From Candidatus Thalassospirochaeta sargassi (lineage in GTDB: Bacteria > Spirochaetota > Spirochaetia > UBA9216): a DNA stretch of 51,482 nt. The notes below the pieces were generated by a model, which had not been told where the DNA came from, ran no database searches, and saw only the letters and a list, made by a program, of their open reading frames with translations. A program made the position numbers and the translations under genes. The stretch is from NCBI GenBank assembly GCA_028532855.1, contig JAQQAL010000029.1, forward strand, positions 1 to 51,482, read 5' to 3'. Below are positions 1 through 51,482 of this stretch, one piece after another (position 1 is the first letter of the stretch; the number at the start of each line of letters is the position of its first letter).

Positions 1-175
1 CAATTACTTCTGTTTCTTCAATGATCCAGTCAAGGATCTATTCAGTACTGCATACCGATGCTATTTTACCTTCAGAAACGGCAACAGCCTCAGCATAACT
101 TCGTTCTTCATCTACGGTGTAGACAAAAGCGTTAGTCAAAACAATATCTGCTTTTTTTGTTTTATTTTTATCCAT
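1..175 (-). pseudogene. Amidohydrolase (YtcJ-like) N-terminus with in-frame TAG; runs off left edge
   Basis: Reading leftwards from an ATG at 175-173, with a good ribosome site (GGGAGAAAG) before it, the frame gives 45 residues. They include DIVLTNAFVYTVDE and AEAVAVSEGKIASV, the N-terminal beta-strand signature of the amidohydrolase/YtcJ family. The frame hits TAG at 40-38, then continues open with ILDWIIEETEVI to the window edge, which is what the family shows next (a linker ending in TEVID just before the first metal-binding strand). The stop therefore replaces about one residue of an otherwise normal alignment. A GAG-to-TAG nonsense mutation is the simplest reading. Pyrrolysine or suppressor readthrough is the alternative. 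The rest of the gene is outside the window. The family assignment rests on a short stretch. Confidence 0.55.
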
Positions 176-401
176 GTCTTTCTCCCTGCATTTATTATTC
201 AGAAAAAAAATAGTACATGCAATAATAAAAAAACCTGATGTTTGTAAAAATAGCGGTTAAATTATTGAATTTGTAGTTTATTAAGCAGGTACACGATACC
301 TACGCATGGCTGTTGATCTGAAATTCTGTAGAGGAAAGGCACTATGCCAGAATTGAACCGATAGCAAAGGAGGCTCTGTCTGCCATTTGACTATCATCCG
401 T

Positions 402-752
402 TTATTTCAAATCTTCGCCAAAAACATTCTCCATTCCCCATTCGCGAAGCGCAATAAGGATCGGTTTGAGGGTTGCCCCCTTCTCGGTAAGACCATATTC
501 AACCTTGGGCGGAACCTCCGGGTAAACATGACGAAATATCAATCCGTCGGCCTCTAACTCGCGAAGCTGCTTGGTAAGCATTCGCTGTGTAACCTCGCCC
601 GTTTTTCTTTTCAGCTCATTAAAGCGAAGTACTCCATCGACAAGAAGGTGGTAGAGCACAATGCCCTTCCACTTTCCGCCAATTACATTCAGTGTTGCCT
701 CAACCGGGCAGCCGGGTATATCCGGATTATTTTCTACTTTCATATTATTCAT
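402..752 (-). CDS. HxlR-family winged-helix transcriptional regulator
   Basis: 116 residues, full length for the HxlR family. The hallmark N-terminus is present: a Cys in [16 protein letters not shown] (about residues 14-29), then [13 protein letters not shown] and the recognition segment [18 protein letters not shown], ending in the wing [13 protein letters not shown]. Such proteins are small dimeric DNA-binding redox or electrophile sensors, and the conserved Cys near residue 15 is the usual sensing residue. The gene lies downstream of a broken and an intact nitroreductase on the same strand, the classic partner of HxlR proteins such as YodB and HypR, so control of those genes is inferred. 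The start ATG sits inside a 10-bp inverted repeat, and the ribosome site (GAGAT) is weak. A second start three codons in is possible. Confidence 0.93.
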
Positions 753-808
753 AGTATCTCAATTGTGCCTATGTGACAATACCGACTGTATGCCTAAAAG
801 ATACTATG
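750..808. promoter_or_regulatory. 10-bp inverted repeat spanning the hxlR start
   Basis: CATAGTATCT (750-759) and AGATACTATG (799-808) are perfect reverse complements separated by 39 bases. The left arm contains the hxlR start codon. The arms carry AGTAT half-sites like those at 1937-1966 and 11387-11394, so this may be an autoregulatory operator. A chance repeat or an mRNA structure is also possible. Confidence 0.35.
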
Positions 809-1098
809 CTAAGAGATATCTTAAGACTTCCTCAACACTCAGTCTTGGTGCAGCCTTGGGGTGCTTTATTTCATATCCATAGGGAATGACTGCCGCCACA
901 GTTTCATCTTCAGGAAGTCCGATAAGCTCAGCAAGCTCATCTACTTTTAACAATTGTGTAGCGTACAGGCTGTAAATTTGCCCATGTGGATGCAAAAACT
1001 GTGTCCCCGATAATTTCACTCATTATCTCTCTGTCAACAACTTCATCCTTGAAATTTCTGACGCTTCTTCTTTCTTTAATCATTTCAATTGCATTCAT
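804..1098 (-). pseudogene. Nitroreductase family protein, internally deleted and frameshifted
   Basis: An ATG at 1098 after AGGAGCAATACG opens a frame of 53 residues ending at TGA 937-939. It starts MNAIEMIKERRSVRNFKDE and includes FASTWANLQPVRYTIV, the FMN-binding N-terminus of the nitroreductase family. The overlapping next frame then supplies a normal nitroreductase C-terminus (ELIGLPEDETVAAVIPYGYE, then RLSVEEVLRYL) down to 804. About 90-100 central residues are missing between the two parts and the frame changes near 940, so the protein cannot be made intact. The best explanation is decay by internal deletion. Its neighbours are an HxlR regulator and an intact nitroreductase of a different subtype. 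Confidence 0.8.
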
Positions 1099-1160
1099 CG
1101 TATTGCTCCTTAATCTAGAAATACTTCACAGCCATGGAGAAATGTTCTAAAATTTCAATT

Positions 1161-1826
1161 TTAATTTACCCATTCGAAAACATTTTCTTTTGCATGTCTT
1201 ACTCTCGGAAACGGAGAATCTTCCGCCCTGTAACCGAAAGCGACCATTGCAGCAACTCCGAAGTGATCTGTATCAAGCGTACCTGCATCGGCTAGAATTG
1301 CCTCAACCCTTGCTCTGTCAAAGCCTTCAATCGGACATGAATCTATGCCTATCTGTGCCGCAGCAGTCATCATATTGGCGAAGGCAAGATAAACCTGCTT
1401 GCCGGCCCAATCAAAAATCTTTCTATCATCGGTAAGATCAAATTCGTTCTGTTGAAAGCCTTTGAAAAACTGTATTTTTTCGGCGGCAACATCGTCGGGC
1501 AGCCCATCTACATCACGGGACTTAGAATCAAGGTATTCCGAACCGGCCGTCATATCAGCCCCCTTTCTAGCCAGCATAACAACAAAATGACTTGCAGTAG
1601 GCAGCTGCCTCTGTGCACCCCAGCTAGGCTCCATAAGCTTTTTGCGAAGCGCCATGTTCTGTATTACCAGAAACTTCCACGGCTCCCAGCCGAAAGAAGA
1701 AGGCGAGAGTCTCGCTGTTTCGAGGATAAAATCAAAATCTTCCTCTGGAATTTTCTTTCCTTCTTCAAAAACCTTTATGGCTCTTCTGTAATTAAATGCT
1801 TTTAAAATTTCTTCTTTCGTTGACAT
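1161..1826 (-). CDS. NAD(P)H-dependent nitroreductase family oxidoreductase
   Basis: 221 residues, the usual size for FMN-dependent nitroreductases. The N-terminus has YRRAIKVFEEGKKIPEEDF and then LSPSSFGWEPWKFLVI, the phosphate- and flavin-contacting segment. The C-terminal half has AAAQIGIDSCPIEGF, typical of the YfkO/NfsB branch. Members are cytosolic homodimers that reduce nitroaromatics, quinones or related electrophiles with NAD(P)H; the real substrate cannot be read from sequence. It starts at 1826 after AGGAGCAATT. It is the first gene of a minus-strand run continuing through the broken nitroreductase to hxlR, and AGTATAC-type repeats lie about 110 bases upstream, so induction through HxlR is plausible. 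Confidence 0.9.
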   Translation of the reverse strand: MSTKEEILKAFNYRRAIKVFEEGKKIPEEDFDFILETARLSPSSFGWEPWKFLVIQNMALRKKLMEPSWGAQRQLPTASHFVVMLARKGADMTAGSEYLDSKSRDVDGLPDDVAAEKIQFFKGFQQNEFDLTDDRKIFDWAGKQVYLAFANMMTAAAQIGIDSCPIEGFDRARVEAILADAGTLDTDHFGVAAMVAFGYRAEDSPFPRVRHAKENVFEWVN

Positions 1827-1926
1827 AATTGCTCCTGTAAAGTTGCTCTAAATAAACTGCTACTTTTAACCGTCAAAGCAGCTTGTACGCAACTATTACT
1901 ATTTACATATTTTTTTGTCAAGTACT

Positions 1927-1966
1927 TACTTTTTTTAGTATAGCATCATTTAGTATACTGCTATAC
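1927..1966. promoter_or_regulatory. Cluster of AGTATAC repeats (candidate HxlR operator)
   Basis: This block between the nitroreductase and the ABC transporter holds TACT-N6-AGTA (1927-1940), the palindrome AGTATACT (1952-1959), and an 8-bp inverted repeat GTATAGCA (1938-1945) / TGCTATAC (1959-1966) with a 13-base spacer. TACT-N7-AGTA is my recollection of the YodB operator, so the match is similar but one base shorter. Binding is inferred only. Confidence 0.4.
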
Positions 1967-2074
1967 ATATGTCAAAAAGATATTGGTCACTCATGAAAAC
2001 CGAAAGTTACAGAATAAACATCTATTTTTTTTGAATCTTCTATATCAGGAAGGTCTCAGTAGAAAAAAAAAGCG

Positions 2075-2110
2075 AAAAGGTTTCATTTTTACAAGAATGA
2101 AACCTTTTTT
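2075..2110 (+). terminator. Hairpin with U tract just before the ABC transporter operon
   Basis: A perfect 13-bp stem (AAAAGGTTTCATT, 2075-2087; its complement, 2096-2108) with an 8-base loop ends in a T run (2105-2110). No plus-strand gene ends here, so it could be a leader attenuator for the transporter operon starting at 2162. It is also preceded by a run of A, so on the minus strand it could act in the opposite direction. Confidence 0.6.
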
Positions 2111-2161
2111 AACATTCATTTACGAACTTTCGACTATTAGGATACTGGCAGGAGTAACAAA

Positions 2162-2986
2162 ATGAAGAAATTTTTAATACTGCTTATTACAATAATGTTC
2201 CTGCTGTCCCTGTTTATTTTTACAGGATGCAACAATAAGAATGATAACACCCTCAGGGTCGGAATGGATCTGCGTTTCTTTCCTTTTACCGGAATGGACA
2301 AGGACGGCAAACCAGCCGGAGTTGAAGTAGACATTGCCGAAGCATTAGGCGAATACATGCAAAAAGAGGTTGAGATAATCAACACCGAGTTCTCAATGCT
2401 CATTCCGGCCCTTCAGAGCGGTGAAATCGATATAATTATCGGGTCAATGACTATTTCCGAAGATCGTGAAAAAACCGTTGACTTCAGCAAGCCTTATCTA
2501 TACGAGAAAATAGTTGCCATGCTAAACAAAGATTTTGCCGAAGCATACGGAATAAATAATGAAATGAGTATAGAAGAGTTATTCAGTATCTCTTCAACCA
2601 GGTTTATAGGTATTGCCGGTTCAATTGCCGTTTCCATTCCGCAGTCATACGGATTCGAGGTTAAAATGGTAACGGGCGATGCTGTTGCAGAGCGGGAAGT
2701 AGCAACCGGCGGAGCTGATGCACTTGTAGGTACATATGTACTGTATGGAATGCACAATACAAACAAGAGCACAACAGTTATGTACACAAATGCAATAGAG
2801 TCCGCCGCTACCGGAATGGCTGTCAAGGAAGGCAACACCGGGCTGATTAATACAGTAAATGACTTCATAGCTCAGATGGAATCCAGCGGACTCAACGATC
2901 AGCTCAGGGAGGACTGGGATGCTGAAATTGCCAAAAAACTGTTCAATAATGAGATGACACTCGACTACTATCTGTCACTGGATTAA
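2162..2986 (+). CDS. Amino-acid ABC transporter substrate-binding lipoprotein
   Basis: 274 residues. A lipoprotein signal peptide ends in the lipobox FTGC with Cys23 as the acylated residue. The mature part is a family 3 periplasmic binding protein: LRVGMDLRFFPFTGMDKDGKPAG, then VDIAEALGEYM, and IDIIIGSMTISEDREKTVDFS, the strand-loop signature of polar amino acid binders. It would deliver an amino acid (or a small polar ligand such as cystine) to the permease encoded 6 bases downstream. The start at 2162 is supported by GGCAGGAG about 10 bases upstream. The exact ligand is unknown. A terminator-like hairpin at 2075-2110 may gate expression. Confidence 0.92.
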   Translation: MKKFLILLITIMFLLSLFIFTGCNNKNDNTLRVGMDLRFFPFTGMDKDGKPAGVEVDIAEALGEYMQKEVEIINTEFSMLIPALQSGEIDIIIGSMTISEDREKTVDFSKPYLYEKIVAMLNKDFAEAYGINNEMSIEELFSISSTRFIGIAGSIAVSIPQSYGFEVKMVTGDAVAEREVATGGADALVGTYVLYGMHNTNKSTTVMYTNAIESAATGMAVKEGNTGLINTVNDFIAQMESSGLNDQLREDWDAEIAKKLFNNEMTLDYYLSLD

Positions 2987-2992
2987 GAATAA

Positions 2993-3718
2993 ATGAAAGT
3001 TTCCAGATCCGTTCAAACAGCCCTGGCTCTATTTGTTTTTTTAGGCCTGGCCCTGTTTATTATCAGCAGGGTTGCTGATGTTCTCGACTTCAACGTTATA
3101 CTTGAAAATCGATACAGACTACTCAAGGGTGCAGGTCTTACAGTAGGTCTCAGCCTCATATCAGTATTCAGCAGCATGATACTGGGCTTTATTATTTTCC
3201 TGATGACCGAATCCAGGATCCACTTCATAAATGCTCTGTCAAAAATATATAAAGAGATAATAATGGGAACACCGCTTCTGGTGCTGGTTTTTGTCGTTGT
3301 CTACATCATCGGTGATGCACTCGGAATAAGGAACAAGGTGCTGCTGGGATTTCTATCGCTGACGCTTTATATGAGCCCATATATGACCAATGTTTTCGAC
3401 GGTGCCTATAAATCGATAGACGAGAACCAGTTTACTGTAATGAATTTTTATGGTTTCAGCCTCCTGCAGCGTTACCGCTATATCATAATTCCACAGATGA
3501 TTCGACCGGTAATTCCCGGATTAATTAATAATCTTTCCGGAATAATCAAAGGTACTTCAATCCTCAGCACTATAGCCATTGGGGAGATTTTCTACACAAC
3601 TCAGGTACTCTCAAACCAGACATACCGGTATATAGAGGGATACTTCCTGCTGTGGATGGTTTATCTGATGATCACCATTCCGCTGTCGCAACTGGCCAAA
3701 AAACTGGAGACGATATGA
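2993..3718 (+). CDS. Amino-acid ABC transporter permease (HisM/GlnP type)
   Basis: 241 residues with about five transmembrane segments. It carries the HisM-family region around GLTVGLSLISVFSSMILG and the cytoplasmic loop FYGFSLLQRYRYIIIPQMIRPVIPGLINN, whose I-P-Q pattern is the site where the ATPase docks. It forms the membrane channel of the uptake system with the binding protein just upstream and the ATPase downstream. The ATPase start codon overlaps its stop (ATGA at 3715-3718), which indicates translational coupling and a single transcript. Only one permease gene is present, so it is expected to act as a homodimer. Confidence 0.92.
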   Translation: MKVSRSVQTALALFVFLGLALFIISRVADVLDFNVILENRYRLLKGAGLTVGLSLISVFSSMILGFIIFLMTESRIHFINALSKIYKEIIMGTPLLVLVFVVVYIIGDALGIRNKVLLGFLSLTLYMSPYMTNVFDGAYKSIDENQFTVMNFYGFSLLQRYRYIIIPQMIRPVIPGLINNLSGIIKGTSILSTIAIGEIFYTTQVLSNQTYRYIEGYFLLWMVYLMITIPLSQLAKKLETI

Positions 3719-4443
3719 ACATTGAATTAAGAGATATACACAAAGCCTACGACAAAACTGTACTTAACAATATAAGCCTGAAGCTTGACGGCTTCAATAC
3801 AGTCGCAATCATCGGGAAAAGCGGCTGCGGAAAATCTACCCTGCTGCGACTGATGACAGGCATAGAAGAGCCTGACCATGGATCAATCACCATAAACGGA
3901 TATAATGTTGAAACCGGATCGAGAAGAGAATATCATAATAATATCGGGATAGTATTCCAGCAGCATAATCTGTTTCCACACCTGAGCCTATTGCGAAACA
4001 TCAGCCTTATTCTTGAGAAAACTAGAGGTTTGTCGTCCTCCGACGCAGAACAAAGGGCCATAGCACAGCTTACACAGCTTCAGCTTGAAGATCAGATATA
4101 CAAAAAGCCTGCATTTGTCTCCGGCGGCCAGGCTCAGAGGGCGTCCATAGCAAGAGCGCTTTCTACAGATCCCGAAATTGTATTCATGGATGAACCTACG
4201 GCCGCCCTTGATCCTATTCTCACGAACGAAGTTCTGGAAGCGGTGTTAAACCTTAAATCTTCCGGAACCAAATTCATCTTTGTAACCCACGAACTGGACT
4301 TTGTCCGCAAGTTCGCTGAATACATCATATTCCTGGATGATGGAGTAATCAAAGAACATGGTCCGGTTGAAACTCTCAAGAATCCTGCTACCGAAAAACT
4401 TGAACAATTTTTATTAAGACCGCCGCTTAAGGCAGTTATTTAG
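3715..4443 (+). CDS. Amino-acid ABC transporter ATP-binding protein (GlnQ/HisP type)
   Basis: 242 residues from the ATG at 3715. A longer in-frame start at 3652 lies entirely inside the permease gene and is rejected. Walker A is GKSGCGKST (residues 34-42), the Q-loop is IGIVFQQHNLFPHL, the signature is VSGGQAQRASIARAL, Walker B is IVFMDEPTAALDP, and the switch His is in FVTHELDF. The set is complete, so the ATPase should be active. It drives uptake through the permease with which it overlaps by four bases. The signature begins VSGGQ rather than LSGGQ, a small and tolerated variation. The next gene begins 11 bases later after AGAAGGAG. Confidence 0.95.
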   Translation: MNIELRDIHKAYDKTVLNNISLKLDGFNTVAIIGKSGCGKSTLLRLMTGIEEPDHGSITINGYNVETGSRREYHNNIGIVFQQHNLFPHLSLLRNISLILEKTRGLSSSDAEQRAIAQLTQLQLEDQIYKKPAFVSGGQAQRASIARALSTDPEIVFMDEPTAALDPILTNEVLEAVLNLKSSGTKFIFVTHELDFVRKFAEYIIFLDDGVIKEHGPVETLKNPATEKLEQFLLRPPLKAVI

Positions 4444-4454
4444 AAGGAGAAAAT

Positions 4455-5132
4455 ATGACTATTAAAGAGATCTATGAAAAATTCGAAGCTGTAGGTGTTC
4501 TTACCGCGTCAACAGTATGCGGTAATGAGGTTCATTCAAGAATAATGCATCTCAACGGCTACGATGAAAAAGGAATCTATATCAGAACAATGTGGAACAA
4601 GCCATATGGCCGCCAGCTTAAAGAGACCGGGAAAATTACGCTTTGCGGAGCCAGTGATGCCAGGATTCTCGGCCACAATGAAGATGGAGTTCCGGATTTC
4701 CCGGGAGGATATGCTATCCGCCTGATAGGCGAGGTCCAGTATCTTGATGAAGATGAAATTCGAAGGCGGGCAAAAACCAACGAAGGATTAAAAACCGCCG
4801 TATATGACATGGATCACTATCCTGCAATGAAAAAAGGGAACTTTATTATTAATAGGGGCAAGTTTGACATATTTGACTATGATTTTGAATGTATTAACCG
4901 CGACCACAAGGTTCTGCGCACAAGAGGCAGCTTTGGCGGGATGGAATACAACAAAGTCGGGCCGACAATTACTGATAAATGTATCAAATGCGGGGTTTGC
5001 ATGAAAAACTGTACTTTTAAGGCAATTAAAGAAGGCTCTCCCTACAGTGTTATTCCAGAACGATGTGATGACTGCGGCACATGCATTGAGAACTGCCCGG
5101 TTGACGCAATCGAACTGTCAAAATCGATGTAA
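4455..5132 (+). CDS. Flavin-binding (PNPOx-like) protein fused to 2x[4Fe-4S] ferredoxin domain
   Basis: 225 residues. The first ~150 look like the split-barrel FMN-binding fold of pyridoxamine 5'-phosphate oxidase-like proteins (LTASTVCGNEVHSRIMHL, then YIRTMWNKPYGRQL and ITLCGASD). The C-terminus has two ferredoxin motifs, CIKCGVCMKNC and CDDCGTCIENCP. The first lacks the usual Pro after its fourth Cys, and the second is canonical. No signal peptide or membrane segment is visible, so it is cytosolic. It likely passes electrons between ferredoxin-type clusters and flavin; the substrate is unknown. It follows the ABC ATPase by 11 bases with a strong ribosome site, so it is probably in the same operon. 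This may link the imported compound to a reductive step. Confidence 0.8.
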   Translation: MTIKEIYEKFEAVGVLTASTVCGNEVHSRIMHLNGYDEKGIYIRTMWNKPYGRQLKETGKITLCGASDARILGHNEDGVPDFPGGYAIRLIGEVQYLDEDEIRRRAKTNEGLKTAVYDMDHYPAMKKGNFIINRGKFDIFDYDFECINRDHKVLRTRGSFGGMEYNKVGPTITDKCIKCGVCMKNCTFKAIKEGSPYSVIPERCDDCGTCIENCPVDAIELSKSM

Positions 5133-5214
5133 GGGTTTGGAATTACCTATGACATTACCGAAATCAGGTGACAACAGAGGCTCATTAAAGTATCCTGAGT
5201 CACAGAGGACGGTG

Positions 5215-6081
5215 ATGATAAATAGAATTGATTATAAAAACCCGGGAAAGAAAGCTGATTTTGAAATTGTTGGTTTACAGGATTTCTTTACTACAAGACC
5301 GACTTCTCTAATACAGAGAGACGCGAGGCTGAATTTCTGGGCAATCATCTTTATCACAGCCGGTTCCGGCCGGCATAGTATTGACTTTACCCCTCATTCG
5401 TACAGCAATGGCGATGTAATCTTTATTCAGAAGAATCAGGTGCATCATTTTGAAGTAAATAACAAAGCTAAGGGCTATATAATCCACATCAATGAACCAT
5501 TTTTCTTCAGGATTGAGGGATTTAATGGTGATATATTCCTGGAATTTGTTGATCATGCTTTTGGCTCTCCGGTTATGCCTTTCGATCTGAATTTAGGGGG
5601 AACCAATACCCTTTTATTAGATCTAATTTACAGGGAATACAGAAATCCCGATAAAAATTTCAATATTGAATTGATCGCTTCATTATTTCAGAGTCTGATT
5701 CTCTCTCTCCGCGCAGAAATACCGCAGACAGATAAAATATTTTTTTCAAAAGACTATAAGCATTTCTGGATATTTCGGCAGCTTATAGAGGAACACTATA
5801 CAGAAACACGCTATGTAGAAGACTATGCAGGAATGATGGGCCTCACGGCAAAAACGGTAAATCAGGCTGTCCGCAGGGTTGTAGGCCTGTCTGCAAAACA
5901 ATTCATAAAAAACCGAATAATTCTGGAGTTAAAACGATACCTCAGCCAGGGCGAACTGCTGAACTATGAAATAGCTGAAGAACTTGGTTTTGATGAAGCT
6001 GCCAATATGACAAATTTTTTCAGCCGCAATGTCGGGATGTCACCGAAAGCCTTCAGGGACAGTATACAATCCGGGAAATAA
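5215..6081 (+). CDS. AraC-family transcriptional regulator
   Basis: 288 residues from ATG 5215, preceded by GAGG six bases away. An earlier in-frame ATG at 5149 has a poorer site, and the longest frame (5047) overlaps the ferredoxin gene. The N-terminal half is a cupin-like effector domain (FITAGSGRHSIDF, then DVIFIQKNQVHHFEV). The C-terminal ~100 residues hold two helix-turn-helix motifs: YAGMMGLTAKTVNQAVRRVVG, then ELGFDEAANMTNFFSRNVGMSPKAFR. It follows the ferredoxin fusion gene on the same strand and may control the transporter/oxidoreductase operon, but the sequence alone does not show its target. Confidence 0.9.
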   Translation: MINRIDYKNPGKKADFEIVGLQDFFTTRPTSLIQRDARLNFWAIIFITAGSGRHSIDFTPHSYSNGDVIFIQKNQVHHFEVNNKAKGYIIHINEPFFFRIEGFNGDIFLEFVDHAFGSPVMPFDLNLGGTNTLLLDLIYREYRNPDKNFNIELIASLFQSLILSLRAEIPQTDKIFFSKDYKHFWIFRQLIEEHYTETRYVEDYAGMMGLTAKTVNQAVRRVVGLSAKQFIKNRIILELKRYLSQGELLNYEIAEELGFDEAANMTNFFSRNVGMSPKAFRDSIQSGK

Positions 6082-6118
6082 TCTATATTATAACAGAACA
6101 AAACCAAAGTGAGAAAAT

Positions 6119-7285
6119 ATGGACAATAATCAGAATATCAACGAAGAAGAAAACTTTGCAGAAATGTTTGAGAACAGTCTCCTGGAGATGGAATCTTTCA
6201 AACCCGGGCAGCAAATTGAAACCCAGATTGTATCAATCTCAGGTAATACAATTTTTCTGCAGCTCAGCGGAAAAAGTGAAGGTATACTCGACAGAGAAGA
6301 ACTGACTGACAAGGAAGGCAATTGCACTGTAAAAGAGGGAGAAACAATAAAAGTATTTTTTCTATCAGCAAAAAACGGTGAAAAGCACTTCACCACAAAA
6401 ATCAGCGGTGATAAGGCTGATAACTCAGCCCTTCAGAACGCATACAGCAATGGAATCCCTGTCGAAGGTCATGTAGAAAAAGAAATCAAGGGCGGATTTG
6501 AAATCAGAGTCGGCGGAACCCGGGCTTTCTGCCCCTACTCCCAGATGGGTAAACGTCGTGTTGAAGATGCTTCCGAATACGTTGGACAGAATCTGACTTT
6601 CAAAATAATTGAGTACAAGGAAAACGGCCGCAACATTCTGGTGTCAAACCGTGCCATTCATGAAGAAGAACGCAGAAAGCAGTTAGACGGATTTAAAGAG
6701 ACTTTAAAAGAAGGCGAAATTATTCACGGTGTGGTAGCAGCCCTTCGTAATTTCGGCGCATTTGTTGATCTAGGCGGAATTCAGGCACTTCTTCCTATCT
6801 CTGAAATAAGCAGAAAGCGAATTGACGATATAGCTGATGTTCTTACGGTAGGACAGGAAATTGACGCTCTTATTATCAGCCTGGACTGGCAGACCGAAAG
6901 GATCTCTCTCAGCCTGAAAGCCCTAGAAGCTGATCCCTGGGATGGGGCGGCAGAAAGATACCCTGTAGGCTCAAAACAAGAGGGAGAAGTTGTAAGGATT
7001 GCAGACTTTGGACTTTTTGTATCACTCGAACCGGGACTCGACGGACTAGTTCATGTATCCGAACTGAAAGATGATCCGCGCGATTCTAACCCTCAGAGAG
7101 CTTACAAAAGGGGCCAGTCGATAGCTGTGGTTATAGCCAGTGTTGACGAAGGAGCCAGGAGGATCTCGCTTAAAACAGCCGCAAAGGCCCAGGATGATGA
7201 GGCTCAGGGACAGTTTATGGGCTCAGACGTTGATTCCGAGACCTACAACCCCTTTGCTTCATTGCTGAAGAACAAAAAATCATAA
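6119..7285 (+). CDS. S1-domain RNA-binding protein (ribosomal protein S1-like)
   Basis: 388 residues with four S1-type OB-fold repeats at roughly 29-97, 112-182, 196-268 and 283-355. The third is the clearest (GEIIHGVVAALRNFGAFVDL, then ALLPISEIS), and the fourth has EGEVVRIADFGLFVSLEPGLDGLVHVSEL. The N-terminus is acidic. Proteins of this size and layout are annotated as ribosomal protein S1 in spirochaetes and related bacteria, and they bind mRNA and assist initiation. A separate canonical rpsA may exist elsewhere, so I give no gene symbol. The ribosome site is weak (GTGAGAAAAT). The gene stands alone between araC and the promoter of the following large gene. Confidence 0.85.
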   Translation: MDNNQNINEEENFAEMFENSLLEMESFKPGQQIETQIVSISGNTIFLQLSGKSEGILDREELTDKEGNCTVKEGETIKVFFLSAKNGEKHFTTKISGDKADNSALQNAYSNGIPVEGHVEKEIKGGFEIRVGGTRAFCPYSQMGKRRVEDASEYVGQNLTFKIIEYKENGRNILVSNRAIHEEERRKQLDGFKETLKEGEIIHGVVAALRNFGAFVDLGGIQALLPISEISRKRIDDIADVLTVGQEIDALIISLDWQTERISLSLKALEADPWDGAAERYPVGSKQEGEVVRIADFGLFVSLEPGLDGLVHVSELKDDPRDSNPQRAYKRGQSIAVVIASVDEGARRISLKTAAKAQDDEAQGQFMGSDVDSETYNPFASLLKNKKS

Positions 7286-7323
7286 TTTTTTCATAAAAAA
7301 GATTCTTTGCACATTTGTCTGTA

Positions 7324-7353
7324 TTGACACCCCATAATAATGACTAATATACT
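7324..7353 (+). promoter_or_regulatory. Strong sigma70-type promoter for the PEPCK-like gene
   Basis: A consensus TTGACA (7324-7329), an 18-base spacer and TATACT (7348-7353) lie in the gap after the S1 gene. Transcription would start near 7360, giving a leader of about 130 bases before the ATG at 7489. Confidence 0.7.
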
Positions 7354-7374
7354 CAACTTTGTTGGATTTTTGCA

Positions 7375-7399
7375 CCGACTGAAAAAATAACTCAGTCGG
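7375..7399 (+). promoter_or_regulatory. Hairpin in the leader of the PEPCK-like gene
   Basis: CCGACTGA (7375-7382) pairs perfectly with TCAGTCGG (7392-7399) around a 9-base loop, about 15 bases after the predicted transcription start. No U run follows, so it is not a terminator. A 5'-end stabilising stem is likely. The stem sequence resembles that of the terminator behind the same gene (10994-11028). Confidence 0.45.
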
Positions 7400-7488
7400 C
7401 GGCAAAATAGTTCTCTTCATCACCTATCTTTCTTTATTATGCTAATAAAATTGAATATAATGAATATGATTTTCGCAAAGGAGATATT

Positions 7489-10400
7489 ATGGACATTAAG
7501 CGAACCCTGGGGATTGGTATAAATCCTGAAGACAAGGAACAACGTGAACGTACATTACGATATATAAACCTGAAACTTGCATCGATGGGCCTGCCGTACA
7601 GCAGCAGTACGGATATAATGGATGTTGAAATAGCTCATGATTTAATTGAAAATTTCAAGGAGAAGAACAGACTTCTTTCCACTTATCTATGTCCTGCTGA
7701 TAAAAGAATTCAGAATTTTATTGATAGATATCTTGAAGATCTGAGCCTTGAGAAAAACCCTGAGCTTCCAACAGACACCCTTATCCTTGACCGGTACGGA
7801 TTATCCAGAGAGCTATCGATTCCACCGGATAAGAATGAATTTGTAACTGATATTATCAGTTCCTACAGGGTTAAACAGGGTGTACTGCATAATCCTAAAA
7901 ACGATCGAAGAACCACAAAGGGCTCTTTCCATATCGCCGAGGGCGGACTGCCGGTACCCTTCGATAAAAAATCAGTTCCCAAACAAACATTTGCCTTTCT
8001 GCTGAAAGAAGCACTAAATCCGCCGTCTGTGTTGAAAGAACTGCCATTCACCGACTCACAGGAAGATAAGGCCGAAGTATTTCTTTCACTGCTGCTGAGA
8101 CCAGTCGTAGTTCCTGAAGTATCCGGTTACACCGATAGGAAATCACTTGAAATAAGATTTTTCGCACCCGGAAATATGGTCTGCAATCTCGACTTTGTAG
8201 AATCCATCTTCGGTAATGCCGGAGACCCCTACCTGCCTGAACATGACGCAGCCCTTTCCCCGGAAAGCTGGACCGGACATACAGGCTGTATTATTCTTGC
8301 TCCCCATCTTACAACAATGACCAAGGCTGACATGGGACTTCCCAACGAAAAGTACGCAACTGAACGGCAAAAGGCTGAAGGAATGTGCTGGTCATCAAAG
8401 AATGAGCTTTACAATGACGGAGTTCCATTTAAGATCACTGCCCGCGATGAAAGCGGAGTTATAATAACGCTAATTGCTGATAACTATTTCGGCTATTGTA
8501 AAAAGGAAATTAAAACTCAAATCGGTTTCTCAGCAAACCTTTACGGTCTTGCAGAAGAGGAACATGCCGGAGGAGCCCTTGCTTTCCCCAGCTACAACCT
8601 CGGAACCCACTTCATCCCTGACAGTAACATGTCTTTTCTTCACCAGGAAAAGGGCCATAAATTTGACAACTTCAAGAACGTCCTCGGTGACGATTTAATC
8701 TTACACGATGAAGGCTATGGTATAGATCGCAACTACAAAAATATAATCTACATACCTGAGAACGCCGCCATTGATCTGGAAACTCAGAAAGCCTACTGGG
8801 AAACAAATGGTGAAAAGAAAACTATTAAAATACTCCCTGAAAACTTTTATATTCATCCGTCCGGGTACAGAGTACATATGGAAAAGCATTACTCATCACC
8901 GGCATGGAGACTTGTAGGAACCATTGCCGAGGGAACCTTCTGTCATAAACCGAGTACTGTATCTGGTGGAGGAAAGTCTGAAATTTCAAAGTCTATTAAA
9001 GACGCAATGCGTTTCAGTTCGGTTTTCATCAGCAACTTCCAGAGTGATATGGATAAGGCTGAAGAGATTATCAACTATGATTTCGGTGATCGTTTTAAAC
9101 CCGAATACAGAAAAACGCTGAAACCGAACCACAAAACCAGACCCCTCCTAAGCGATGCACGCTCACTCGGTTCGGTAATTAAAATGCTCTCACCGTCTTC
9201 AAACAATACAGATGAGTTTAATGCATGGCTTGAAACAATCCCTCTGGAGGTGAAAGCACTCGTTTTTATTATAAAACGCTTTTATGAACCGGAATGGGGC
9301 AGTGACTGGAAAGAAAAATTCTCCGTAGACATTATCAACAGTGAACCCGGCCATGTTCTTAAGTTCATGAACAGAGAACTTGTAGGCAGTTATCTGAAGA
9401 TAGGTACCAATAAAAACGGAAGCTGGGTAACAAATAAACTGCGTCAGGACTATATGCCGGCGGTTAAAGTTCAACTCGAAGATGATATATCGGCTTCAAT
9501 AGTTGTGCCGGCAAATGAAGTCAGCGGACTTTCCGATTCGAACTTCCACCCAAGCGTAAAGGTTGTTGAGAACTGTGAAAACAGATTCTTTCAGCGACCT
9601 GACGACGCAATATACCGCGGTCAGGATAAACAGGCAGAGAGAGATCTCGGTTCAAAAGGCAACTTCATTTGTAATTTTGAACCCCTTGGAATAAACAATG
9701 CGGTAGAACTCTATGAAGATACCGCCGGTTTTTACGCTTATACAGAACCTATTCAGGAAATAATCAGGGATTTCAGGAATACCGCAGATGAGGGTGATTA
9801 CTTCATTGCTCCTTCACACCCGAGGATTGTGGATGGAGCACCATCTAAAAACCCGAGGTATCTGCAGCTCAGACCTGATCTGGAAGACAACACAAACAGG
9901 TATCTTGGTGAAATTGGGATGAGATTATTCAGGAAGATTCCAGCGGGACAGCCCCTTACTGTACCCGTTAATGCTGTTCTGGCCGGAAGAAGAAATAACC
10001 CTGCTGACCATGAAGCAGGAATAAGACCCCTGGCAGTATACGGACCCATTCACTATCAGGAGCTTCCCGAACTATTTATGGATTTTGTCTGCAGCCTTAC
10101 AGGAAAATCTCCATCGACAACCGGAGCCGGTTCAGAGGGAGCTTTGACAAAGGCTCCGTTTAACGCACTGCCCGCAACATCGGATCTCAATAATGCACTT
10201 CTGTCGTTTATACTTACAGGATACAACGGATATACATCTGCCGCAGGATATATCGGCCCTGATTACAAGGTTGATCACGATATCAGCCTCCTGGTTCCTG
10301 AACTGTGGAGCCGCATGTCTGAAAAAGAAAGGGATCCATATAACCTGCTTGAGCTTGGACTCCTTGAAAAAATAGAGGACTTTGAATACGAAGGTGAAAC

Positions 10401-10968
10401 AATACCGGCAAGCCGGCTTGGTTTCAGAATCAATAAAGAATTCCTCGGTGCTTACATGGGCAGATTATTCGACAATCCCGAAGTAGTCTTCAATGAAGAA
10501 ATGCTGAAACCGGAACTACAGAGCCTGCCGGATTTTGTAGACGGTATAAAAAATATCGTCGAAGCCCAGCAGAAGGTAGCCAAGGGTTATATAAAGGACG
10601 GAAGTGTCGAGGCAGCTATACCGCCGCTTAAGGCAATTCTTTACATCATGGCGGAAGGCAGCTACGAAGGCAAAACTGCAGCCGACCCCGAGGTAAGAGA
10701 TCTCTTTACCCGGGAATATGTACTTGCCAGCGACTGGTATAAGGAGCGCCTGATCAACTACAGAGACGCGAGGGTAAAACAGGCCGAGGCAAGCATCAAA
10801 TATATGGAAGACTTTCTAAAGTCCGAACGCCATAAGGATGAAGGCCTACGCCTAGGGATACCTAACAGACTCAAAAAGGAAAAAACCAACCTGAAAGAAT
10901 TTCAGAGCGACGACTATCTTAAAAAACTTGAGGGGACGATCGGTCTGGATCCCTTGTTTAAGGGATAG
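7489..10968 (+). CDS. Large PEPCK-like protein, probably PPi-dependent phosphoenolpyruvate carboxykinase
   Basis: 1159 residues after AAAGGAGATATT, a strong ribosome site. The size and layout fit the PPi-type PEPCK family known from Entamoeba and Propionibacterium (about 1100-1200 residues, EC 4.1.1.38), which interconverts oxaloacetate + PPi and PEP + Pi + CO2. Visible motifs include a nucleotide-loop-like SGGGKSEISKS near residue 492 (in the place of the GACGKT loop of GTP-PEPCK), HKTRPLLSDARSLGSVI, DGAPSKNPRYLQLRP and the Gly/Ser-rich TGKSPSTTGAGSEGALTKAPF. It is cytosolic, with no signal or membrane segment. It stands alone between its own promoter and terminator, which suits a highly expressed housekeeping enzyme. 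The assignment comes from recalled family features, not a search; at minimum it is a large conserved protein of the PEPCK type. Confidence 0.6.
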   Translation: MDIKRTLGIGINPEDKEQRERTLRYINLKLASMGLPYSSSTDIMDVEIAHDLIENFKEKNRLLSTYLCPADKRIQNFIDRYLEDLSLEKNPELPTDTLILDRYGLSRELSIPPDKNEFVTDIISSYRVKQGVLHNPKNDRRTTKGSFHIAEGGLPVPFDKKSVPKQTFAFLLKEALNPPSVLKELPFTDSQEDKAEVFLSLLLRPVVVPEVSGYTDRKSLEIRFFAPGNMVCNLDFVESIFGNAGDPYLPEHDAALSPESWTGHTGCIILAPHLTTMTKADMGLPNEKYATERQKAEGMCWSSKNELYNDGVPFKITARDESGVIITLIADNYFGYCKKEIKTQIGFSANLYGLAEEEHAGGALAFPSYNLGTHFIPDSNMSFLHQEKGHKFDNFKNVLGDDLILHDEGYGIDRNYKNIIYIPENAAIDLETQKAYWETNGEKKTIKILPENFYIHPSGYRVHMEKHYSSPAWRLVGTIAEGTFCHKPSTVSGGGKSEISKSIKDAMRFSSVFISNFQSDMDKAEEIINYDFGDRFKPEYRKTLKPNHKTRPLLSDARSLGSVIKMLSPSSNNTDEFNAWLETIPLEVKALVFIIKRFYEPEWGSDWKEKFSVDIINSEPGHVLKFMNRELVGSYLKIGTNKNGSWVTNKLRQDYMPAVKVQLEDDISASIVVPANEVSGLSDSNFHPSVKVVENCENRFFQRPDDAIYRGQDKQAERDLGSKGNFICNFEPLGINNAVELYEDTAGFYAYTEPIQEIIRDFRNTADEGDYFIAPSHPRIVDGAPSKNPRYLQLRPDLEDNTNRYLGEIGMRLFRKIPAGQPLTVPVNAVLAGRRNNPADHEAGIRPLAVYGPIHYQELPELFMDFVCSLTGKSPSTTGAGSEGALTKAPFNALPATSDLNNALLSFILTGYNGYTSAAGYIGPDYKVDHDISLLVPELWSRMSEKERDPYNLLELGLLEKIEDFEYEGETIPASRLGFRINKEFLGAYMGRLFDNPEVVFNEEMLKPELQSLPDFVDGIKNIVEAQQKVAKGYIKDGSVEAAIPPLKAILYIMAEGSYEGKTAADPEVRDLFTREYVLASDWYKERLINYRDARVKQAEASIKYMEDFLKSERHKDEGLRLGIPNRLKKEKTNLKEFQSDDYLKKLEGTIGLDPLFKG

Positions 10969-10993
10969 ACACAATAGTCCATTATCACTACAA

Positions 10994-11028
10994 AGCTGAC
11001 TGGGAACTGAACTCAGTCAGCTCTTTTT
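10994..11028 (+). terminator. Rho-independent terminator of the PEPCK-like gene
   Basis: AGCTGACTG (10994-11002) pairs with CAGTCAGCT (11014-11022) around an 11-base loop, followed by CTTTTTT. It lies 25 bases after the stop codon. Confidence 0.9.
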
Positions 11029-11048
11029 TGATCTCAGCGATTCCTGCA

Positions 11049-11374
11049 CTATAACCCGAACCTGTTCTTTCCCCATTCCCGGATTGCCAGGATTATTTCC
11101 CGCAAACTCTCACCGTCCTCAGTGAGTGAATATTCAACCTTAGGGGTACTGACGCATAAACCTCCCGATGAATCAGCCCGTCCGCTTCAAGTTCCCGCAG
11201 CTGTACGGTAAGTACATGTTTTGTAATTGTAGGCATAACCTTCACCAGTTCGCCGAAACGATAGGTCCTCTCCATAAGATGATAAAGGATAGCCCCCTTC
11301 CATTTGCCGCCAATAATATCAAGAGTAGCCTCAACAGGACAACCGCCATTGCAGTCATATCTCTGGTGTCTCAT
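11049..11374 (-). pseudogene. HxlR-family regulator, frameshifted in a C run
   Basis: Reading from ATG 11374, the protein matches HxlR ([42 protein letters not shown]). At the four-base G run 11143-11146 (CCCC in the gene) the frame breaks and ends early at 11093. The neighbouring frame continues exactly as the family requires (PKVEYSLTEDGESLREIILA, then IREWG) down to a TAG at 11049. One missing C would restore about 108 residues, like the intact copy at 402-752, where the same point reads VPPKVEY. Either a true frameshift or an assembly error in a homopolymer is possible. It is divergent from a short-chain dehydrogenase that it probably once controlled. Confidence 0.85.
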
Positions 11375-11386
11375 AACCCCTCCATC

Positions 11387-11394
11387 AGTATACT
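11387..11394. promoter_or_regulatory. AGTATACT palindrome between frameshifted hxlR and SDR gene
   Basis: The 8-base palindrome AGTATACT is identical to the one at 1952-1959 near the other HxlR-linked nitroreductase. It lies 13 bases upstream of the hxlR start. It is a candidate HxlR operator. Confidence 0.35.
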
Positions 11395-11493
11395 ATATGT
11401 GCCTTTGTCAGATTTTTCATCCTACTTGTCTTAGAAACACATACTGCATATATTAACTGCAAGATTAAATAAGTCAAGACAGCAGGAGGATAT

Positions 11494-12297
11494 ATGAAAA
11501 CAATATTGATTACAGGATCTACCGACGGCATTGGTTTAGAGACTGCTAAAATGCTTACAGCAATCGGTCAGAAAGTTCTGCTGCATGGGCGTAAACCGGA
11601 AAAACTGGAAAGGGTTATGCAGGAACTCTCGTGCGATGGTTTTATTGCCGATCTGTCCCGTCTCAAAAGCGCCGTAGAGCTTGCAGATGCAGTTGAGAAA
11701 AAATATCAGAGAATTGATGTGCTTATCAATAACGCAGGTGTTTTCAGCACCGAGTTCCCCAGGACAGCCGAAGGGCTCGATGCCCGATTCGCAGTAAACA
11801 CAATAGCACCATATCTGCTGACAAAACGCCTTCTACCGCTACTTGGAACTACCGGCCGGGTAGTCAGCCTTTCGTCCGCCGCCCAGTCGACTGTATCGCT
11901 TGATGCCCTTAAAGGGAACACATTGAACCTTACGGCAGGCTCGGCCTATGCACAGAGCAAGCTGGCACTCACAATGTGGTCCAATCATCTGGCAGCTCAG
12001 CTCGGCAAAAAAGGGCCTGTTCTTGCAGCTGTTAACCCGGGGTCAATGCTCGGCAGCAAGATGGTTAAGGAAGCATACGGGGTTGTCGGCGGAGACATCA
12101 AAATTGGTGCAGACATCCTTACCAGAGCAGCAGTATCCGCTGAGTTTGATGATGCATCAGGCAGGTATTTTGACAACGACCGTGGGATTTTTGCCTCGCC
12201 ACACCCTGATGCTCTTGATTCACAATTGAATGCTCAGGTCGTAGAGGTAATAGAAGGAATATTAGCGAAGGCCGGTATACAACAGGCTGGCAAATAG
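11494..12297 (+). CDS. Short-chain dehydrogenase/reductase
   Basis: 267 residues, start supported by CAGGAGG seven bases upstream. It has the Rossmann motif TGSTDGIG (residues 7-14), INNAGV for the central Asn, a Ser in VVSLSSAAQ and the catalytic YAQSK. With all SDR residues present it should be an active NAD(P)-dependent oxidoreductase. The GRKP segment after the second strand (HGRKPEKLE) suggests NADP preference. The overall look is of the retinol-dehydrogenase/WW-oxidoreductase-like branch common in bacteria beside HxlR genes. The substrate is unknown. It is transcribed away from the frameshifted hxlR, with the AGTATACT palindrome in the shared upstream region. Confidence 0.9.
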   Translation: MKTILITGSTDGIGLETAKMLTAIGQKVLLHGRKPEKLERVMQELSCDGFIADLSRLKSAVELADAVEKKYQRIDVLINNAGVFSTEFPRTAEGLDARFAVNTIAPYLLTKRLLPLLGTTGRVVSLSSAAQSTVSLDALKGNTLNLTAGSAYAQSKLALTMWSNHLAAQLGKKGPVLAAVNPGSMLGSKMVKEAYGVVGGDIKIGADILTRAAVSAEFDDASGRYFDNDRGIFASPHPDALDSQLNAQVVEVIEGILAKAGIQQAGK

Positions 12298-12331
12298 AGA
12301 TAAAAAAGATTGGATATCGGCCGGCTGCAAC

Positions 12332-12358
12332 CCTGAATCCTTTGAATAAGGATTCAGG
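12332..12358. terminator. Hairpin between convergent genes (weak terminator)
   Basis: CCTGAATCC (12332-12340) pairs with GGATTCAGG (12350-12358) around a 9-base loop between the SDR gene and the convergent dsrE-like gene. Neither side has a clear U run, so termination may be weak or assisted. Confidence 0.45.
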
Positions 12359-12366
12359 ATAACAAT

Positions 12367-12711
12367 TTATATCGTCAGAATTGCTTCATCGTTCTTAAGC
12401 AATTCGGTAAGCGGAGCGCCCCACCTGATAAGCTCAATATCAAGGGCTTCCAGCTTATCAGCAACTCCAAGTTCATTTGCGCAAGTTATACAGGCTGATA
12501 CATGTACACCTTCAGTCTGCGCTTTTTTTATATATTCCTGAATTTCCGTATTCTCGCTTACAAGTTTGGCTGTTGCTCCCCAAATTACAATCGTAACATT
12601 TTCCCACCATCCTTTTGTCTTCGCATTTATTCCGTACATAAATACCATCAGTTTTGAAGTAATCAGGTCTGCGTTTGTCCAGACAAGATAGAGCGTTTTT
12701 TTCTCGTTCAT
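12367..12711 (-). CDS. DsrE-family protein
   Basis: 114 residues, the normal size for single-domain DsrE/YchN-like proteins. It has LYLVWTNAD at the start, VTIVIWGATAKLV in the middle and Cys74-x-x-Cys77 in SACITCANELGV, the position where family members carry the active Cys. DsrE-like proteins are small cytosolic homomultimers involved in sulfur-carrier or persulfide chemistry, though many have no known role. The start is supported by AAGGAG before ATG 12711. It follows the orphan gene at 12724 by 12 bases on the same strand, so the two are likely co-transcribed. No other sulfur-trafficking genes are adjacent. Confidence 0.82.
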   Translation of the reverse strand: MNEKKTLYLVWTNADLITSKLMVFMYGINAKTKGWWENVTIVIWGATAKLVSENTEIQEYIKKAQTEGVHVSACITCANELGVADKLEALDIELIRWGAPLTELLKNDEAILTI

Positions 12712-12723
12712 ATTATTCTCCTT

Positions 12724-13341
12724 TTATTTAACACGCCATGAATACAGTCGATGTCTCATCCCGCTTTCCATCATCCATATCTCATCCTCTTCATTCGCTA
12801 TCTGTACGATGTTCTGAACAAAGAGTTTAAAAAACAGAAAACGGATTTTATTATATTCTCTTTGAAGATCCTTGGAATCAGTTTCATCAATTTTCTCAAA
12901 ATCAGGCTCAAATGACTGGCCACTGACAATCCGGCTCTCACCGCAAGGGAAAATGAAGCGGGCAACGGCTGTTGTCTCATCAATCAGATAGTTATCGCCG
13001 TTCTCGATATATCGATAGGCTTGCTGAAGGTTGCACAGCTCTTTGGCCCTGTATCTGCCGTAAACATGGTTAATTGAATAACCGCTGAAATTGGTAGACA
13101 CCCAGGCAGAAATACTCTGCAGGTACTCCTCATCGCTTTCTTCTGCTTCTCTTGAAAAATACTGCTGCAGTACTTTCGAGTCAATTGATTTCAGCCGCTT
13201 AATTACTGAATCCTTGTAAAAAAGAATATCCAGCGAATTTTTTAGCTTGCCTTCATGGGTCAGGGGCAGAAAAAAATCAAAGATTACGAGATTATCATGG
13301 CAGAATATGGAATAGTCTGTTATTGACTTACGCTTATTCAT
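12724..13341 (-). CDS. Hypothetical protein (205 aa)
   Basis: I do not recognise a family. The protein is soluble, with no signal peptide or membrane segment, and is acidic with many aromatic residues. It has patches such as DNLVIFDFFLPLTHEGKL near the start, ETTAVARFIFPCGESR in the middle, and KIRFLFFKLFVQNIVQIANEEDE near the end. The coding frame is continuous from ATG 13341 to the stop at 12724. It lies 22 bases downstream of the AlbA_2 membrane protein and 12 bases upstream of the dsrE-like gene, so it could belong to either transcription unit or join them. Confidence 0.7.
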   Translation of the reverse strand: MNKRKSITDYSIFCHDNLVIFDFFLPLTHEGKLKNSLDILFYKDSVIKRLKSIDSKVLQQYFSREAEESDEEYLQSISAWVSTNFSGYSINHVYGRYRAKELCNLQQAYRYIENGDNYLIDETTAVARFIFPCGESRIVSGQSFEPDFEKIDETDSKDLQREYNKIRFLFFKLFVQNIVQIANEEDEIWMMESGMRHRLYSWRVK

Positions 13342-13363
13342 TTAACACTATTATATTCAAATT

Positions 13364-14995
13364 TCAGGATGCGGAAAAGCTTTTTCCTATCCGCCAGCGT
13401 GAAAATCGGGTCAGGATGTAGTTTGTGATCTCACTCGGATTATCAAGAACCTGAGATGTATTACCGGATCTTATGAAGAACTTTTCAACAGGACTGCCGT
13501 TCTTTGATTTTACAGTCGTAAAAAGAGGCTGGCGCCCCCTACGGATTCTTATCCGGCATATTTCATGACCGGACAACCAGGGAAAATCTACTGCAATGTT
13601 CTTAGAAGTGTATCCAACCCCGTATCTTGACCCGAGAAGATTACGAAGATGTATTTCATAGTAATCTCTGCCCTCCTGTCTCAATACCGCATAATCTTTT
13701 TCAATACCGAGTATTTCACCACTGTCCGCAACCCCAATTAAAAGTGTTCCACCCCGGGCATTACTGAATGCGGCAATTGATTTTACTATAATGTCTTCCA
13801 GTGCTTTATTAACCTTATCTTCGCGATAATCCCATCTGAGTGAGGATTTAAATTCCAGCTTCGAAGATTCACCTTTGCCGATCTCCTCCCGGAGGATTTC
13901 CTCTATACGATAAGGAGAACGTGAAGCTTCCCGATAATCATTAACCAGCCTGTACAGTAAAAAAGCTGCCGCAGCCAGGATTGTCAGAAGGAAAAGCTGA
14001 AGCGGAACAGAAAACTGTGAAGTCCACAGCGATTCAACAGGGACAAGAGTTCCAATAATCAGTTCATCATCCCCGAGATCAATCAGCAGAAATTCTGTCA
14101 TCCAGCTACCGGCCTCCGTCTCATAGCGCAATTGCAGATCATCATCCTGGTCACCGGGGATGTTTTCATCAAGGAAAGAAATAAGACTGTCTGCACCGCT
14201 GTCGAGGGGAGTCGCTGTTTCGAAATCCAATTCCGGGGTTTGTGTATCAGGGAGCTTCAGCAGGTTTCCAACCGGCAAAAAAATATAATCTTCTTCAGCC
14301 GGCAAAAGGATGAAAAGTACAGCATCCTTCACAGCCCCATCCTCTTTTAACCGCTCCGACATCTGCCTCAGCGGTAAATCAACAGCAATAGATAATCCTT
14401 CACCTGCGTTTCCGAATGGAGACTGCAGATACAAGCTTATGCCCGGTTCGTCCAGATACGGCAGGGAATAAACTGTACTGATTCTGACCCCTGATCCAGA
14501 AGGCCGATCCGATTCCGCAAAGCCTCCTGCATTTCTCAGATAAGTCAACGAATCTTCATTATTCTTTTCGGTCGTAAACCAATCTGAATCTCCATATGGA
14601 TTCTTTAAAACAAGCTCCCGTCCTGCCGGATCAGTCAGACTGAACGAAGACACCGTACCGATCGATGCAAACCTTGCCTGCAAAAGTTCAATATAATCTT
14701 CAGGCTCCCCGACCGAATCAATCTCACCTACGCGCCCCCATAACACAGAAGAAAATATAAACTCGGTCAATGGGCTGAAATAGTCCTTGACTGCAATTAA
14801 TGTTTTAGATGAAGAAGTTTCAAAAACACTTTCATCCAATCTGTTTCTTAAATCAGCATTACGATAAACCCAGACAAAACCCGCACTGAGGATGAGTATA
14901 ATCACCAGGGGGAGTAGCCTTAAAAGAAATTGAAAAACCTGTGTAGAACGTTGATTATCCCATTTGTATCGCGTACCTCTGTTAACGGTTTTCAT
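13364..14995 (-). CDS. Membrane sensor with periplasmic domain and cytoplasmic Schlafen AlbA_2 domain
   Basis: 543 residues. A transmembrane helix lies at about 22-44, followed by a ~285-residue extracytoplasmic region resembling a Cache-type sensor, a second helix at about 333-351 and a cytoplasmic AlbA_2 domain at about 375-505. The AlbA_2 motifs are clear: SSKLEFKSSLRWD, then IAAFSNARGGTLLIGVADSGEILGI, and KFFIRSGNTS near the end. AlbA_2 domains occur in nucleic-acid-binding or nucleotide-binding regulators, usually cytosolic. Here the arrangement is like a histidine kinase with the kinase replaced. Its start overlaps the antiporter gene by 14 bases, so the two are translationally coupled and probably function together in ion or osmotic stress sensing. 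That last step is inference. Confidence 0.82.
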   Translation of the reverse strand: MKTVNRGTRYKWDNQRSTQVFQFLLRLLPLVIILILSAGFVWVYRNADLRNRLDESVFETSSSKTLIAVKDYFSPLTEFIFSSVLWGRVGEIDSVGEPEDYIELLQARFASIGTVSSFSLTDPAGRELVLKNPYGDSDWFTTEKNNEDSLTYLRNAGGFAESDRPSGSGVRISTVYSLPYLDEPGISLYLQSPFGNAGEGLSIAVDLPLRQMSERLKEDGAVKDAVLFILLPAEEDYIFLPVGNLLKLPDTQTPELDFETATPLDSGADSLISFLDENIPGDQDDDLQLRYETEAGSWMTEFLLIDLGDDELIIGTLVPVESLWTSQFSVPLQLFLLTILAAAAFLLYRLVNDYREASRSPYRIEEILREEIGKGESSKLEFKSSLRWDYREDKVNKALEDIIVKSIAAFSNARGGTLLIGVADSGEILGIEKDYAVLRQEGRDYYEIHLRNLLGSRYGVGYTSKNIAVDFPWLSGHEICRIRIRRGRQPLFTTVKSKNGSPVEKFFIRSGNTSQVLDNPSEITNYILTRFSRWRIGKSFSAS

Positions 14996-17156
14996 GAGCC
15001 TCCCGAATTAAGAGATTTTTAACGTCATTAGAGGTCCGGCAATTCAGCAGCTTATCAGTAATGCCCTTCTTATTAAGAATAGTGCTAACCGAGGATAAAA
15101 ACTGAATATGTGGTCCGGCTGTATTTGCAGGAGAAAGAGTCATGATAAAAATATTTGACGGTTTTCCGTCAAGAGATTGGAAATCAAGTCCGTCTTTTTT
15201 TAACCCGATAGCTGAAACAAGCTGCTTCACACCTTCGGATTTACCGTGAGGTATAGCAATTCCATTCTGCATTCCGGTACTCATTGAGGCTTCCCGCTCT
15301 TTTACAGCTCTAAGACATTCATCATAGTCATCAAGCTGGCCGGCCTTATTCAGCATGCCGAGCATCTCTTCAATAACTTCTTCTTTGGTATTTGCCTTCA
15401 GATTAACAGCTATACAGTTCTCATTGAGGTTCTTGAAATAATCCTCATTAACCCGGGCCTTTTCATCTCCGGAAAGTTCCTTCAGGCCTTCTTTCAAAAC
15501 TTCAGGCTTTGCAAGATCCTTAAGACGATTGATTGTATCGTTCATCCCCAGCAGAGACTCATACACGATGGTTTTAACATAATGAACGTCGACAGGATCC
15601 GAAACAATTTCAATGTTCTTTGCATATTCATGAAAGGTCAAAAATACATCTTCTTTTCGGACCTGTGAAACTGAATGGTCTCCGACATCCAGCTCATGAA
15701 CGTAAAAACCCTCACCTCTTAAGGAGCCGACAACCTTGGCCAAAGCCATCTGTGTCATTTCCCTCGAAGGAAAATCGAAGTTAGTACTTACCGTATCAGA
15801 ACCCTTCATTTCAGTTCGAGTACCCATTTTCCCATTTTTCAAAAGTGCAGTTAACAACGGAGGAGGCAGGAGGGTAGTCAATAGGGTCATAAAAACAGCA
15901 ACTCCGAATAGGCTGTCGCTGAGAATACCGTTGGCAATACCAATTCCGGCAATGATCAGTGCAACCTCCCCGCGGGGAACCATTCCGACCCCAATTCTCA
16001 ATGCGCCGCGAATATTAAAGTTAAGAAACAACGAGGGAGCTCCGCATCCGACTATTTTCGCAATTATCCCCAGAACAGAGAATAGCAATCCACCCATTAA
16101 GACTTTCGGATCAAGAAATTCATTCACATTGACGAGCATTCCCATGACGCAGAAAAACACGGGCACAAAAAACTCTTCGATAGGATGAAGTTTATCCTGA
16201 ATGACAAAACTGAGGTCGGTCCTGGATAACGACAGCCCCATAACATAGGCTCCGATAATCATAGCTAACCCTGCTTTTTCAAAAATACCTGAGAGCAGCA
16301 ATGCCAGTCCCAGGCTCATAACAGCTATTGTGGTTTCAGAGTGAAAAATCTTAAGTGTGTTCCCAATCTTGCGGGCAAAGAAAAGCCCCACTGCCGTGAA
16401 ACCCAGCCATACACCTACAGCCTTCAGGGCAATAGCGCCGATAGCGCCCCAGTCGACACTTCCGCCAGCGCCGCCGGAAAGGACTGAAATAATGCCAAGG
16501 ACAATAGCAAGAATGATAATTCCAAGCACATCATCAATTACCGCGGCGGCAAGGATGGTTACACCCTCGGGCGAATCCATCTTTCGCTGTTCCGAAAGAA
16601 TCCGCGCCGTAATACCTACCGAGGTGGCAATAGAGAGAACACCCATAAACAAATTCACGGGAGACGTTATCGTCATTCCGGTAATCAGGCTTCCTGCCCA
16701 GGCTCCGGACACAAATGAAATAATAACCCCGGTTATACCTATTACTGCACCCTTCACTGAAAACTGCAGAAAGAGGGCAAGGTCCGTCTCAAGACCGGAG
16801 AGAAACAGCAGGATGATAGATGCAATGGTTGCAATTCCATAGAGCTCAGGCGATACGGAAAAACCTTCCGCAAGGGGAAACAAACCATGGGCGAACCCCG
16901 GAATAGCTATACTGCCTAGCACATAGGGGCCGATGACAATCCCCATCAGCAGCTCTCCCAAAACGGATGGCATTTTGATCTTTTTCATAACAGTGCCGCC
17001 CAGCTTTGCTGCAAAAAGAATTATTCCTATTTCAAAAACCAGTTCGGTCATCCGTTCCGTCAAACTCTCTTCTCCACTGCCCTCTGCAAACAGGGGTGAG
17101 GCCATCAATATCATAAAAATCAGTAAAGTGAGTATTTTCTTCAAATGTTTTTTCAT
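14982..17156 (-). CDS. Na+/H+ antiporter (CPA2 type) fused to PTS EIIA domain
   Basis: 724 residues. A cleavable N-terminal signal (about residues 1-24, ending SPLFA) precedes about 12 membrane helices of the NapA/KefB-like cation:proton antiporter family, with LLFLSGLETDL, the ion-site pattern AAAVIDDVLGI and MVPRGEVALIIAGIG. A cytosolic linker follows. The last ~150 residues are a fructose-type PTS EIIA domain with the phospho-acceptor His637 in GIAIPHGKSEG. Such fusions are known and suggest that sugar-PTS phosphorylation tunes ion exchange. It is the first gene of a unit with the AlbA_2 membrane protein, whose start overlaps its stop. The ion specificity is not readable from sequence. Confidence 0.93.
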   Translation of the reverse strand: MKKHLKKILTLLIFMILMASPLFAEGSGEESLTERMTELVFEIGIILFAAKLGGTVMKKIKMPSVLGELLMGIVIGPYVLGSIAIPGFAHGLFPLAEGFSVSPELYGIATIASIILLFLSGLETDLALFLQFSVKGAVIGITGVIISFVSGAWAGSLITGMTITSPVNLFMGVLSIATSVGITARILSEQRKMDSPEGVTILAAAVIDDVLGIIILAIVLGIISVLSGGAGGSVDWGAIGAIALKAVGVWLGFTAVGLFFARKIGNTLKIFHSETTIAVMSLGLALLLSGIFEKAGLAMIIGAYVMGLSLSRTDLSFVIQDKLHPIEEFFVPVFFCVMGMLVNVNEFLDPKVLMGGLLFSVLGIIAKIVGCGAPSLFLNFNIRGALRIGVGMVPRGEVALIIAGIGIANGILSDSLFGVAVFMTLLTTLLPPPLLTALLKNGKMGTRTEMKGSDTVSTNFDFPSREMTQMALAKVVGSLRGEGFYVHELDVGDHSVSQVRKEDVFLTFHEYAKNIEIVSDPVDVHYVKTIVYESLLGMNDTINRLKDLAKPEVLKEGLKELSGDEKARVNEDYFKNLNENCIAVNLKANTKEEVIEEMLGMLNKAGQLDDYDECLRAVKEREASMSTGMQNGIAIPHGKSEGVKQLVSAIGLKKDGLDFQSLDGKPSNIFIMTLSPANTAGPHIQFLSSVSTILNKKGITDKLLNCRTSNDVKNLLIREAHENR

Positions 17157-17270
17157 TAGATGTCCTGATAAAGTTGATTACATTTATTAAATATTATTTA
17201 AAGAAAAATTCCAATCCGAATCGGCAAAACATAATATAAAAACTGTAGAAATGAGTGACAGAGAAGGACT

Positions 17271-17639
17271 TTAGTGGTCAATAACCCGAATATTTCTTAC
17301 GCTTTGAAGCATATCAAGATTATAGCAGCGCTTGAAAACTTCTTTACCATCATGAAATTCCTGCACCAGCATATACTCAGAACCGGCTGGCAATTGAAGA
17401 AGTTCTAAACGATTAAGCTTCTGTCGGAGTCTTCTGTTTTTAATCACTTTTTTCATGGAATGCTTTCTGCCGGTGTTCCAGTCCAGATATGCGTCATCTT
17501 CCGATCGGCTGCCAAAAGAAAGAATCTTCCAGCTTATATCAACCTGCACACCGGTTTCATTAACTACTTCATGATGAAGAAGATCAACGGCAAGCTTCAT
17601 TCCCGGAACTATCTCAATGTCATTCCAATATAATCCCAT
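17271..17639 (-). CDS. Hypothetical protein (122 aa)
   Basis: A small soluble protein I cannot place. It begins MGLYWNDIEIVPGMKLAVDLL, has a basic middle (HSMKKVIKNRRLRQKLNRLE) and ends with VRNIRVIDH. There is no signal peptide, no membrane segment and no Cys cluster. The frame is continuous, and codon use looks like its neighbours. No good ribosome site is visible before ATG 17639. It stands between the antiporter gene (same strand, upstream at 17156) and the divergent lysR. A real gene is likely, because the coding stretch is free of stops and has a normal composition, but function is unknown. Confidence 0.55.
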   Translation of the reverse strand: MGLYWNDIEIVPGMKLAVDLLHHEVVNETGVQVDISWKILSFGSRSEDDAYLDWNTGRKHSMKKVIKNRRLRQKLNRLELLQLPAGSEYMLVQEFHDGKEVFKRCYNLDMLQSVRNIRVIDH

Positions 17640-17759
17640 TGGTGTATTATATCAGCTCAGCCTATTTGGGAAAGACTATTGTCGCAATAATTGAAACAGC
17701 AACCCAGAACATAGCATTAGTAAATTTACATTATCTGCATTATAGGTTAAGCTTCAATT

Positions 17760-18704
17760 ATGTTGCATAATTTAGACAGGCTAAAAACCTTCTACCATAT
17801 ATACTCCGGTAAAAGTATAGTTGCGGCGGCCGAAAGATTACATGTAAGCCAGTCAGCAGTCAGCCAAAGTCTTCAGAAGCTTGAAGAAGAGATTAAAACC
17901 CCGCTGTTCATAAGACTGCATAAAAAAATAATTCCAACAGCTGCTGGTGAAAAGCTCTTCAGTATTGTTGAATCTTTTATGTCTGATCTCGACACCTGCC
18001 TTAACGAGCTGGAACATTCAAAAGAGGTCCCCTCGGGAATTTTGCGCATAGGGTCACCACCAGAATTCGGCAAGACGTATTTATCACTTATTACCGCGCA
18101 GTTTATGTCCCAATATCCTGAGGTTACATTCAGTCTCGAGCTTGGACATCCGGGGAAACTGCTGCCTATGCTGAGGGAGGGAAAGATTGACTTCATACTG
18201 TTGGATGAGTTCCTGGCAAAAAAGCCCTACAGCGGTAATCTGGACATTTTTCATTTTATGCCGGTAGCACATGAGGGCATTATCCTTACCTGCTCGAAAG
18301 AGTATTATGATAAACATATCAAGGATGATTTATCATTCAGCTCACTCTCTAAACAGGATTACATAAGCTATACAGCGGATAATCTGGTTGTGAACAGCTG
18401 GTTTAAACACCATTTTTCAAAATCGGCTGCAAAATTTCATTATGTAATGACTGTTAATGATCATGAGGCTGTTGTTGCTGCGGTTCTTAATCATATTGGA
18501 TTGGGGGTTGTTTCATCACACCTTGTCAGAAAGGAATTGGAAAGCGGAAGGATGATCAAAATAGCGGCGCCCGACACTGAGATAATAAACACAATCTCAC
18601 TTGTACAGCTGCTGGATAAAATTCCGACAATAGCGGAAAAACTATTCGCTAAGTTTCTGATAGACAAAATTCTGTCTATATCAGATGAGTATGACCAGAA
18701 ATAG
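17760..18704 (+). CDS. LysR-family transcriptional regulator
   Basis: 314 residues, full length for the family. The N-terminal winged helix is clear: LDRLKTFYHIYSGKSIVAAAERLHVSQSAVSQSLQKLEEE, followed by a type 2 periplasmic-binding-like effector domain (ILRIGSPPEFGKTYLS, then LPMLREGKIDFILLDEF). It likely acts as a tetramer that responds to a small ligand. The adenosyltransferase gene follows 24 bases later on the same strand, so the two may share a transcript, but LysR proteins usually control a divergent gene, and here that is the small orphan at 17271. The ligand is unknown. Confidence 0.93.
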   Translation: MLHNLDRLKTFYHIYSGKSIVAAAERLHVSQSAVSQSLQKLEEEIKTPLFIRLHKKIIPTAAGEKLFSIVESFMSDLDTCLNELEHSKEVPSGILRIGSPPEFGKTYLSLITAQFMSQYPEVTFSLELGHPGKLLPMLREGKIDFILLDEFLAKKPYSGNLDIFHFMPVAHEGIILTCSKEYYDKHIKDDLSFSSLSKQDYISYTADNLVVNSWFKHHFSKSAAKFHYVMTVNDHEAVVAAVLNHIGLGVVSSHLVRKELESGRMIKIAAPDTEIINTISLVQLLDKIPTIAEKLFAKFLIDKILSISDEYDQK

Positions 18705-18728
18705 AACACAAAAGACGGAGAACAGATA

Positions 18729-19331
18729 ATGAAGAACCAACCCGAGAATGTGGAACAGTTGAAAACTGAACATGAAAAAAAGATTAAAAACGCAGATATA
18801 GACAGGGGTGTTGTCATTGTAAACACCGGCGACGGAAAGGGCAAATCAACAGCGGCCTTCGGAACCGCTTTTCGCGCCGTCGGCTACGGCATGAAAGTAG
18901 GAATAGTTCAATTTATAAAGGGAAAATGGAAAACAGGCGAGCAGCAGATCTTTGCCGGGCTGCCCCAGATAACCCATGTTATTTCCGGAGAGGGATTCAC
19001 CTGGAATAGTGAAGACAATACAAAAGATATTGAAGCAGCCCGTAAAGGCTGGGAATTTGCACTGGGCATGATTGAAGAAGCACGTGATGACGAGGATTCA
19101 TACCAGCTAATTGTTCTTGATGAAATCAACATAGCGATGGACAAAGATTTTATCCCTGCAGCATCGGTGGTTGAGGCGATAAAAGCAAAACCTGAGCATC
19201 TAAGTATTATTCTTACAGGACGTAATGCGCCGCCGGAGATTATTGAAGCTGCCGATACCGTAACTGAAATGAAACCAATAAAACATGCTTTTGAGGGTGG
19301 AATAAAAGCGCGTAAGGGCATTGAATTCTAA
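18729..19331 (+). CDS. cobO: Cob(I)alamin adenosyltransferase, CobO/BtuR type
   Basis: 200 residues. The P-loop TGDGKGKST (residues 33-41) is the CobO/CobA-type Walker A, followed by VGIVQFIKGKWKTGEQQ, then LIVLDEINIAMD (the Walker B region) and ILTGRNAPPEIIEAADTVTEM near the end, all typical. It transfers the adenosyl group of ATP to Co(I) corrinoids, making adenosylcobalamin in the cytosol. The N-terminal ~25 residues are a charged helical lead. The start at 18729 is backed by GGAGA eight bases upstream. No other cobalamin genes are nearby, so it may serve salvage for B12-dependent enzymes encoded elsewhere. Confidence 0.95.
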   Translation: MKNQPENVEQLKTEHEKKIKNADIDRGVVIVNTGDGKGKSTAAFGTAFRAVGYGMKVGIVQFIKGKWKTGEQQIFAGLPQITHVISGEGFTWNSEDNTKDIEAARKGWEFALGMIEEARDDEDSYQLIVLDEINIAMDKDFIPAASVVEAIKAKPEHLSIILTGRNAPPEIIEAADTVTEMKPIKHAFEGGIKARKGIEF

Positions 19332-19338
19332 ATAAAAA

Positions 19339-19368
19339 TGCGGAGCATGCAAACCGGCATACTCCGCA
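19339..19368 (-). terminator. Terminator between convergent cobO and lipoprotein genes
   Basis: TGCGGAG (19339-19345) pairs with CTCCGCA (19362-19368), with an inner CATGC/GCAT extension. On the minus strand it is followed by ATTTTTATTT, so it terminates the lipoprotein gene. It may also act weakly on cobO. Confidence 0.75.
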
Positions 19369-19391
19369 AGACATCAGGTTGGCTGTCGAGA

Positions 19392-19877
19392 TTAGATTTT
19401 TGACAGCGCCTCGATCACCTCGGGCAGCATATCCGCTACCGACATTTCGCCGGGGCGTCCGCCCTCAGGAGGCTTTTCGCCCTCGGGGGGTCTGTCACCC
19501 ATAGGCGGTCTCGGAATATACTTATTCTGACCTTCCGTAAGTTCTGCTGATATCCTTTTAACGAATTTCTGTGAATCCGTCTTTGGATCATTCTCTACAG
19601 CCGCCAGCCATTCTTTAAGTATTGGTATAATAGCACCGGCCTGTCTCCGGCTTAATACCTCGATATCATTACCCTGAACATCGCCGGAAAGACTCTTAAG
19701 TTTTACCAGGGTGAGTACATCTTCGGAAGGCTGCGGCATACTCTGTTCCTGGCCTCGATCCCTGGCAGGCGCCTTGTTGCCAGGTCGCGAATCTGCTGCG
19801 TTGTCCTCTGATGCACAAGAAAACAGAACCAAATTAAAAATGATGACTGATACTATGAGTTTAAGCTTTTTTGACAT
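19392..19877 (-). CDS. Pro/Gly-rich putative lipoprotein
   Basis: 161 residues. An N-terminal hydrophobic signal ends in LFSC with Cys21 as the lipobox residue. The mature part has a central segment (VKLKSLSGDVQGNDIEVLSRRQAGAIIPILKEWL) and then a low-complexity stretch of repeated PPEGxKPPEGGRP units before an amphipathic tail (VADMLPEVIEALSKI). The function is unknown. Similar Pro/Gly-rich low-complexity sequence is found in the Tat-exported flavoprotein at 26855-28639, also an envelope protein. The ribosome site (AAGGAGTAG) precedes ATG 19877. It is a monocistronic unit with its own terminator. Confidence 0.75.
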   Translation of the reverse strand: MSKKLKLIVSVIIFNLVLFSCASEDNAADSRPGNKAPARDRGQEQSMPQPSEDVLTLVKLKSLSGDVQGNDIEVLSRRQAGAIIPILKEWLAAVENDPKTDSQKFVKRISAELTEGQNKYIPRPPMGDRPPEGEKPPEGGRPGEMSVADMLPEVIEALSKI

Positions 19878-20023
19878 TTCTACTCCTTATTCGGGGTTTG
19901 GATTTGCACAGCGGTCATCCGTCGTGCGGCCCCTTTGTATAGAACATACCCCCTGTATAAGAAGGAATTGTTAAGAGGACGTAAACACTTGGTAAACAAA
20001 GCAATTCCTGATAGTATCTGCCC

Positions 20024-20860
20024 ATGGTAATAATTTATGCTCTGCTCTCTGCCGCATCCTATGGAGCGGGTGATTTTCTGGGCGGTTTCTCTTCAAGAAA
20101 AAACCCGACCTCAGTTACTGTAGCCTGGTCTCAGGCTGCGGGACTCATTACGGTATTAATAGCCGCCCCCCTCCTCAGCGCCCGGGCAGTTGCCGCTCCT
20201 GATATCCTCTGGGGGATGGCCGGCGGTATTTCAGGAGCGATAGGCGTATTAATCCTGTTTCACGGTTTATCCTCAGCTATAGTTTCAATTGTTTCACCAT
20301 TGTCGGCTCTCATGGGTGCAGCATTCCCTGTATTCTTCGGTCTGCTTATAGGCGAAAGGCCGTCGCTGCTTACCTGGGCGGGAGTTGCTCTTTCTCTGCC
20401 GGCTATTATGTTCCTGTCATGGGAACGCGGCGACAAGGTTGCTCATGTTTCACGATCCGTACGTCTGGGAATAATGTCCGGGTTGTTTTTCGGTGGATTT
20501 TTTATTCTCATCTCCCGTACCTCAGATGGTTCAGGACTCTGGCCGCTTGCCGCAGCCCGTGCGACAACAGTGCCCCTGTTCCTGCTGATATCAATAGCCC
20601 GCAAGTCCAAAATCAGGCTGCAGCCCGGAACCAGGAGAGTAACCTTTTTAAGCGGCGCGACCGATATGGCAGCCAATGTCTTTTATCTGCTTGCCGCACG
20701 TACAGGTTACCTGATTATTGCGGTGGTACTAACCGCCCTCTACCCGGCACCTACTGTCATACTTCAGAAGATTTTTCTGCATGAAAAACTGACACCCACG
20801 CGAATCATCGGTTTAATCCTGTCTATAGCCGGTGCGGCTCTCATCAGTGTCGGGGGATAA
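20024..20860 (+). CDS. DMT/EamA-family membrane transporter
   Basis: 278 residues and about ten transmembrane helices arranged as two EamA repeats. The first opens IYALLSAASYGAGDFLGGF, and the second ends TALYPAPTVILQKIFLHEKLTPTRIIGLILSIAGAALIS, with the family's conserved L-hinge and ExL region. Members export or import small metabolites by an unknown or varied route; no substrate is evident here. The start at 20024 has no good ribosome site, and the upstream sequence has no better in-frame start. It is monocistronic, with convergent icd on its right and a bidirectional terminator between them. Confidence 0.88.
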   Translation: MVIIYALLSAASYGAGDFLGGFSSRKNPTSVTVAWSQAAGLITVLIAAPLLSARAVAAPDILWGMAGGISGAIGVLILFHGLSSAIVSIVSPLSALMGAAFPVFFGLLIGERPSLLTWAGVALSLPAIMFLSWERGDKVAHVSRSVRLGIMSGLFFGGFFILISRTSDGSGLWPLAAARATTVPLFLLISIARKSKIRLQPGTRRVTFLSGATDMAANVFYLLAARTGYLIIAVVLTALYPAPTVILQKIFLHEKLTPTRIIGLILSIAGAALISVGG

Positions 20861-20929
20861 ACAAAAACCATAAATCTTTGACCTATAGATACATTACCAA
20901 TAGTATTGCAGTGGAGTATTCGCGAGAAC

Positions 20930-20956
20930 GAGCCCCCCACACTGTGAGGGAGGCTC
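20930..20956. terminator. Bidirectional terminator between DMT gene and icd
   Basis: GAGCC-CCCCA and TGAGGG-AGGCTC form a GC-rich stem with a short loop. The plus side is followed by an AT-rich tail (ATATTATTATTTT), and the minus side gives weaker T content. It separates two convergent genes. Confidence 0.7.
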
Positions 20957-20962
20957 ATATTA

Positions 20963-23197
<2,235 letters not shown>

Positions 23198-23249
23198 CTA
23201 TAAACCGGTATAAAATCCCATACTGAAGCAGAAACTGGCTACATACATT

Positions 23250-24419
23250 TCAGGTCTGATTGATTTCGCGAACCAGCTGTTTTGGTGTCATATCAAGTTC
23301 TTTTTTAATATAGGAATAAAAAGCTGACGAAGAACGAAAACCGCATTCAAAGGCTACAGCTATTATTGTGTAATCAGGATATCGATCGTTTTTCACCGCA
23401 TCCCTGTACTCCCTCAGTCTGTAATTATTAATAAAGGAGAAGAATCTTCTTCCAGATTCACGGTTAATTACTTCGGACAATCTGTGCCTGGTCTCACCGA
23501 ATTGTTCTGCAAGCATATCAAGAGTTAATTCTGAATCAAGATAAGGCTTTGTCTGTTCTAGATAAGAACAGAGAGCATTGTAAAGATCTCTGCTCTCATT
23601 ATCGCTGATACCCGATTTTTCATATTTCTGTCCTGATAGAGATTCCGTTTTGTCCGGTTTGTTCTTATCATCATAGTTTACAATGTTCTGATTCTCCGAA
23701 AAAATTGAAAAAAGAAACACAAATAAAACAGCCGGAAGACTCCGACCCACAGCGGCGGCAACCTGAGTAAACAGAAGGTCTTCAGGAAAAATCAGATAAA
23801 TCAGACTATTCAACAGGTATAGCCCTGTATACACTGCGACGAGAGTACCTAACCAGGAAAGAGTGTTTCGTCTGTTTATATCAGAAACCATGTCGGGCAG
23901 CTGTTTTTTATGCCGTCTGAGAATATTGATGATAATCAATAAATAAATAAGTCTTGAGAGATTGATGCTTAAATCCCAGTAAAACTTAAACGGGAAAAGC
24001 GGGGAAACCTTATGTTCAATTACAATACCGGTGTTAGAACCGAACGGAATTTCCGGATTAAGTGATGCCGGATCAATAAGCACATAGATAAACCATGTTG
24101 CGAAAGGAATCAGATGAAAAAAGGCTTCAGGTTTAAGCTTGAGATTTCCATTAAGCAAAACCCTCACATAAAAAAACAAAACAGGTCCCACCAGAAAATA
24201 GCTCAGCCGCGTAACCGGATAGATGAATTGCAATGCACTCATTGGAATTAGATGGGGTCGAAGCAGGTTATCAAAGATGTTGAGAAGAAAGACAAGTATA
24301 ACGGCAACACTGAAGCCGGCTTCCGGAGAATTTCTATTTTCTTTTCGGGTAAAATGCAGAATACCTGATACTGCCCAGGCGGTACCCATAGCGAGAATAA
24401 GCTCAAAATAGCGATACAT
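23250..24419 (-). CDS. Membrane-bound AraC-family regulator
   Basis: 389 residues from ATG 24419. A longer in-frame start (24653) would overlap the divergent gene and is rejected. The first ~245 residues form about seven transmembrane segments (such as YPVTRLSYFLVGPVLFFYVRVLL), a linker follows, and residues ~285-385 carry an AraC helix-turn-helix (LDMLAEQFGETRHRLSEVIN, then FECGFRSSSAFYSYIKKELDMTPKQLV). Such integral-membrane AraC proteins probably sense a signal at the membrane. TATAAT ends six bases before the ATG, hinting at a very short or absent leader. It is divergent from the lectin-like gene, a natural target. Confidence 0.9.
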   Translation of the reverse strand: MYRYFELILAMGTAWAVSGILHFTRKENRNSPEAGFSVAVILVFLLNIFDNLLRPHLIPMSALQFIYPVTRLSYFLVGPVLFFYVRVLLNGNLKLKPEAFFHLIPFATWFIYVLIDPASLNPEIPFGSNTGIVIEHKVSPLFPFKFYWDLSINLSRLIYLLIIINILRRHKKQLPDMVSDINRRNTLSWLGTLVAVYTGLYLLNSLIYLIFPEDLLFTQVAAAVGRSLPAVLFVFLFSIFSENQNIVNYDDKNKPDKTESLSGQKYEKSGISDNESRDLYNALCSYLEQTKPYLDSELTLDMLAEQFGETRHRLSEVINRESGRRFFSFINNYRLREYRDAVKNDRYPDYTIIAVAFECGFRSSSAFYSYIKKELDMTPKQLVREINQT

Positions 24420-24519
24420 GAAAATATTATACACTTTTTTTCCTTGCCGGTCGGCGGAGAAGATAAAAAAAGATAATAACCATATATTTAAGACATAAAA
24501 ACTCAAAACGGAGAACAAT

Positions 24520-25446
24520 ATGAACAGCAAATTAGTAACAGCTTTCATAATTCTGGCTATGGTGCTTACAAGTACAACGGTATTCGCAGGCGGAACACAG
24601 GAAGTAAAAGAGGTATCGAGCATAGCCGATGCAGCAATGGCTCTCGGTGTCACAGAAGATGAGCTTAGAAAAGCTTTAGGCGATCCAAATCAGGGTGGTC
24701 CCGATTTTGAAGCAGCTGCCGGAAAGCTTGGCGTATCAGCTGATAAACTGGAAAAACTTATGAAGCAGGTTGGTGCAGGGATGGAGGAATCAGTAGAAGT
24801 TGAACCTTACACCCTAACATTAAACGGTATTGACTTTGAGGTTATCTACGAGGTTTTCAGCTGGGAAGATCTTCCTGAAGACGTTGAATACGAACGTCAG
24901 GAAATTGTGAGCCTTACAGCCGAAGACGGCAGTATCCACTACTACGAGACTGTTTATGTTTCTACAGGAAACCTGAACTGGTATCAGGCAGCTTATCTTG
25001 CTCAGGAAGCAGGAGGATATCTTGCATGCCCCACAACTGATGAGGAAAACTCATTGTTATTCTCATTAGTCGACGACAAGAAATATTTCTGGGCATTTGA
25101 TGAAGAAGGCGAACATTACGGCATCAGCATAGGGCCCTTCCTCGGCGGATATCAGCCGGCTGGCTCGGTAGAACCAGATGGAGGCTGGAGATGGCTAAGC
25201 GGTGAAGACTGGAACTACTCAAACTGGGCGGTCAACCTTGACGACGGAGTTATCGACAAGGATCCCAGAGATAATACACAACCTAATGATTCAGGCGACG
25301 GACAGCCCATCATGGGATTCGGCGAGCTTAACGAACCAGTTCCAACATGGGGAGACTACATGGAAGCGGTAGGAACCTACGGACTGACCAGGTCGCCCGG
25401 CAGCTCGTTCGGCTTCATCATCGAATACGAATCCAACCCCATGTAA
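24520..25446 (+). CDS. Exported protein with C-type-lectin-like domain
   Basis: 308 residues. The signal peptide is cleaved after VFA (residue 23) before GGTQ, as in other exported proteins in this window. Residues ~24-90 are two short helical repeats (SIADAAMALGVTEDELRKAL, then EAAAGKLGVSADKLEKLM). The C-terminal ~180 residues match C-type-lectin-like folds in pattern: LNWYQAAYLAQEAGGYLACP, then EENSLLFSLVDD, GGYQ and WRWLSGEDWNYSNWA. Such domains bind carbohydrates or proteins at the surface. The start is supported by GGAGAAC upstream. It is divergent from a membrane AraC gene, and a strong terminator follows at 25472-25506. The ligand is unknown. Confidence 0.82.
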   Translation: MNSKLVTAFIILAMVLTSTTVFAGGTQEVKEVSSIADAAMALGVTEDELRKALGDPNQGGPDFEAAAGKLGVSADKLEKLMKQVGAGMEESVEVEPYTLTLNGIDFEVIYEVFSWEDLPEDVEYERQEIVSLTAEDGSIHYYETVYVSTGNLNWYQAAYLAQEAGGYLACPTTDEENSLLFSLVDDKKYFWAFDEEGEHYGISIGPFLGGYQPAGSVEPDGGWRWLSGEDWNYSNWAVNLDDGVIDKDPRDNTQPNDSGDGQPIMGFGELNEPVPTWGDYMEAVGTYGLTRSPGSSFGFIIEYESNPM

Positions 25447-25471
25447 CAGAAAACTTAACCAAACAAGACTG

Positions 25472-25506
25472 GGCTGTTCAGGAACTATTCCTGTTCAGCC
25501 TTTTTT
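25472..25506 (+). terminator. Rho-independent terminator of the lectin-like gene
   Basis: GGCTG-TT-CAGGAA (25472-25484) and TTCCTG-TT-CAGCC (25488-25500) form an 11-bp stem with a 2x2 internal mismatch and a three-base loop, followed by six T. Confidence 0.93.
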
Positions 25507-25610
25507 CGGTAACATACTCAACATATCTTACAATCTGAAAACTGCTGCTATGATAAACCTAACGCAGTAATTATCATTTCGGTGTCTTTTCTTCAGCACC
25601 CTGCAACTAA

Positions 25611-25647
25611 AAGGGGCCATTCTCAATTGGAAGGCCCCTTTTTTTGT
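25611..25647. terminator. Strong hairpin terminator downstream of tatA
   Basis: AAGGGGCC (25611-25618) pairs perfectly with GGCCCCTT (25633-25640). The plus side is followed by about seven T, and the minus side by TTTTAG, so it can end the tat operon read from the right. A plus-strand transcript ending here would start inside 25507-25610. Confidence 0.88.
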
Positions 25648-25671
25648 TGTTTTTGATAATTTGTACGAGGA

Positions 25672-25839
25672 TTAAATCTCTTTCTCTGCCGCGCTCTTGA
25701 AGTCACGCGCTTCTTTCATTCCCTGCTCAAACTCCAGTTTGGCCCTGCCAACATTCTTTGCAAACTTGGGAAGGGCAGATGCACCGAACAAAAGTACAAC
25801 TACTCCGCAGATTATCAGAACTTCAGTTGTTCCAATCAT
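25672..25839 (-). CDS. tatA: Sec-independent translocase protein TatA (55 aa)
   Basis: A 55-residue gene. The N-terminus is MIGTTEVLIICGVVVLLFGASALPKFAKNVGRAK, a single membrane helix, the FG hinge and an amphipathic helix, the exact TatA/E plan, followed by a short charged tail. It forms the pore-like oligomer that moves folded Tat substrates across the membrane. Its ATG (25839-25837) overlaps the tatB stop by four bases, so they are translationally coupled. It is the last gene of the six-gene flavoprotein/tat operon and is followed by the hairpin at 25611-25647. At 55 residues it is shorter than most TatA proteins. Confidence 0.93.
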   Translation of the reverse strand: MIGTTEVLIICGVVVLLFGASALPKFAKNVGRAKLEFEQGMKEARDFKSAAEKEI

Positions 25840-26090
25840 TTTATTTTCTCCTTAAAATTTATTGTATTATTAATCTGGAGCTTATCGTCTCCGGATGATT
25901 TTAAATCAGATGCGAATTTTACTTCTTCTTCAAATTCGTCATATACCTTTTTGAGATGATTAATCTGCCTCATGATCTTTCCGTACATCTTCCCGATTTT
26001 CCTGACGATAGACGGCAGTTCTTTCGGGTTTATCAGTACGATAACAACAACAAGTATTGTAATTATTTCCGAGAATCCAAACCCAAACAT
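25836..26090 (-). CDS. tatB: Sec-independent translocase protein TatB
   Basis: 84 residues. It starts FGFGFSEIITILVVVIVLINPKELPSI, with the Glu eight residues in and the NP-ELP hinge typical of TatB, then an amphipathic helix rich in K/E (GKIMRQINHLKKVYDEFEEEV). TatB sits with TatC in the receptor complex that reads twin-arginine signals. The gene begins immediately after tatC (no gap) and overlaps tatA by four bases. Together with the nearby Tat substrate gene this makes a compact translocase unit. Confidence 0.88.
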   Translation of the reverse strand: MFGFGFSEIITILVVVIVLINPKELPSIVRKIGKMYGKIMRQINHLKKVYDEFEEEVKFASDLKSSGDDKLQINNTINFKEKIK

Positions 26091-26849
26091 TTATTCCTCC
26101 CCGAATTTAAAAATCTTTGCAACCAGGATCGTTAGGTAAAAAAGCGCAGTCATGGGAAGCGCCAGACCAACCTGACTCACAAAATCAGGCGGTGAAATCA
26201 AGGCTGAAAGAATAAAAAATACAACCACCAGATACTTTCCTAATTTAAACAGCGTGTTTCGTTTTACGATGTTCAGTATCATCAACATTTCCAGAACTAT
26301 CGGTAGCTGAAATACAATAACGGCCATCAGCATGAATTGCAGGATGTAAAAGATATTACCGCTTAAGCTCAAAAGCATACCGGTGTTCTCAGGGATAAAC
26401 CCTTTTCCAGTAAGAAAAGCAATTGACACTGGTATTATCGTATAATAACTATAGTAAAAACTTCCGGTTATAAGAATGAAGCTGCTGATTAGCGCTGCAG
26501 ATATTATCTGTTTTTCCTTCTTCAGTAGTCCAGGAAAAATAAATCGTAATATATTGAAAACATGCACAGGCAGAGACAGGACAAATCCCGCCAGGGCAGA
26601 TATTTTCAACCTCACAAGAAACCCCTCCGCTATGGTATTTATAAAAAGGACTTCCCCATCCGAAGACGTTGTCAGCTGAAGAAGGGGGGCAAAGAGGAAA
26701 TCCATAATAAAATCATATAACAAGAGAGCTGTAATAAAACCGGCAAAGAGTGCGATACCTGAGATTACCAGGCATCGTCGCAATTCATTCAAATGCGAAA
26801 GCAGAGGCATTACAGCCTCTTTTGTTTCAATCGATTCCGCAGTACTCAT
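26091..26849 (-). CDS. tatC: Sec-independent translocase protein TatC
   Basis: 252 residues with six transmembrane helices. Family motifs include MPLLSHLNELRRCLVISGIA near the N-terminus (the conserved Glu and Arg that contact the twin-arginine signal), FVLSLPVHVFNILRFIFPGL and FQLPIVLEMLMI. TatC is the core receptor for twin-arginine signal peptides in the cytoplasmic membrane. It starts six bases after the stop of the flavoprotein gene, whose product carries an SRRQFLG signal. That spacing supports a dedicated translocase for that substrate, although TatABC could serve others. Confidence 0.95.
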   Translation of the reverse strand: MSTAESIETKEAVMPLLSHLNELRRCLVISGIALFAGFITALLLYDFIMDFLFAPLLQLTTSSDGEVLFINTIAEGFLVRLKISALAGFVLSLPVHVFNILRFIFPGLLKKEKQIISAALISSFILITGSFYYSYYTIIPVSIAFLTGKGFIPENTGMLLSLSGNIFYILQFMLMAVIVFQLPIVLEMLMILNIVKRNTLFKLGKYLVVVFFILSALISPPDFVSQVGLALPMTALFYLTILVAKIFKFGEE

Positions 26850-26854
26850 AACTA

Positions 26855-28639
26855 CTACACCGGCCAGCTGTCGAAGGGCTGTTTCACAAACTTCATCTCA
26901 CCGTCGGACCCCTTGTATATGTTAATCCAGGCCTGCCAGTTTTTATAATCCACATCCGGATAATCAAGGCGATAGTGAGAACACCTGCTTTCCTTACGCA
27001 TTAGCGAAGCCTTTAGTTTCATTTCTGCATTTACAATCATATTCTCAGTTTCATGTGCGAGTCTGAGTTCATGAAGATCTGCCGCCCGCAGCATCGGGCT
27101 GTGGTGGTCGCGAAGTTCTTCAACATAGGCCAGGGCAGCCTTCAGAATGCTCTCCTTCTTTATGTAGATAACAAAATTAGGAATCATAACCCCCTGCAGA
27201 ATCTGGGTAACCCAGGCCGGACTGTAACCGGAGTCCCTTTTTAGCGGAGCAAGTATCTCTTCCTTTATTCTGCTGATTTTGGAAGATGGTATATTCTGCA
27301 GAACTGCCTTCTGGCAGTATTCGGCTGCCGCCTCAGATGCAATTGTACCCTGAACTGCAGAACCTGCAAGTGAAGATCCTACCTGAGTATAAATAGCTCC
27401 AGCCATGTATGAACCGAGAGCATCTCCTGCAGCATAGAGCCCGGGTATATTTGATTCTCCCTTCTCGTTAATTGGCACCAGTCCTTCCGACTTGTGAATT
27501 GCCATACCGGCTGAAGCTCCGCCGGAGGAAGCTCCTGCTGCCATACCGGGGCCCCTGCCTTCTTCACCGCCCGGGGGTGGCCCAGAGGGTCTGTCGCCAG
27601 CCTCAGCGCCAGGAGGTGGTCCCATCTTATCACCGTTTCCGCCGCCCGGAGGTGCTCCGGCTTCCCTGTTCCTGACAAATTTCTCGGGAACATAAGGACC
27701 ACCCTCAACAATTGTATTATCGCCGCCGGGCATCATTGAAACAGGGTTGCCAAGAACATAAGCCCTGTAGTTTATATCCACTCCAAGATCATGGTGTATC
27801 TCAACACCGGTTTTTGATGGAGACATCGCAAACATTCCATGCCACCCGTCGTAACAGGCTGCCGGGTTATCCATTGAGCCTCCATGCCCATCATTCCATT
27901 CCTTACCGGTAATCTTTGCACCGATTTTATATGCCATAACCGAACCGTCATGGGTGAGATCACAGATAGGAAAACCGTTTGGTTTGAAACCGCCCGCGCC
28001 TGTACAGAGAATAACGGACTTGGCCTTAAAAATATGTATTGTCGGCTCATCGATACTGAACCCTGCTGCTCCGGCAATCTTCCCGTTTTCCTTGATTAGA
28101 TGAGTTATCATTATTCTTTCCATAACGGAAATATTTCTCTCATTGATCGGTTTACTGAAAGAATCATAATAGAGGGGCGAATCAAAAAAGCCCCATTCTC
28201 TCAGCTCATCAACCCTTGCCTTGGAATGCTCTGCCATCTGTCTCGTAAAAACAGGATTATTTGTTTTTAAAGCTGAGGACGAAACCTGTTCTGTAAACTC
28301 GTCAAGGCTTACGGAGGCAGTAGCTGCATCATAGGAAAAGATACCCTTAGCAAATGGAGTCTGACCGGAGGAACCAAGCCGCCCTTTTGAAACCATAAGC
28401 ACCTTTGCACCGGCGTCATGGCCTTTAACTGCTGCAAACAGCCCTGTCATTCCACCGCCTATAACAAGAATATCCGTTTCATTTTCTTTATAGTTCATGT
28501 TTTCCGGATCAATCTTACGTTCATTTTTTGTTCCCCGGTATTTAAAGCCGATAGACGCAAGAGCTGCAGCCCCAACTACCCCGCCTGTGAGTCCCAGGAA
28601 CTGCCTTCTAGACATTCCTTTATCTGATTTATCACTCAT
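26855..28639 (-). CDS. Tat-exported FAD-binding oxidoreductase (fumarate reductase/AprA-like)
   Basis: 594 residues. The twin-arginine signal SRRQFLG (residues 10-16) with a hydrophobic core shows export in folded form. An FAD-binding Rossmann motif follows (ILVIGGGMTGLFAA, Gly61-63 and Gly66). Later come ILCTGAGGF and a C-terminal LYAAGDALGSYMAGA, the second FAD segment of the succinate dehydrogenase/fumarate reductase/AprA superfamily. A Gly/Pro-rich insert lies around residues 330-385. The C-terminal region (ESRCSHYRLDYPDVDYKNW) resembles AprA-like proteins. The acceptor is unknown; it is probably a periplasmic reductase. It overlaps the membrane cytochrome gene by eight bases and is followed at once by tatC. 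Confidence 0.9.
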   Translation of the reverse strand: MSDKSDKGMSRRQFLGLTGGVVGAAALASIGFKYRGTKNERKIDPENMNYKENETDILVIGGGMTGLFAAVKGHDAGAKVLMVSKGRLGSSGQTPFAKGIFSYDAATASVSLDEFTEQVSSSALKTNNPVFTRQMAEHSKARVDELREWGFFDSPLYYDSFSKPINERNISVMERIMITHLIKENGKIAGAAGFSIDEPTIHIFKAKSVILCTGAGGFKPNGFPICDLTHDGSVMAYKIGAKITGKEWNDGHGGSMDNPAACYDGWHGMFAMSPSKTGVEIHHDLGVDINYRAYVLGNPVSMMPGGDNTIVEGGPYVPEKFVRNREAGAPPGGGNGDKMGPPPGAEAGDRPSGPPPGGEEGRGPGMAAGASSGGASAGMAIHKSEGLVPINEKGESNIPGLYAAGDALGSYMAGAIYTQVGSSLAGSAVQGTIASEAAAEYCQKAVLQNIPSSKISRIKEEILAPLKRDSGYSPAWVTQILQGVMIPNFVIYIKKESILKAALAYVEELRDHHSPMLRAADLHELRLAHETENMIVNAEMKLKASLMRKESRCSHYRLDYPDVDYKNWQAWINIYKGSDGEMKFVKQPFDSWPV

Positions 28640-29282
28640 TTACTGCCTCCTGAGGTATTTTGCCGGCTTCAACAAAGTAAAGCTTTGCAAGAAAGAATAT
28701 TCCAATTGCCGCCATTCCAATCATGTACGTTGAAAGAAAGGCATCAGTATGCCGGCCTAGATCGACTGCATGCCAGGTAGCCAGAACAACAAATGCAATA
28801 GACAGAAAACCATGGGAATATCTCCAGGTTGTATATTTCATCTTCATCTTCTTTCTGAACATCGATGTTATTCCGATCAGAATCATCAGAGCCATTGCTG
28901 CGAAACCCATAATAATTCCCTTGCTGCCAAAAGTCGTCAGGATAGTCTTAAATGCATTTACCGGATCAACACCGCCTTCGTAATATCGCGGAAATACAAC
29001 AAGAAAGGGATGAAGAAAAAGCACCGGTATAAAAACGTATCCGATTACCTTATGAAGGATCACAACCCTTGAAAACTTCTGCCCCTTAAGGGTGATTTTA
29101 TTTATACGGGTCAGGTAAAACTGCCCGAGCATAAGAAAAAACGCACCGACCGTAAGCAGCGATACAGCCTCTTTCAGGATTGTTCTATCGGGAAAATTAC
29201 CGAAAATCATGTACAGGAGCGGGACCGCAAGATAGAGGATAACTCCGGGTATGATATACCTGAGCCTTGATTTTTCAGTCAT
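28632..29282 (-). CDS. Ferric-reductase-like heme b membrane protein
   Basis: 216 residues, about six transmembrane helices. Paired histidines fit two b hemes: LHKVIGYVFIPVLFLHPFLVV in one helix and YSHGFLSIAFVVLATWHAVDL in another. This is the ferric-reductase-like/MsrQ type arrangement of a quinol- or ferredoxin-linked membrane electron carrier. It would pass electrons across the membrane to the Tat-exported flavoprotein encoded next, whose start codon lies inside its last codons (eight-base overlap). The ferredoxin gene is three bases upstream. The electron donor is not shown by sequence. Confidence 0.82.
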   Translation of the reverse strand: MTEKSRLRYIIPGVILYLAVPLLYMIFGNFPDRTILKEAVSLLTVGAFFLMLGQFYLTRINKITLKGQKFSRVVILHKVIGYVFIPVLFLHPFLVVFPRYYEGGVDPVNAFKTILTTFGSKGIIMGFAAMALMILIGITSMFRKKMKMKYTTWRYSHGFLSIAFVVLATWHAVDLGRHTDAFLSTYMIGMAAIGIFFLAKLYFVEAGKIPQEAVNE

Positions 29283-29285
29283 CTG

Positions 29286-29501
29286 TTACCCCCATGAAAT
29301 CATTACCGGTATGGATTTTTCCGGCTCAATCGTGATGGCGTCTACCGGACAATACATCCTGCAGAGATGACAAATTTGACAATCCTCAGGATAAGCGATA
29401 TAAGCTTTGCCGTCTTTTGGACTCAGACGAATAACATCAGTAGGACATGACTTTACACATGTTCCACAACCGATACATCCGCTGATTTTCTTTATTGACA
29501 T
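29286..29501 (-). CDS. Small 2x[4Fe-4S] ferredoxin
   Basis: 71 residues with two full [4Fe-4S] motifs: Cys9-x2-Cys12-x2-Cys15-x3-Cys19-Pro and Cys41-x2-Cys44-x2-Cys47-x3-Cys51-Pro. It has no signal peptide, so it is cytosolic unless carried out with the flavoprotein. It resembles AprB-like ferredoxins, matching the AprA-like flavoprotein two genes downstream. The start is well supported by AGAAGGGAG. It is the first gene of the six-gene operon (ferredoxin, membrane cytochrome, flavoprotein, tatC, tatB, tatA). It is divergent from a small lipoprotein. Confidence 0.93.
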   Translation of the reverse strand: MSIKKISGCIGCGTCVKSCPTDVIRLSPKDGKAYIAYPEDCQICHLCRMYCPVDAITIEPEKSIPVMISWG

Positions 29502-29624
29502 AGTTATTCTCCCTTCTCAGGTTTTATTTCAATATTGTGTAATATTAACGCGTGAAAAAAAAGGATTGGTTAAGAGTGAGTAAACGGAATGTAAAATATG
29601 TAAAATCCGGTAATTTTTTTATAA

Positions 29625-29653
29625 TTGCTATCTCAAGGCTCCCGGTGTACTAT
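29625..29653 (+). promoter_or_regulatory. Sigma70-type promoter for the small lipoprotein
   Basis: TTGCTA (29625-29630), a 17-base spacer and TACTAT (29648-29653) lie 28 bases before the ATG at 29681, which has AGGAG as its ribosome site. Confidence 0.5.
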
Positions 29654-29680
29654 TATTTAAAATACTTTAGGAGTTAAAAT

Positions 29681-30085
29681 ATGAAGAAAATTATCATTGT
29701 TCTAATGATTATGGCAGTTGGTTTAAGCTCATGCTCACTCTTGAACCTTCAGGGGATTGAGGTTATCAATGATTCAGAAAGCGATAACATAGCCTATGTT
29801 TTTATCAGCCCTTCTACCGATTCGTCGTGGGGCGACAACCTGCTCGGAGATGACGACTCTATTGCTCCGGGCGAGAGTCAGTTTTTCGGTCTCACTGCGG
29901 ATACATACGACATACTGCTTGTTTTTGATGATGCTGAATACACGGGTGGAGCTTATTACGAAATCGAAGTAGGTATGTTCACGCAGCATCAGGTAAGCAT
30001 GGACGAATCATATATTCAACTGCTAACCGCGGAAGACTCCAGGGCTGTGAGTAAATCTTCAGACTCCCGTTCACTGACAAAATAA
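29681..30085 (+). CDS. Putative small lipoprotein
   Basis: 134 residues. The signal peptide ends in LSSC with Cys18 as the lipobox residue. The mature part is acidic with a beta-rich look (IEVINDSESDNIAYVFISPS, then SIAPGESQFFGLTADTYDILLVFDDAEY), reminiscent of small envelope proteins with an Ig- or transthyretin-like fold. The tail is Ser-rich. I do not recognise a family. It has its own promoter and AGGAG ribosome site, is divergent from the ferredoxin/Tat operon, and is followed by a hairpin. Function unknown. Confidence 0.8.
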   Translation: MKKIIIVLMIMAVGLSSCSLLNLQGIEVINDSESDNIAYVFISPSTDSSWGDNLLGDDDSIAPGESQFFGLTADTYDILLVFDDAEYTGGAYYEIEVGMFTQHQVSMDESYIQLLTAEDSRAVSKSSDSRSLTK

Positions 30086-30095
30086 TCCCTAAAAC

Positions 30096-30125
30096 GGCTG
30101 ACGGTTTTTCTGCAGACTGTCAGCC
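30096..30125 (+). terminator. Hairpin after the small lipoprotein gene
   Basis: GGCTGAC (30096-30102) pairs with GTCAGCC (30119-30125), 10 bases after the stop codon. There is no U run after the stem, so termination is possible but weak. Confidence 0.5.
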
Positions 30126-30169
30126 TGATTCTATCCTATTCACCTCAAAACTTATATAATCTCACCATC

Positions 30170-30439
30170 ATGACTAAATTGAGCAGACATATTAACGCGG
30201 GTACCGACAGAAGAACCCTTGAAACGATGTATCTAATCTACTGCAAAAAACATCATTGAGGAAAACAACTCTGCCCCGACTGTGTCGAATCACTTAATTA
30301 TGCGGTGGACAAGACTTCTTCCTGTAAAACACATTGTTTTAAGGTCGCCCGCAGAGAAGAAATAAGAAGGTTAATGAGGTATTCCGGCCCGAGTTTGGTT
30401 TTCAGATATCCTGGTTTCCCCCTGCGGAATCTTTTTTAA
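30170..30439 (+). pseudogene. YgbA-like (nitrous oxide-stimulated promoter family) gene with in-frame TGA
   Basis: Reading from ATG 30170 gives 29 residues (ending YLIYCKKHH) and a TGA at 30257-30259. The same frame then runs 59 more residues: GKQLCPDCVESLNYAVDK, then CKTHCFKVAR and REEIRRLMRYSGPSLVFRYP, ending at TAA 30437. This matches the YgbA/nitrous-oxide-stimulated-promoter family around its HH...LCPDC, HC and MRY-GP motifs. The stretch usually between DYA and HC (about 12 residues with two Cys) is missing, so the gene is shortened. The TGA sits where the family has a variable residue, and GGA to TGA is the simplest change. Selenocysteine is possible, but no convincing SECIS stem follows. 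TATAAT precedes it at 30155. Confidence 0.72.
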
Positions 30440-30469
30440 AATTATCAGGGAAATAAAATCTTAAACCAA

Positions 30470-30601
30470 TCAGATATTCAGTCTTGCCCCATCCAGGTAG
30501 GCGGAGCTTCTGCCAACGCGCTTTATAGTCTTGTATCCTGCCATAGCCATTGCGATTCTTTCTATGCCGAACCCCAACCCTACCCAGGTGTCGAAAAAAC
30601 T
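30470..30601 (-). pseudogene. C-terminal relic of pyrrolysyl-tRNA synthetase (PylS)
   Basis: A minus-strand frame of 43 residues closes with TGA 30470-30472. It reads FFDTWVGLGFGIERIAM, then YKTIKRVGRSSAYLDGARLNI. This matches the last segment of bacterial PylSc: motif 3 of class II synthetases (GxGFGLER), followed by NIKR-ARS and YLDGxRLNI. The rest of the gene is absent. Upstream in the same frame there is a stop at 30602-30604, but the neighbouring frame continues as LNSSLGYVELPMKFF, and removing one base from the T run would join them, so the relic may extend somewhat further. It touches the stop codon of the alcohol dehydrogenase at 30663. A complete pyl system is not in this window. Confidence 0.8.
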
Positions 30602-30662
30602 TCATTGGTAGTTCAACATAACCCAGGCTTGAGTTGAGATTCCTATAATAATTTGATAAAGA

Positions 30663-31946
30663 CTAAGCCTGATACTGTGGTGCATTTTTCAGAAAATATT
30701 TCTCTGCCTCTTCACTCCATAAACCATTATACCGATCACATATTTCAGCCAGATCTTTAAAAAACGGATCCGTTTTACCCTTCTCCGCAAAATCATCTAT
30801 AGCTGTAAGTTCACAAGATTTATGGGTATACATCAATTTCTTACCACCGGGGATTTCCGGCAATCGGAGTGTCGTATCTATAATTGAATCAATCCCGCCA
30901 ACGTGAGTTACCATAACCTGGGGAGTAATACGACCTTCCTGCATTAGCTTCAGGGAAATCCTCATATCCTCAGTATTTCCTCCGCTTGTTCCTACTATAT
31001 GATGAAAAGCATAGTGAACATCATAAAAATTTATGTTAGCAGAAAATTCGGTATTTGTCGGACCTGCAAAGAAGTTCATACAGCCGTCTTTGGCCAGGAG
31101 TAGATCAGCCTGTTCTATAATTGGCTTAACCGGAGCCAAAACAAACACATCGTCATACCCCCCCACTGATTCAACTGCCGGCGATAATTTTTTTAAAAAT
31201 GAAACAGGATCCTCGATATTTCCGGTATTCACATATCTAAGTTCCACACCATATTTCTTTGCATCCTCAACAGTAAAAAGCTGTTCAGCGCGCTGAAGCC
31301 TTGCGTCATCAATATCGGTAACAACCAGAAACCCAGGCCGCCTGTCTCCATGAAGAGCGAGATCAATGGTTCCAAGCCCCATAGGTCCGGCGCCCGCAAG
31401 AATTGCCATAGCTCCGCCTTCACGAATACCCATGTCATGCTCATAGGTACCCTGGGGCACATGGTAGCTGGCTTGAAAAGCCCCGACAATACAGCTCATA
31501 GGCTCGGCAAGAGATCCCATGAAAAAAGCACTGCCGCCATACTCCAGCAGACAGTCCATTTCCATAACCTCATTGGGAATCACAATATATGTGGCATTAC
31601 CGCCTATATAATGATATGAATAACCGGGGGCATCCAGCGAACCCTGATAATTCAAAGCCGGCTGAATACTGAAACGATTTCCCTTTTTGAATTTATCCGC
31701 CCACTTGGAGCCGACCTCGACAATTTCACCACAGAATTCATGTCCAAGCATTACCGGATTTTCAGCTACATCATCAGGGACACGCTTATGATCAGCACCC
31801 TGTGCGGCGGCCTTATATGAACTCATACAAATACTATCCGAGATGATTTTTGCAAGAATTTCATCCTCTTTAATCGCCGGCAGCTCAAACTCCTCAAGTC
31901 TGAGATCTTTTTTTCCGTATAAACGTACAGCTGTTGTTTTCATCAT
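30663..31946 (-). CDS. Zinc-type alcohol/polyol dehydrogenase, SorE-like
   Basis: 427 residues, longer than usual for the family (about 350) because of inserts and a C-terminal tail. The MDR plan is clear: ICMSSYKAA at the catalytic-zinc Cys position, LGHEFCGEIVEVG, and the Rossmann AILAGAGPMGLGTIDLAL. It resembles L-sorbose 1-phosphate reductase (SorE). A second start codon two residues in (MMK or MK) makes little difference. It follows the GutD-like SDR and PHP genes by eight bases on the minus strand, so all three are one operon for polyol or ketose phosphate conversion. Substrate inferred, not shown. Its stop touches a PylS relic. Confidence 0.82.
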   Translation of the reverse strand: MMKTTAVRLYGKKDLRLEEFELPAIKEDEILAKIISDSICMSSYKAAAQGADHKRVPDDVAENPVMLGHEFCGEIVEVGSKWADKFKKGNRFSIQPALNYQGSLDAPGYSYHYIGGNATYIVIPNEVMEMDCLLEYGGSAFFMGSLAEPMSCIVGAFQASYHVPQGTYEHDMGIREGGAMAILAGAGPMGLGTIDLALHGDRRPGFLVVTDIDDARLQRAEQLFTVEDAKKYGVELRYVNTGNIEDPVSFLKKLSPAVESVGGYDDVFVLAPVKPIIEQADLLLAKDGCMNFFAGPTNTEFSANINFYDVHYAFHHIVGTSGGNTEDMRISLKLMQEGRITPQVMVTHVGGIDSIIDTTLRLPEIPGGKKLMYTHKSCELTAIDDFAEKGKTDPFFKDLAEICDRYNGLWSEEAEKYFLKNAPQYQA

Positions 31947-31954
31947 GTCTCCTT

Positions 31955-33055
31955 TTAATTGAGCATTATCTGCCCGCCGGTAACAGGTATAGCCTGCCCG
32001 GTTTCATATTTCTGCTCTACAGCGTAATACAGCGCTCTGGCAACATCTTCGCCCCTGCATCCCCGCCCCATCGGCACCTTGGCTTCATAGAATTTTTTTA
32101 CTTCTTTTATAGTTTTAGCCCCCGGAACCTTACCCGTATTCAAATACTGAACAAACAGTCCATTTTCAGGATCGGACCACAAAGGGCCCTCAAAAAAGTT
32201 CCCGGGACAGATTGAATTTACTTTGATATTATCTTCCATCAGTTCGAGGGCAAAACTCTGTGTCAAACCGATTCCTCCGAATTTCCCGCCGGCATATGCT
32301 GCATTCTTATTAGAACCCTCAAGACCGCTTTTGGAGTTGATTTGAACTATATCGCTCATATATCGTCCATCAGCAAGGTTCTGCTTTGCCATGAGCTGTG
32401 AAATATGCTTTACACAAAGGAAATAGGCGGTGTAGTTAATATTCGTAACAAAATCGAAATCCCTCTTATCCAGACTCTTCACACTGCCGGCCCGTAGAAC
32501 CCCTGCATTATTTACAAACAAATCAAGTCCGCCGCTCTTCTCTGCCACAGTCTCTACCATATGCTTTACAGAATCTTCATCTGAAACATCAACCTTTATT
32601 CCCATGGAAACCTCAACTCCGGCAGTATTGTTGAGTTCTTCCGCGAGCTGTTCTGCCTTTGCAATATTCAAATCAGCAATAAATACAAAAGCGCCTTCTG
32701 AAACAAGATTCCGGACTATCTCCTCACCGAATCCCTGGGCGCCGCCTGTTACAAGAGAAATACGTCCGGTCATCCTGCCGCGATTCGATACAGGCAAAGG
32801 CGTTATCCTAAGACAGCCTTCCCCGGCTATTCTTATAAACTCAGGCTCATTTTTACCATCTTTTCTTAACGATGTAATCTCCGAGAAGGCAAGAACCGCC
32901 TTTTCCCTGTCCGACTTACAGGTTCCGAAATCAAGCTTAAGGACTTCACTGTCGATTTTATCACAAGCGGCAGCATCGACTGCCTGAACCAGAGGGCCGG
33001 TTTCGCCCGTTCTCACTGCACCCCGGATTATCGGTAAAATACTTTTGTAACTCAT
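31955..33055 (-). CDS. SDR oxidoreductase, sorbitol-6-phosphate dehydrogenase-like, with N-terminal extension
   Basis: 366 residues. The SDR core begins near residue 95 (LVTGGAQGFG, residues 102-110), with INNAGV replaced by VNNAGVLRAG, catalytic YAGGK and NSICPGNFFEGPLW. The region is like sorbitol-6-phosphate or ribitol-type dehydrogenases. The ~95-residue N-terminal extension (MSYKSILPIIRGAVRTGETG) is unusual and looks like the remnant of a class II aldolase/adducin-type partner, as in RhaD/aldolase-SDR fusions. The start overlaps the end of the PHP gene by four bases, so the two are translationally coupled. It likely interconverts a sugar alcohol phosphate and ketose phosphate. The specific sugar is not known. 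Confidence 0.85.
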   Translation of the reverse strand: MSYKSILPIIRGAVRTGETGPLVQAVDAAACDKIDSEVLKLDFGTCKSDREKAVLAFSEITSLRKDGKNEPEFIRIAGEGCLRITPLPVSNRGRMTGRISLVTGGAQGFGEEIVRNLVSEGAFVFIADLNIAKAEQLAEELNNTAGVEVSMGIKVDVSDEDSVKHMVETVAEKSGGLDLFVNNAGVLRAGSVKSLDKRDFDFVTNINYTAYFLCVKHISQLMAKQNLADGRYMSDIVQINSKSGLEGSNKNAAYAGGKFGGIGLTQSFALELMEDNIKVNSICPGNFFEGPLWSDPENGLFVQYLNTGKVPGAKTIKEVKKFYEAKVPMGRGCRGEDVARALYYAVEQKYETGQAIPVTGGQIMLN

Positions 33056-34368
33056 TCATCCTCCCCTTGAGAGATTACCTCAGCAACATTCAACCTGTGC
33101 AGGTCCAGGTCCACACCAAGACCGGCAAAATAATCAATTCGCCCTTTCAGATCCAATCCGTCCGGAGCAATAGAGGCCCTGGAAAACAGGCCAGCTCCGG
33201 GCAGTTCATTTTCTATCTTTTCATGAGCAATCAGCGCCCATGTAGATTTGTTCAGATGTTTGAATTCGGGAAGAAGAACCTCTGGACAGGAAAAACTCTG
33301 TCGGGAGGAATTGATATCAACCCCGCTAATCTGCATAAATCCATGCTCTTCACAAAGATTCATCACCCTCTGCAGCTGCTCAAGGCTGTTTCTTGGCGGC
33401 ATAAAGGTAACAGCGAGAAAGCCCATCTTTTTCAACTCAACCATAAGTTCATCAAGAAAATCATCTTCAAATTTCTCTGCCGCTTTATCCCCCGTAGGAG
33501 ATTCATCGACATCACCAAGATAGGCATAGGCTGGAATAGCTCCAACAGAACAGGCAAAGTCGACAGCTTTTTTTACATTTATGCACTCATCAGTATTCGG
33601 CTGAATGAAAAATCTCGGTTGAAAGCAGCTTTTTAAAAATCCCAGCAGATCATATAAATAATGAGGGTTATCTGCATCAGTGAGATTTTTTTCTACCCCG
33701 GACGGTATATTAAGCGCGAACTTTCCTCGCAAACCATCAACCAAAGCAGTTCCTCTACCAAAATATTCCGTGAGCTTAACCGCCAAAGCGTAAAGAATAT
33801 GCCTTTCTGTTATCGAGCCGCCCGATGCCGCTTCGGAATAATTAAAGACATCATTTTCAAAATCGATAGCAGAAACCCCGTAAGACGAAATAATCCCATT
33901 CAATTTTTCTACCTGTCTTCGGTTTCGTTCGTTCCTCGCAGCCTGTATAGGTTTCAGGAAATCAGCAACACGCTCATGCTCTCTAAGCGGTATGCCGTGT
34001 ATAGCCATGTAGAAAATTCCGGACGATCCCGGGTTGTTCAGAGACCGACCGTTCATTCCGGTGCCTTCCGCATTAACCCTGAGCTCAATACCGCAGGTAG
34101 ACCCAAGCCCCAGTATTTTACATGCTTCGACAAGCTCCGCGGCACCCGCAAAACTATCATGATCCATAATGCCTACAGCCTGCAAACCAGCCTGCCAGGC
34201 CCGATACGCGATCATGCTCGGGTTATAAGGACTAAATGAGTAACAGGAATGAACGTGGTTATTTACTTCTTCGCTACGGGTCGGAAGCTCTCCATTTTTC
34301 AATGCATTACGGAATTCAGCATTCAGCCAGGCGAGGCGTGAAGATTTATCGTGTAATCTATTATTCAT
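33052..34368 (-). CDS. PHP-domain hydrolase/phosphatase-like protein
   Basis: 438 residues from ATG 34368, chosen because GGA lies five bases upstream and a possible TATATT box lies near 34480. A longer start at 34473 (35 more residues) has no ribosome site. The polymerase-and-histidinol-phosphatase domain is clear: NNHVHSCYSFSPYNP (His38-x-His40), then GIMDHDSFAGA and GIELRV, with later metal ligands such as VDINSSRQSF. These metal-binding proteins hydrolyse phosphoesters. It is the first gene of a PHP-SDR-SorE operon and may dephosphorylate a sugar phosphate there. The DeoR gene is divergent. Function inferred from neighbours. Confidence 0.85.
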   Translation of the reverse strand: MNNRLHDKSSRLAWLNAEFRNALKNGELPTRSEEVNNHVHSCYSFSPYNPSMIAYRAWQAGLQAVGIMDHDSFAGAAELVEACKILGLGSTCGIELRVNAEGTGMNGRSLNNPGSSGIFYMAIHGIPLREHERVADFLKPIQAARNERNRRQVEKLNGIISSYGVSAIDFENDVFNYSEAASGGSITERHILYALAVKLTEYFGRGTALVDGLRGKFALNIPSGVEKNLTDADNPHYLYDLLGFLKSCFQPRFFIQPNTDECINVKKAVDFACSVGAIPAYAYLGDVDESPTGDKAAEKFEDDFLDELMVELKKMGFLAVTFMPPRNSLEQLQRVMNLCEEHGFMQISGVDINSSRQSFSCPEVLLPEFKHLNKSTWALIAHEKIENELPGAGLFSRASIAPDGLDLKGRIDYFAGLGVDLDLHRLNVAEVISQGEDE

Positions 34369-34556
34369 CAATCCAAGTTTAATACCAAAATCCACCAAAA
34401 GCAAGACTTTATAAGCCTTACGAAAGTAATTTTTAAGTTTAAAAACAGGTTTTGGTAAGCGCTTAGACAACATTCTGATAATATAAGCCGATTATTGTTG
34501 ATAGTCTCATTATTCAACTATAAAATAGGTACAAACCTGATAGATAAGGAACAGAG

Positions 34557-35312
34557 ATGTTTGCAAATATGAGTGAGAGAGAAAAAAAGATTCTGGACAT
34601 ATTATCTGACGACACAACAGTATCGATTCAGAAAATAAGTGAAAAACTTTCGGTTTCCCAGGTCACCATCCGCAGTGATCTGAATGCTATGGAAGGCAAG
34701 GGTATCATACTTCGGCTGCGGGGAGGGGCACTTCCGGCTTTTCATCCCGATGTGCTGGAACGCCAAAAAACAAATATATCAGCCAAGAAAAAGATTGCCC
34801 GTGCCGCAGCGGCTATGGTTGGAGACGGGGACACAATAATGATTAGTGACGGCACATCTTCATCGCTTATCCCGAAGTATCTTCTAGGCAAACGTGATGT
34901 ACGGCTTGTAACCAATTCAACACTCATCCTCCCATATGCGCGAGTTAACCCTTCGCTGCACACAACCCTTGTCGGAGGTGACTTCAAAGCCGGAACTGAA
35001 GCAATAGTAGGAGCCCAGGCCCTGGCTCAACTGGAAAACTACTATGTAAAATACGTATTTGTCGGAACAGGGGGGTTCTCCGTTGAAAAAGGACTGACTT
35101 CTCATCTACAGGAAGGGGCGGAGATTGTTCGAAAAATGACAGAGCTTGGAGACACCGTTGTAATGACGGCCGATTCTTCAAAATACAACCTTAATGGATT
35201 TGTAAAGATTCTTCCCCTGGACAAAATAGACATACTAATAACCGATGACGGCCTTGATTCAAACATCCAAAAACAGATTTCTTCACTTGGAATAAAATTA
35301 ATTGTAGTCTGA
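34557..35312 (+). CDS. DeoR/GlpR-family transcriptional repressor
   Basis: 251 residues, normal length. The N-terminal helix-turn-helix reads REKKILDILSDDTTVSIQKI, SEKLSVSQVTIRSDLNAMEGKG, then the GGA motif LRGGALP. The C-terminal phosphosugar sensor has SDGTSSSLIPK, VTNSTLI, LVGGDFK and VFVGTGGFSVEKGLTS. DeoR/GlpR repressors bind a sugar phosphate to derepress carbohydrate operons. The start is preceded by AAGGAACAG. It is divergent from the PHP-SDR-SorE operon, which is its likely target, and convergent with an AraC gene. Confidence 0.93.
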   Translation: MFANMSEREKKILDILSDDTTVSIQKISEKLSVSQVTIRSDLNAMEGKGIILRLRGGALPAFHPDVLERQKTNISAKKKIARAAAAMVGDGDTIMISDGTSSSLIPKYLLGKRDVRLVTNSTLILPYARVNPSLHTTLVGGDFKAGTEAIVGAQALAQLENYYVKYVFVGTGGFSVEKGLTSHLQEGAEIVRKMTELGDTVVMTADSSKYNLNGFVKILPLDKIDILITDDGLDSNIQKQISSLGIKLIVV

Positions 35313-35337
35313 GGAGCTTACCCCATCCGGAATCTTC

Positions 35338-36177
35338 CTATACCCTGAAATCAGAGGGCGCGGCGCCCATTAGACGCTTGAATGCTCTGGTGAAATGCCC
35401 CTGATCCTCATACCCCAATTCTAAAGCAACTTCATTCACAGTTTTTCTTTCATCCTGGAGCATTACTGCTGCGGATTGCATTCGAAGCTTCATCAGATAG
35501 GTATAAGGGCTGAAATTATCATATTTTGAAAAAAGCTTGCAAAGATAAGCCTCACTTACAGCACAAAAGGAAGCAGCTTCCCTCAAGCTTCGTAAAGACA
35601 GAAAATTTTCAGCTATACTTGTTTTACATCGAATATAGGTTCTATACCTGCTGTCATGCTGACCGGAATATTCTAGAAAATGAAGCTGACATTTATTTAT
35701 AAGAAGTCTGTATAATCCGGAACATATCAATCCCGCCGATTCTGATGGATCTGAGCCGTATTTTATAAGCTCTTCAAAGCTGTTATAGATGCTCATTGGT
35801 TCTGAGGTAGAAAAGACTTTTCCATACAGTTCCCTACCGGGAAAACCCTCATAAGGAAGGACGGTAAGAAAATATTTGTGCAATTGCGACCCCTGAACTG
35901 CTGAAATTTTATGCGGATGCTCCGGTCCATAATAAATTAAATTACCAGGTTCCAGCTTATAGCTTGCGCCCCCTATTTCAAATATACCCCTTCCGGCACT
36001 TACGAATTCCAGGGTGATAAACGGAAACGACTCTCTTTCTACCATAAAATTCTCCGCGCAGAACTCACAGCCACCTCCGGACACAATTGCAGAACCCTCT
36101 ACCGAAAACTGATTTCGATAGAAACGTTTTGCACTGAGAACCTGCCTGGAGAAATAATCCGGTTCAAATACAGCCAT
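35338..36177 (-). CDS. AraC-family regulator beside the fucose operon
   Basis: 279 residues. An N-terminal cupin domain ([20 protein letters not shown], then [17 protein letters not shown]) precedes a C-terminal double helix-turn-helix ([28 protein letters not shown], then [25 protein letters not shown]). Its closest paralogue in the window is at 48200-49090, with matching N-terminal start ([18 protein letters not shown] versus EAPFFSAQVIRAHRFFRR). It is divergent from fucI; a 7-bp inverted repeat in the 96-base gap could be its operator. It likely responds to L-fucose or an intermediate and activates the fuc genes. Confidence 0.93.
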
Positions 36178-36178
36178 A

Positions 36179-36213
36179 GGACAAATAATGGCAAATTTTC
36201 AACAAGTTTGTCC
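36179..36213. promoter_or_regulatory. Inverted repeat between araC and fucI (candidate operator)
   Basis: GGACAAA (36179-36185) and TTTGTCC (36207-36213) are perfect complements separated by 21 bases, directly upstream of the AraC start. A weak promoter (TTTCAA, 18 bases, AATACT) overlaps the right arm, reading toward fucI. Confidence 0.4.
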
Positions 36214-36273
36214 ATAGCGGAATACTGGTTACGGGGTGAAAATAATAATATCAACAGAACAGGAGTATATCAA

Positions 36274-38079
36274 ATGACATATGACCACCTAAATAAAACT
36301 GGAAACCGATATAAATCACCAGCCCCGAAAGTGGGTATTCGTCCGACAATAGACGGACGCCTCGGAGGGGTAAGAGAGAGCCTTGAAGAGCAGACCATGA
36401 ATATGGCAAAAAATGCGGCAAAACTCATATCTGAAAACCTGCGCCACCCGAACGGCGAGCCGGTAGAATGTATCATAGCCGATACAACTATAGGCGGCGT
36501 AGCGGAGGCTGCTGCATGTGAAGAAAAATTTGAACGAGAGGGCGCAGGACTCAGTCTTACCGTCACACCATGCTGGTGCTATGGTTCAGAAACAATGGAT
36601 ACAAACCCTCATAGACCGAAGGCTGTATGGGGTTTCAACGGTACAGAACGACCGGGCGCTGTCTACCTGGCGGCGGTTCTTGCGGGTCACGCCCAGAAGG
36701 GGCTCCCCGCATTCGGAATATACGGTCAGGACGTACAGGATGCCGACGACACATCTATTCCCGATGATGTTGTAGAGAAAATTCTACGTTTTGTTAAAGC
36801 CGGTCTTGCAACAGCATGGATGAAGGGCAAGAGCTATCTGTCCATAGGCAGTGTAAGCATGGGAATTGCCGGGTCTATTGTTCAGGAAAGCTTTTTCCAG
36901 GATTATCTGGGCATGAGAAACGAATACGTCGATATGAATGAAATCAACCGCAGGGTTTTAAACGGCATTTACAGCAAAGAAGAATATGAAATCGCCATTG
37001 AATGGACAAAGGCCAACTGCAAAGAAAGTCCCGACACCAACAAGGAGGATCTGATCCTCAGTCGCGAAGATAAAGATAAGGTCTGGGAATATGTTGTAAA
37101 AATGGCCCTTGTATGCCGGGATCTTATGGTAGGAAATCCGGCACTTGCCGCCGATGGATTCGGAGAAGAAGCCAATGGACATAACGCTATCGCTGCAGGC
37201 TTTCAGGGACAGAGGGCATGGACAGATTACATGCCTAACGGCGATTTTATGGAAGCAATTCTTAACTCATCATTCGATTGGAACGGTTTCAGGCAGCCCT
37301 ACGTTATGGCTACAGAGAATGACAGCCTCAACGGCGTAAGCATGCTCTTTGGTAACCTCCTTACCAACACAGCCCAGATTTTCAGTGATGTACGGACCTT
37401 CTGGAGCAGCGAGGCTGTAAAAAAGGCAACCGGCTATACGCCTGAAGGAAGAGCGGCAGATGGATTTATCCACCTTATCAATTCGGGCTCCACAGCCCTT
37501 GATGCAACCGGCATGCAGAAAGGGCCGGACGGTAAACCGGTTATAAAACCCTTCTGGGAAATATCCGAAAAGGAAAAGGATGACTGTTTAAAGGCTACCA
37601 ACTGGTGTCCTGCCAACCGTGAATATTTTAAAGGCGGCGGATACTCAAGCAACTTTCTGACTGAGGGGGAAATGCCGGTTACAATGAGCCGCATCAACCT
37701 TGTAAAGGGGCTCGGCCCATTTCTGCAGATTGCCGAAGGATATACGGTTGGCCTTCCGAAGGAAGTAAACGACAAGCTTGACGCAAGAACTGATCCGACC
37801 TGGCCGACAACCTGGTTCGTCCCGAACCTTACCGGCGAAGGAAATTTCTCATCAGTTTATGCCGTGATGGCAGCATGGGGAGCCAACCACGGCGCCATCA
37901 GCTGTGGACACATTGGTGCTGATCTTATTGCACTTGCAAGCCTTTTGCGCATACCGGTAAGCATGCATAATGTAAAAGAGTCGGACATCTTCCGTCCTGC
38001 AGTATGGAACGCATTCGGCCAGGAGCGCGAAGGCGCCGACTTTCGGGCATGTGCTAACTTCGGCCCGCTCTACAGATAG
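36274..38079 (+). CDS. fucI: L-fucose isomerase
   Basis: 601 residues from ATG 36274, chosen because CAGGAG lies eight bases upstream; a longer frame (36208) has no ribosome site. FucI hallmarks include [20 protein letters not shown] near the N-terminus, [46 protein letters not shown] and [20 protein letters not shown], and the length matches the usual ~590 residues. It converts L-fucose to L-fuculose (and often D-arabinose to D-ribulose), using Mn2+ in the cytosol. It leads the operon fucI-fucU-kinase with only a 12-base gap to fucU. Confidence 0.97.
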
Positions 38080-38091
38080 GGAGAACAGATT

Positions 38092-38544
38092 ATGCTGAAA
38101 GGAATATCACCTATAATGTCACCTGATCTGCTGCATGTTCTCGCATCCATGGGGCATGGGGACGAGATTGTAATTGCCGACGGTAACTTTCCGTCGGCTT
38201 ATATGGCGAAACGACTGGTTAGACTGGACGGTCATGGTGTTGCACCTATACTCAGGGCTATCCTTGAACTATGTCCGCTGGATCAATATGTAAAACAGCC
38301 TGTTGCATTAATGGGGGTCGTCCCCGGCGATCCTACAGTACCGACGATTTGGGATGAATACAAGCAGATCATAACCGCAGTAGATGAACTATTCACAAAA
38401 AATAAAAATGCAATCGAATCCTCAATCGAAATGGTTGATCGTTTTTCATTTTACGAAAGAGCGAAAAAGGCATTTGCAGTTGTCGCCACAGGTGAAACAG
38501 CAATCTATGCGAATGTAATCCTGAAAAAGGGTGTAGTAAAATGA
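38092..38544 (+). CDS. fucU: L-fucose mutarotase
   Basis: 150 residues, typical of the FucU/RbsD family. The N-terminal segment SPIMSPDLLHVLASMGHGDEI holds the conserved catalytic His in MGHGDEIVIADGNFPS. It also has VALMGVVPGDPTVPTIWDEY and the C-terminal FYERAKKAFAVVATGETAIYAN, where the catalytic Tyr lies. It speeds the interconversion of alpha and beta fucopyranose, feeding the isomerase. It is preceded by GGGAGAAC. Its stop overlaps the next start by four bases (ATGA). Confidence 0.95.
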   Translation: MLKGISPIMSPDLLHVLASMGHGDEIVIADGNFPSAYMAKRLVRLDGHGVAPILRAILELCPLDQYVKQPVALMGVVPGDPTVPTIWDEYKQIITAVDELFTKNKNAIESSIEMVDRFSFYERAKKAFAVVATGETAIYANVILKKGVVK

Positions 38545-39917
38545 AGCATATCGCCATAGATCTTGGAGCAAGCAACGGCAGGGTGATTGTCTGCGACGCA
38601 GACGAGTCAATGAGACTGGAAGTAGTTCACCGGTTTCCCAGTCTGTCTATTGAGCTGCCCACTGGAATTCACTGGAACCTTCCGGGCATTTACAGTGAAA
38701 TCCTTAAAGGACTGTGCATTGCATTCAAGAAACACGGCAGCTCAATTGCATCAATAGGAATAGACAGCTGGGGCGTAGACTTCTCTCTGGTCGATTCAGG
38801 CGGAGAACTGATGTTTCTGCCCTACCACTATCGAGACAAAAGGACGGACAACATCCCCGAGAAGGTTTTCTCCGAAATTATGCCGGCAGAGAATCTTTTT
38901 CAGACAAACGGGGTACAGATAATGTCCCTGAACACCGTGTTTCAGCTATATGCAATGAAGAAAAATCATTCAGAGATAATTGAAGCCGCTGATTATTATC
39001 TATCAATTCCGGACCTGCTTACCTATTGGCTTACCGGTGTAAGAGTACAGGAGCGAACCCATGCCTCAACTACTGGCTTATTCAACCCTTCTACAGGTGA
39101 ATGGGCATGGGAACTGATAGACAGCCTGGGACTTCCCAGACGTCTATTCGGCGACATCACTCCTTCAGGTTCAATAATCGGCCGGCTGCGGGAAGATGTG
39201 CGGCGAACCACAGGAGCCGGTTCAGAGGTACAGTTCATTGCGGCCGCCAGTCATGACACACAGAGCGCTGCCTATACTGTCGGAAACTCCGGCAGAGAAG
39301 CTTATCTCAGCTGCGGCACCTGGTCAATAATCGGACTTGAACAGAAAAAGCCAACCCTCAGTCATGCAGCCTTCCAAAATGATTTCTCAAATGAAGCAAG
39401 CGGCTTCGGCGGCTTCAATCTATTAAAAAACATTATGGGCCTATGGATTCTACAGGAATGCAAGTCTGAATGGGAGACCTGCAACAGCATAGACGGGACT
39501 AACAGAGAAATTAGTTATGAAGAGCTGATTTCAGAAGCGGAATCGTGCTCCTGCCCGGCTGTTTTAATCGATGTCAATGATCAATTATTTCTCAAAACAA
39601 ACGAACAGGGCGGGCCAATGAGCTCACGTATTAATACCTACCTTGAGGATCATAATGCAGCTACGTGCAAAAGCAGAGGAGAATTTGTCAGACTGATTGT
39701 TGAATCTCTTGCAGACTATTATGGTAAAACCATTGCAGAAATGGAAGAAATCAGCGGAGTTAAACTCCAGCGCCTACACTTTATCGGCGGCGGAGCCCGA
39801 AACCGCCTGCTTGCGGGACTGACCGAAAAAAAGGCAGGGATTGAAGTAGTTGTGGGAGAAAGCGAGGCTAGTGCTTTGGGAAACGTAATGACACAGCTTG
39901 CCGGACTCCGGAATTAA
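38541..39917 (+). CDS. FGGY-family kinase, rhamnulokinase/fuculokinase type
   Basis: 458 residues. The actin-fold phosphate loop is IDLGASNGRVIV. Further signatures are SIGIDSWGVDFSLVD, LPYHYRDKRT, LMCTG-like ISIPDLLTYWLTG, YLSCGTWSIIGLE and FIGGGARNRLL. The sequence is of the RhaB type (rhamnulokinase), but its place directly after fucI and fucU points to phosphorylation of L-fuculose, and the RhaB group does include fuculokinases. The start overlaps fucU by four bases. The operon then ends, so no aldolase for fuculose 1-phosphate follows. A convergent sensor operon lies downstream. Confidence 0.9.
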   Translation: MKHIAIDLGASNGRVIVCDADESMRLEVVHRFPSLSIELPTGIHWNLPGIYSEILKGLCIAFKKHGSSIASIGIDSWGVDFSLVDSGGELMFLPYHYRDKRTDNIPEKVFSEIMPAENLFQTNGVQIMSLNTVFQLYAMKKNHSEIIEAADYYLSIPDLLTYWLTGVRVQERTHASTTGLFNPSTGEWAWELIDSLGLPRRLFGDITPSGSIIGRLREDVRRTTGAGSEVQFIAAASHDTQSAAYTVGNSGREAYLSCGTWSIIGLEQKKPTLSHAAFQNDFSNEASGFGGFNLLKNIMGLWILQECKSEWETCNSIDGTNREISYEELISEAESCSCPAVLIDVNDQLFLKTNEQGGPMSSRINTYLEDHNAATCKSRGEFVRLIVESLADYYGKTIAEMEEISGVKLQRLHFIGGGARNRLLAGLTEKKAGIEVVVGESEASALGNVMTQLAGLRN

Positions 39918-39919
39918 GC

Positions 39920-39936
39920 CCGCAGCTCAGCTGCGG
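39920..39936. terminator. GC-rich hairpin between convergent operons
   Basis: CCGCAGCT (39920-39927) and AGCTGCGG (39929-39936) form an eight-base stem that can have only a minimal loop. No U run follows on either side. It sits exactly between two converging operons, so it may act as a bidirectional block. Confidence 0.5.
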
Positions 39937-39937
39937 C

Positions 39938-40930
39938 CTATTCGCCTGAAAATTCTGTAGGGAAAATAAGTTTCTGTATTATAGGAGAAAACAGGTTCTC
40001 CGCTGTCACAAGTTCAGAACCGGTGTCTATCTTTTTAGGTGGAACCTGACCGTCAAGAAGACCTGCTGCAGCTTTAACCGCCTGATAACCCATATTATAC
40101 GGCTTCTGTACAACAGTTCCATCAATTAAACCGTTCTTGATACCTTCGATTATCTCAAGATTACTGTCGAAAGTTAGAAAAATTGTGGAGGTGCGTCCTC
40201 CGGTTTCAGCAATTCCCTGTAACAAACCAAGTGCACTGTTTTCATTGAGAGCGACAAGAGCTGAGGGAGCCGGCACTCTGTTTAGTAGTGAGACTGATTG
40301 TACAGCAGCTGTTTCTATCTTTCCGTTATTGTACAGGGTAGGAAGAACAGTAAAATAACCGGCAACACCCGCTCTCAAGCCCTGCTCCCTTTCAATTGCA
40401 GTAGAACTTTCCCTGACATAGCTTAAAATAGCAATTACAGCCCCCTCCGGCAGCTTTTCTTTCAGGTAGCCGGCTAATTTACCTCCGGCATCAAAATTCG
40501 CAGTTCCGATTTGAGACAGAGGGGCATCGGAATTAACGAAGGAATCAACTGTTAAAACAGGGATATCCATCGAAACAGACTTCTCTACAGGATCGACAAG
40601 TTTTTCATAATCAGCAGCAGCCAATATAACCACATCTGGCTTGTCTTTGATAGCATTGTTGAAAATATTCACCTGATCATCGATGTGCCTTTCAGTCGGC
40701 GGCCCTGTAATATCCACCTCAACATTAAAATCTTCCGCAGCCTGCAACACTCCTTCTTCCAGCCTTTTCCAGAAGTCCACAACCCTCTCGGTCGTTTTCA
40801 GGATTACTGTTACCCGGGGTTTTTCAGCCGCCCCGGCTCTAAAAACACCACCGAGCGACAGCCAGAGTACTGCAATTAGCAGCAGCGATACCGCCGGTAT
40901 AATTAAAAAGACAGTATTTTTTCTATCCAT
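39938..40930 (-). CDS. Membrane-anchored periplasmic sugar-binding protein (sensor partner)
   Basis: 330 residues from ATG 40930, which is preceded by GAGGAG. An upstream start (40945) is less likely. One N-terminal hydrophobic helix (FLIIPAVSLLLIAVLWLSLG) is followed by a type 1 periplasmic-binding fold of the RbsB kind (TVILKTTERVVDFWKRLEEG, PDVVILAAADYEKLVDPV, DIPVLTVDSFVNSD, VAVVALNENSALGL-like LVALNENSALGLLQG). The absence of a clear ABC gene in this transcript and its coupling to a histidine kinase and response regulator recall the XylFII-LytS-YesN system, where such a protein presents sugar to the kinase. A lipobox is absent. Confidence 0.85.
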   Translation of the reverse strand: MDRKNTVFLIIPAVSLLLIAVLWLSLGGVFRAGAAEKPRVTVILKTTERVVDFWKRLEEGVLQAAEDFNVEVDITGPPTERHIDDQVNIFNNAIKDKPDVVILAAADYEKLVDPVEKSVSMDIPVLTVDSFVNSDAPLSQIGTANFDAGGKLAGYLKEKLPEGAVIAILSYVRESSTAIEREQGLRAGVAGYFTVLPTLYNNGKIETAAVQSVSLLNRVPAPSALVALNENSALGLLQGIAETGGRTSTIFLTFDSNLEIIEGIKNGLIDGTVVQKPYNMGYQAVKAAAGLLDGQVPPKKIDTGSELVTAENLFSPIIQKLIFPTEFSGE

Positions 40931-42683
40931 GAGTCTCCTCATCATTTAAATAATCAGCTGGTACGGTAAGCTCTACAATCAGACCGCCGTTCTCTCTTGC
41001 CGAAAGAGTTAAACCGTATTCCGGTCCAAACGTCAACTTTATTCTTTCGGCAACATTTCTAAGCCCTACCCCACTTCTCGAGAAATGCGAATAATCCCCC
41101 GAATTAATAAGGGCAATCAGGTCTTGATCCATTCCGACCCCATCATCTTCTATTCTGAATAATAGAACATCTCCGTTTATTCTCGCTGAAATCCAGATAT
41201 GACCAATATTCTTACGCCCCTTAAGCCCATGATAGATTGAATTCTCAACGATAGGCTGTATCATCAACTTAAGTGCAGCGTGCCGGTATGTATCGGGATG
41301 AAAATCAATCTCATAATCCAGGGTATTTTTATATCTCATCTTCTGAATTACAAGGTAGGCTTCTATGTGATCATGCACAATCTTTACAGGAATAATTTCA
41401 TCTCCACGGCTGAGACTAAGCCTGAAAAACGATGCAAGCTGTTCCGTCATTGCTATTGCTTCCTCATTCTCATTTGACTCTGTAAGCCAGATAATTGAAT
41501 CAAGGGTATTGTAAAGAAAATGAGGGTTTATCTGCGCCTGCAAAGCCTTCAGCTCATGCTTTCTCTTGGTTTCCTGATCCCGCTTGTTTTCCTTTATAAG
41601 ATCCCTAATCTTTTTAATTGCAATATCACAGTCTCTTGCAAGATCATATACCTCATGATCACATTTAACATTAATTGATATATCAAAATTTCCCTGTTCA
41701 ACCTCTTTCATTGAGCTTCTGAGAGCCTCTATTGGATGCGTAATCTGCATTGACAGCAGAAGCGATAATAAGATTGCAACACTCATCGTAACAATAAGGA
41801 TGAGCCATAGAAAGAACCTCAATTCCTCTAAGCCTGTGTATAGTTCATCAATAAAACCCACCGAGACAACAGTCCAGCCCGTTATAGACGATGATTCAAA
41901 TGTGTAAACGACCTGCCTGCCGTCAACATTTGCATCCAGGGTTCCCGATAATTTCGAAAGCAGTTCTTCCGTCCTCTCAGTCTTCAAACCGTTGTATATC
42001 AAATCAAGTCTTGGATGATAAACCATTTCATTTTTATTATTTACAATAAATACATAGCCTCTGCCGCCGATATTTATTCCAGAGCATAATTCCTCAATCA
42101 ACGAATAATTTAAATCAACGACAATAAAACCCTGTTCAACCTTTCTATACAGGGATATCACCCAGGGGAATTCACCATCAATAAGATTCTGAACATGTGA
42201 TGCCGTAAGATAAACATCATAATCAGTTTGCGAGATTAATTCATGATACCAGTGCTCCTGTTTAAAATCACCGGAAAAACTGAACTCATCATCAACGGAA
42301 TCTGACAGAAATTCCCCTCTGTTGTTGAGTAGAATAATTGATACGATATCACTTCTGGTGTTCTTGACTGAATAAAGATACTCTATTACATCATCTTTCT
42401 GCTTAGCTGAAATCCCACCTTCGGTTAAATAGGATTTTATATCCGGATTCTTAATTACAACCTCGGACATATCTTCAAGGTAAGAAACATATGTATCTGT
42501 TACATCTCTAAGGTTGGAAACAAATTGATTCATGTATATTTTATTTGTTTCAGACAGGGTTCTTTGAAATAAATAATTTGAAAGAAACCCGAAAACAAGT
42601 GTTTCCAGCAAAAGGAGCAGGCCGAATGACCAAATGAGCTGATTCCTGATACTTCCGCTGCGATGCCTGTTTAAACTATTCAT
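40923..42683 (-). CDS. YesM/LytS-type sensor histidine kinase
   Basis: 586 residues. A first membrane helix is at about 14-36, followed by a ~245-residue extracytoplasmic Cache-like region, a second helix at about 284-307, HAMP, and the His_kinase domain with the phospho-accepting His in QAQINPHFLYNTLDSIIWL. The ATPase domain has the N box LKLMIQPIVENSIYHG and the G box EDDGVGMD. It transfers phosphate to the YesN-type regulator encoded upstream on the same strand, with a four-base overlap. Its last codons overlap the start of the sugar-binding protein gene. This three-gene layout suggests sugar sensing. Confidence 0.95.
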   Translation of the reverse strand: MNSLNRHRSGSIRNQLIWSFGLLLLLETLVFGFLSNYLFQRTLSETNKIYMNQFVSNLRDVTDTYVSYLEDMSEVVIKNPDIKSYLTEGGISAKQKDDVIEYLYSVKNTRSDIVSIILLNNRGEFLSDSVDDEFSFSGDFKQEHWYHELISQTDYDVYLTASHVQNLIDGEFPWVISLYRKVEQGFIVVDLNYSLIEELCSGINIGGRGYVFIVNNKNEMVYHPRLDLIYNGLKTERTEELLSKLSGTLDANVDGRQVVYTFESSSITGWTVVSVGFIDELYTGLEELRFFLWLILIVTMSVAILLSLLLSMQITHPIEALRSSMKEVEQGNFDISINVKCDHEVYDLARDCDIAIKKIRDLIKENKRDQETKRKHELKALQAQINPHFLYNTLDSIIWLTESNENEEAIAMTEQLASFFRLSLSRGDEIIPVKIVHDHIEAYLVIQKMRYKNTLDYEIDFHPDTYRHAALKLMIQPIVENSIYHGLKGRKNIGHIWISARINGDVLLFRIEDDGVGMDQDLIALINSGDYSHFSRSGVGLRNVAERIKLTFGPEYGLTLSARENGGLIVELTVPADYLNDEETHG

Positions 42684-44299
42684 ATACTATTTTTGTATTC
42701 ACTTGGGGTTTGACCGAAATAACGTTTAAAACTTGAGGAGAAATAATGGGGATCCTTAAACCCCAGCTGTTCAGCTATTTGATAATTCTTCATCTCACTT
42801 ACTTTCAGCAGTTCCCGGGCTCTTTCCATGCGCTTTTTTGTAACGTATTCAACAAAGGTTTGATCCAGATTCTGCCTGAACAGTTTTGTCAGATATCCAG
42901 AACTGATAAAAAATTTTTCAGAAATATTCTCTATTGATATAGATGAATCAGCGAAATGATCATCAATATACTTTGTTATTTCTTTCAATTTTTTCCGTGG
43001 AAAAGACTCCCTTTTTTCTTCCAGTACTTTTTCCACTTGCTCGAAAAAGATTAAAAGCTGTCTTTCAAGCTCGGAAAGACTGACGACATCCATAAGTCGA
43101 TAAAGGAAGTCGGAAAAACTCACTCCGTCTATCTGAGCATCAGATATTCTAACTTCTTCAACAACTTCTATTATCACAGATACGAATTTAATAACTTCAT
43201 GTCTGGCCTGTCTGGATTTAAGAGGCTGCGAGCTCAGAAGATTCAAGAAGTTTTCACAGGTGTTCACTGCATCTTCTTTTTTTCCTGTTCTTATATCTCT
43301 GCGAATGCTCTCCCGACTCTGAGAAAATATCATTCTAAGCTCGAGGTCTTTAGATTCTTCCGGACTGAATAAAAAGATATTATTATCTCCGGCAATAAGG
43401 CGATGCTGCAAAGCAGTAACAGCCTGCCTATAAGATTTGAAAACATCTTCTACCCTTGTAACAACTTCCCCAATCCCGGCGGATGCTGTTGTTTGACTGA
43501 GTTTTTTTATTGCATCAATCAGTCTCGCTGCCGTAGATACAGCTTCTCTGGATAATGACTGTTCATGATGCCTTCCAATAATGACTACAATGCGATTATC
43601 CGGTGTGGTTATTTTTGCAAAATCACTTTGCCCTATCAGGGCTTCTGTGCAGGCTTCTTCCACCGTCAGGAATAATAGGTCTGGTGATATTGATTCCGTT
43701 TGAGATAAAATATCACGACTGTCCATCTCGAGGCATATTACCGAGAAGCATTCCATCTTGTTGAAAAAACCAAGATCATCGCTAAGAAGTTCGGGTTCCG
43801 GCCTTGTAAGCCTACCGCCTAGCAAGCGTGATAGGTATCGGTAGGTTACCGCCCGCCGACTTTTAGTCACAAGCGACAGCAGGTGTTCTCTATCGTCAGA
43901 TCTCTCATCCCGTTTCTTGAGGACTTCCCTTATCTTGGCTAAGTGTTTTTTCAGAGTTTTTGAACTTATCGGTTTCAGAAGAAAGTCCATAACCTGAAGA
44001 CTCATAGCCTGCTGAGCATACTCGAACTCGTCATGCCCGCTTAAAATTAAAGTCAGGGTTTCAGGATGGTTTTCATATATATGTCTTGCAACCTCGATAC
44101 CGTCGATTTCGGGCATACAGATATCGGTTAGAACAACATCCGGTTTATTAACATCAATACTTTTTATTGCTTCGAGTCCATCGGAACAGGGAGGCAGAAA
44201 TTCAAACCCTTCAGAAACCCAGTCTATATTTTCAGAGATTCCCCGCGTTATGATTTCTTCATCGTCTACTAACAAAAAGCGGTAAAGGCCGTTTGACAT
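42680..44299 (-). CDS. YesN-type response regulator (receiver + AraC)
   Basis: 539 residues. The N-terminal receiver has the acidic pocket LLVDDEE, the phospho-acceptor Asp in VVLTDICMPEIDG and the Lys in FLLKPIS. A long middle domain follows, and the C-terminus has an AraC double helix-turn-helix (SIENISEKFFISSGYLTKLF, then LGFKDPHYFSSSFKRYFGQTPSEYK). It is the partner of the kinase whose start overlaps its stop. Likely targets are the mglBAC-like genes just to the right, given the AAATTCAGCT repeats upstream of mglB, but this is inferred. Confidence 0.95.
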   Translation of the reverse strand: MSNGLYRFLLVDDEEIITRGISENIDWVSEGFEFLPPCSDGLEAIKSIDVNKPDVVLTDICMPEIDGIEVARHIYENHPETLTLILSGHDEFEYAQQAMSLQVMDFLLKPISSKTLKKHLAKIREVLKKRDERSDDREHLLSLVTKSRRAVTYRYLSRLLGGRLTRPEPELLSDDLGFFNKMECFSVICLEMDSRDILSQTESISPDLLFLTVEEACTEALIGQSDFAKITTPDNRIVVIIGRHHEQSLSREAVSTAARLIDAIKKLSQTTASAGIGEVVTRVEDVFKSYRQAVTALQHRLIAGDNNIFLFSPEESKDLELRMIFSQSRESIRRDIRTGKKEDAVNTCENFLNLLSSQPLKSRQARHEVIKFVSVIIEVVEEVRISDAQIDGVSFSDFLYRLMDVVSLSELERQLLIFFEQVEKVLEEKRESFPRKKLKEITKYIDDHFADSSISIENISEKFFISSGYLTKLFRQNLDQTFVEYVTKKRMERARELLKVSEMKNYQIAEQLGFKDPHYFSSSFKRYFGQTPSEYKNSI

Positions 44300-44329
44300 A
44301 AATTATTTTACTCCAGAATTTATCTGTAA

Positions 44330-44358
44330 TCAAGAAAGGACCGCAATCAAGCGATCCT
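44330..44358 (-). terminator. Terminator of the mglBAC-like operon
   Basis: Read on the minus strand, AGGATCGC pairs with GCGGTCCT (plus coordinates 44351-44358 and 44337-44344), including one G-U pair, around a six-base loop, followed by TTTCTTGATT. It lies between the permease stop and the next minus-strand gene. Confidence 0.75.
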
Positions 44359-44384
44359 ATCAAAAAACTATTATTGGTTAATGA

Positions 44385-45365
44385 TTATGCGGCTCTTCGC
44401 ATGTCCAGATATACTGCTGCTATTATTATAAAGCCCTTTACCAGCAGCTGATAATATGAGTCAACACCAAGATATGTCATGCCGAAGTTTATAAGACCGA
44501 GGGTTAGAACGCCTACTACTATTCCACCGACTTTTCCGACACCCCCTGAATGTGAAACACCGCCGACAGTTGCTGCTGCAATTGCGTCCAGCTCCATATT
44601 GTCTCCTGTCAGAGCATTGGCAAGGCCGAGACGGCTTGACAGCAGGACTCCGGCAATGCCGTAGAGTACACCTGCCATCAGATAAACCTTCATTGTTTCA
44701 AATTTTACTGAAATACCGGAAACCCTTGCTGCGGTAGGGTTACCACCGATGGCATATATACGTTTTCCAATCTTTGTGTGATTCATCAGAACCCATAAAA
44801 ATAACACAGCAATTGCAACATAGATAACCATGTTCGGTATCGGGCCCAAAAATCCCTGTGCAATTACTTTATACTCATTCTTCAAACTTCCTACAGTTGA
44901 TGCATGTGTATAAATCAGCTGCAGCCCCGCTGCAATAGTCATAGTTCCGAGAGTCGCAATAAATGGCGGAAGCTTTCCGTATGCAACGAGAAAGCCGTTC
45001 AGCAGTCCGAACAGGGCTCCGACACCGACACCCGCAAGGATAGGAGCTATGACAGGCAGGTTGAGTCCAGGATATAGGGATGATACATAATCCGGGGTCT
45101 GAGCGAGCGATGCGGATACGCATGCACACAAACCTACAACCTGACCTAGTGACAGGTCAATTCCTTTCGTTATGATTATTATACCTACTCCGAGTGCTGC
45201 AAGAGCTCTTACAGCTTCTGCAATCGCCAGGTTCTGCCATGACAGCAGGCGCAGAGAACCTCCCCCGGTAAGGACTCCCAGGATTACAACCATGGCCGCA
45301 AAAGTAACGTAACCGGTATTCTTTGAGGCAAATTCTCCGATAGATTTTCTGGTTAACTGCTTCAT
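44385..45365 (-). CDS. Sugar ABC transporter permease (MglC/RbsC type)
   Basis: 326 residues with about nine transmembrane segments. It carries the family region LALGVGIIIITKGIDLSLGQVVGLCA-like sequence (split: ALAALGVGIIIITKGIDLSL, then GQVVGLCACVSASLAQT) and the cytoplasmic loop YAIGGNPTAARVSGISV, which contacts the ATPase, followed by IAAATVGGVSHSGGVGKVGG. It forms the channel for sugar uptake with the ATPase encoded upstream, whose stop codon is at its first base. A terminator follows. Confidence 0.95.
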   Translation of the reverse strand: MKQLTRKSIGEFASKNTGYVTFAAMVVILGVLTGGGSLRLLSWQNLAIAEAVRALAALGVGIIIITKGIDLSLGQVVGLCACVSASLAQTPDYVSSLYPGLNLPVIAPILAGVGVGALFGLLNGFLVAYGKLPPFIATLGTMTIAAGLQLIYTHASTVGSLKNEYKVIAQGFLGPIPNMVIYVAIAVLFLWVLMNHTKIGKRIYAIGGNPTAARVSGISVKFETMKVYLMAGVLYGIAGVLLSSRLGLANALTGDNMELDAIAAATVGGVSHSGGVGKVGGIVVGVLTLGLINFGMTYLGVDSYYQLLVKGFIIIAAVYLDMRRAA

Positions 45366-46912
45366 TATGATGCTTCCTCCTCTTTAAAATCATCGTGCCC
45401 AAACCGGGCTGCCAATCTCATAATATTTTCCTGAGTTCTTTCTTCGCCTTCCAATTCCCCGGTTTTTCGTCCGTCGCAGAGAACCATTATTCTATGCGAC
45501 ATGCCAATCAGTTCGGGCATTTCACTGGAAACCATGATGATGGATTTTCCGGCTGCAGCAAGTTCGGCCATTATGCAGTAGATTTCATATTTTGCGCCGA
45601 CATCGATACCTCTAGTCGGTTCATCCATAATAAGTATTTCAGGAAGTGTCATCATCCAGCGAGCGACTATGACCTTCTGCTGATTCCCCCCTGACAGAGA
45701 TCTGATCTTTGTCTCCATGGTAGGGGTTTTGGTCTTGAATTTTTCATTCATTTCAGTTGATTTTTGAATGAGGGTCTTGTGATCAAGCAGTCCTACTTTA
45801 TTTGTAAGTCTGTCCAACGAAGGCATGCTTGTATTTTCGATAATATTAAGTTGAGGAAAAATCCCCGCACCCCTTCTGTCCTCGGTAATCAGGCCCATTC
45901 CACAGTGGATTGCATCCTTGGCAGTCTGAATCCCAGCATCCTGCCCCTCTATGGAGACTGTTCCCTCAACTGTAGCTCTGAGTCCGAAGATTGATTCAAC
46001 CAGTTCAGTTCGCTGAGCACCAACTAGACCACCAATTCCAAGAATTTCACCCCGTCTAAGATCAAAACTGACATTTTTAAACGATTTTGGATCCGACGAT
46101 GTCAGGTTTTTTACCTGCATTACACTCTCACCTGGAACAGCTTCAACTATCGGAAACCTCTGACTCATATCACGGCCAACCATCAGATTAATCAGTTTAT
46201 CTTCATCAAGCTCCGATGCCGGTGCGGTTGTAATCAATTCTCCATCACGCATGACTGAGATCTCATCGGCTATCTGGAAGATTTCACTCATTTTATGTGA
46301 GATATATATTATCGCAACATTCTGTTCTCTCAGCGAGCGGATAATCTTAAAGAGGTGATTCACCTCTTTATCCGACAATGAGCTTGTTGGTTCATCCATA
46401 ACAACAACTGATGCGTTATAGGAAACAGCCTTTGCAATTTCACAGGCCTGTTGATGAGAGATTGAGATAGATCCCATTCTTCCTTCCGGTTCAATTTCCA
46501 TCTCAAGCTGTTTCATAAGCTGTCTCGTCTCTTCAGCCATCTTTCTATGGTTTACCAGGTGAAAGGGGCCTATCCTGCGAGTAAATTCCCTGCCCAGCCA
46601 GATATTCTCCATCACAGTCTGATCCGGAACGACATTTAATTCCTGATGAATCATTGATACTCCGTGTTCAAGAGCCTCTCGAGAATTCTTAAAATTTGCC
46701 GGCTCACCATTGAGGTGAATTTCGCCATTCTCTTTCATATAGATACCGAAAAGACACTTCATAAGAGTAGACTTTCCCGCTCCGTTTTCTCCCATTAATG
46801 CATGAACAGTACCCGGTTTTAATCGAAATGATACATCCTTGAGCGCTTTCACTCCGGGAAATGATTTTGATATATTCTGCATCTCAAGGATGTATGGATT
46901 TTCCGAAGACAT
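45365..46912 (-). CDS. Sugar ABC transporter ATP-binding protein (MglA/RbsA type)
   Basis: 515 residues with two ABC domains. The first has Walker A GENGAGKST, signature region ISISHQQACEIAKAVS, Walker B VVVMDEPTSSLSD and the switch IYISHKMSEIF. The second has the altered Walker A GGLVGAQRTEL, as in MglA/RbsA, signature SLSGGNQQKVIVARW and Walker B ILIMDEPTRGIDVG. The second site is the usual degenerate type and is expected. It energises sugar import through the permease whose start overlaps it by one base. A strong internal hairpin separates it from mglB. Confidence 0.95.
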   Translation of the reverse strand: MSSENPYILEMQNISKSFPGVKALKDVSFRLKPGTVHALMGENGAGKSTLMKCLFGIYMKENGEIHLNGEPANFKNSREALEHGVSMIHQELNVVPDQTVMENIWLGREFTRRIGPFHLVNHRKMAEETRQLMKQLEMEIEPEGRMGSISISHQQACEIAKAVSYNASVVVMDEPTSSLSDKEVNHLFKIIRSLREQNVAIIYISHKMSEIFQIADEISVMRDGELITTAPASELDEDKLINLMVGRDMSQRFPIVEAVPGESVMQVKNLTSSDPKSFKNVSFDLRRGEILGIGGLVGAQRTELVESIFGLRATVEGTVSIEGQDAGIQTAKDAIHCGMGLITEDRRGAGIFPQLNIIENTSMPSLDRLTNKVGLLDHKTLIQKSTEMNEKFKTKTPTMETKIRSLSGGNQQKVIVARWMMTLPEILIMDEPTRGIDVGAKYEIYCIMAELAAAGKSIIMVSSEMPELIGMSHRIMVLCDGRKTGELEGEERTQENIMRLAARFGHDDFKEEEAS

Positions 46913-46939
46913 AATTCCTCCGTATAATTGTAAAAAGAA

Positions 46940-46973
46940 CAGGCAGATTCAAACGAGTTGCAGAATCTGCCTG
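46940..46973 (-). terminator. Internal attenuating hairpin between mglB and mglA
   Basis: Minus-strand reading gives an 11-bp perfect stem (plus coordinates 46940-46950 and 46963-46973, CAGGCAGATTC and its complement) followed by TTCTTTTTAC. Such a partial terminator between the binding protein and ATPase genes raises the ratio of binding protein to membrane components. Confidence 0.75.
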
Positions 46974-46997
46974 CTTATTATTTATGCTTTAGAAATT

Positions 46998-48107
46998 CTA
47001 GTTCATGAAATCTTTGTAATTATCAAGAGTAACTGCCTTAAAAGGTACAAGGTAGCACTGACCTACAACCGCTGCATCATTTGCGGGAGCTTCATCAATA
47101 GGAGAAGATAGAGGAGAAAGCCCCCAGGCCATCTTGCCCGTAGCACTTCCTTCAGTAGCCATCATGTATGCAAGTTCAAATGCTGTTGTGGCCTGACCCA
47201 CTGCATCCTGAAGAACTGTAGCAAAGAGTTTACCTTCGTCCATAGATTTTACTGCAACCTGAGTTGCATCAACACCCAATACGGGAACCTTAAGAACCGT
47301 TCCGTCACCGTCCACATCTTTTGAAGGATCATTCGGATCATCAACGTATCCTGCAGTAAGGAGAGATTCTACAGCGCCAAGGGCCATACCGTCATTGTTT
47401 GCAATAACTACATCAAATTCACCGGAGAAAGCTGCAAGCCATGCATCCATCTTAGCCTGTGCTTCATCCGGTTTCCAATTAGCTGTATCTTCAGCAACAA
47501 TATTAAGCTTATAGCCTGCATCCTTAAGCCCCTGCTGTACAGCATTTGTTCTGTAAACCTGTGCCGGATGTCCGAGCTGACCGTAGATAAAAATAGCATC
47601 GATTGCATCAGGATCACCGTTTGCAAGTTTTTCTGGATTTGCCTTGAAGTATTCATCAAGAATCTGAGCCTGGATCTGACCGGCTACCGACTCTGGAGAA
47701 GAAGCAAGGTAGAAATTAGGACTTACTTTGAGAGCTTCGACAGACGGCTGAATATTTGAGAATGCAGCACCTCCGCCCTGTGCGTTGATCTTGCTTGCAA
47801 TATCAGCTGTTGCTTCCGTAGTATTTGAAACTACAACATAGTATTTTACGCCCTGTGCAAGCAGGGTGTTAAGCTGGTCAAGCTGAAGGGCCATATCGCC
47901 GCGACTGTCCTGAAGCTTAAGGTCAACCCCCTTTTCTGCTGCCAGTTTTTTTAGTACATCCGCATAATCCGCAACAAACTGTTCATCAGTATTCCTGATT
48001 AGTGCGCCAATTGTAACCTTTTCCATACCGGAATCCTGCTGACCACCGGCAAATGCCGCACCTGCAACAAGCAGAACTGCCAGAAAAACAAACATCAATC
48101 TTTTCAT
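46998..48107 (-). CDS. Sugar ABC transporter substrate-binding protein (MglB-like)
   Basis: 369 residues. The signal peptide is cleaved after AFA before GGQQ. The mature protein is a type 1 periplasmic-binding protein of the galactose/glucose-binding kind: TIGALIRNTDEQFVADYADV, KYYVVVSNTTEATADIA, VIANNDGMALGAVESLL, VPVLGVDATQVAVKSMD. Between the two lobes, DPNDPSKDVDGDGTV resembles a calcium-binding loop as in MglB. The start is backed by AAGGAG. It is the first gene of the operon with a consensus-like promoter (48136-48163). The sugar is not known; fucose or galactose is plausible. Confidence 0.93.
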   Translation of the reverse strand: MKRLMFVFLAVLLVAGAAFAGGQQDSGMEKVTIGALIRNTDEQFVADYADVLKKLAAEKGVDLKLQDSRGDMALQLDQLNTLLAQGVKYYVVVSNTTEATADIASKINAQGGGAAFSNIQPSVEALKVSPNFYLASSPESVAGQIQAQILDEYFKANPEKLANGDPDAIDAIFIYGQLGHPAQVYRTNAVQQGLKDAGYKLNIVAEDTANWKPDEAQAKMDAWLAAFSGEFDVVIANNDGMALGAVESLLTAGYVDDPNDPSKDVDGDGTVLKVPVLGVDATQVAVKSMDEGKLFATVLQDAVGQATTAFELAYMMATEGSATGKMAWGLSPLSSPIDEAPANDAAVVGQCYLVPFKAVTLDNYKDFMN

Positions 48108-48135
48108 TTTAACACTCCTTATGTTTTGTGAAAAA

Positions 48136-48163
48136 ATTATAAATCCGAAAATTCAGCTTGAAA
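48136..48163 (-). promoter_or_regulatory. Sigma70-type promoter of the mglB operon
   Basis: On the minus strand, TTTCAA (48163-48158) and TATAAT (48141-48136) are separated by 16 bases, upstream of the ATG at 48107. The -35 box is imperfect, as expected for an activated promoter. Confidence 0.65.
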
Positions 48164-48199
48164 ATGGAATATCTGCACCAAAAAGTTTAATATTCAGCT
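48148..48199 (-). repeat. Direct repeats upstream of mglB (candidate activator sites)
   Basis: AAAATTCAGCT (48148-48158) and AATATTCAGCT (48189-48199) are near-identical and 41 bases apart start to start, about four helical turns. The nearer one overlaps the -35 region of the mglB promoter, as AraC/YesN half-sites often do. Confidence 0.4.
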
Positions 48200-49090
48200 C
48201 TAATCAACAGGGTTTCCCCCTGTGTCCGCTGCATAAAGAGCTCTATAGCGTGTTGGAGAGAGACCGAAAGCCCTTGTAAAAAGCCTTGAAAAATGAAAAG
48301 GATCATGAAAACCTACTGCTATTGAGGTCTCTTTTACAAGAACTGCCGGATCATGCAGAAGCTCAGCCGCCCTGTTTAGTTTAAGCCTGATCAGATATCG
48401 GTATGGGCTCTGATGGGCGAATTTTTTAAACAATCTGCAAAGGTAAGCGGAATCAACATGGCACTCATGCGCGGCTTCTTCCAGACTGTTTATCCTCAGA
48501 TAACCCTCTTCTAAAATTCTTCGGCAATTTCCAAATGTCCTGTAGGCCCTGCTTTCACGCCACTGCCCGGACATCGAATTTTCACGAACCTTAAGAATAA
48601 TCAACTCTGCAAGGGATCTGCATATTGCATCGCTGAACATCGTATCTTTCAATCCATTTCTTATAAGTTCATTAAAAAGCGGTTCAAGTTCCCCCGGAGT
48701 CGCAATCTGAATGCTTGTTCCGGAAATGAAGCCCTCTTTTTTTAGCATAGTTTCAGCACCTGGACCCGCAATATTGAGAAAGTACTTCCCCAGCCCCGGT
48801 GGTGCAATTCGGTCAATTTTATGCATCACTCCGGGTCCATAAAAAAACATCACACCTCGATTTAAATGAACTGGTTTTTCATCCAGAAGTAATTCTCCAC
48901 TGCCGTCTGATACAAATTCAATCGCTGTGTAGGGAAAATCCTCCCTTTGTATCGAATATCCGGGTTTACACCTCTCAAATCCGGCAGCTACAACCTGATT
49001 CCGCTGCTCATCAGTCGTATTATATCTGCGAAAAAACCTATGAGCCCTAATTACCTGTGCTGAAAAAAATGGAGCTTCTGTTGTTTTCAT
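48200..49090 (-). CDS. AraC-family regulator, paralogue of the fuc-linked one
   Basis: 296 residues from ATG 49090. The longer frame (49156) lacks support, and the N-terminus from 49090 aligns with the paralogue at 35338-36177 (MKTTEAPFFSAQVIRAHRFF). A cupin-like domain (FPYTAIEFVSDGSGELLLDE, then NRGVMFFYGPGVMHKID) precedes a C-terminal double helix-turn-helix (CHVDSAYLCRLFKKFAHQSPYRYL, then VGFHDPFHFSRLFTRAFGLSPTRYR). It lies between mglB (same strand) and the divergent alcohol dehydrogenase/AKR pair, and could control either. No ribosome site is obvious for either start. Confidence 0.9.
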   Translation of the reverse strand: MKTTEAPFFSAQVIRAHRFFRRYNTTDEQRNQVVAAGFERCKPGYSIQREDFPYTAIEFVSDGSGELLLDEKPVHLNRGVMFFYGPGVMHKIDRIAPPGLGKYFLNIAGPGAETMLKKEGFISGTSIQIATPGELEPLFNELIRNGLKDTMFSDAICRSLAELIILKVRENSMSGQWRESRAYRTFGNCRRILEEGYLRINSLEEAAHECHVDSAYLCRLFKKFAHQSPYRYLIRLKLNRAAELLHDPAVLVKETSIAVGFHDPFHFSRLFTRAFGLSPTRYRALYAADTGGNPVD

Positions 49091-49162
49091 ATAACTACAG
49101 TAGTACCGAGTTGTCTTTAAGTCAAGAATATCCATGCACTTGTCGTTATTTTCCATTCCATT

Positions 49163-49175
49163 CTGCCCAGGGCAG
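49163..49175. promoter_or_regulatory. CTGCCC-A-GGGCAG palindrome upstream of the dehydrogenase genes
   Basis: A perfect 13-base palindrome (49163-49175) lies in the divergent gap between araC and the zinc dehydrogenase, about 27 bases before its ATG. It may be an operator or a short hairpin at the 5' end of the message. Confidence 0.3.
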
Positions 49176-49201
49176 TCCTATAGTGAATTAGAGGTGATAA
49201 A

Positions 49202-50272
49202 ATGAGTGAAAAGAAAACAATGATGGGTGCAATTCTACCGGGAAACAGCACTGTGGAACTTAAAGAATACCCTATACCGGTACCGGGCCACGGAGAGGTC
49301 CTTGTAAAAACGAAATCTTCTACCATATGCGGAAGTGATATCAGGGCAATATACCGGGAACATCTCGGCAAGGGCCCCGAAGGGTACCAGGGCGTGATAG
49401 CAGGCCATGAACCCTCTGGCCAGATTGTAAAATGCGGCCCGGGAACTCGTCGCTTTAAAGATGGCGACAGAGTAGTTATTTACCACATATCCGGCTGTGG
49501 CGTCTGCAATGACTGCCGCCGAGGTTATATGATCAGCTGCACCAACGATACCTATAGACGGGCCTACGGATGGCAGAGAGACGGCGGAATGGCAGAATAT
49601 ATTCTTGCAGAAGAAAAAGACCTCGTAGCCCTGCCCGACAGCCTCACATATACAGACGGAGCCCAGATTGCTTGCGGATTCGGTACCGTATATGAAGGAA
49701 TTGAAAAAATCGGAATAAGCGGTAACGACAATGTTCTTGTAACAGGACTAGGCCCTGTAGGACTTGCAGCACTGATGCTCGCAAGGGCAATGGGTGCGAG
49801 CTCTACAATCGGGGTAGATGTTATCCCCGAACGATTGAAACTCGCAAAAGATCTCGGCCTTGCAGATTCAGTCCTTGAAGCGGGTCCGGACAATGTAAAT
49901 CAGGTACGGGATCTAACCGGAGGTATGGGGTGCGAACGCAGCATTGACTGTTCCGCCAACGACAAAGCACGACTCACCTGCATTCAGGCTGCCCGCAAAT
50001 GGGGAAAAATATGCTTCATAGGCGAAGGCGGAACCTCCTCTTTCCAGCCGAGCCCCGACATCATCCACGATCAGAAAACGATCTACGGCAGCTGGGTAAC
50101 CAGCATCTGGCGAATGGAAGAACTTGTCGAACGCATTGTCCGCTGGGACATTCATCCGGAGGATTTGGTAACACACCGCTTTACCCTCGATAATGCAGCT
50201 GATGCCTACACCCTGATGGAAAGCGGAAAGTGCGGTAAGGTGGCCGTTGTTTTCGACGAAGAGGTAAAGTAG
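49202..50272 (+). CDS. Zinc-dependent alcohol dehydrogenase (MDR family)
   Basis: 356 residues. The catalytic-zinc ligands are seen: Cys in TICGSDIRA and the His-Glu pair in IAGHEPSG. A structural-zinc motif is complete (Cys-x2-Cys-x2-Cys-x7-Cys in CGVCNDCRRGYMISC). The Rossmann segment is VLVTGLGPVGLAALMLARAMG, followed by GVDVIPERLKLAKDLGL, which suggests NAD. It is a cytosolic oxidoreductase acting on a polyol, sugar or aldehyde. It precedes the aldo/keto reductase gene by one base between stop and start, so the two are one operon. Its divergent neighbour is araC. Confidence 0.95.
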   Translation: MSEKKTMMGAILPGNSTVELKEYPIPVPGHGEVLVKTKSSTICGSDIRAIYREHLGKGPEGYQGVIAGHEPSGQIVKCGPGTRRFKDGDRVVIYHISGCGVCNDCRRGYMISCTNDTYRRAYGWQRDGGMAEYILAEEKDLVALPDSLTYTDGAQIACGFGTVYEGIEKIGISGNDNVLVTGLGPVGLAALMLARAMGASSTIGVDVIPERLKLAKDLGLADSVLEAGPDNVNQVRDLTGGMGCERSIDCSANDKARLTCIQAARKWGKICFIGEGGTSSFQPSPDIIHDQKTIYGSWVTSIWRMEELVERIVRWDIHPEDLVTHRFTLDNAADAYTLMESGKCGKVAVVFDEEVK

Positions 50273-50273
50273 A

Positions 50274-51320
50274 ATGAGCAGATTTGACAAAGAATCATTT
50301 GCACTTCACAAAGATGCAATCGATCCGTCATCCGTTCCTTTTAAGATCCTTCCGTCTGGAGCAAAACTGCCGGTTGTGGGACTGGGAACCTTCGGCAGTG
50401 ATCATATCAGCGGTGAACAGGTAGCAGCATCGGTTAAGGACGCAATCGCCCGCGGCTATCGCCACATTGACTGTGCTGCAGTTTACGGGAATGAAAAAGC
50501 TATAGGAAGAGTTCTGAAAGAAGTTCTGGACAGCGGACTGATAAAACGCGAGGAACTCTGGATTACCTCAAAACTCTGGAACGATATGCACAGCCCGGAA
50601 GATGTCGAGGCAGCATGCAGGCGCTCGATTGCAGATCTAGGCCTCGACTACCTTGATCTCTACCTTGTTCACTGGCCATTTCCGAATTATCACCCGCCCA
50701 ACTGTAACGTAGACTCCAGAAGCCCTGACGCGAAGCCGTATATACATGAAAACTTCATGAAAACATGGAAAGAGATGGAAAGGCTGCAGAGGACCGGACT
50801 GTGCAGACATATCGGAACCTCAAATATGACTATTCCCAAACTCAAACTTATACTGCGCGATGCGGAAATCAAACCTGTATGCAATGAAATGGAACTGCAT
50901 CCGCATTTCCAGCAGCCGGAATTTGTAAAATTCGTTCTGGATCACGGAATAATCCCAATCGGCTTTTGTCCTATAGGCTCCCCCGGCAGACCGGAAAGGG
51001 ATCGAACCCCGGAAGATTCAGTAGATATTGAAGATCCGATCATCCGCGCTATTGCAGAAGATCATAATGTACACCCTGCAACTATATGCATCAAATGGGC
51101 TGTGCAGAATGGTCAGATCCCTATCCCCTTTTCAACAAATCCCCAAAACTATATGAACAACCTGCTTTCGGCAGTTAAAGACCCCCTGACAGAGGACGAG
51201 ATGGAAAAGATAGCAGGTATCGATAAAAACTGCAGACTCATTAAAGGGCAGGTATTTCTCTGGAAAGACAATCAAAGCTGGCACGATCTATGGGATGAAG
51301 AAGGAATTATTGCAGATTAG
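50274..51320 (+). CDS. Aldo/keto reductase
   Basis: 348 residues of the AKR family. The catalytic tetrad positions can be seen: Asp and Tyr in IDCAAVYGNE, Lys in ITSKLWND and His in DLYLVHWPFP. The N-terminus has LPSGAKLPVVGLGTFGSD, and C-terminal nucleotide binding is suggested by IPIPFSTNPQNYMNNL. It would use NAD(P)H to reduce an aldehyde or sugar. Its start lies one base after the dehydrogenase stop, an almost overlapping operon. In a fucose region it could reduce L-lactaldehyde or the sugar itself. This is inferred. A terminator follows. Confidence 0.95.
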   Translation: MSRFDKESFALHKDAIDPSSVPFKILPSGAKLPVVGLGTFGSDHISGEQVAASVKDAIARGYRHIDCAAVYGNEKAIGRVLKEVLDSGLIKREELWITSKLWNDMHSPEDVEAACRRSIADLGLDYLDLYLVHWPFPNYHPPNCNVDSRSPDAKPYIHENFMKTWKEMERLQRTGLCRHIGTSNMTIPKLKLILRDAEIKPVCNEMELHPHFQQPEFVKFVLDHGIIPIGFCPIGSPGRPERDRTPEDSVDIEDPIIRAIAEDHNVHPATICIKWAVQNGQIPIPFSTNPQNYMNNLLSAVKDPLTEDEMEKIAGIDKNCRLIKGQVFLWKDNQSWHDLWDEEGIIAD

Positions 51321-51325
51321 ATCTC

Positions 51326-51368
51326 AAAAAAAGACCGATTGTGTTTCCGTCACAACCGGCCTCTTTTT
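51326..51368 (+). terminator. Terminator after the aldo/keto reductase
   Basis: An imperfect stem (about 51326-51343 with 51351-51368; core TTGTG/CACAA and CCG/CGG) with flanking A and T runs follows the stop codon by five bases and ends in CTCTTTTTATTT. It may also terminate the convergent gene at the right edge. Confidence 0.8.
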
Positions 51369-51385
51369 ATTTATCATTGAATATC

Positions 51386-51482
51386 CTATCTGTAGAAATC
51401 AGTTGCGCTCCAGTAACCGTCCATAGCTTCTGTTGCTTTAAAGCTTGTCTGAACAATCATGTCGCCTGCTGTTGTCTCCATT
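51386..51482 (-). CDS. C-terminal end of an unknown protein (partial)
   Basis: A minus-strand frame enters from the right edge and ends at TAG 51386-51388. The visible 31 residues read METTAGDMIVQTSFKATEAM, then DGYWSATDFYR. The segment is too short to name the family, and there is no sign of decay. It converges with the aldo/keto reductase, with the terminator hairpin between them. The first visible Met is probably internal. Confidence 0.5.
   Translation of the reverse strand, partial: METTAGDMIVQTSFKATEAMDGYWSATDFYR

Follow-up and report, generated by a model that had tools for sequence, protein, structure and literature searches.

A spirochaete operon that probably encodes an extracytoplasmic flavoprotein reductase and a TatABC translocase dedicated to it

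A six-gene operon in a 51,482-nucleotide stretch of spirochaete DNA (the whole of which is called the window here) encodes, with a probability of about 0.6 in our estimation, an extracytoplasmic terminal reductase together with a cargo-dedicated TatABC translocase. In the mechanism that we propose, the flavoprotein (Fp) would fold with its FAD in the cytoplasm and bind the signal-less 4Fe-4S protein Fd, and the Fp-Fd pair would then cross the membrane through the co-produced TatABC, with Fd as a hitchhiker. A diheme-b membrane protein would receive electrons, probably from quinol, and carry them through the membrane to the Fe-S subunit, from which they would reach the FAD; the FAD would then reduce an external acceptor that is not of the fumarate kind. 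The spirochaete translocase would have been inherited with its cargo and would serve essentially Fp, Tat being scarce in spirochaetes. We infer the co-export of Fd, quinol as the donor, the direction of electron flow and the specificity of the translocase.

The operon and its surroundings

The window makes up one of the 53 contigs of a genome of 3.8 Mb that is estimated to be 100% complete. Six minus-strand open reading frames (25672-29501) encode Fd, a Ferric_reduct membrane protein, Fp, TatC, TatB and TatA, with gaps or overlaps from Fd to tatA of +3, -8, +5, 0 and -4, and re-examination of the reading frames reproduced exactly the genes, positions and all five spacings given in a first-pass annotation of this DNA. 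Fd (29286-29501) is a ferredoxin of 71 aa with two 4Fe-4S motifs (Pfam Fer4, 4.6e-12) and no signal peptide, and it is followed by a short Ferric_reduct-type membrane protein (28632-29282; 216 aa; PF01794, 1.8e-14) with two predicted b hemes. Fp (26855-28639; 594 aa), a FAD protein with predicted Tat export, matched PF00890 (FAD_binding_2; 6e-19) and PF02910 (Succ_DH_flav_C; 2e-11). Its twin-arginine motif, SRRQFLG (28592-28612), already read as a Tat signal in the first-pass annotation, proved to be the best Tat-signal match of the whole genome, and its RR and F are invariant in 18 homologues. A Pro/Gly-rich loop of variable length (27524-27664) replaces much of the capping domain in the alignment. 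The translocase is complete: TatC (26091-26849; PF00902, 1.2e-45) keeps the conserved HLxELR region, and TatB (25836-26090; TIGR01410, 8.8e-13) and a TatA of 55 aa (25672-25839; TIGR01411, 6.3e-13) were matched clearly, yet slightly below NCBI's curated cut-offs. The order at tatB is kept in loci L007, L008, L010, L030 and L103, and TatA is 70-80% identical in other spirochaete operons. Because the block of six genes was found again, in the same order, in other spirochaetes, this gene order is not accidental. In consensus scans, promoter-like sites were no more frequent than expected by chance, terminator-like sites exceeded expectation (10 against 4.4), and none of these was a minus-strand site between Fp and tatC.

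Two genes outside the operon are possible associates: one encodes an exported C-type-lectin-like protein (24520-25446, plus strand; neighbour clustering and Pfam) and the other a membrane-anchored AraC-type regulator (23250-24653, minus strand; PF12833), a relative of which follows tatA in L007. Two-component systems, Lcl_C/lectin-like surface proteins, EF-hand proteins, Spy/LTXXQ-like proteins and Pro/Gly-rich small exported proteins recurred near Fp, and these neighbours suggest an envelope-sensing regulon. Lcl_C/DUF1566 or lectin-like exported proteins were seen by Fp in several phyla (L008, 2504-4060; L013, 8839-9450; L017, 311-1744; L027, 1710-2981). The Bacteroidota Fp operons (L012, 11172-14887; L015, 1988-5789) lie close to a CotH-like gene, and their neighbours include a conserved set resembling VTC and DUF4956 proteins.

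The redox core

When 84,980 species genomes were scanned, Fp homologues at 61-76% identity were found in nine phyla, mostly in marine anaerobes (Spirochaetota, Omnitrophota, Thermodesulfobacteriota, Bacteroidota, Campylobacterota, Pseudomonadota, Fermentibacterota, Krumholzibacteriota and Neomarinimicrobiota). In all complete loci Fd was the gene directly ahead of Fp or of cytb-Fp, and it was 72-86% identical over 18 aligned loci; the Fd-Fp pair was usually accompanied by the diheme-b membrane protein. The twin-arginine motif was present in 18/18 aligned Fps and in every intact Fp except the Fp1 and Fp2 copies of Ilyobacter. On a megaplasmid of Paracoccus seriniphilus, the order Fd-cytb-Fp is preceded by a response regulator together with what is probably its sensor kinase, an ATP-binding protein. 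An Omnitrophota MAG (L009) carries an Fp that is nested inside the spirochaete Fp clade, with no adjacent tat and with tatC elsewhere in the genome; unless its contig was mis-binned, this locus is a natural contrast to the spirochaete operons. Since Fp was absent from the four other searched genomes of the window's genus (two of them only about 81% complete), the Fp of the window's genome was probably acquired. A scan of viral contigs found no relatives, and literature searches found no papers on this flavoprotein family.

Fp belongs to the complex-II/APS-reductase flavoprotein superfamily. Its nearest solved relatives, by sequence and by fold, are AprA, PAPS reductase alpha and complex II (Sdh1), and the best Foldseek matches of its model were PAPS/APS reductase, FrdA and SdhA, the cap being poor in the model. 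The structural modelling proposed in the first-pass annotation, done with AlphaFold2, gave a pLDDT of 52.6 with 18 close homologues and of 58.6 after seven rows, four of them AprA, were added; the second model had a good FAD domain but no reliable cap. The capping domain is, in the alignment, largely the Pro/Gly-rich loop. His252, His382, Lys383, Glu385, His523 and His555 are invariant in the Fp homologues and are candidate residues of a new site. The same annotation had given an anaerobic reductase for an external acceptor as the likely role, and this role is plausible, but the acceptor is probably not a fumarate-like dicarboxylate: across 24 homologues no Arg is invariant between Fp residues 176 and 525, the segment in which FrdA-type fumarate reductases carry their catalytic and carboxylate-binding Arg. 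Furthermore, the GANRLGSNS-type motif reads GAIYTQVGSS in Fp. Both features stand against a periplasmic fumarate or ene-reductase of the FrdA/FccA/UrdA/Mrd kind, which we consider improbable even though such enzymes share the superfamily and fold of Fp and Mrd is likewise Tat-exported and has moved horizontally with its electron donor (PMC4427408). We also give little credence to an APS-reductase-derived periplasmic sulfur-oxyanion enzyme, or to a complex that runs in the dehydrogenase direction and delivers electrons to the quinone pool. APS/PAPS reductases are indeed the nearest solved relatives, and an Fe-S protein before a flavoprotein is also the aprB-aprA order; however, the curated aprA model scored 84 bits on Fp against a cut-off of 641.75, Fp is only 26-27% identical to the real AprA in L031-L034, the NTY motif of AprA is not retained, and NAD(P)H-linked donors indicate outward flow.

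In the membrane protein, His77/His91 and His157/His171, with 13 residues between the members of each pair, are invariant in 18/18 homologues and, as a sequence pattern, correspond to the two-heme signature of the ferric-reductase/NOX family. The donor module is this short diheme-b protein in most loci; in Psychromonas/Neptunomonas it is a fusion of the Ferric_reduct core with FAD and NAD(P)H domains, and in Ilyobacter and three further genomes (G356, G530 and G468) a NapH-type Fe-S protein takes its place, accompanied by an FMN_bind domain in some cases and not in others. FMN_bind is absent from the window operon, has a Pfam match in Ilyobacter and is a separate protein in G468, matched by BLAST only. 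The Fd-Fp pairing persists across all of these swaps. The first-pass annotation had drawn an electron path from a cytosolic ferredoxin over membrane heme b to an extracytoplasmic flavin; an electron path to an extracytoplasmic flavin is plausible given the four invariant His, but a cytosolic place for Fd did not follow from the sequence. Because the donor is interchangeable while Fd and Fp stay paired, Fd is more likely an exported Fe-S subunit of Fp than a cytosolic donor. In addition, a cytosolic Fd would be superfluous for a donor that carries a NAD(P)H/FAD domain of its own in the cytosol, and such a donor sets the direction of electrons outward. In a 1999 paper listed in PMC6708511, Rodrigue reportedly described a hitchhiker route by which a signal-less partner is co-exported through Tat. 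We regard as unlikely the alternative that reduced Fd acts in the cytosol and feeds the inner heme b, from which electrons cross the membrane to exported Fp. It would agree with the missing signal peptide, with the resemblance of Fd to bacterial 2[4Fe-4S] ferredoxins and with the position of Fd in Ilyobacter ahead of two Fp copies that lack Tat signals, whereas Fd keeps its place next to Fp even in loci with a membrane donor that brings its own NAD(P)H/FAD domain or is a NapH-type Fe-S protein. Fd is also the most conserved member of the operon (72-86% identity vs 25-66% for the membrane protein), and thus better conserved than the protein to which a cytosolic Fd must dock.

The translocase and its cargo

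tatC follows Fp in eight of the nine spirochaete loci (the window, L007, L008, L010, L030, L056, L103 and L104), with tatB and tatA where these are readable, and in 0/16 non-spirochaete loci. The flanks of those 16 loci held no tat genes (0/16), and tatC was present away from the Fp locus in 16/16 of these genomes. Spirochaetes have added the tat genes to the redox core. The first-pass annotation had reasoned that redox homologues regularly found without tat genes would argue against a dedicated system. This arrangement is what we found in 16/16 non-spirochaete loci; since those genomes have a general Tat, the absence of adjacent tat limits the generality of the coupling and does not refute dedication in the spirochaetes. 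At the ninth spirochaete locus, in Treponema sp. CETP13 (L028/G266), Fp is disrupted and tat is not adjacent: the Fp (L028, 7001-8328) is split into two frames with the middle segment missing, and the single tatC of this genome is found at a different locus (L045), next to another gene with a Tat signal. In L030, around 2020, the first ~100 residues of Fp are lost at a junction with a response-regulator gene, which is either an assembly chimera or a real deletion.

Substrates were counted with the NCBI Tat-signal model as signals above its cut-off, which misses weak signals, so that a count of one substrate may be an undercount. In G399, G400 and G402, the operon tatC is the sole tatC of the genome and Fp carries the one signal above the cut-off, which supports the view of the first-pass annotation that the flavoprotein has a co-operonic TatABC of its own. 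G419 also has the operon tatC only, and the start of its Fp is lost at a contig junction. Two signals and likewise two tatC loci were counted in each of G000, the window's genome, and G356. Because signal and tatC counts agree (1:1 and 2:2), tat loci and evident substrates match one to one; Desulfuromusa and Labilibaculum have 12 and 8 Tat signals, with one general tatC each. By these counts, the operon Tat appears to serve Fp alone in several related spirochaete genomes. A search for a second tatABC, also proposed in that annotation, found one in the window's genome as tatCBA next to another Tat substrate, so the operon set is not the only one there. The second signal of G000 and G356 belongs to an Fe-S protein beside homologues of aldehyde oxidoreductase (AOR) and FdhD, names that come from sequence inspection and BLAST rather than a profile search, and beside the second tatCBA. 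Since both genomes have this second Tat, need alone does not explain why they keep the operon tat.

The second tatCBA of the window's genome (L037, 7523-12929; contig C2, about 29.5-34.9 kb) lies in line with the Tat-signal Fe-S protein (TRRDFLKI), and the cluster also contains the AOR-family protein and the FdhD homologue, with NADH-dehydrogenase-like and polyprenyl-synthase-like genes downstream; clusters of this kind were seen in at least nine loci of Spirochaetia. In three spirochaetes, all from one family (L114, L129 and L130), the same TatC type lies by an apparent NiFe hydrogenase, the small subunit of which carries a TRRxFxKx signal. Another spirochaete tat locus (L125, 647-2923) has a Tat-signal flavoprotein with 30% identity to Fp, followed by an 86-aa ferredoxin, and is possibly a second, parallel Fp-Fd-tat unit. 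This TatC type was found in 40 of 395 Spirochaetia genomes. A Tat-signal ORF lay within 4.5 kb of tatC in 33/60 Spirochaetia loci, compared with 0/9 background stretches (a small control). This count rules out the idea that every Spirochaetia tat locus adjoins its cargo; equally, against the statement in the first-pass annotation that Tat genes normally sit apart from their substrates, an adjoining substrate is not so unusual in Spirochaetia, and one is known from TatAdCd/PhoD (PMC6708511).

In a TatC tree of 54 rows, where near-copies favour the clustering of any label, the TatC of the window grouped with those of the seven other spirochaete Fp operons in one clade (8/8; 100/100), the TatCs of the AOR clusters formed a second (9/9; 97/93) and the hydrogenase-linked TatCs a third (3/3; 95/70). 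The three cargo labels required 2 changes on the tree, the minimum possible, against a shuffled mean of 9.1, and 0/200 shuffles were as low. Both the Fp and the AOR types of TatC are held by host family f1, and likewise by f19. To judge from this tree, TatC inheritance tracks cargo, not host family. We put forward, tentatively and as possible rather than probable, a joint reading in which spirochaetes have parallel, portable TatABC sets, every one of them specific for a single redox enzyme and passed on with it (this flavoprotein, the aldehyde-oxidoreductase Fe-S protein or the NiFe hydrogenase), with routes that would be mutually specific in one cell, and in which one set also reached the Fusobacteriota. 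Rather unlikely, in our assessment, is that the operon tat is an ordinary house-keeping Tat with many substrates, cotranscribed by chance, and that the linkage is a passive outcome of gene transfer. The 16 non-spirochaete genomes whose Fp homologues use a distant tatC would fit such a history, as would the tat-less Omnitrophota locus within the spirochaete Fp clade and the many Spirochaetia tatC loci (about half) with no Tat-signal gene near. Against it, the spirochaete carriers show one Tat signal above the cut-off per tat locus, the TatC tree tracks cargo at the minimum number of changes, and two Tats are kept in cells with two cargoes.

A second phylum with Fp-tat linkage is represented by Ilyobacter polytropus (Fusobacteriota), whose 962 kb plasmid encodes a NapH-FMN_bind protein, a 71-aa ferredoxin, three Fp paralogues and TatA-TatC-TatB. 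Among the genomes surveyed in an earlier study, its tatC was the only plasmid-borne one (PMC3827258). The Ilyobacter Fps are 45-46% identical to the Fp of the window and share its Pro/Gly-rich loop, and only the third has a Tat motif. Since they are outgroups to all other Fps in the tree, the coupling in Ilyobacter would either have arisen independently or be old. The Ilyobacter TatC falls inside the same large spirochaetal TatC clade (100/98), and the tree does not settle its sister. One recent transfer behind both the spirochaete and the Ilyobacter units was rejected on the outgroup position of the Fps and the unsettled TatC sister. The three paralogues are in tandem (L067, 7339-12346), two of them without a Tat signal, and it is possible that all three are exported on one signal.

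Comparison with known systems

Studies of Tat treat it as a general pump that moves tens of substrates. Genomes in which a single TatABC and a single evident substrate share an operon make a minimal natural system for the study of TatC recognition beyond the twin arginine, and a genome with two such sets offers a test of the cargo specificity of translocases. In addition, an export machine is seen here to spread together with its enzyme, and that enzyme belongs to a family shared, at 61-76% identity, by nine phyla in which the carriers are mostly marine anaerobes.

Cargo-dedicated Tat is already known from TatAdCd of B. subtilis, whose tat genes are co-expressed with one substrate, PhoD, while a second Tat with other cargo works in the same cell (PMC6708511); what is new here is the TatABC set, the respiratory-type cargo and the cargo-tracking inheritance of TatC. 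As in that system, tat genes share an operon with a Tat substrate in the window and seven other spirochaete loci, and other substrates appear to be few: G399, G400 and G402 have one Tat signal each above the cut-off, and the second signal of G000 adjoins the second tat. Unlike TatAdCd-PhoD, a two-component TatAC with a phosphodiesterase as cargo, this operon has a full TatABC and a respiratory-type flavoprotein, and its TatC clades follow cargo across host families.

The redox genes resemble AprBA and PAPS reductase alpha (PDB 1jnr, 8a8o) in gene order and in combining a FAD protein of the same superfamily with a small 2[4Fe-4S] partner; unlike these cytosolic enzymes, Fp has a Tat signal, only 26-27% identity, a cap that is mostly Pro/Gly loop and none of the AprA motif residues. 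In MsrPQ and in NOX/ferric reductases, a diheme-b Ferric_reduct protein supplies electrons to an extracytoplasmic acceptor or, in the case of MsrP, to a partner exported by Tat. The Fp operon has a diheme-b Ferric_reduct membrane protein (PF01794) as well, whereas its partner is a flavoprotein with an Fe-S subunit and not the molybdopterin-binding MsrP, a molybdoenzyme. The Mrd/Mcc and flavinylated fumarate reductase-like systems have extracytoplasmic PF00890 enzymes, interchangeable electron-delivery modules and operon-wise horizontal transfer (PMC4427408, PMC8238504). The Fp operon likewise has an extracytoplasmic PF00890 enzyme with swappable donor modules; unlike those systems, its Fp comes from another branch of the superfamily and has no catalytic Arg and no c-heme, and the window operon has no FMN_bind but carries tat genes.
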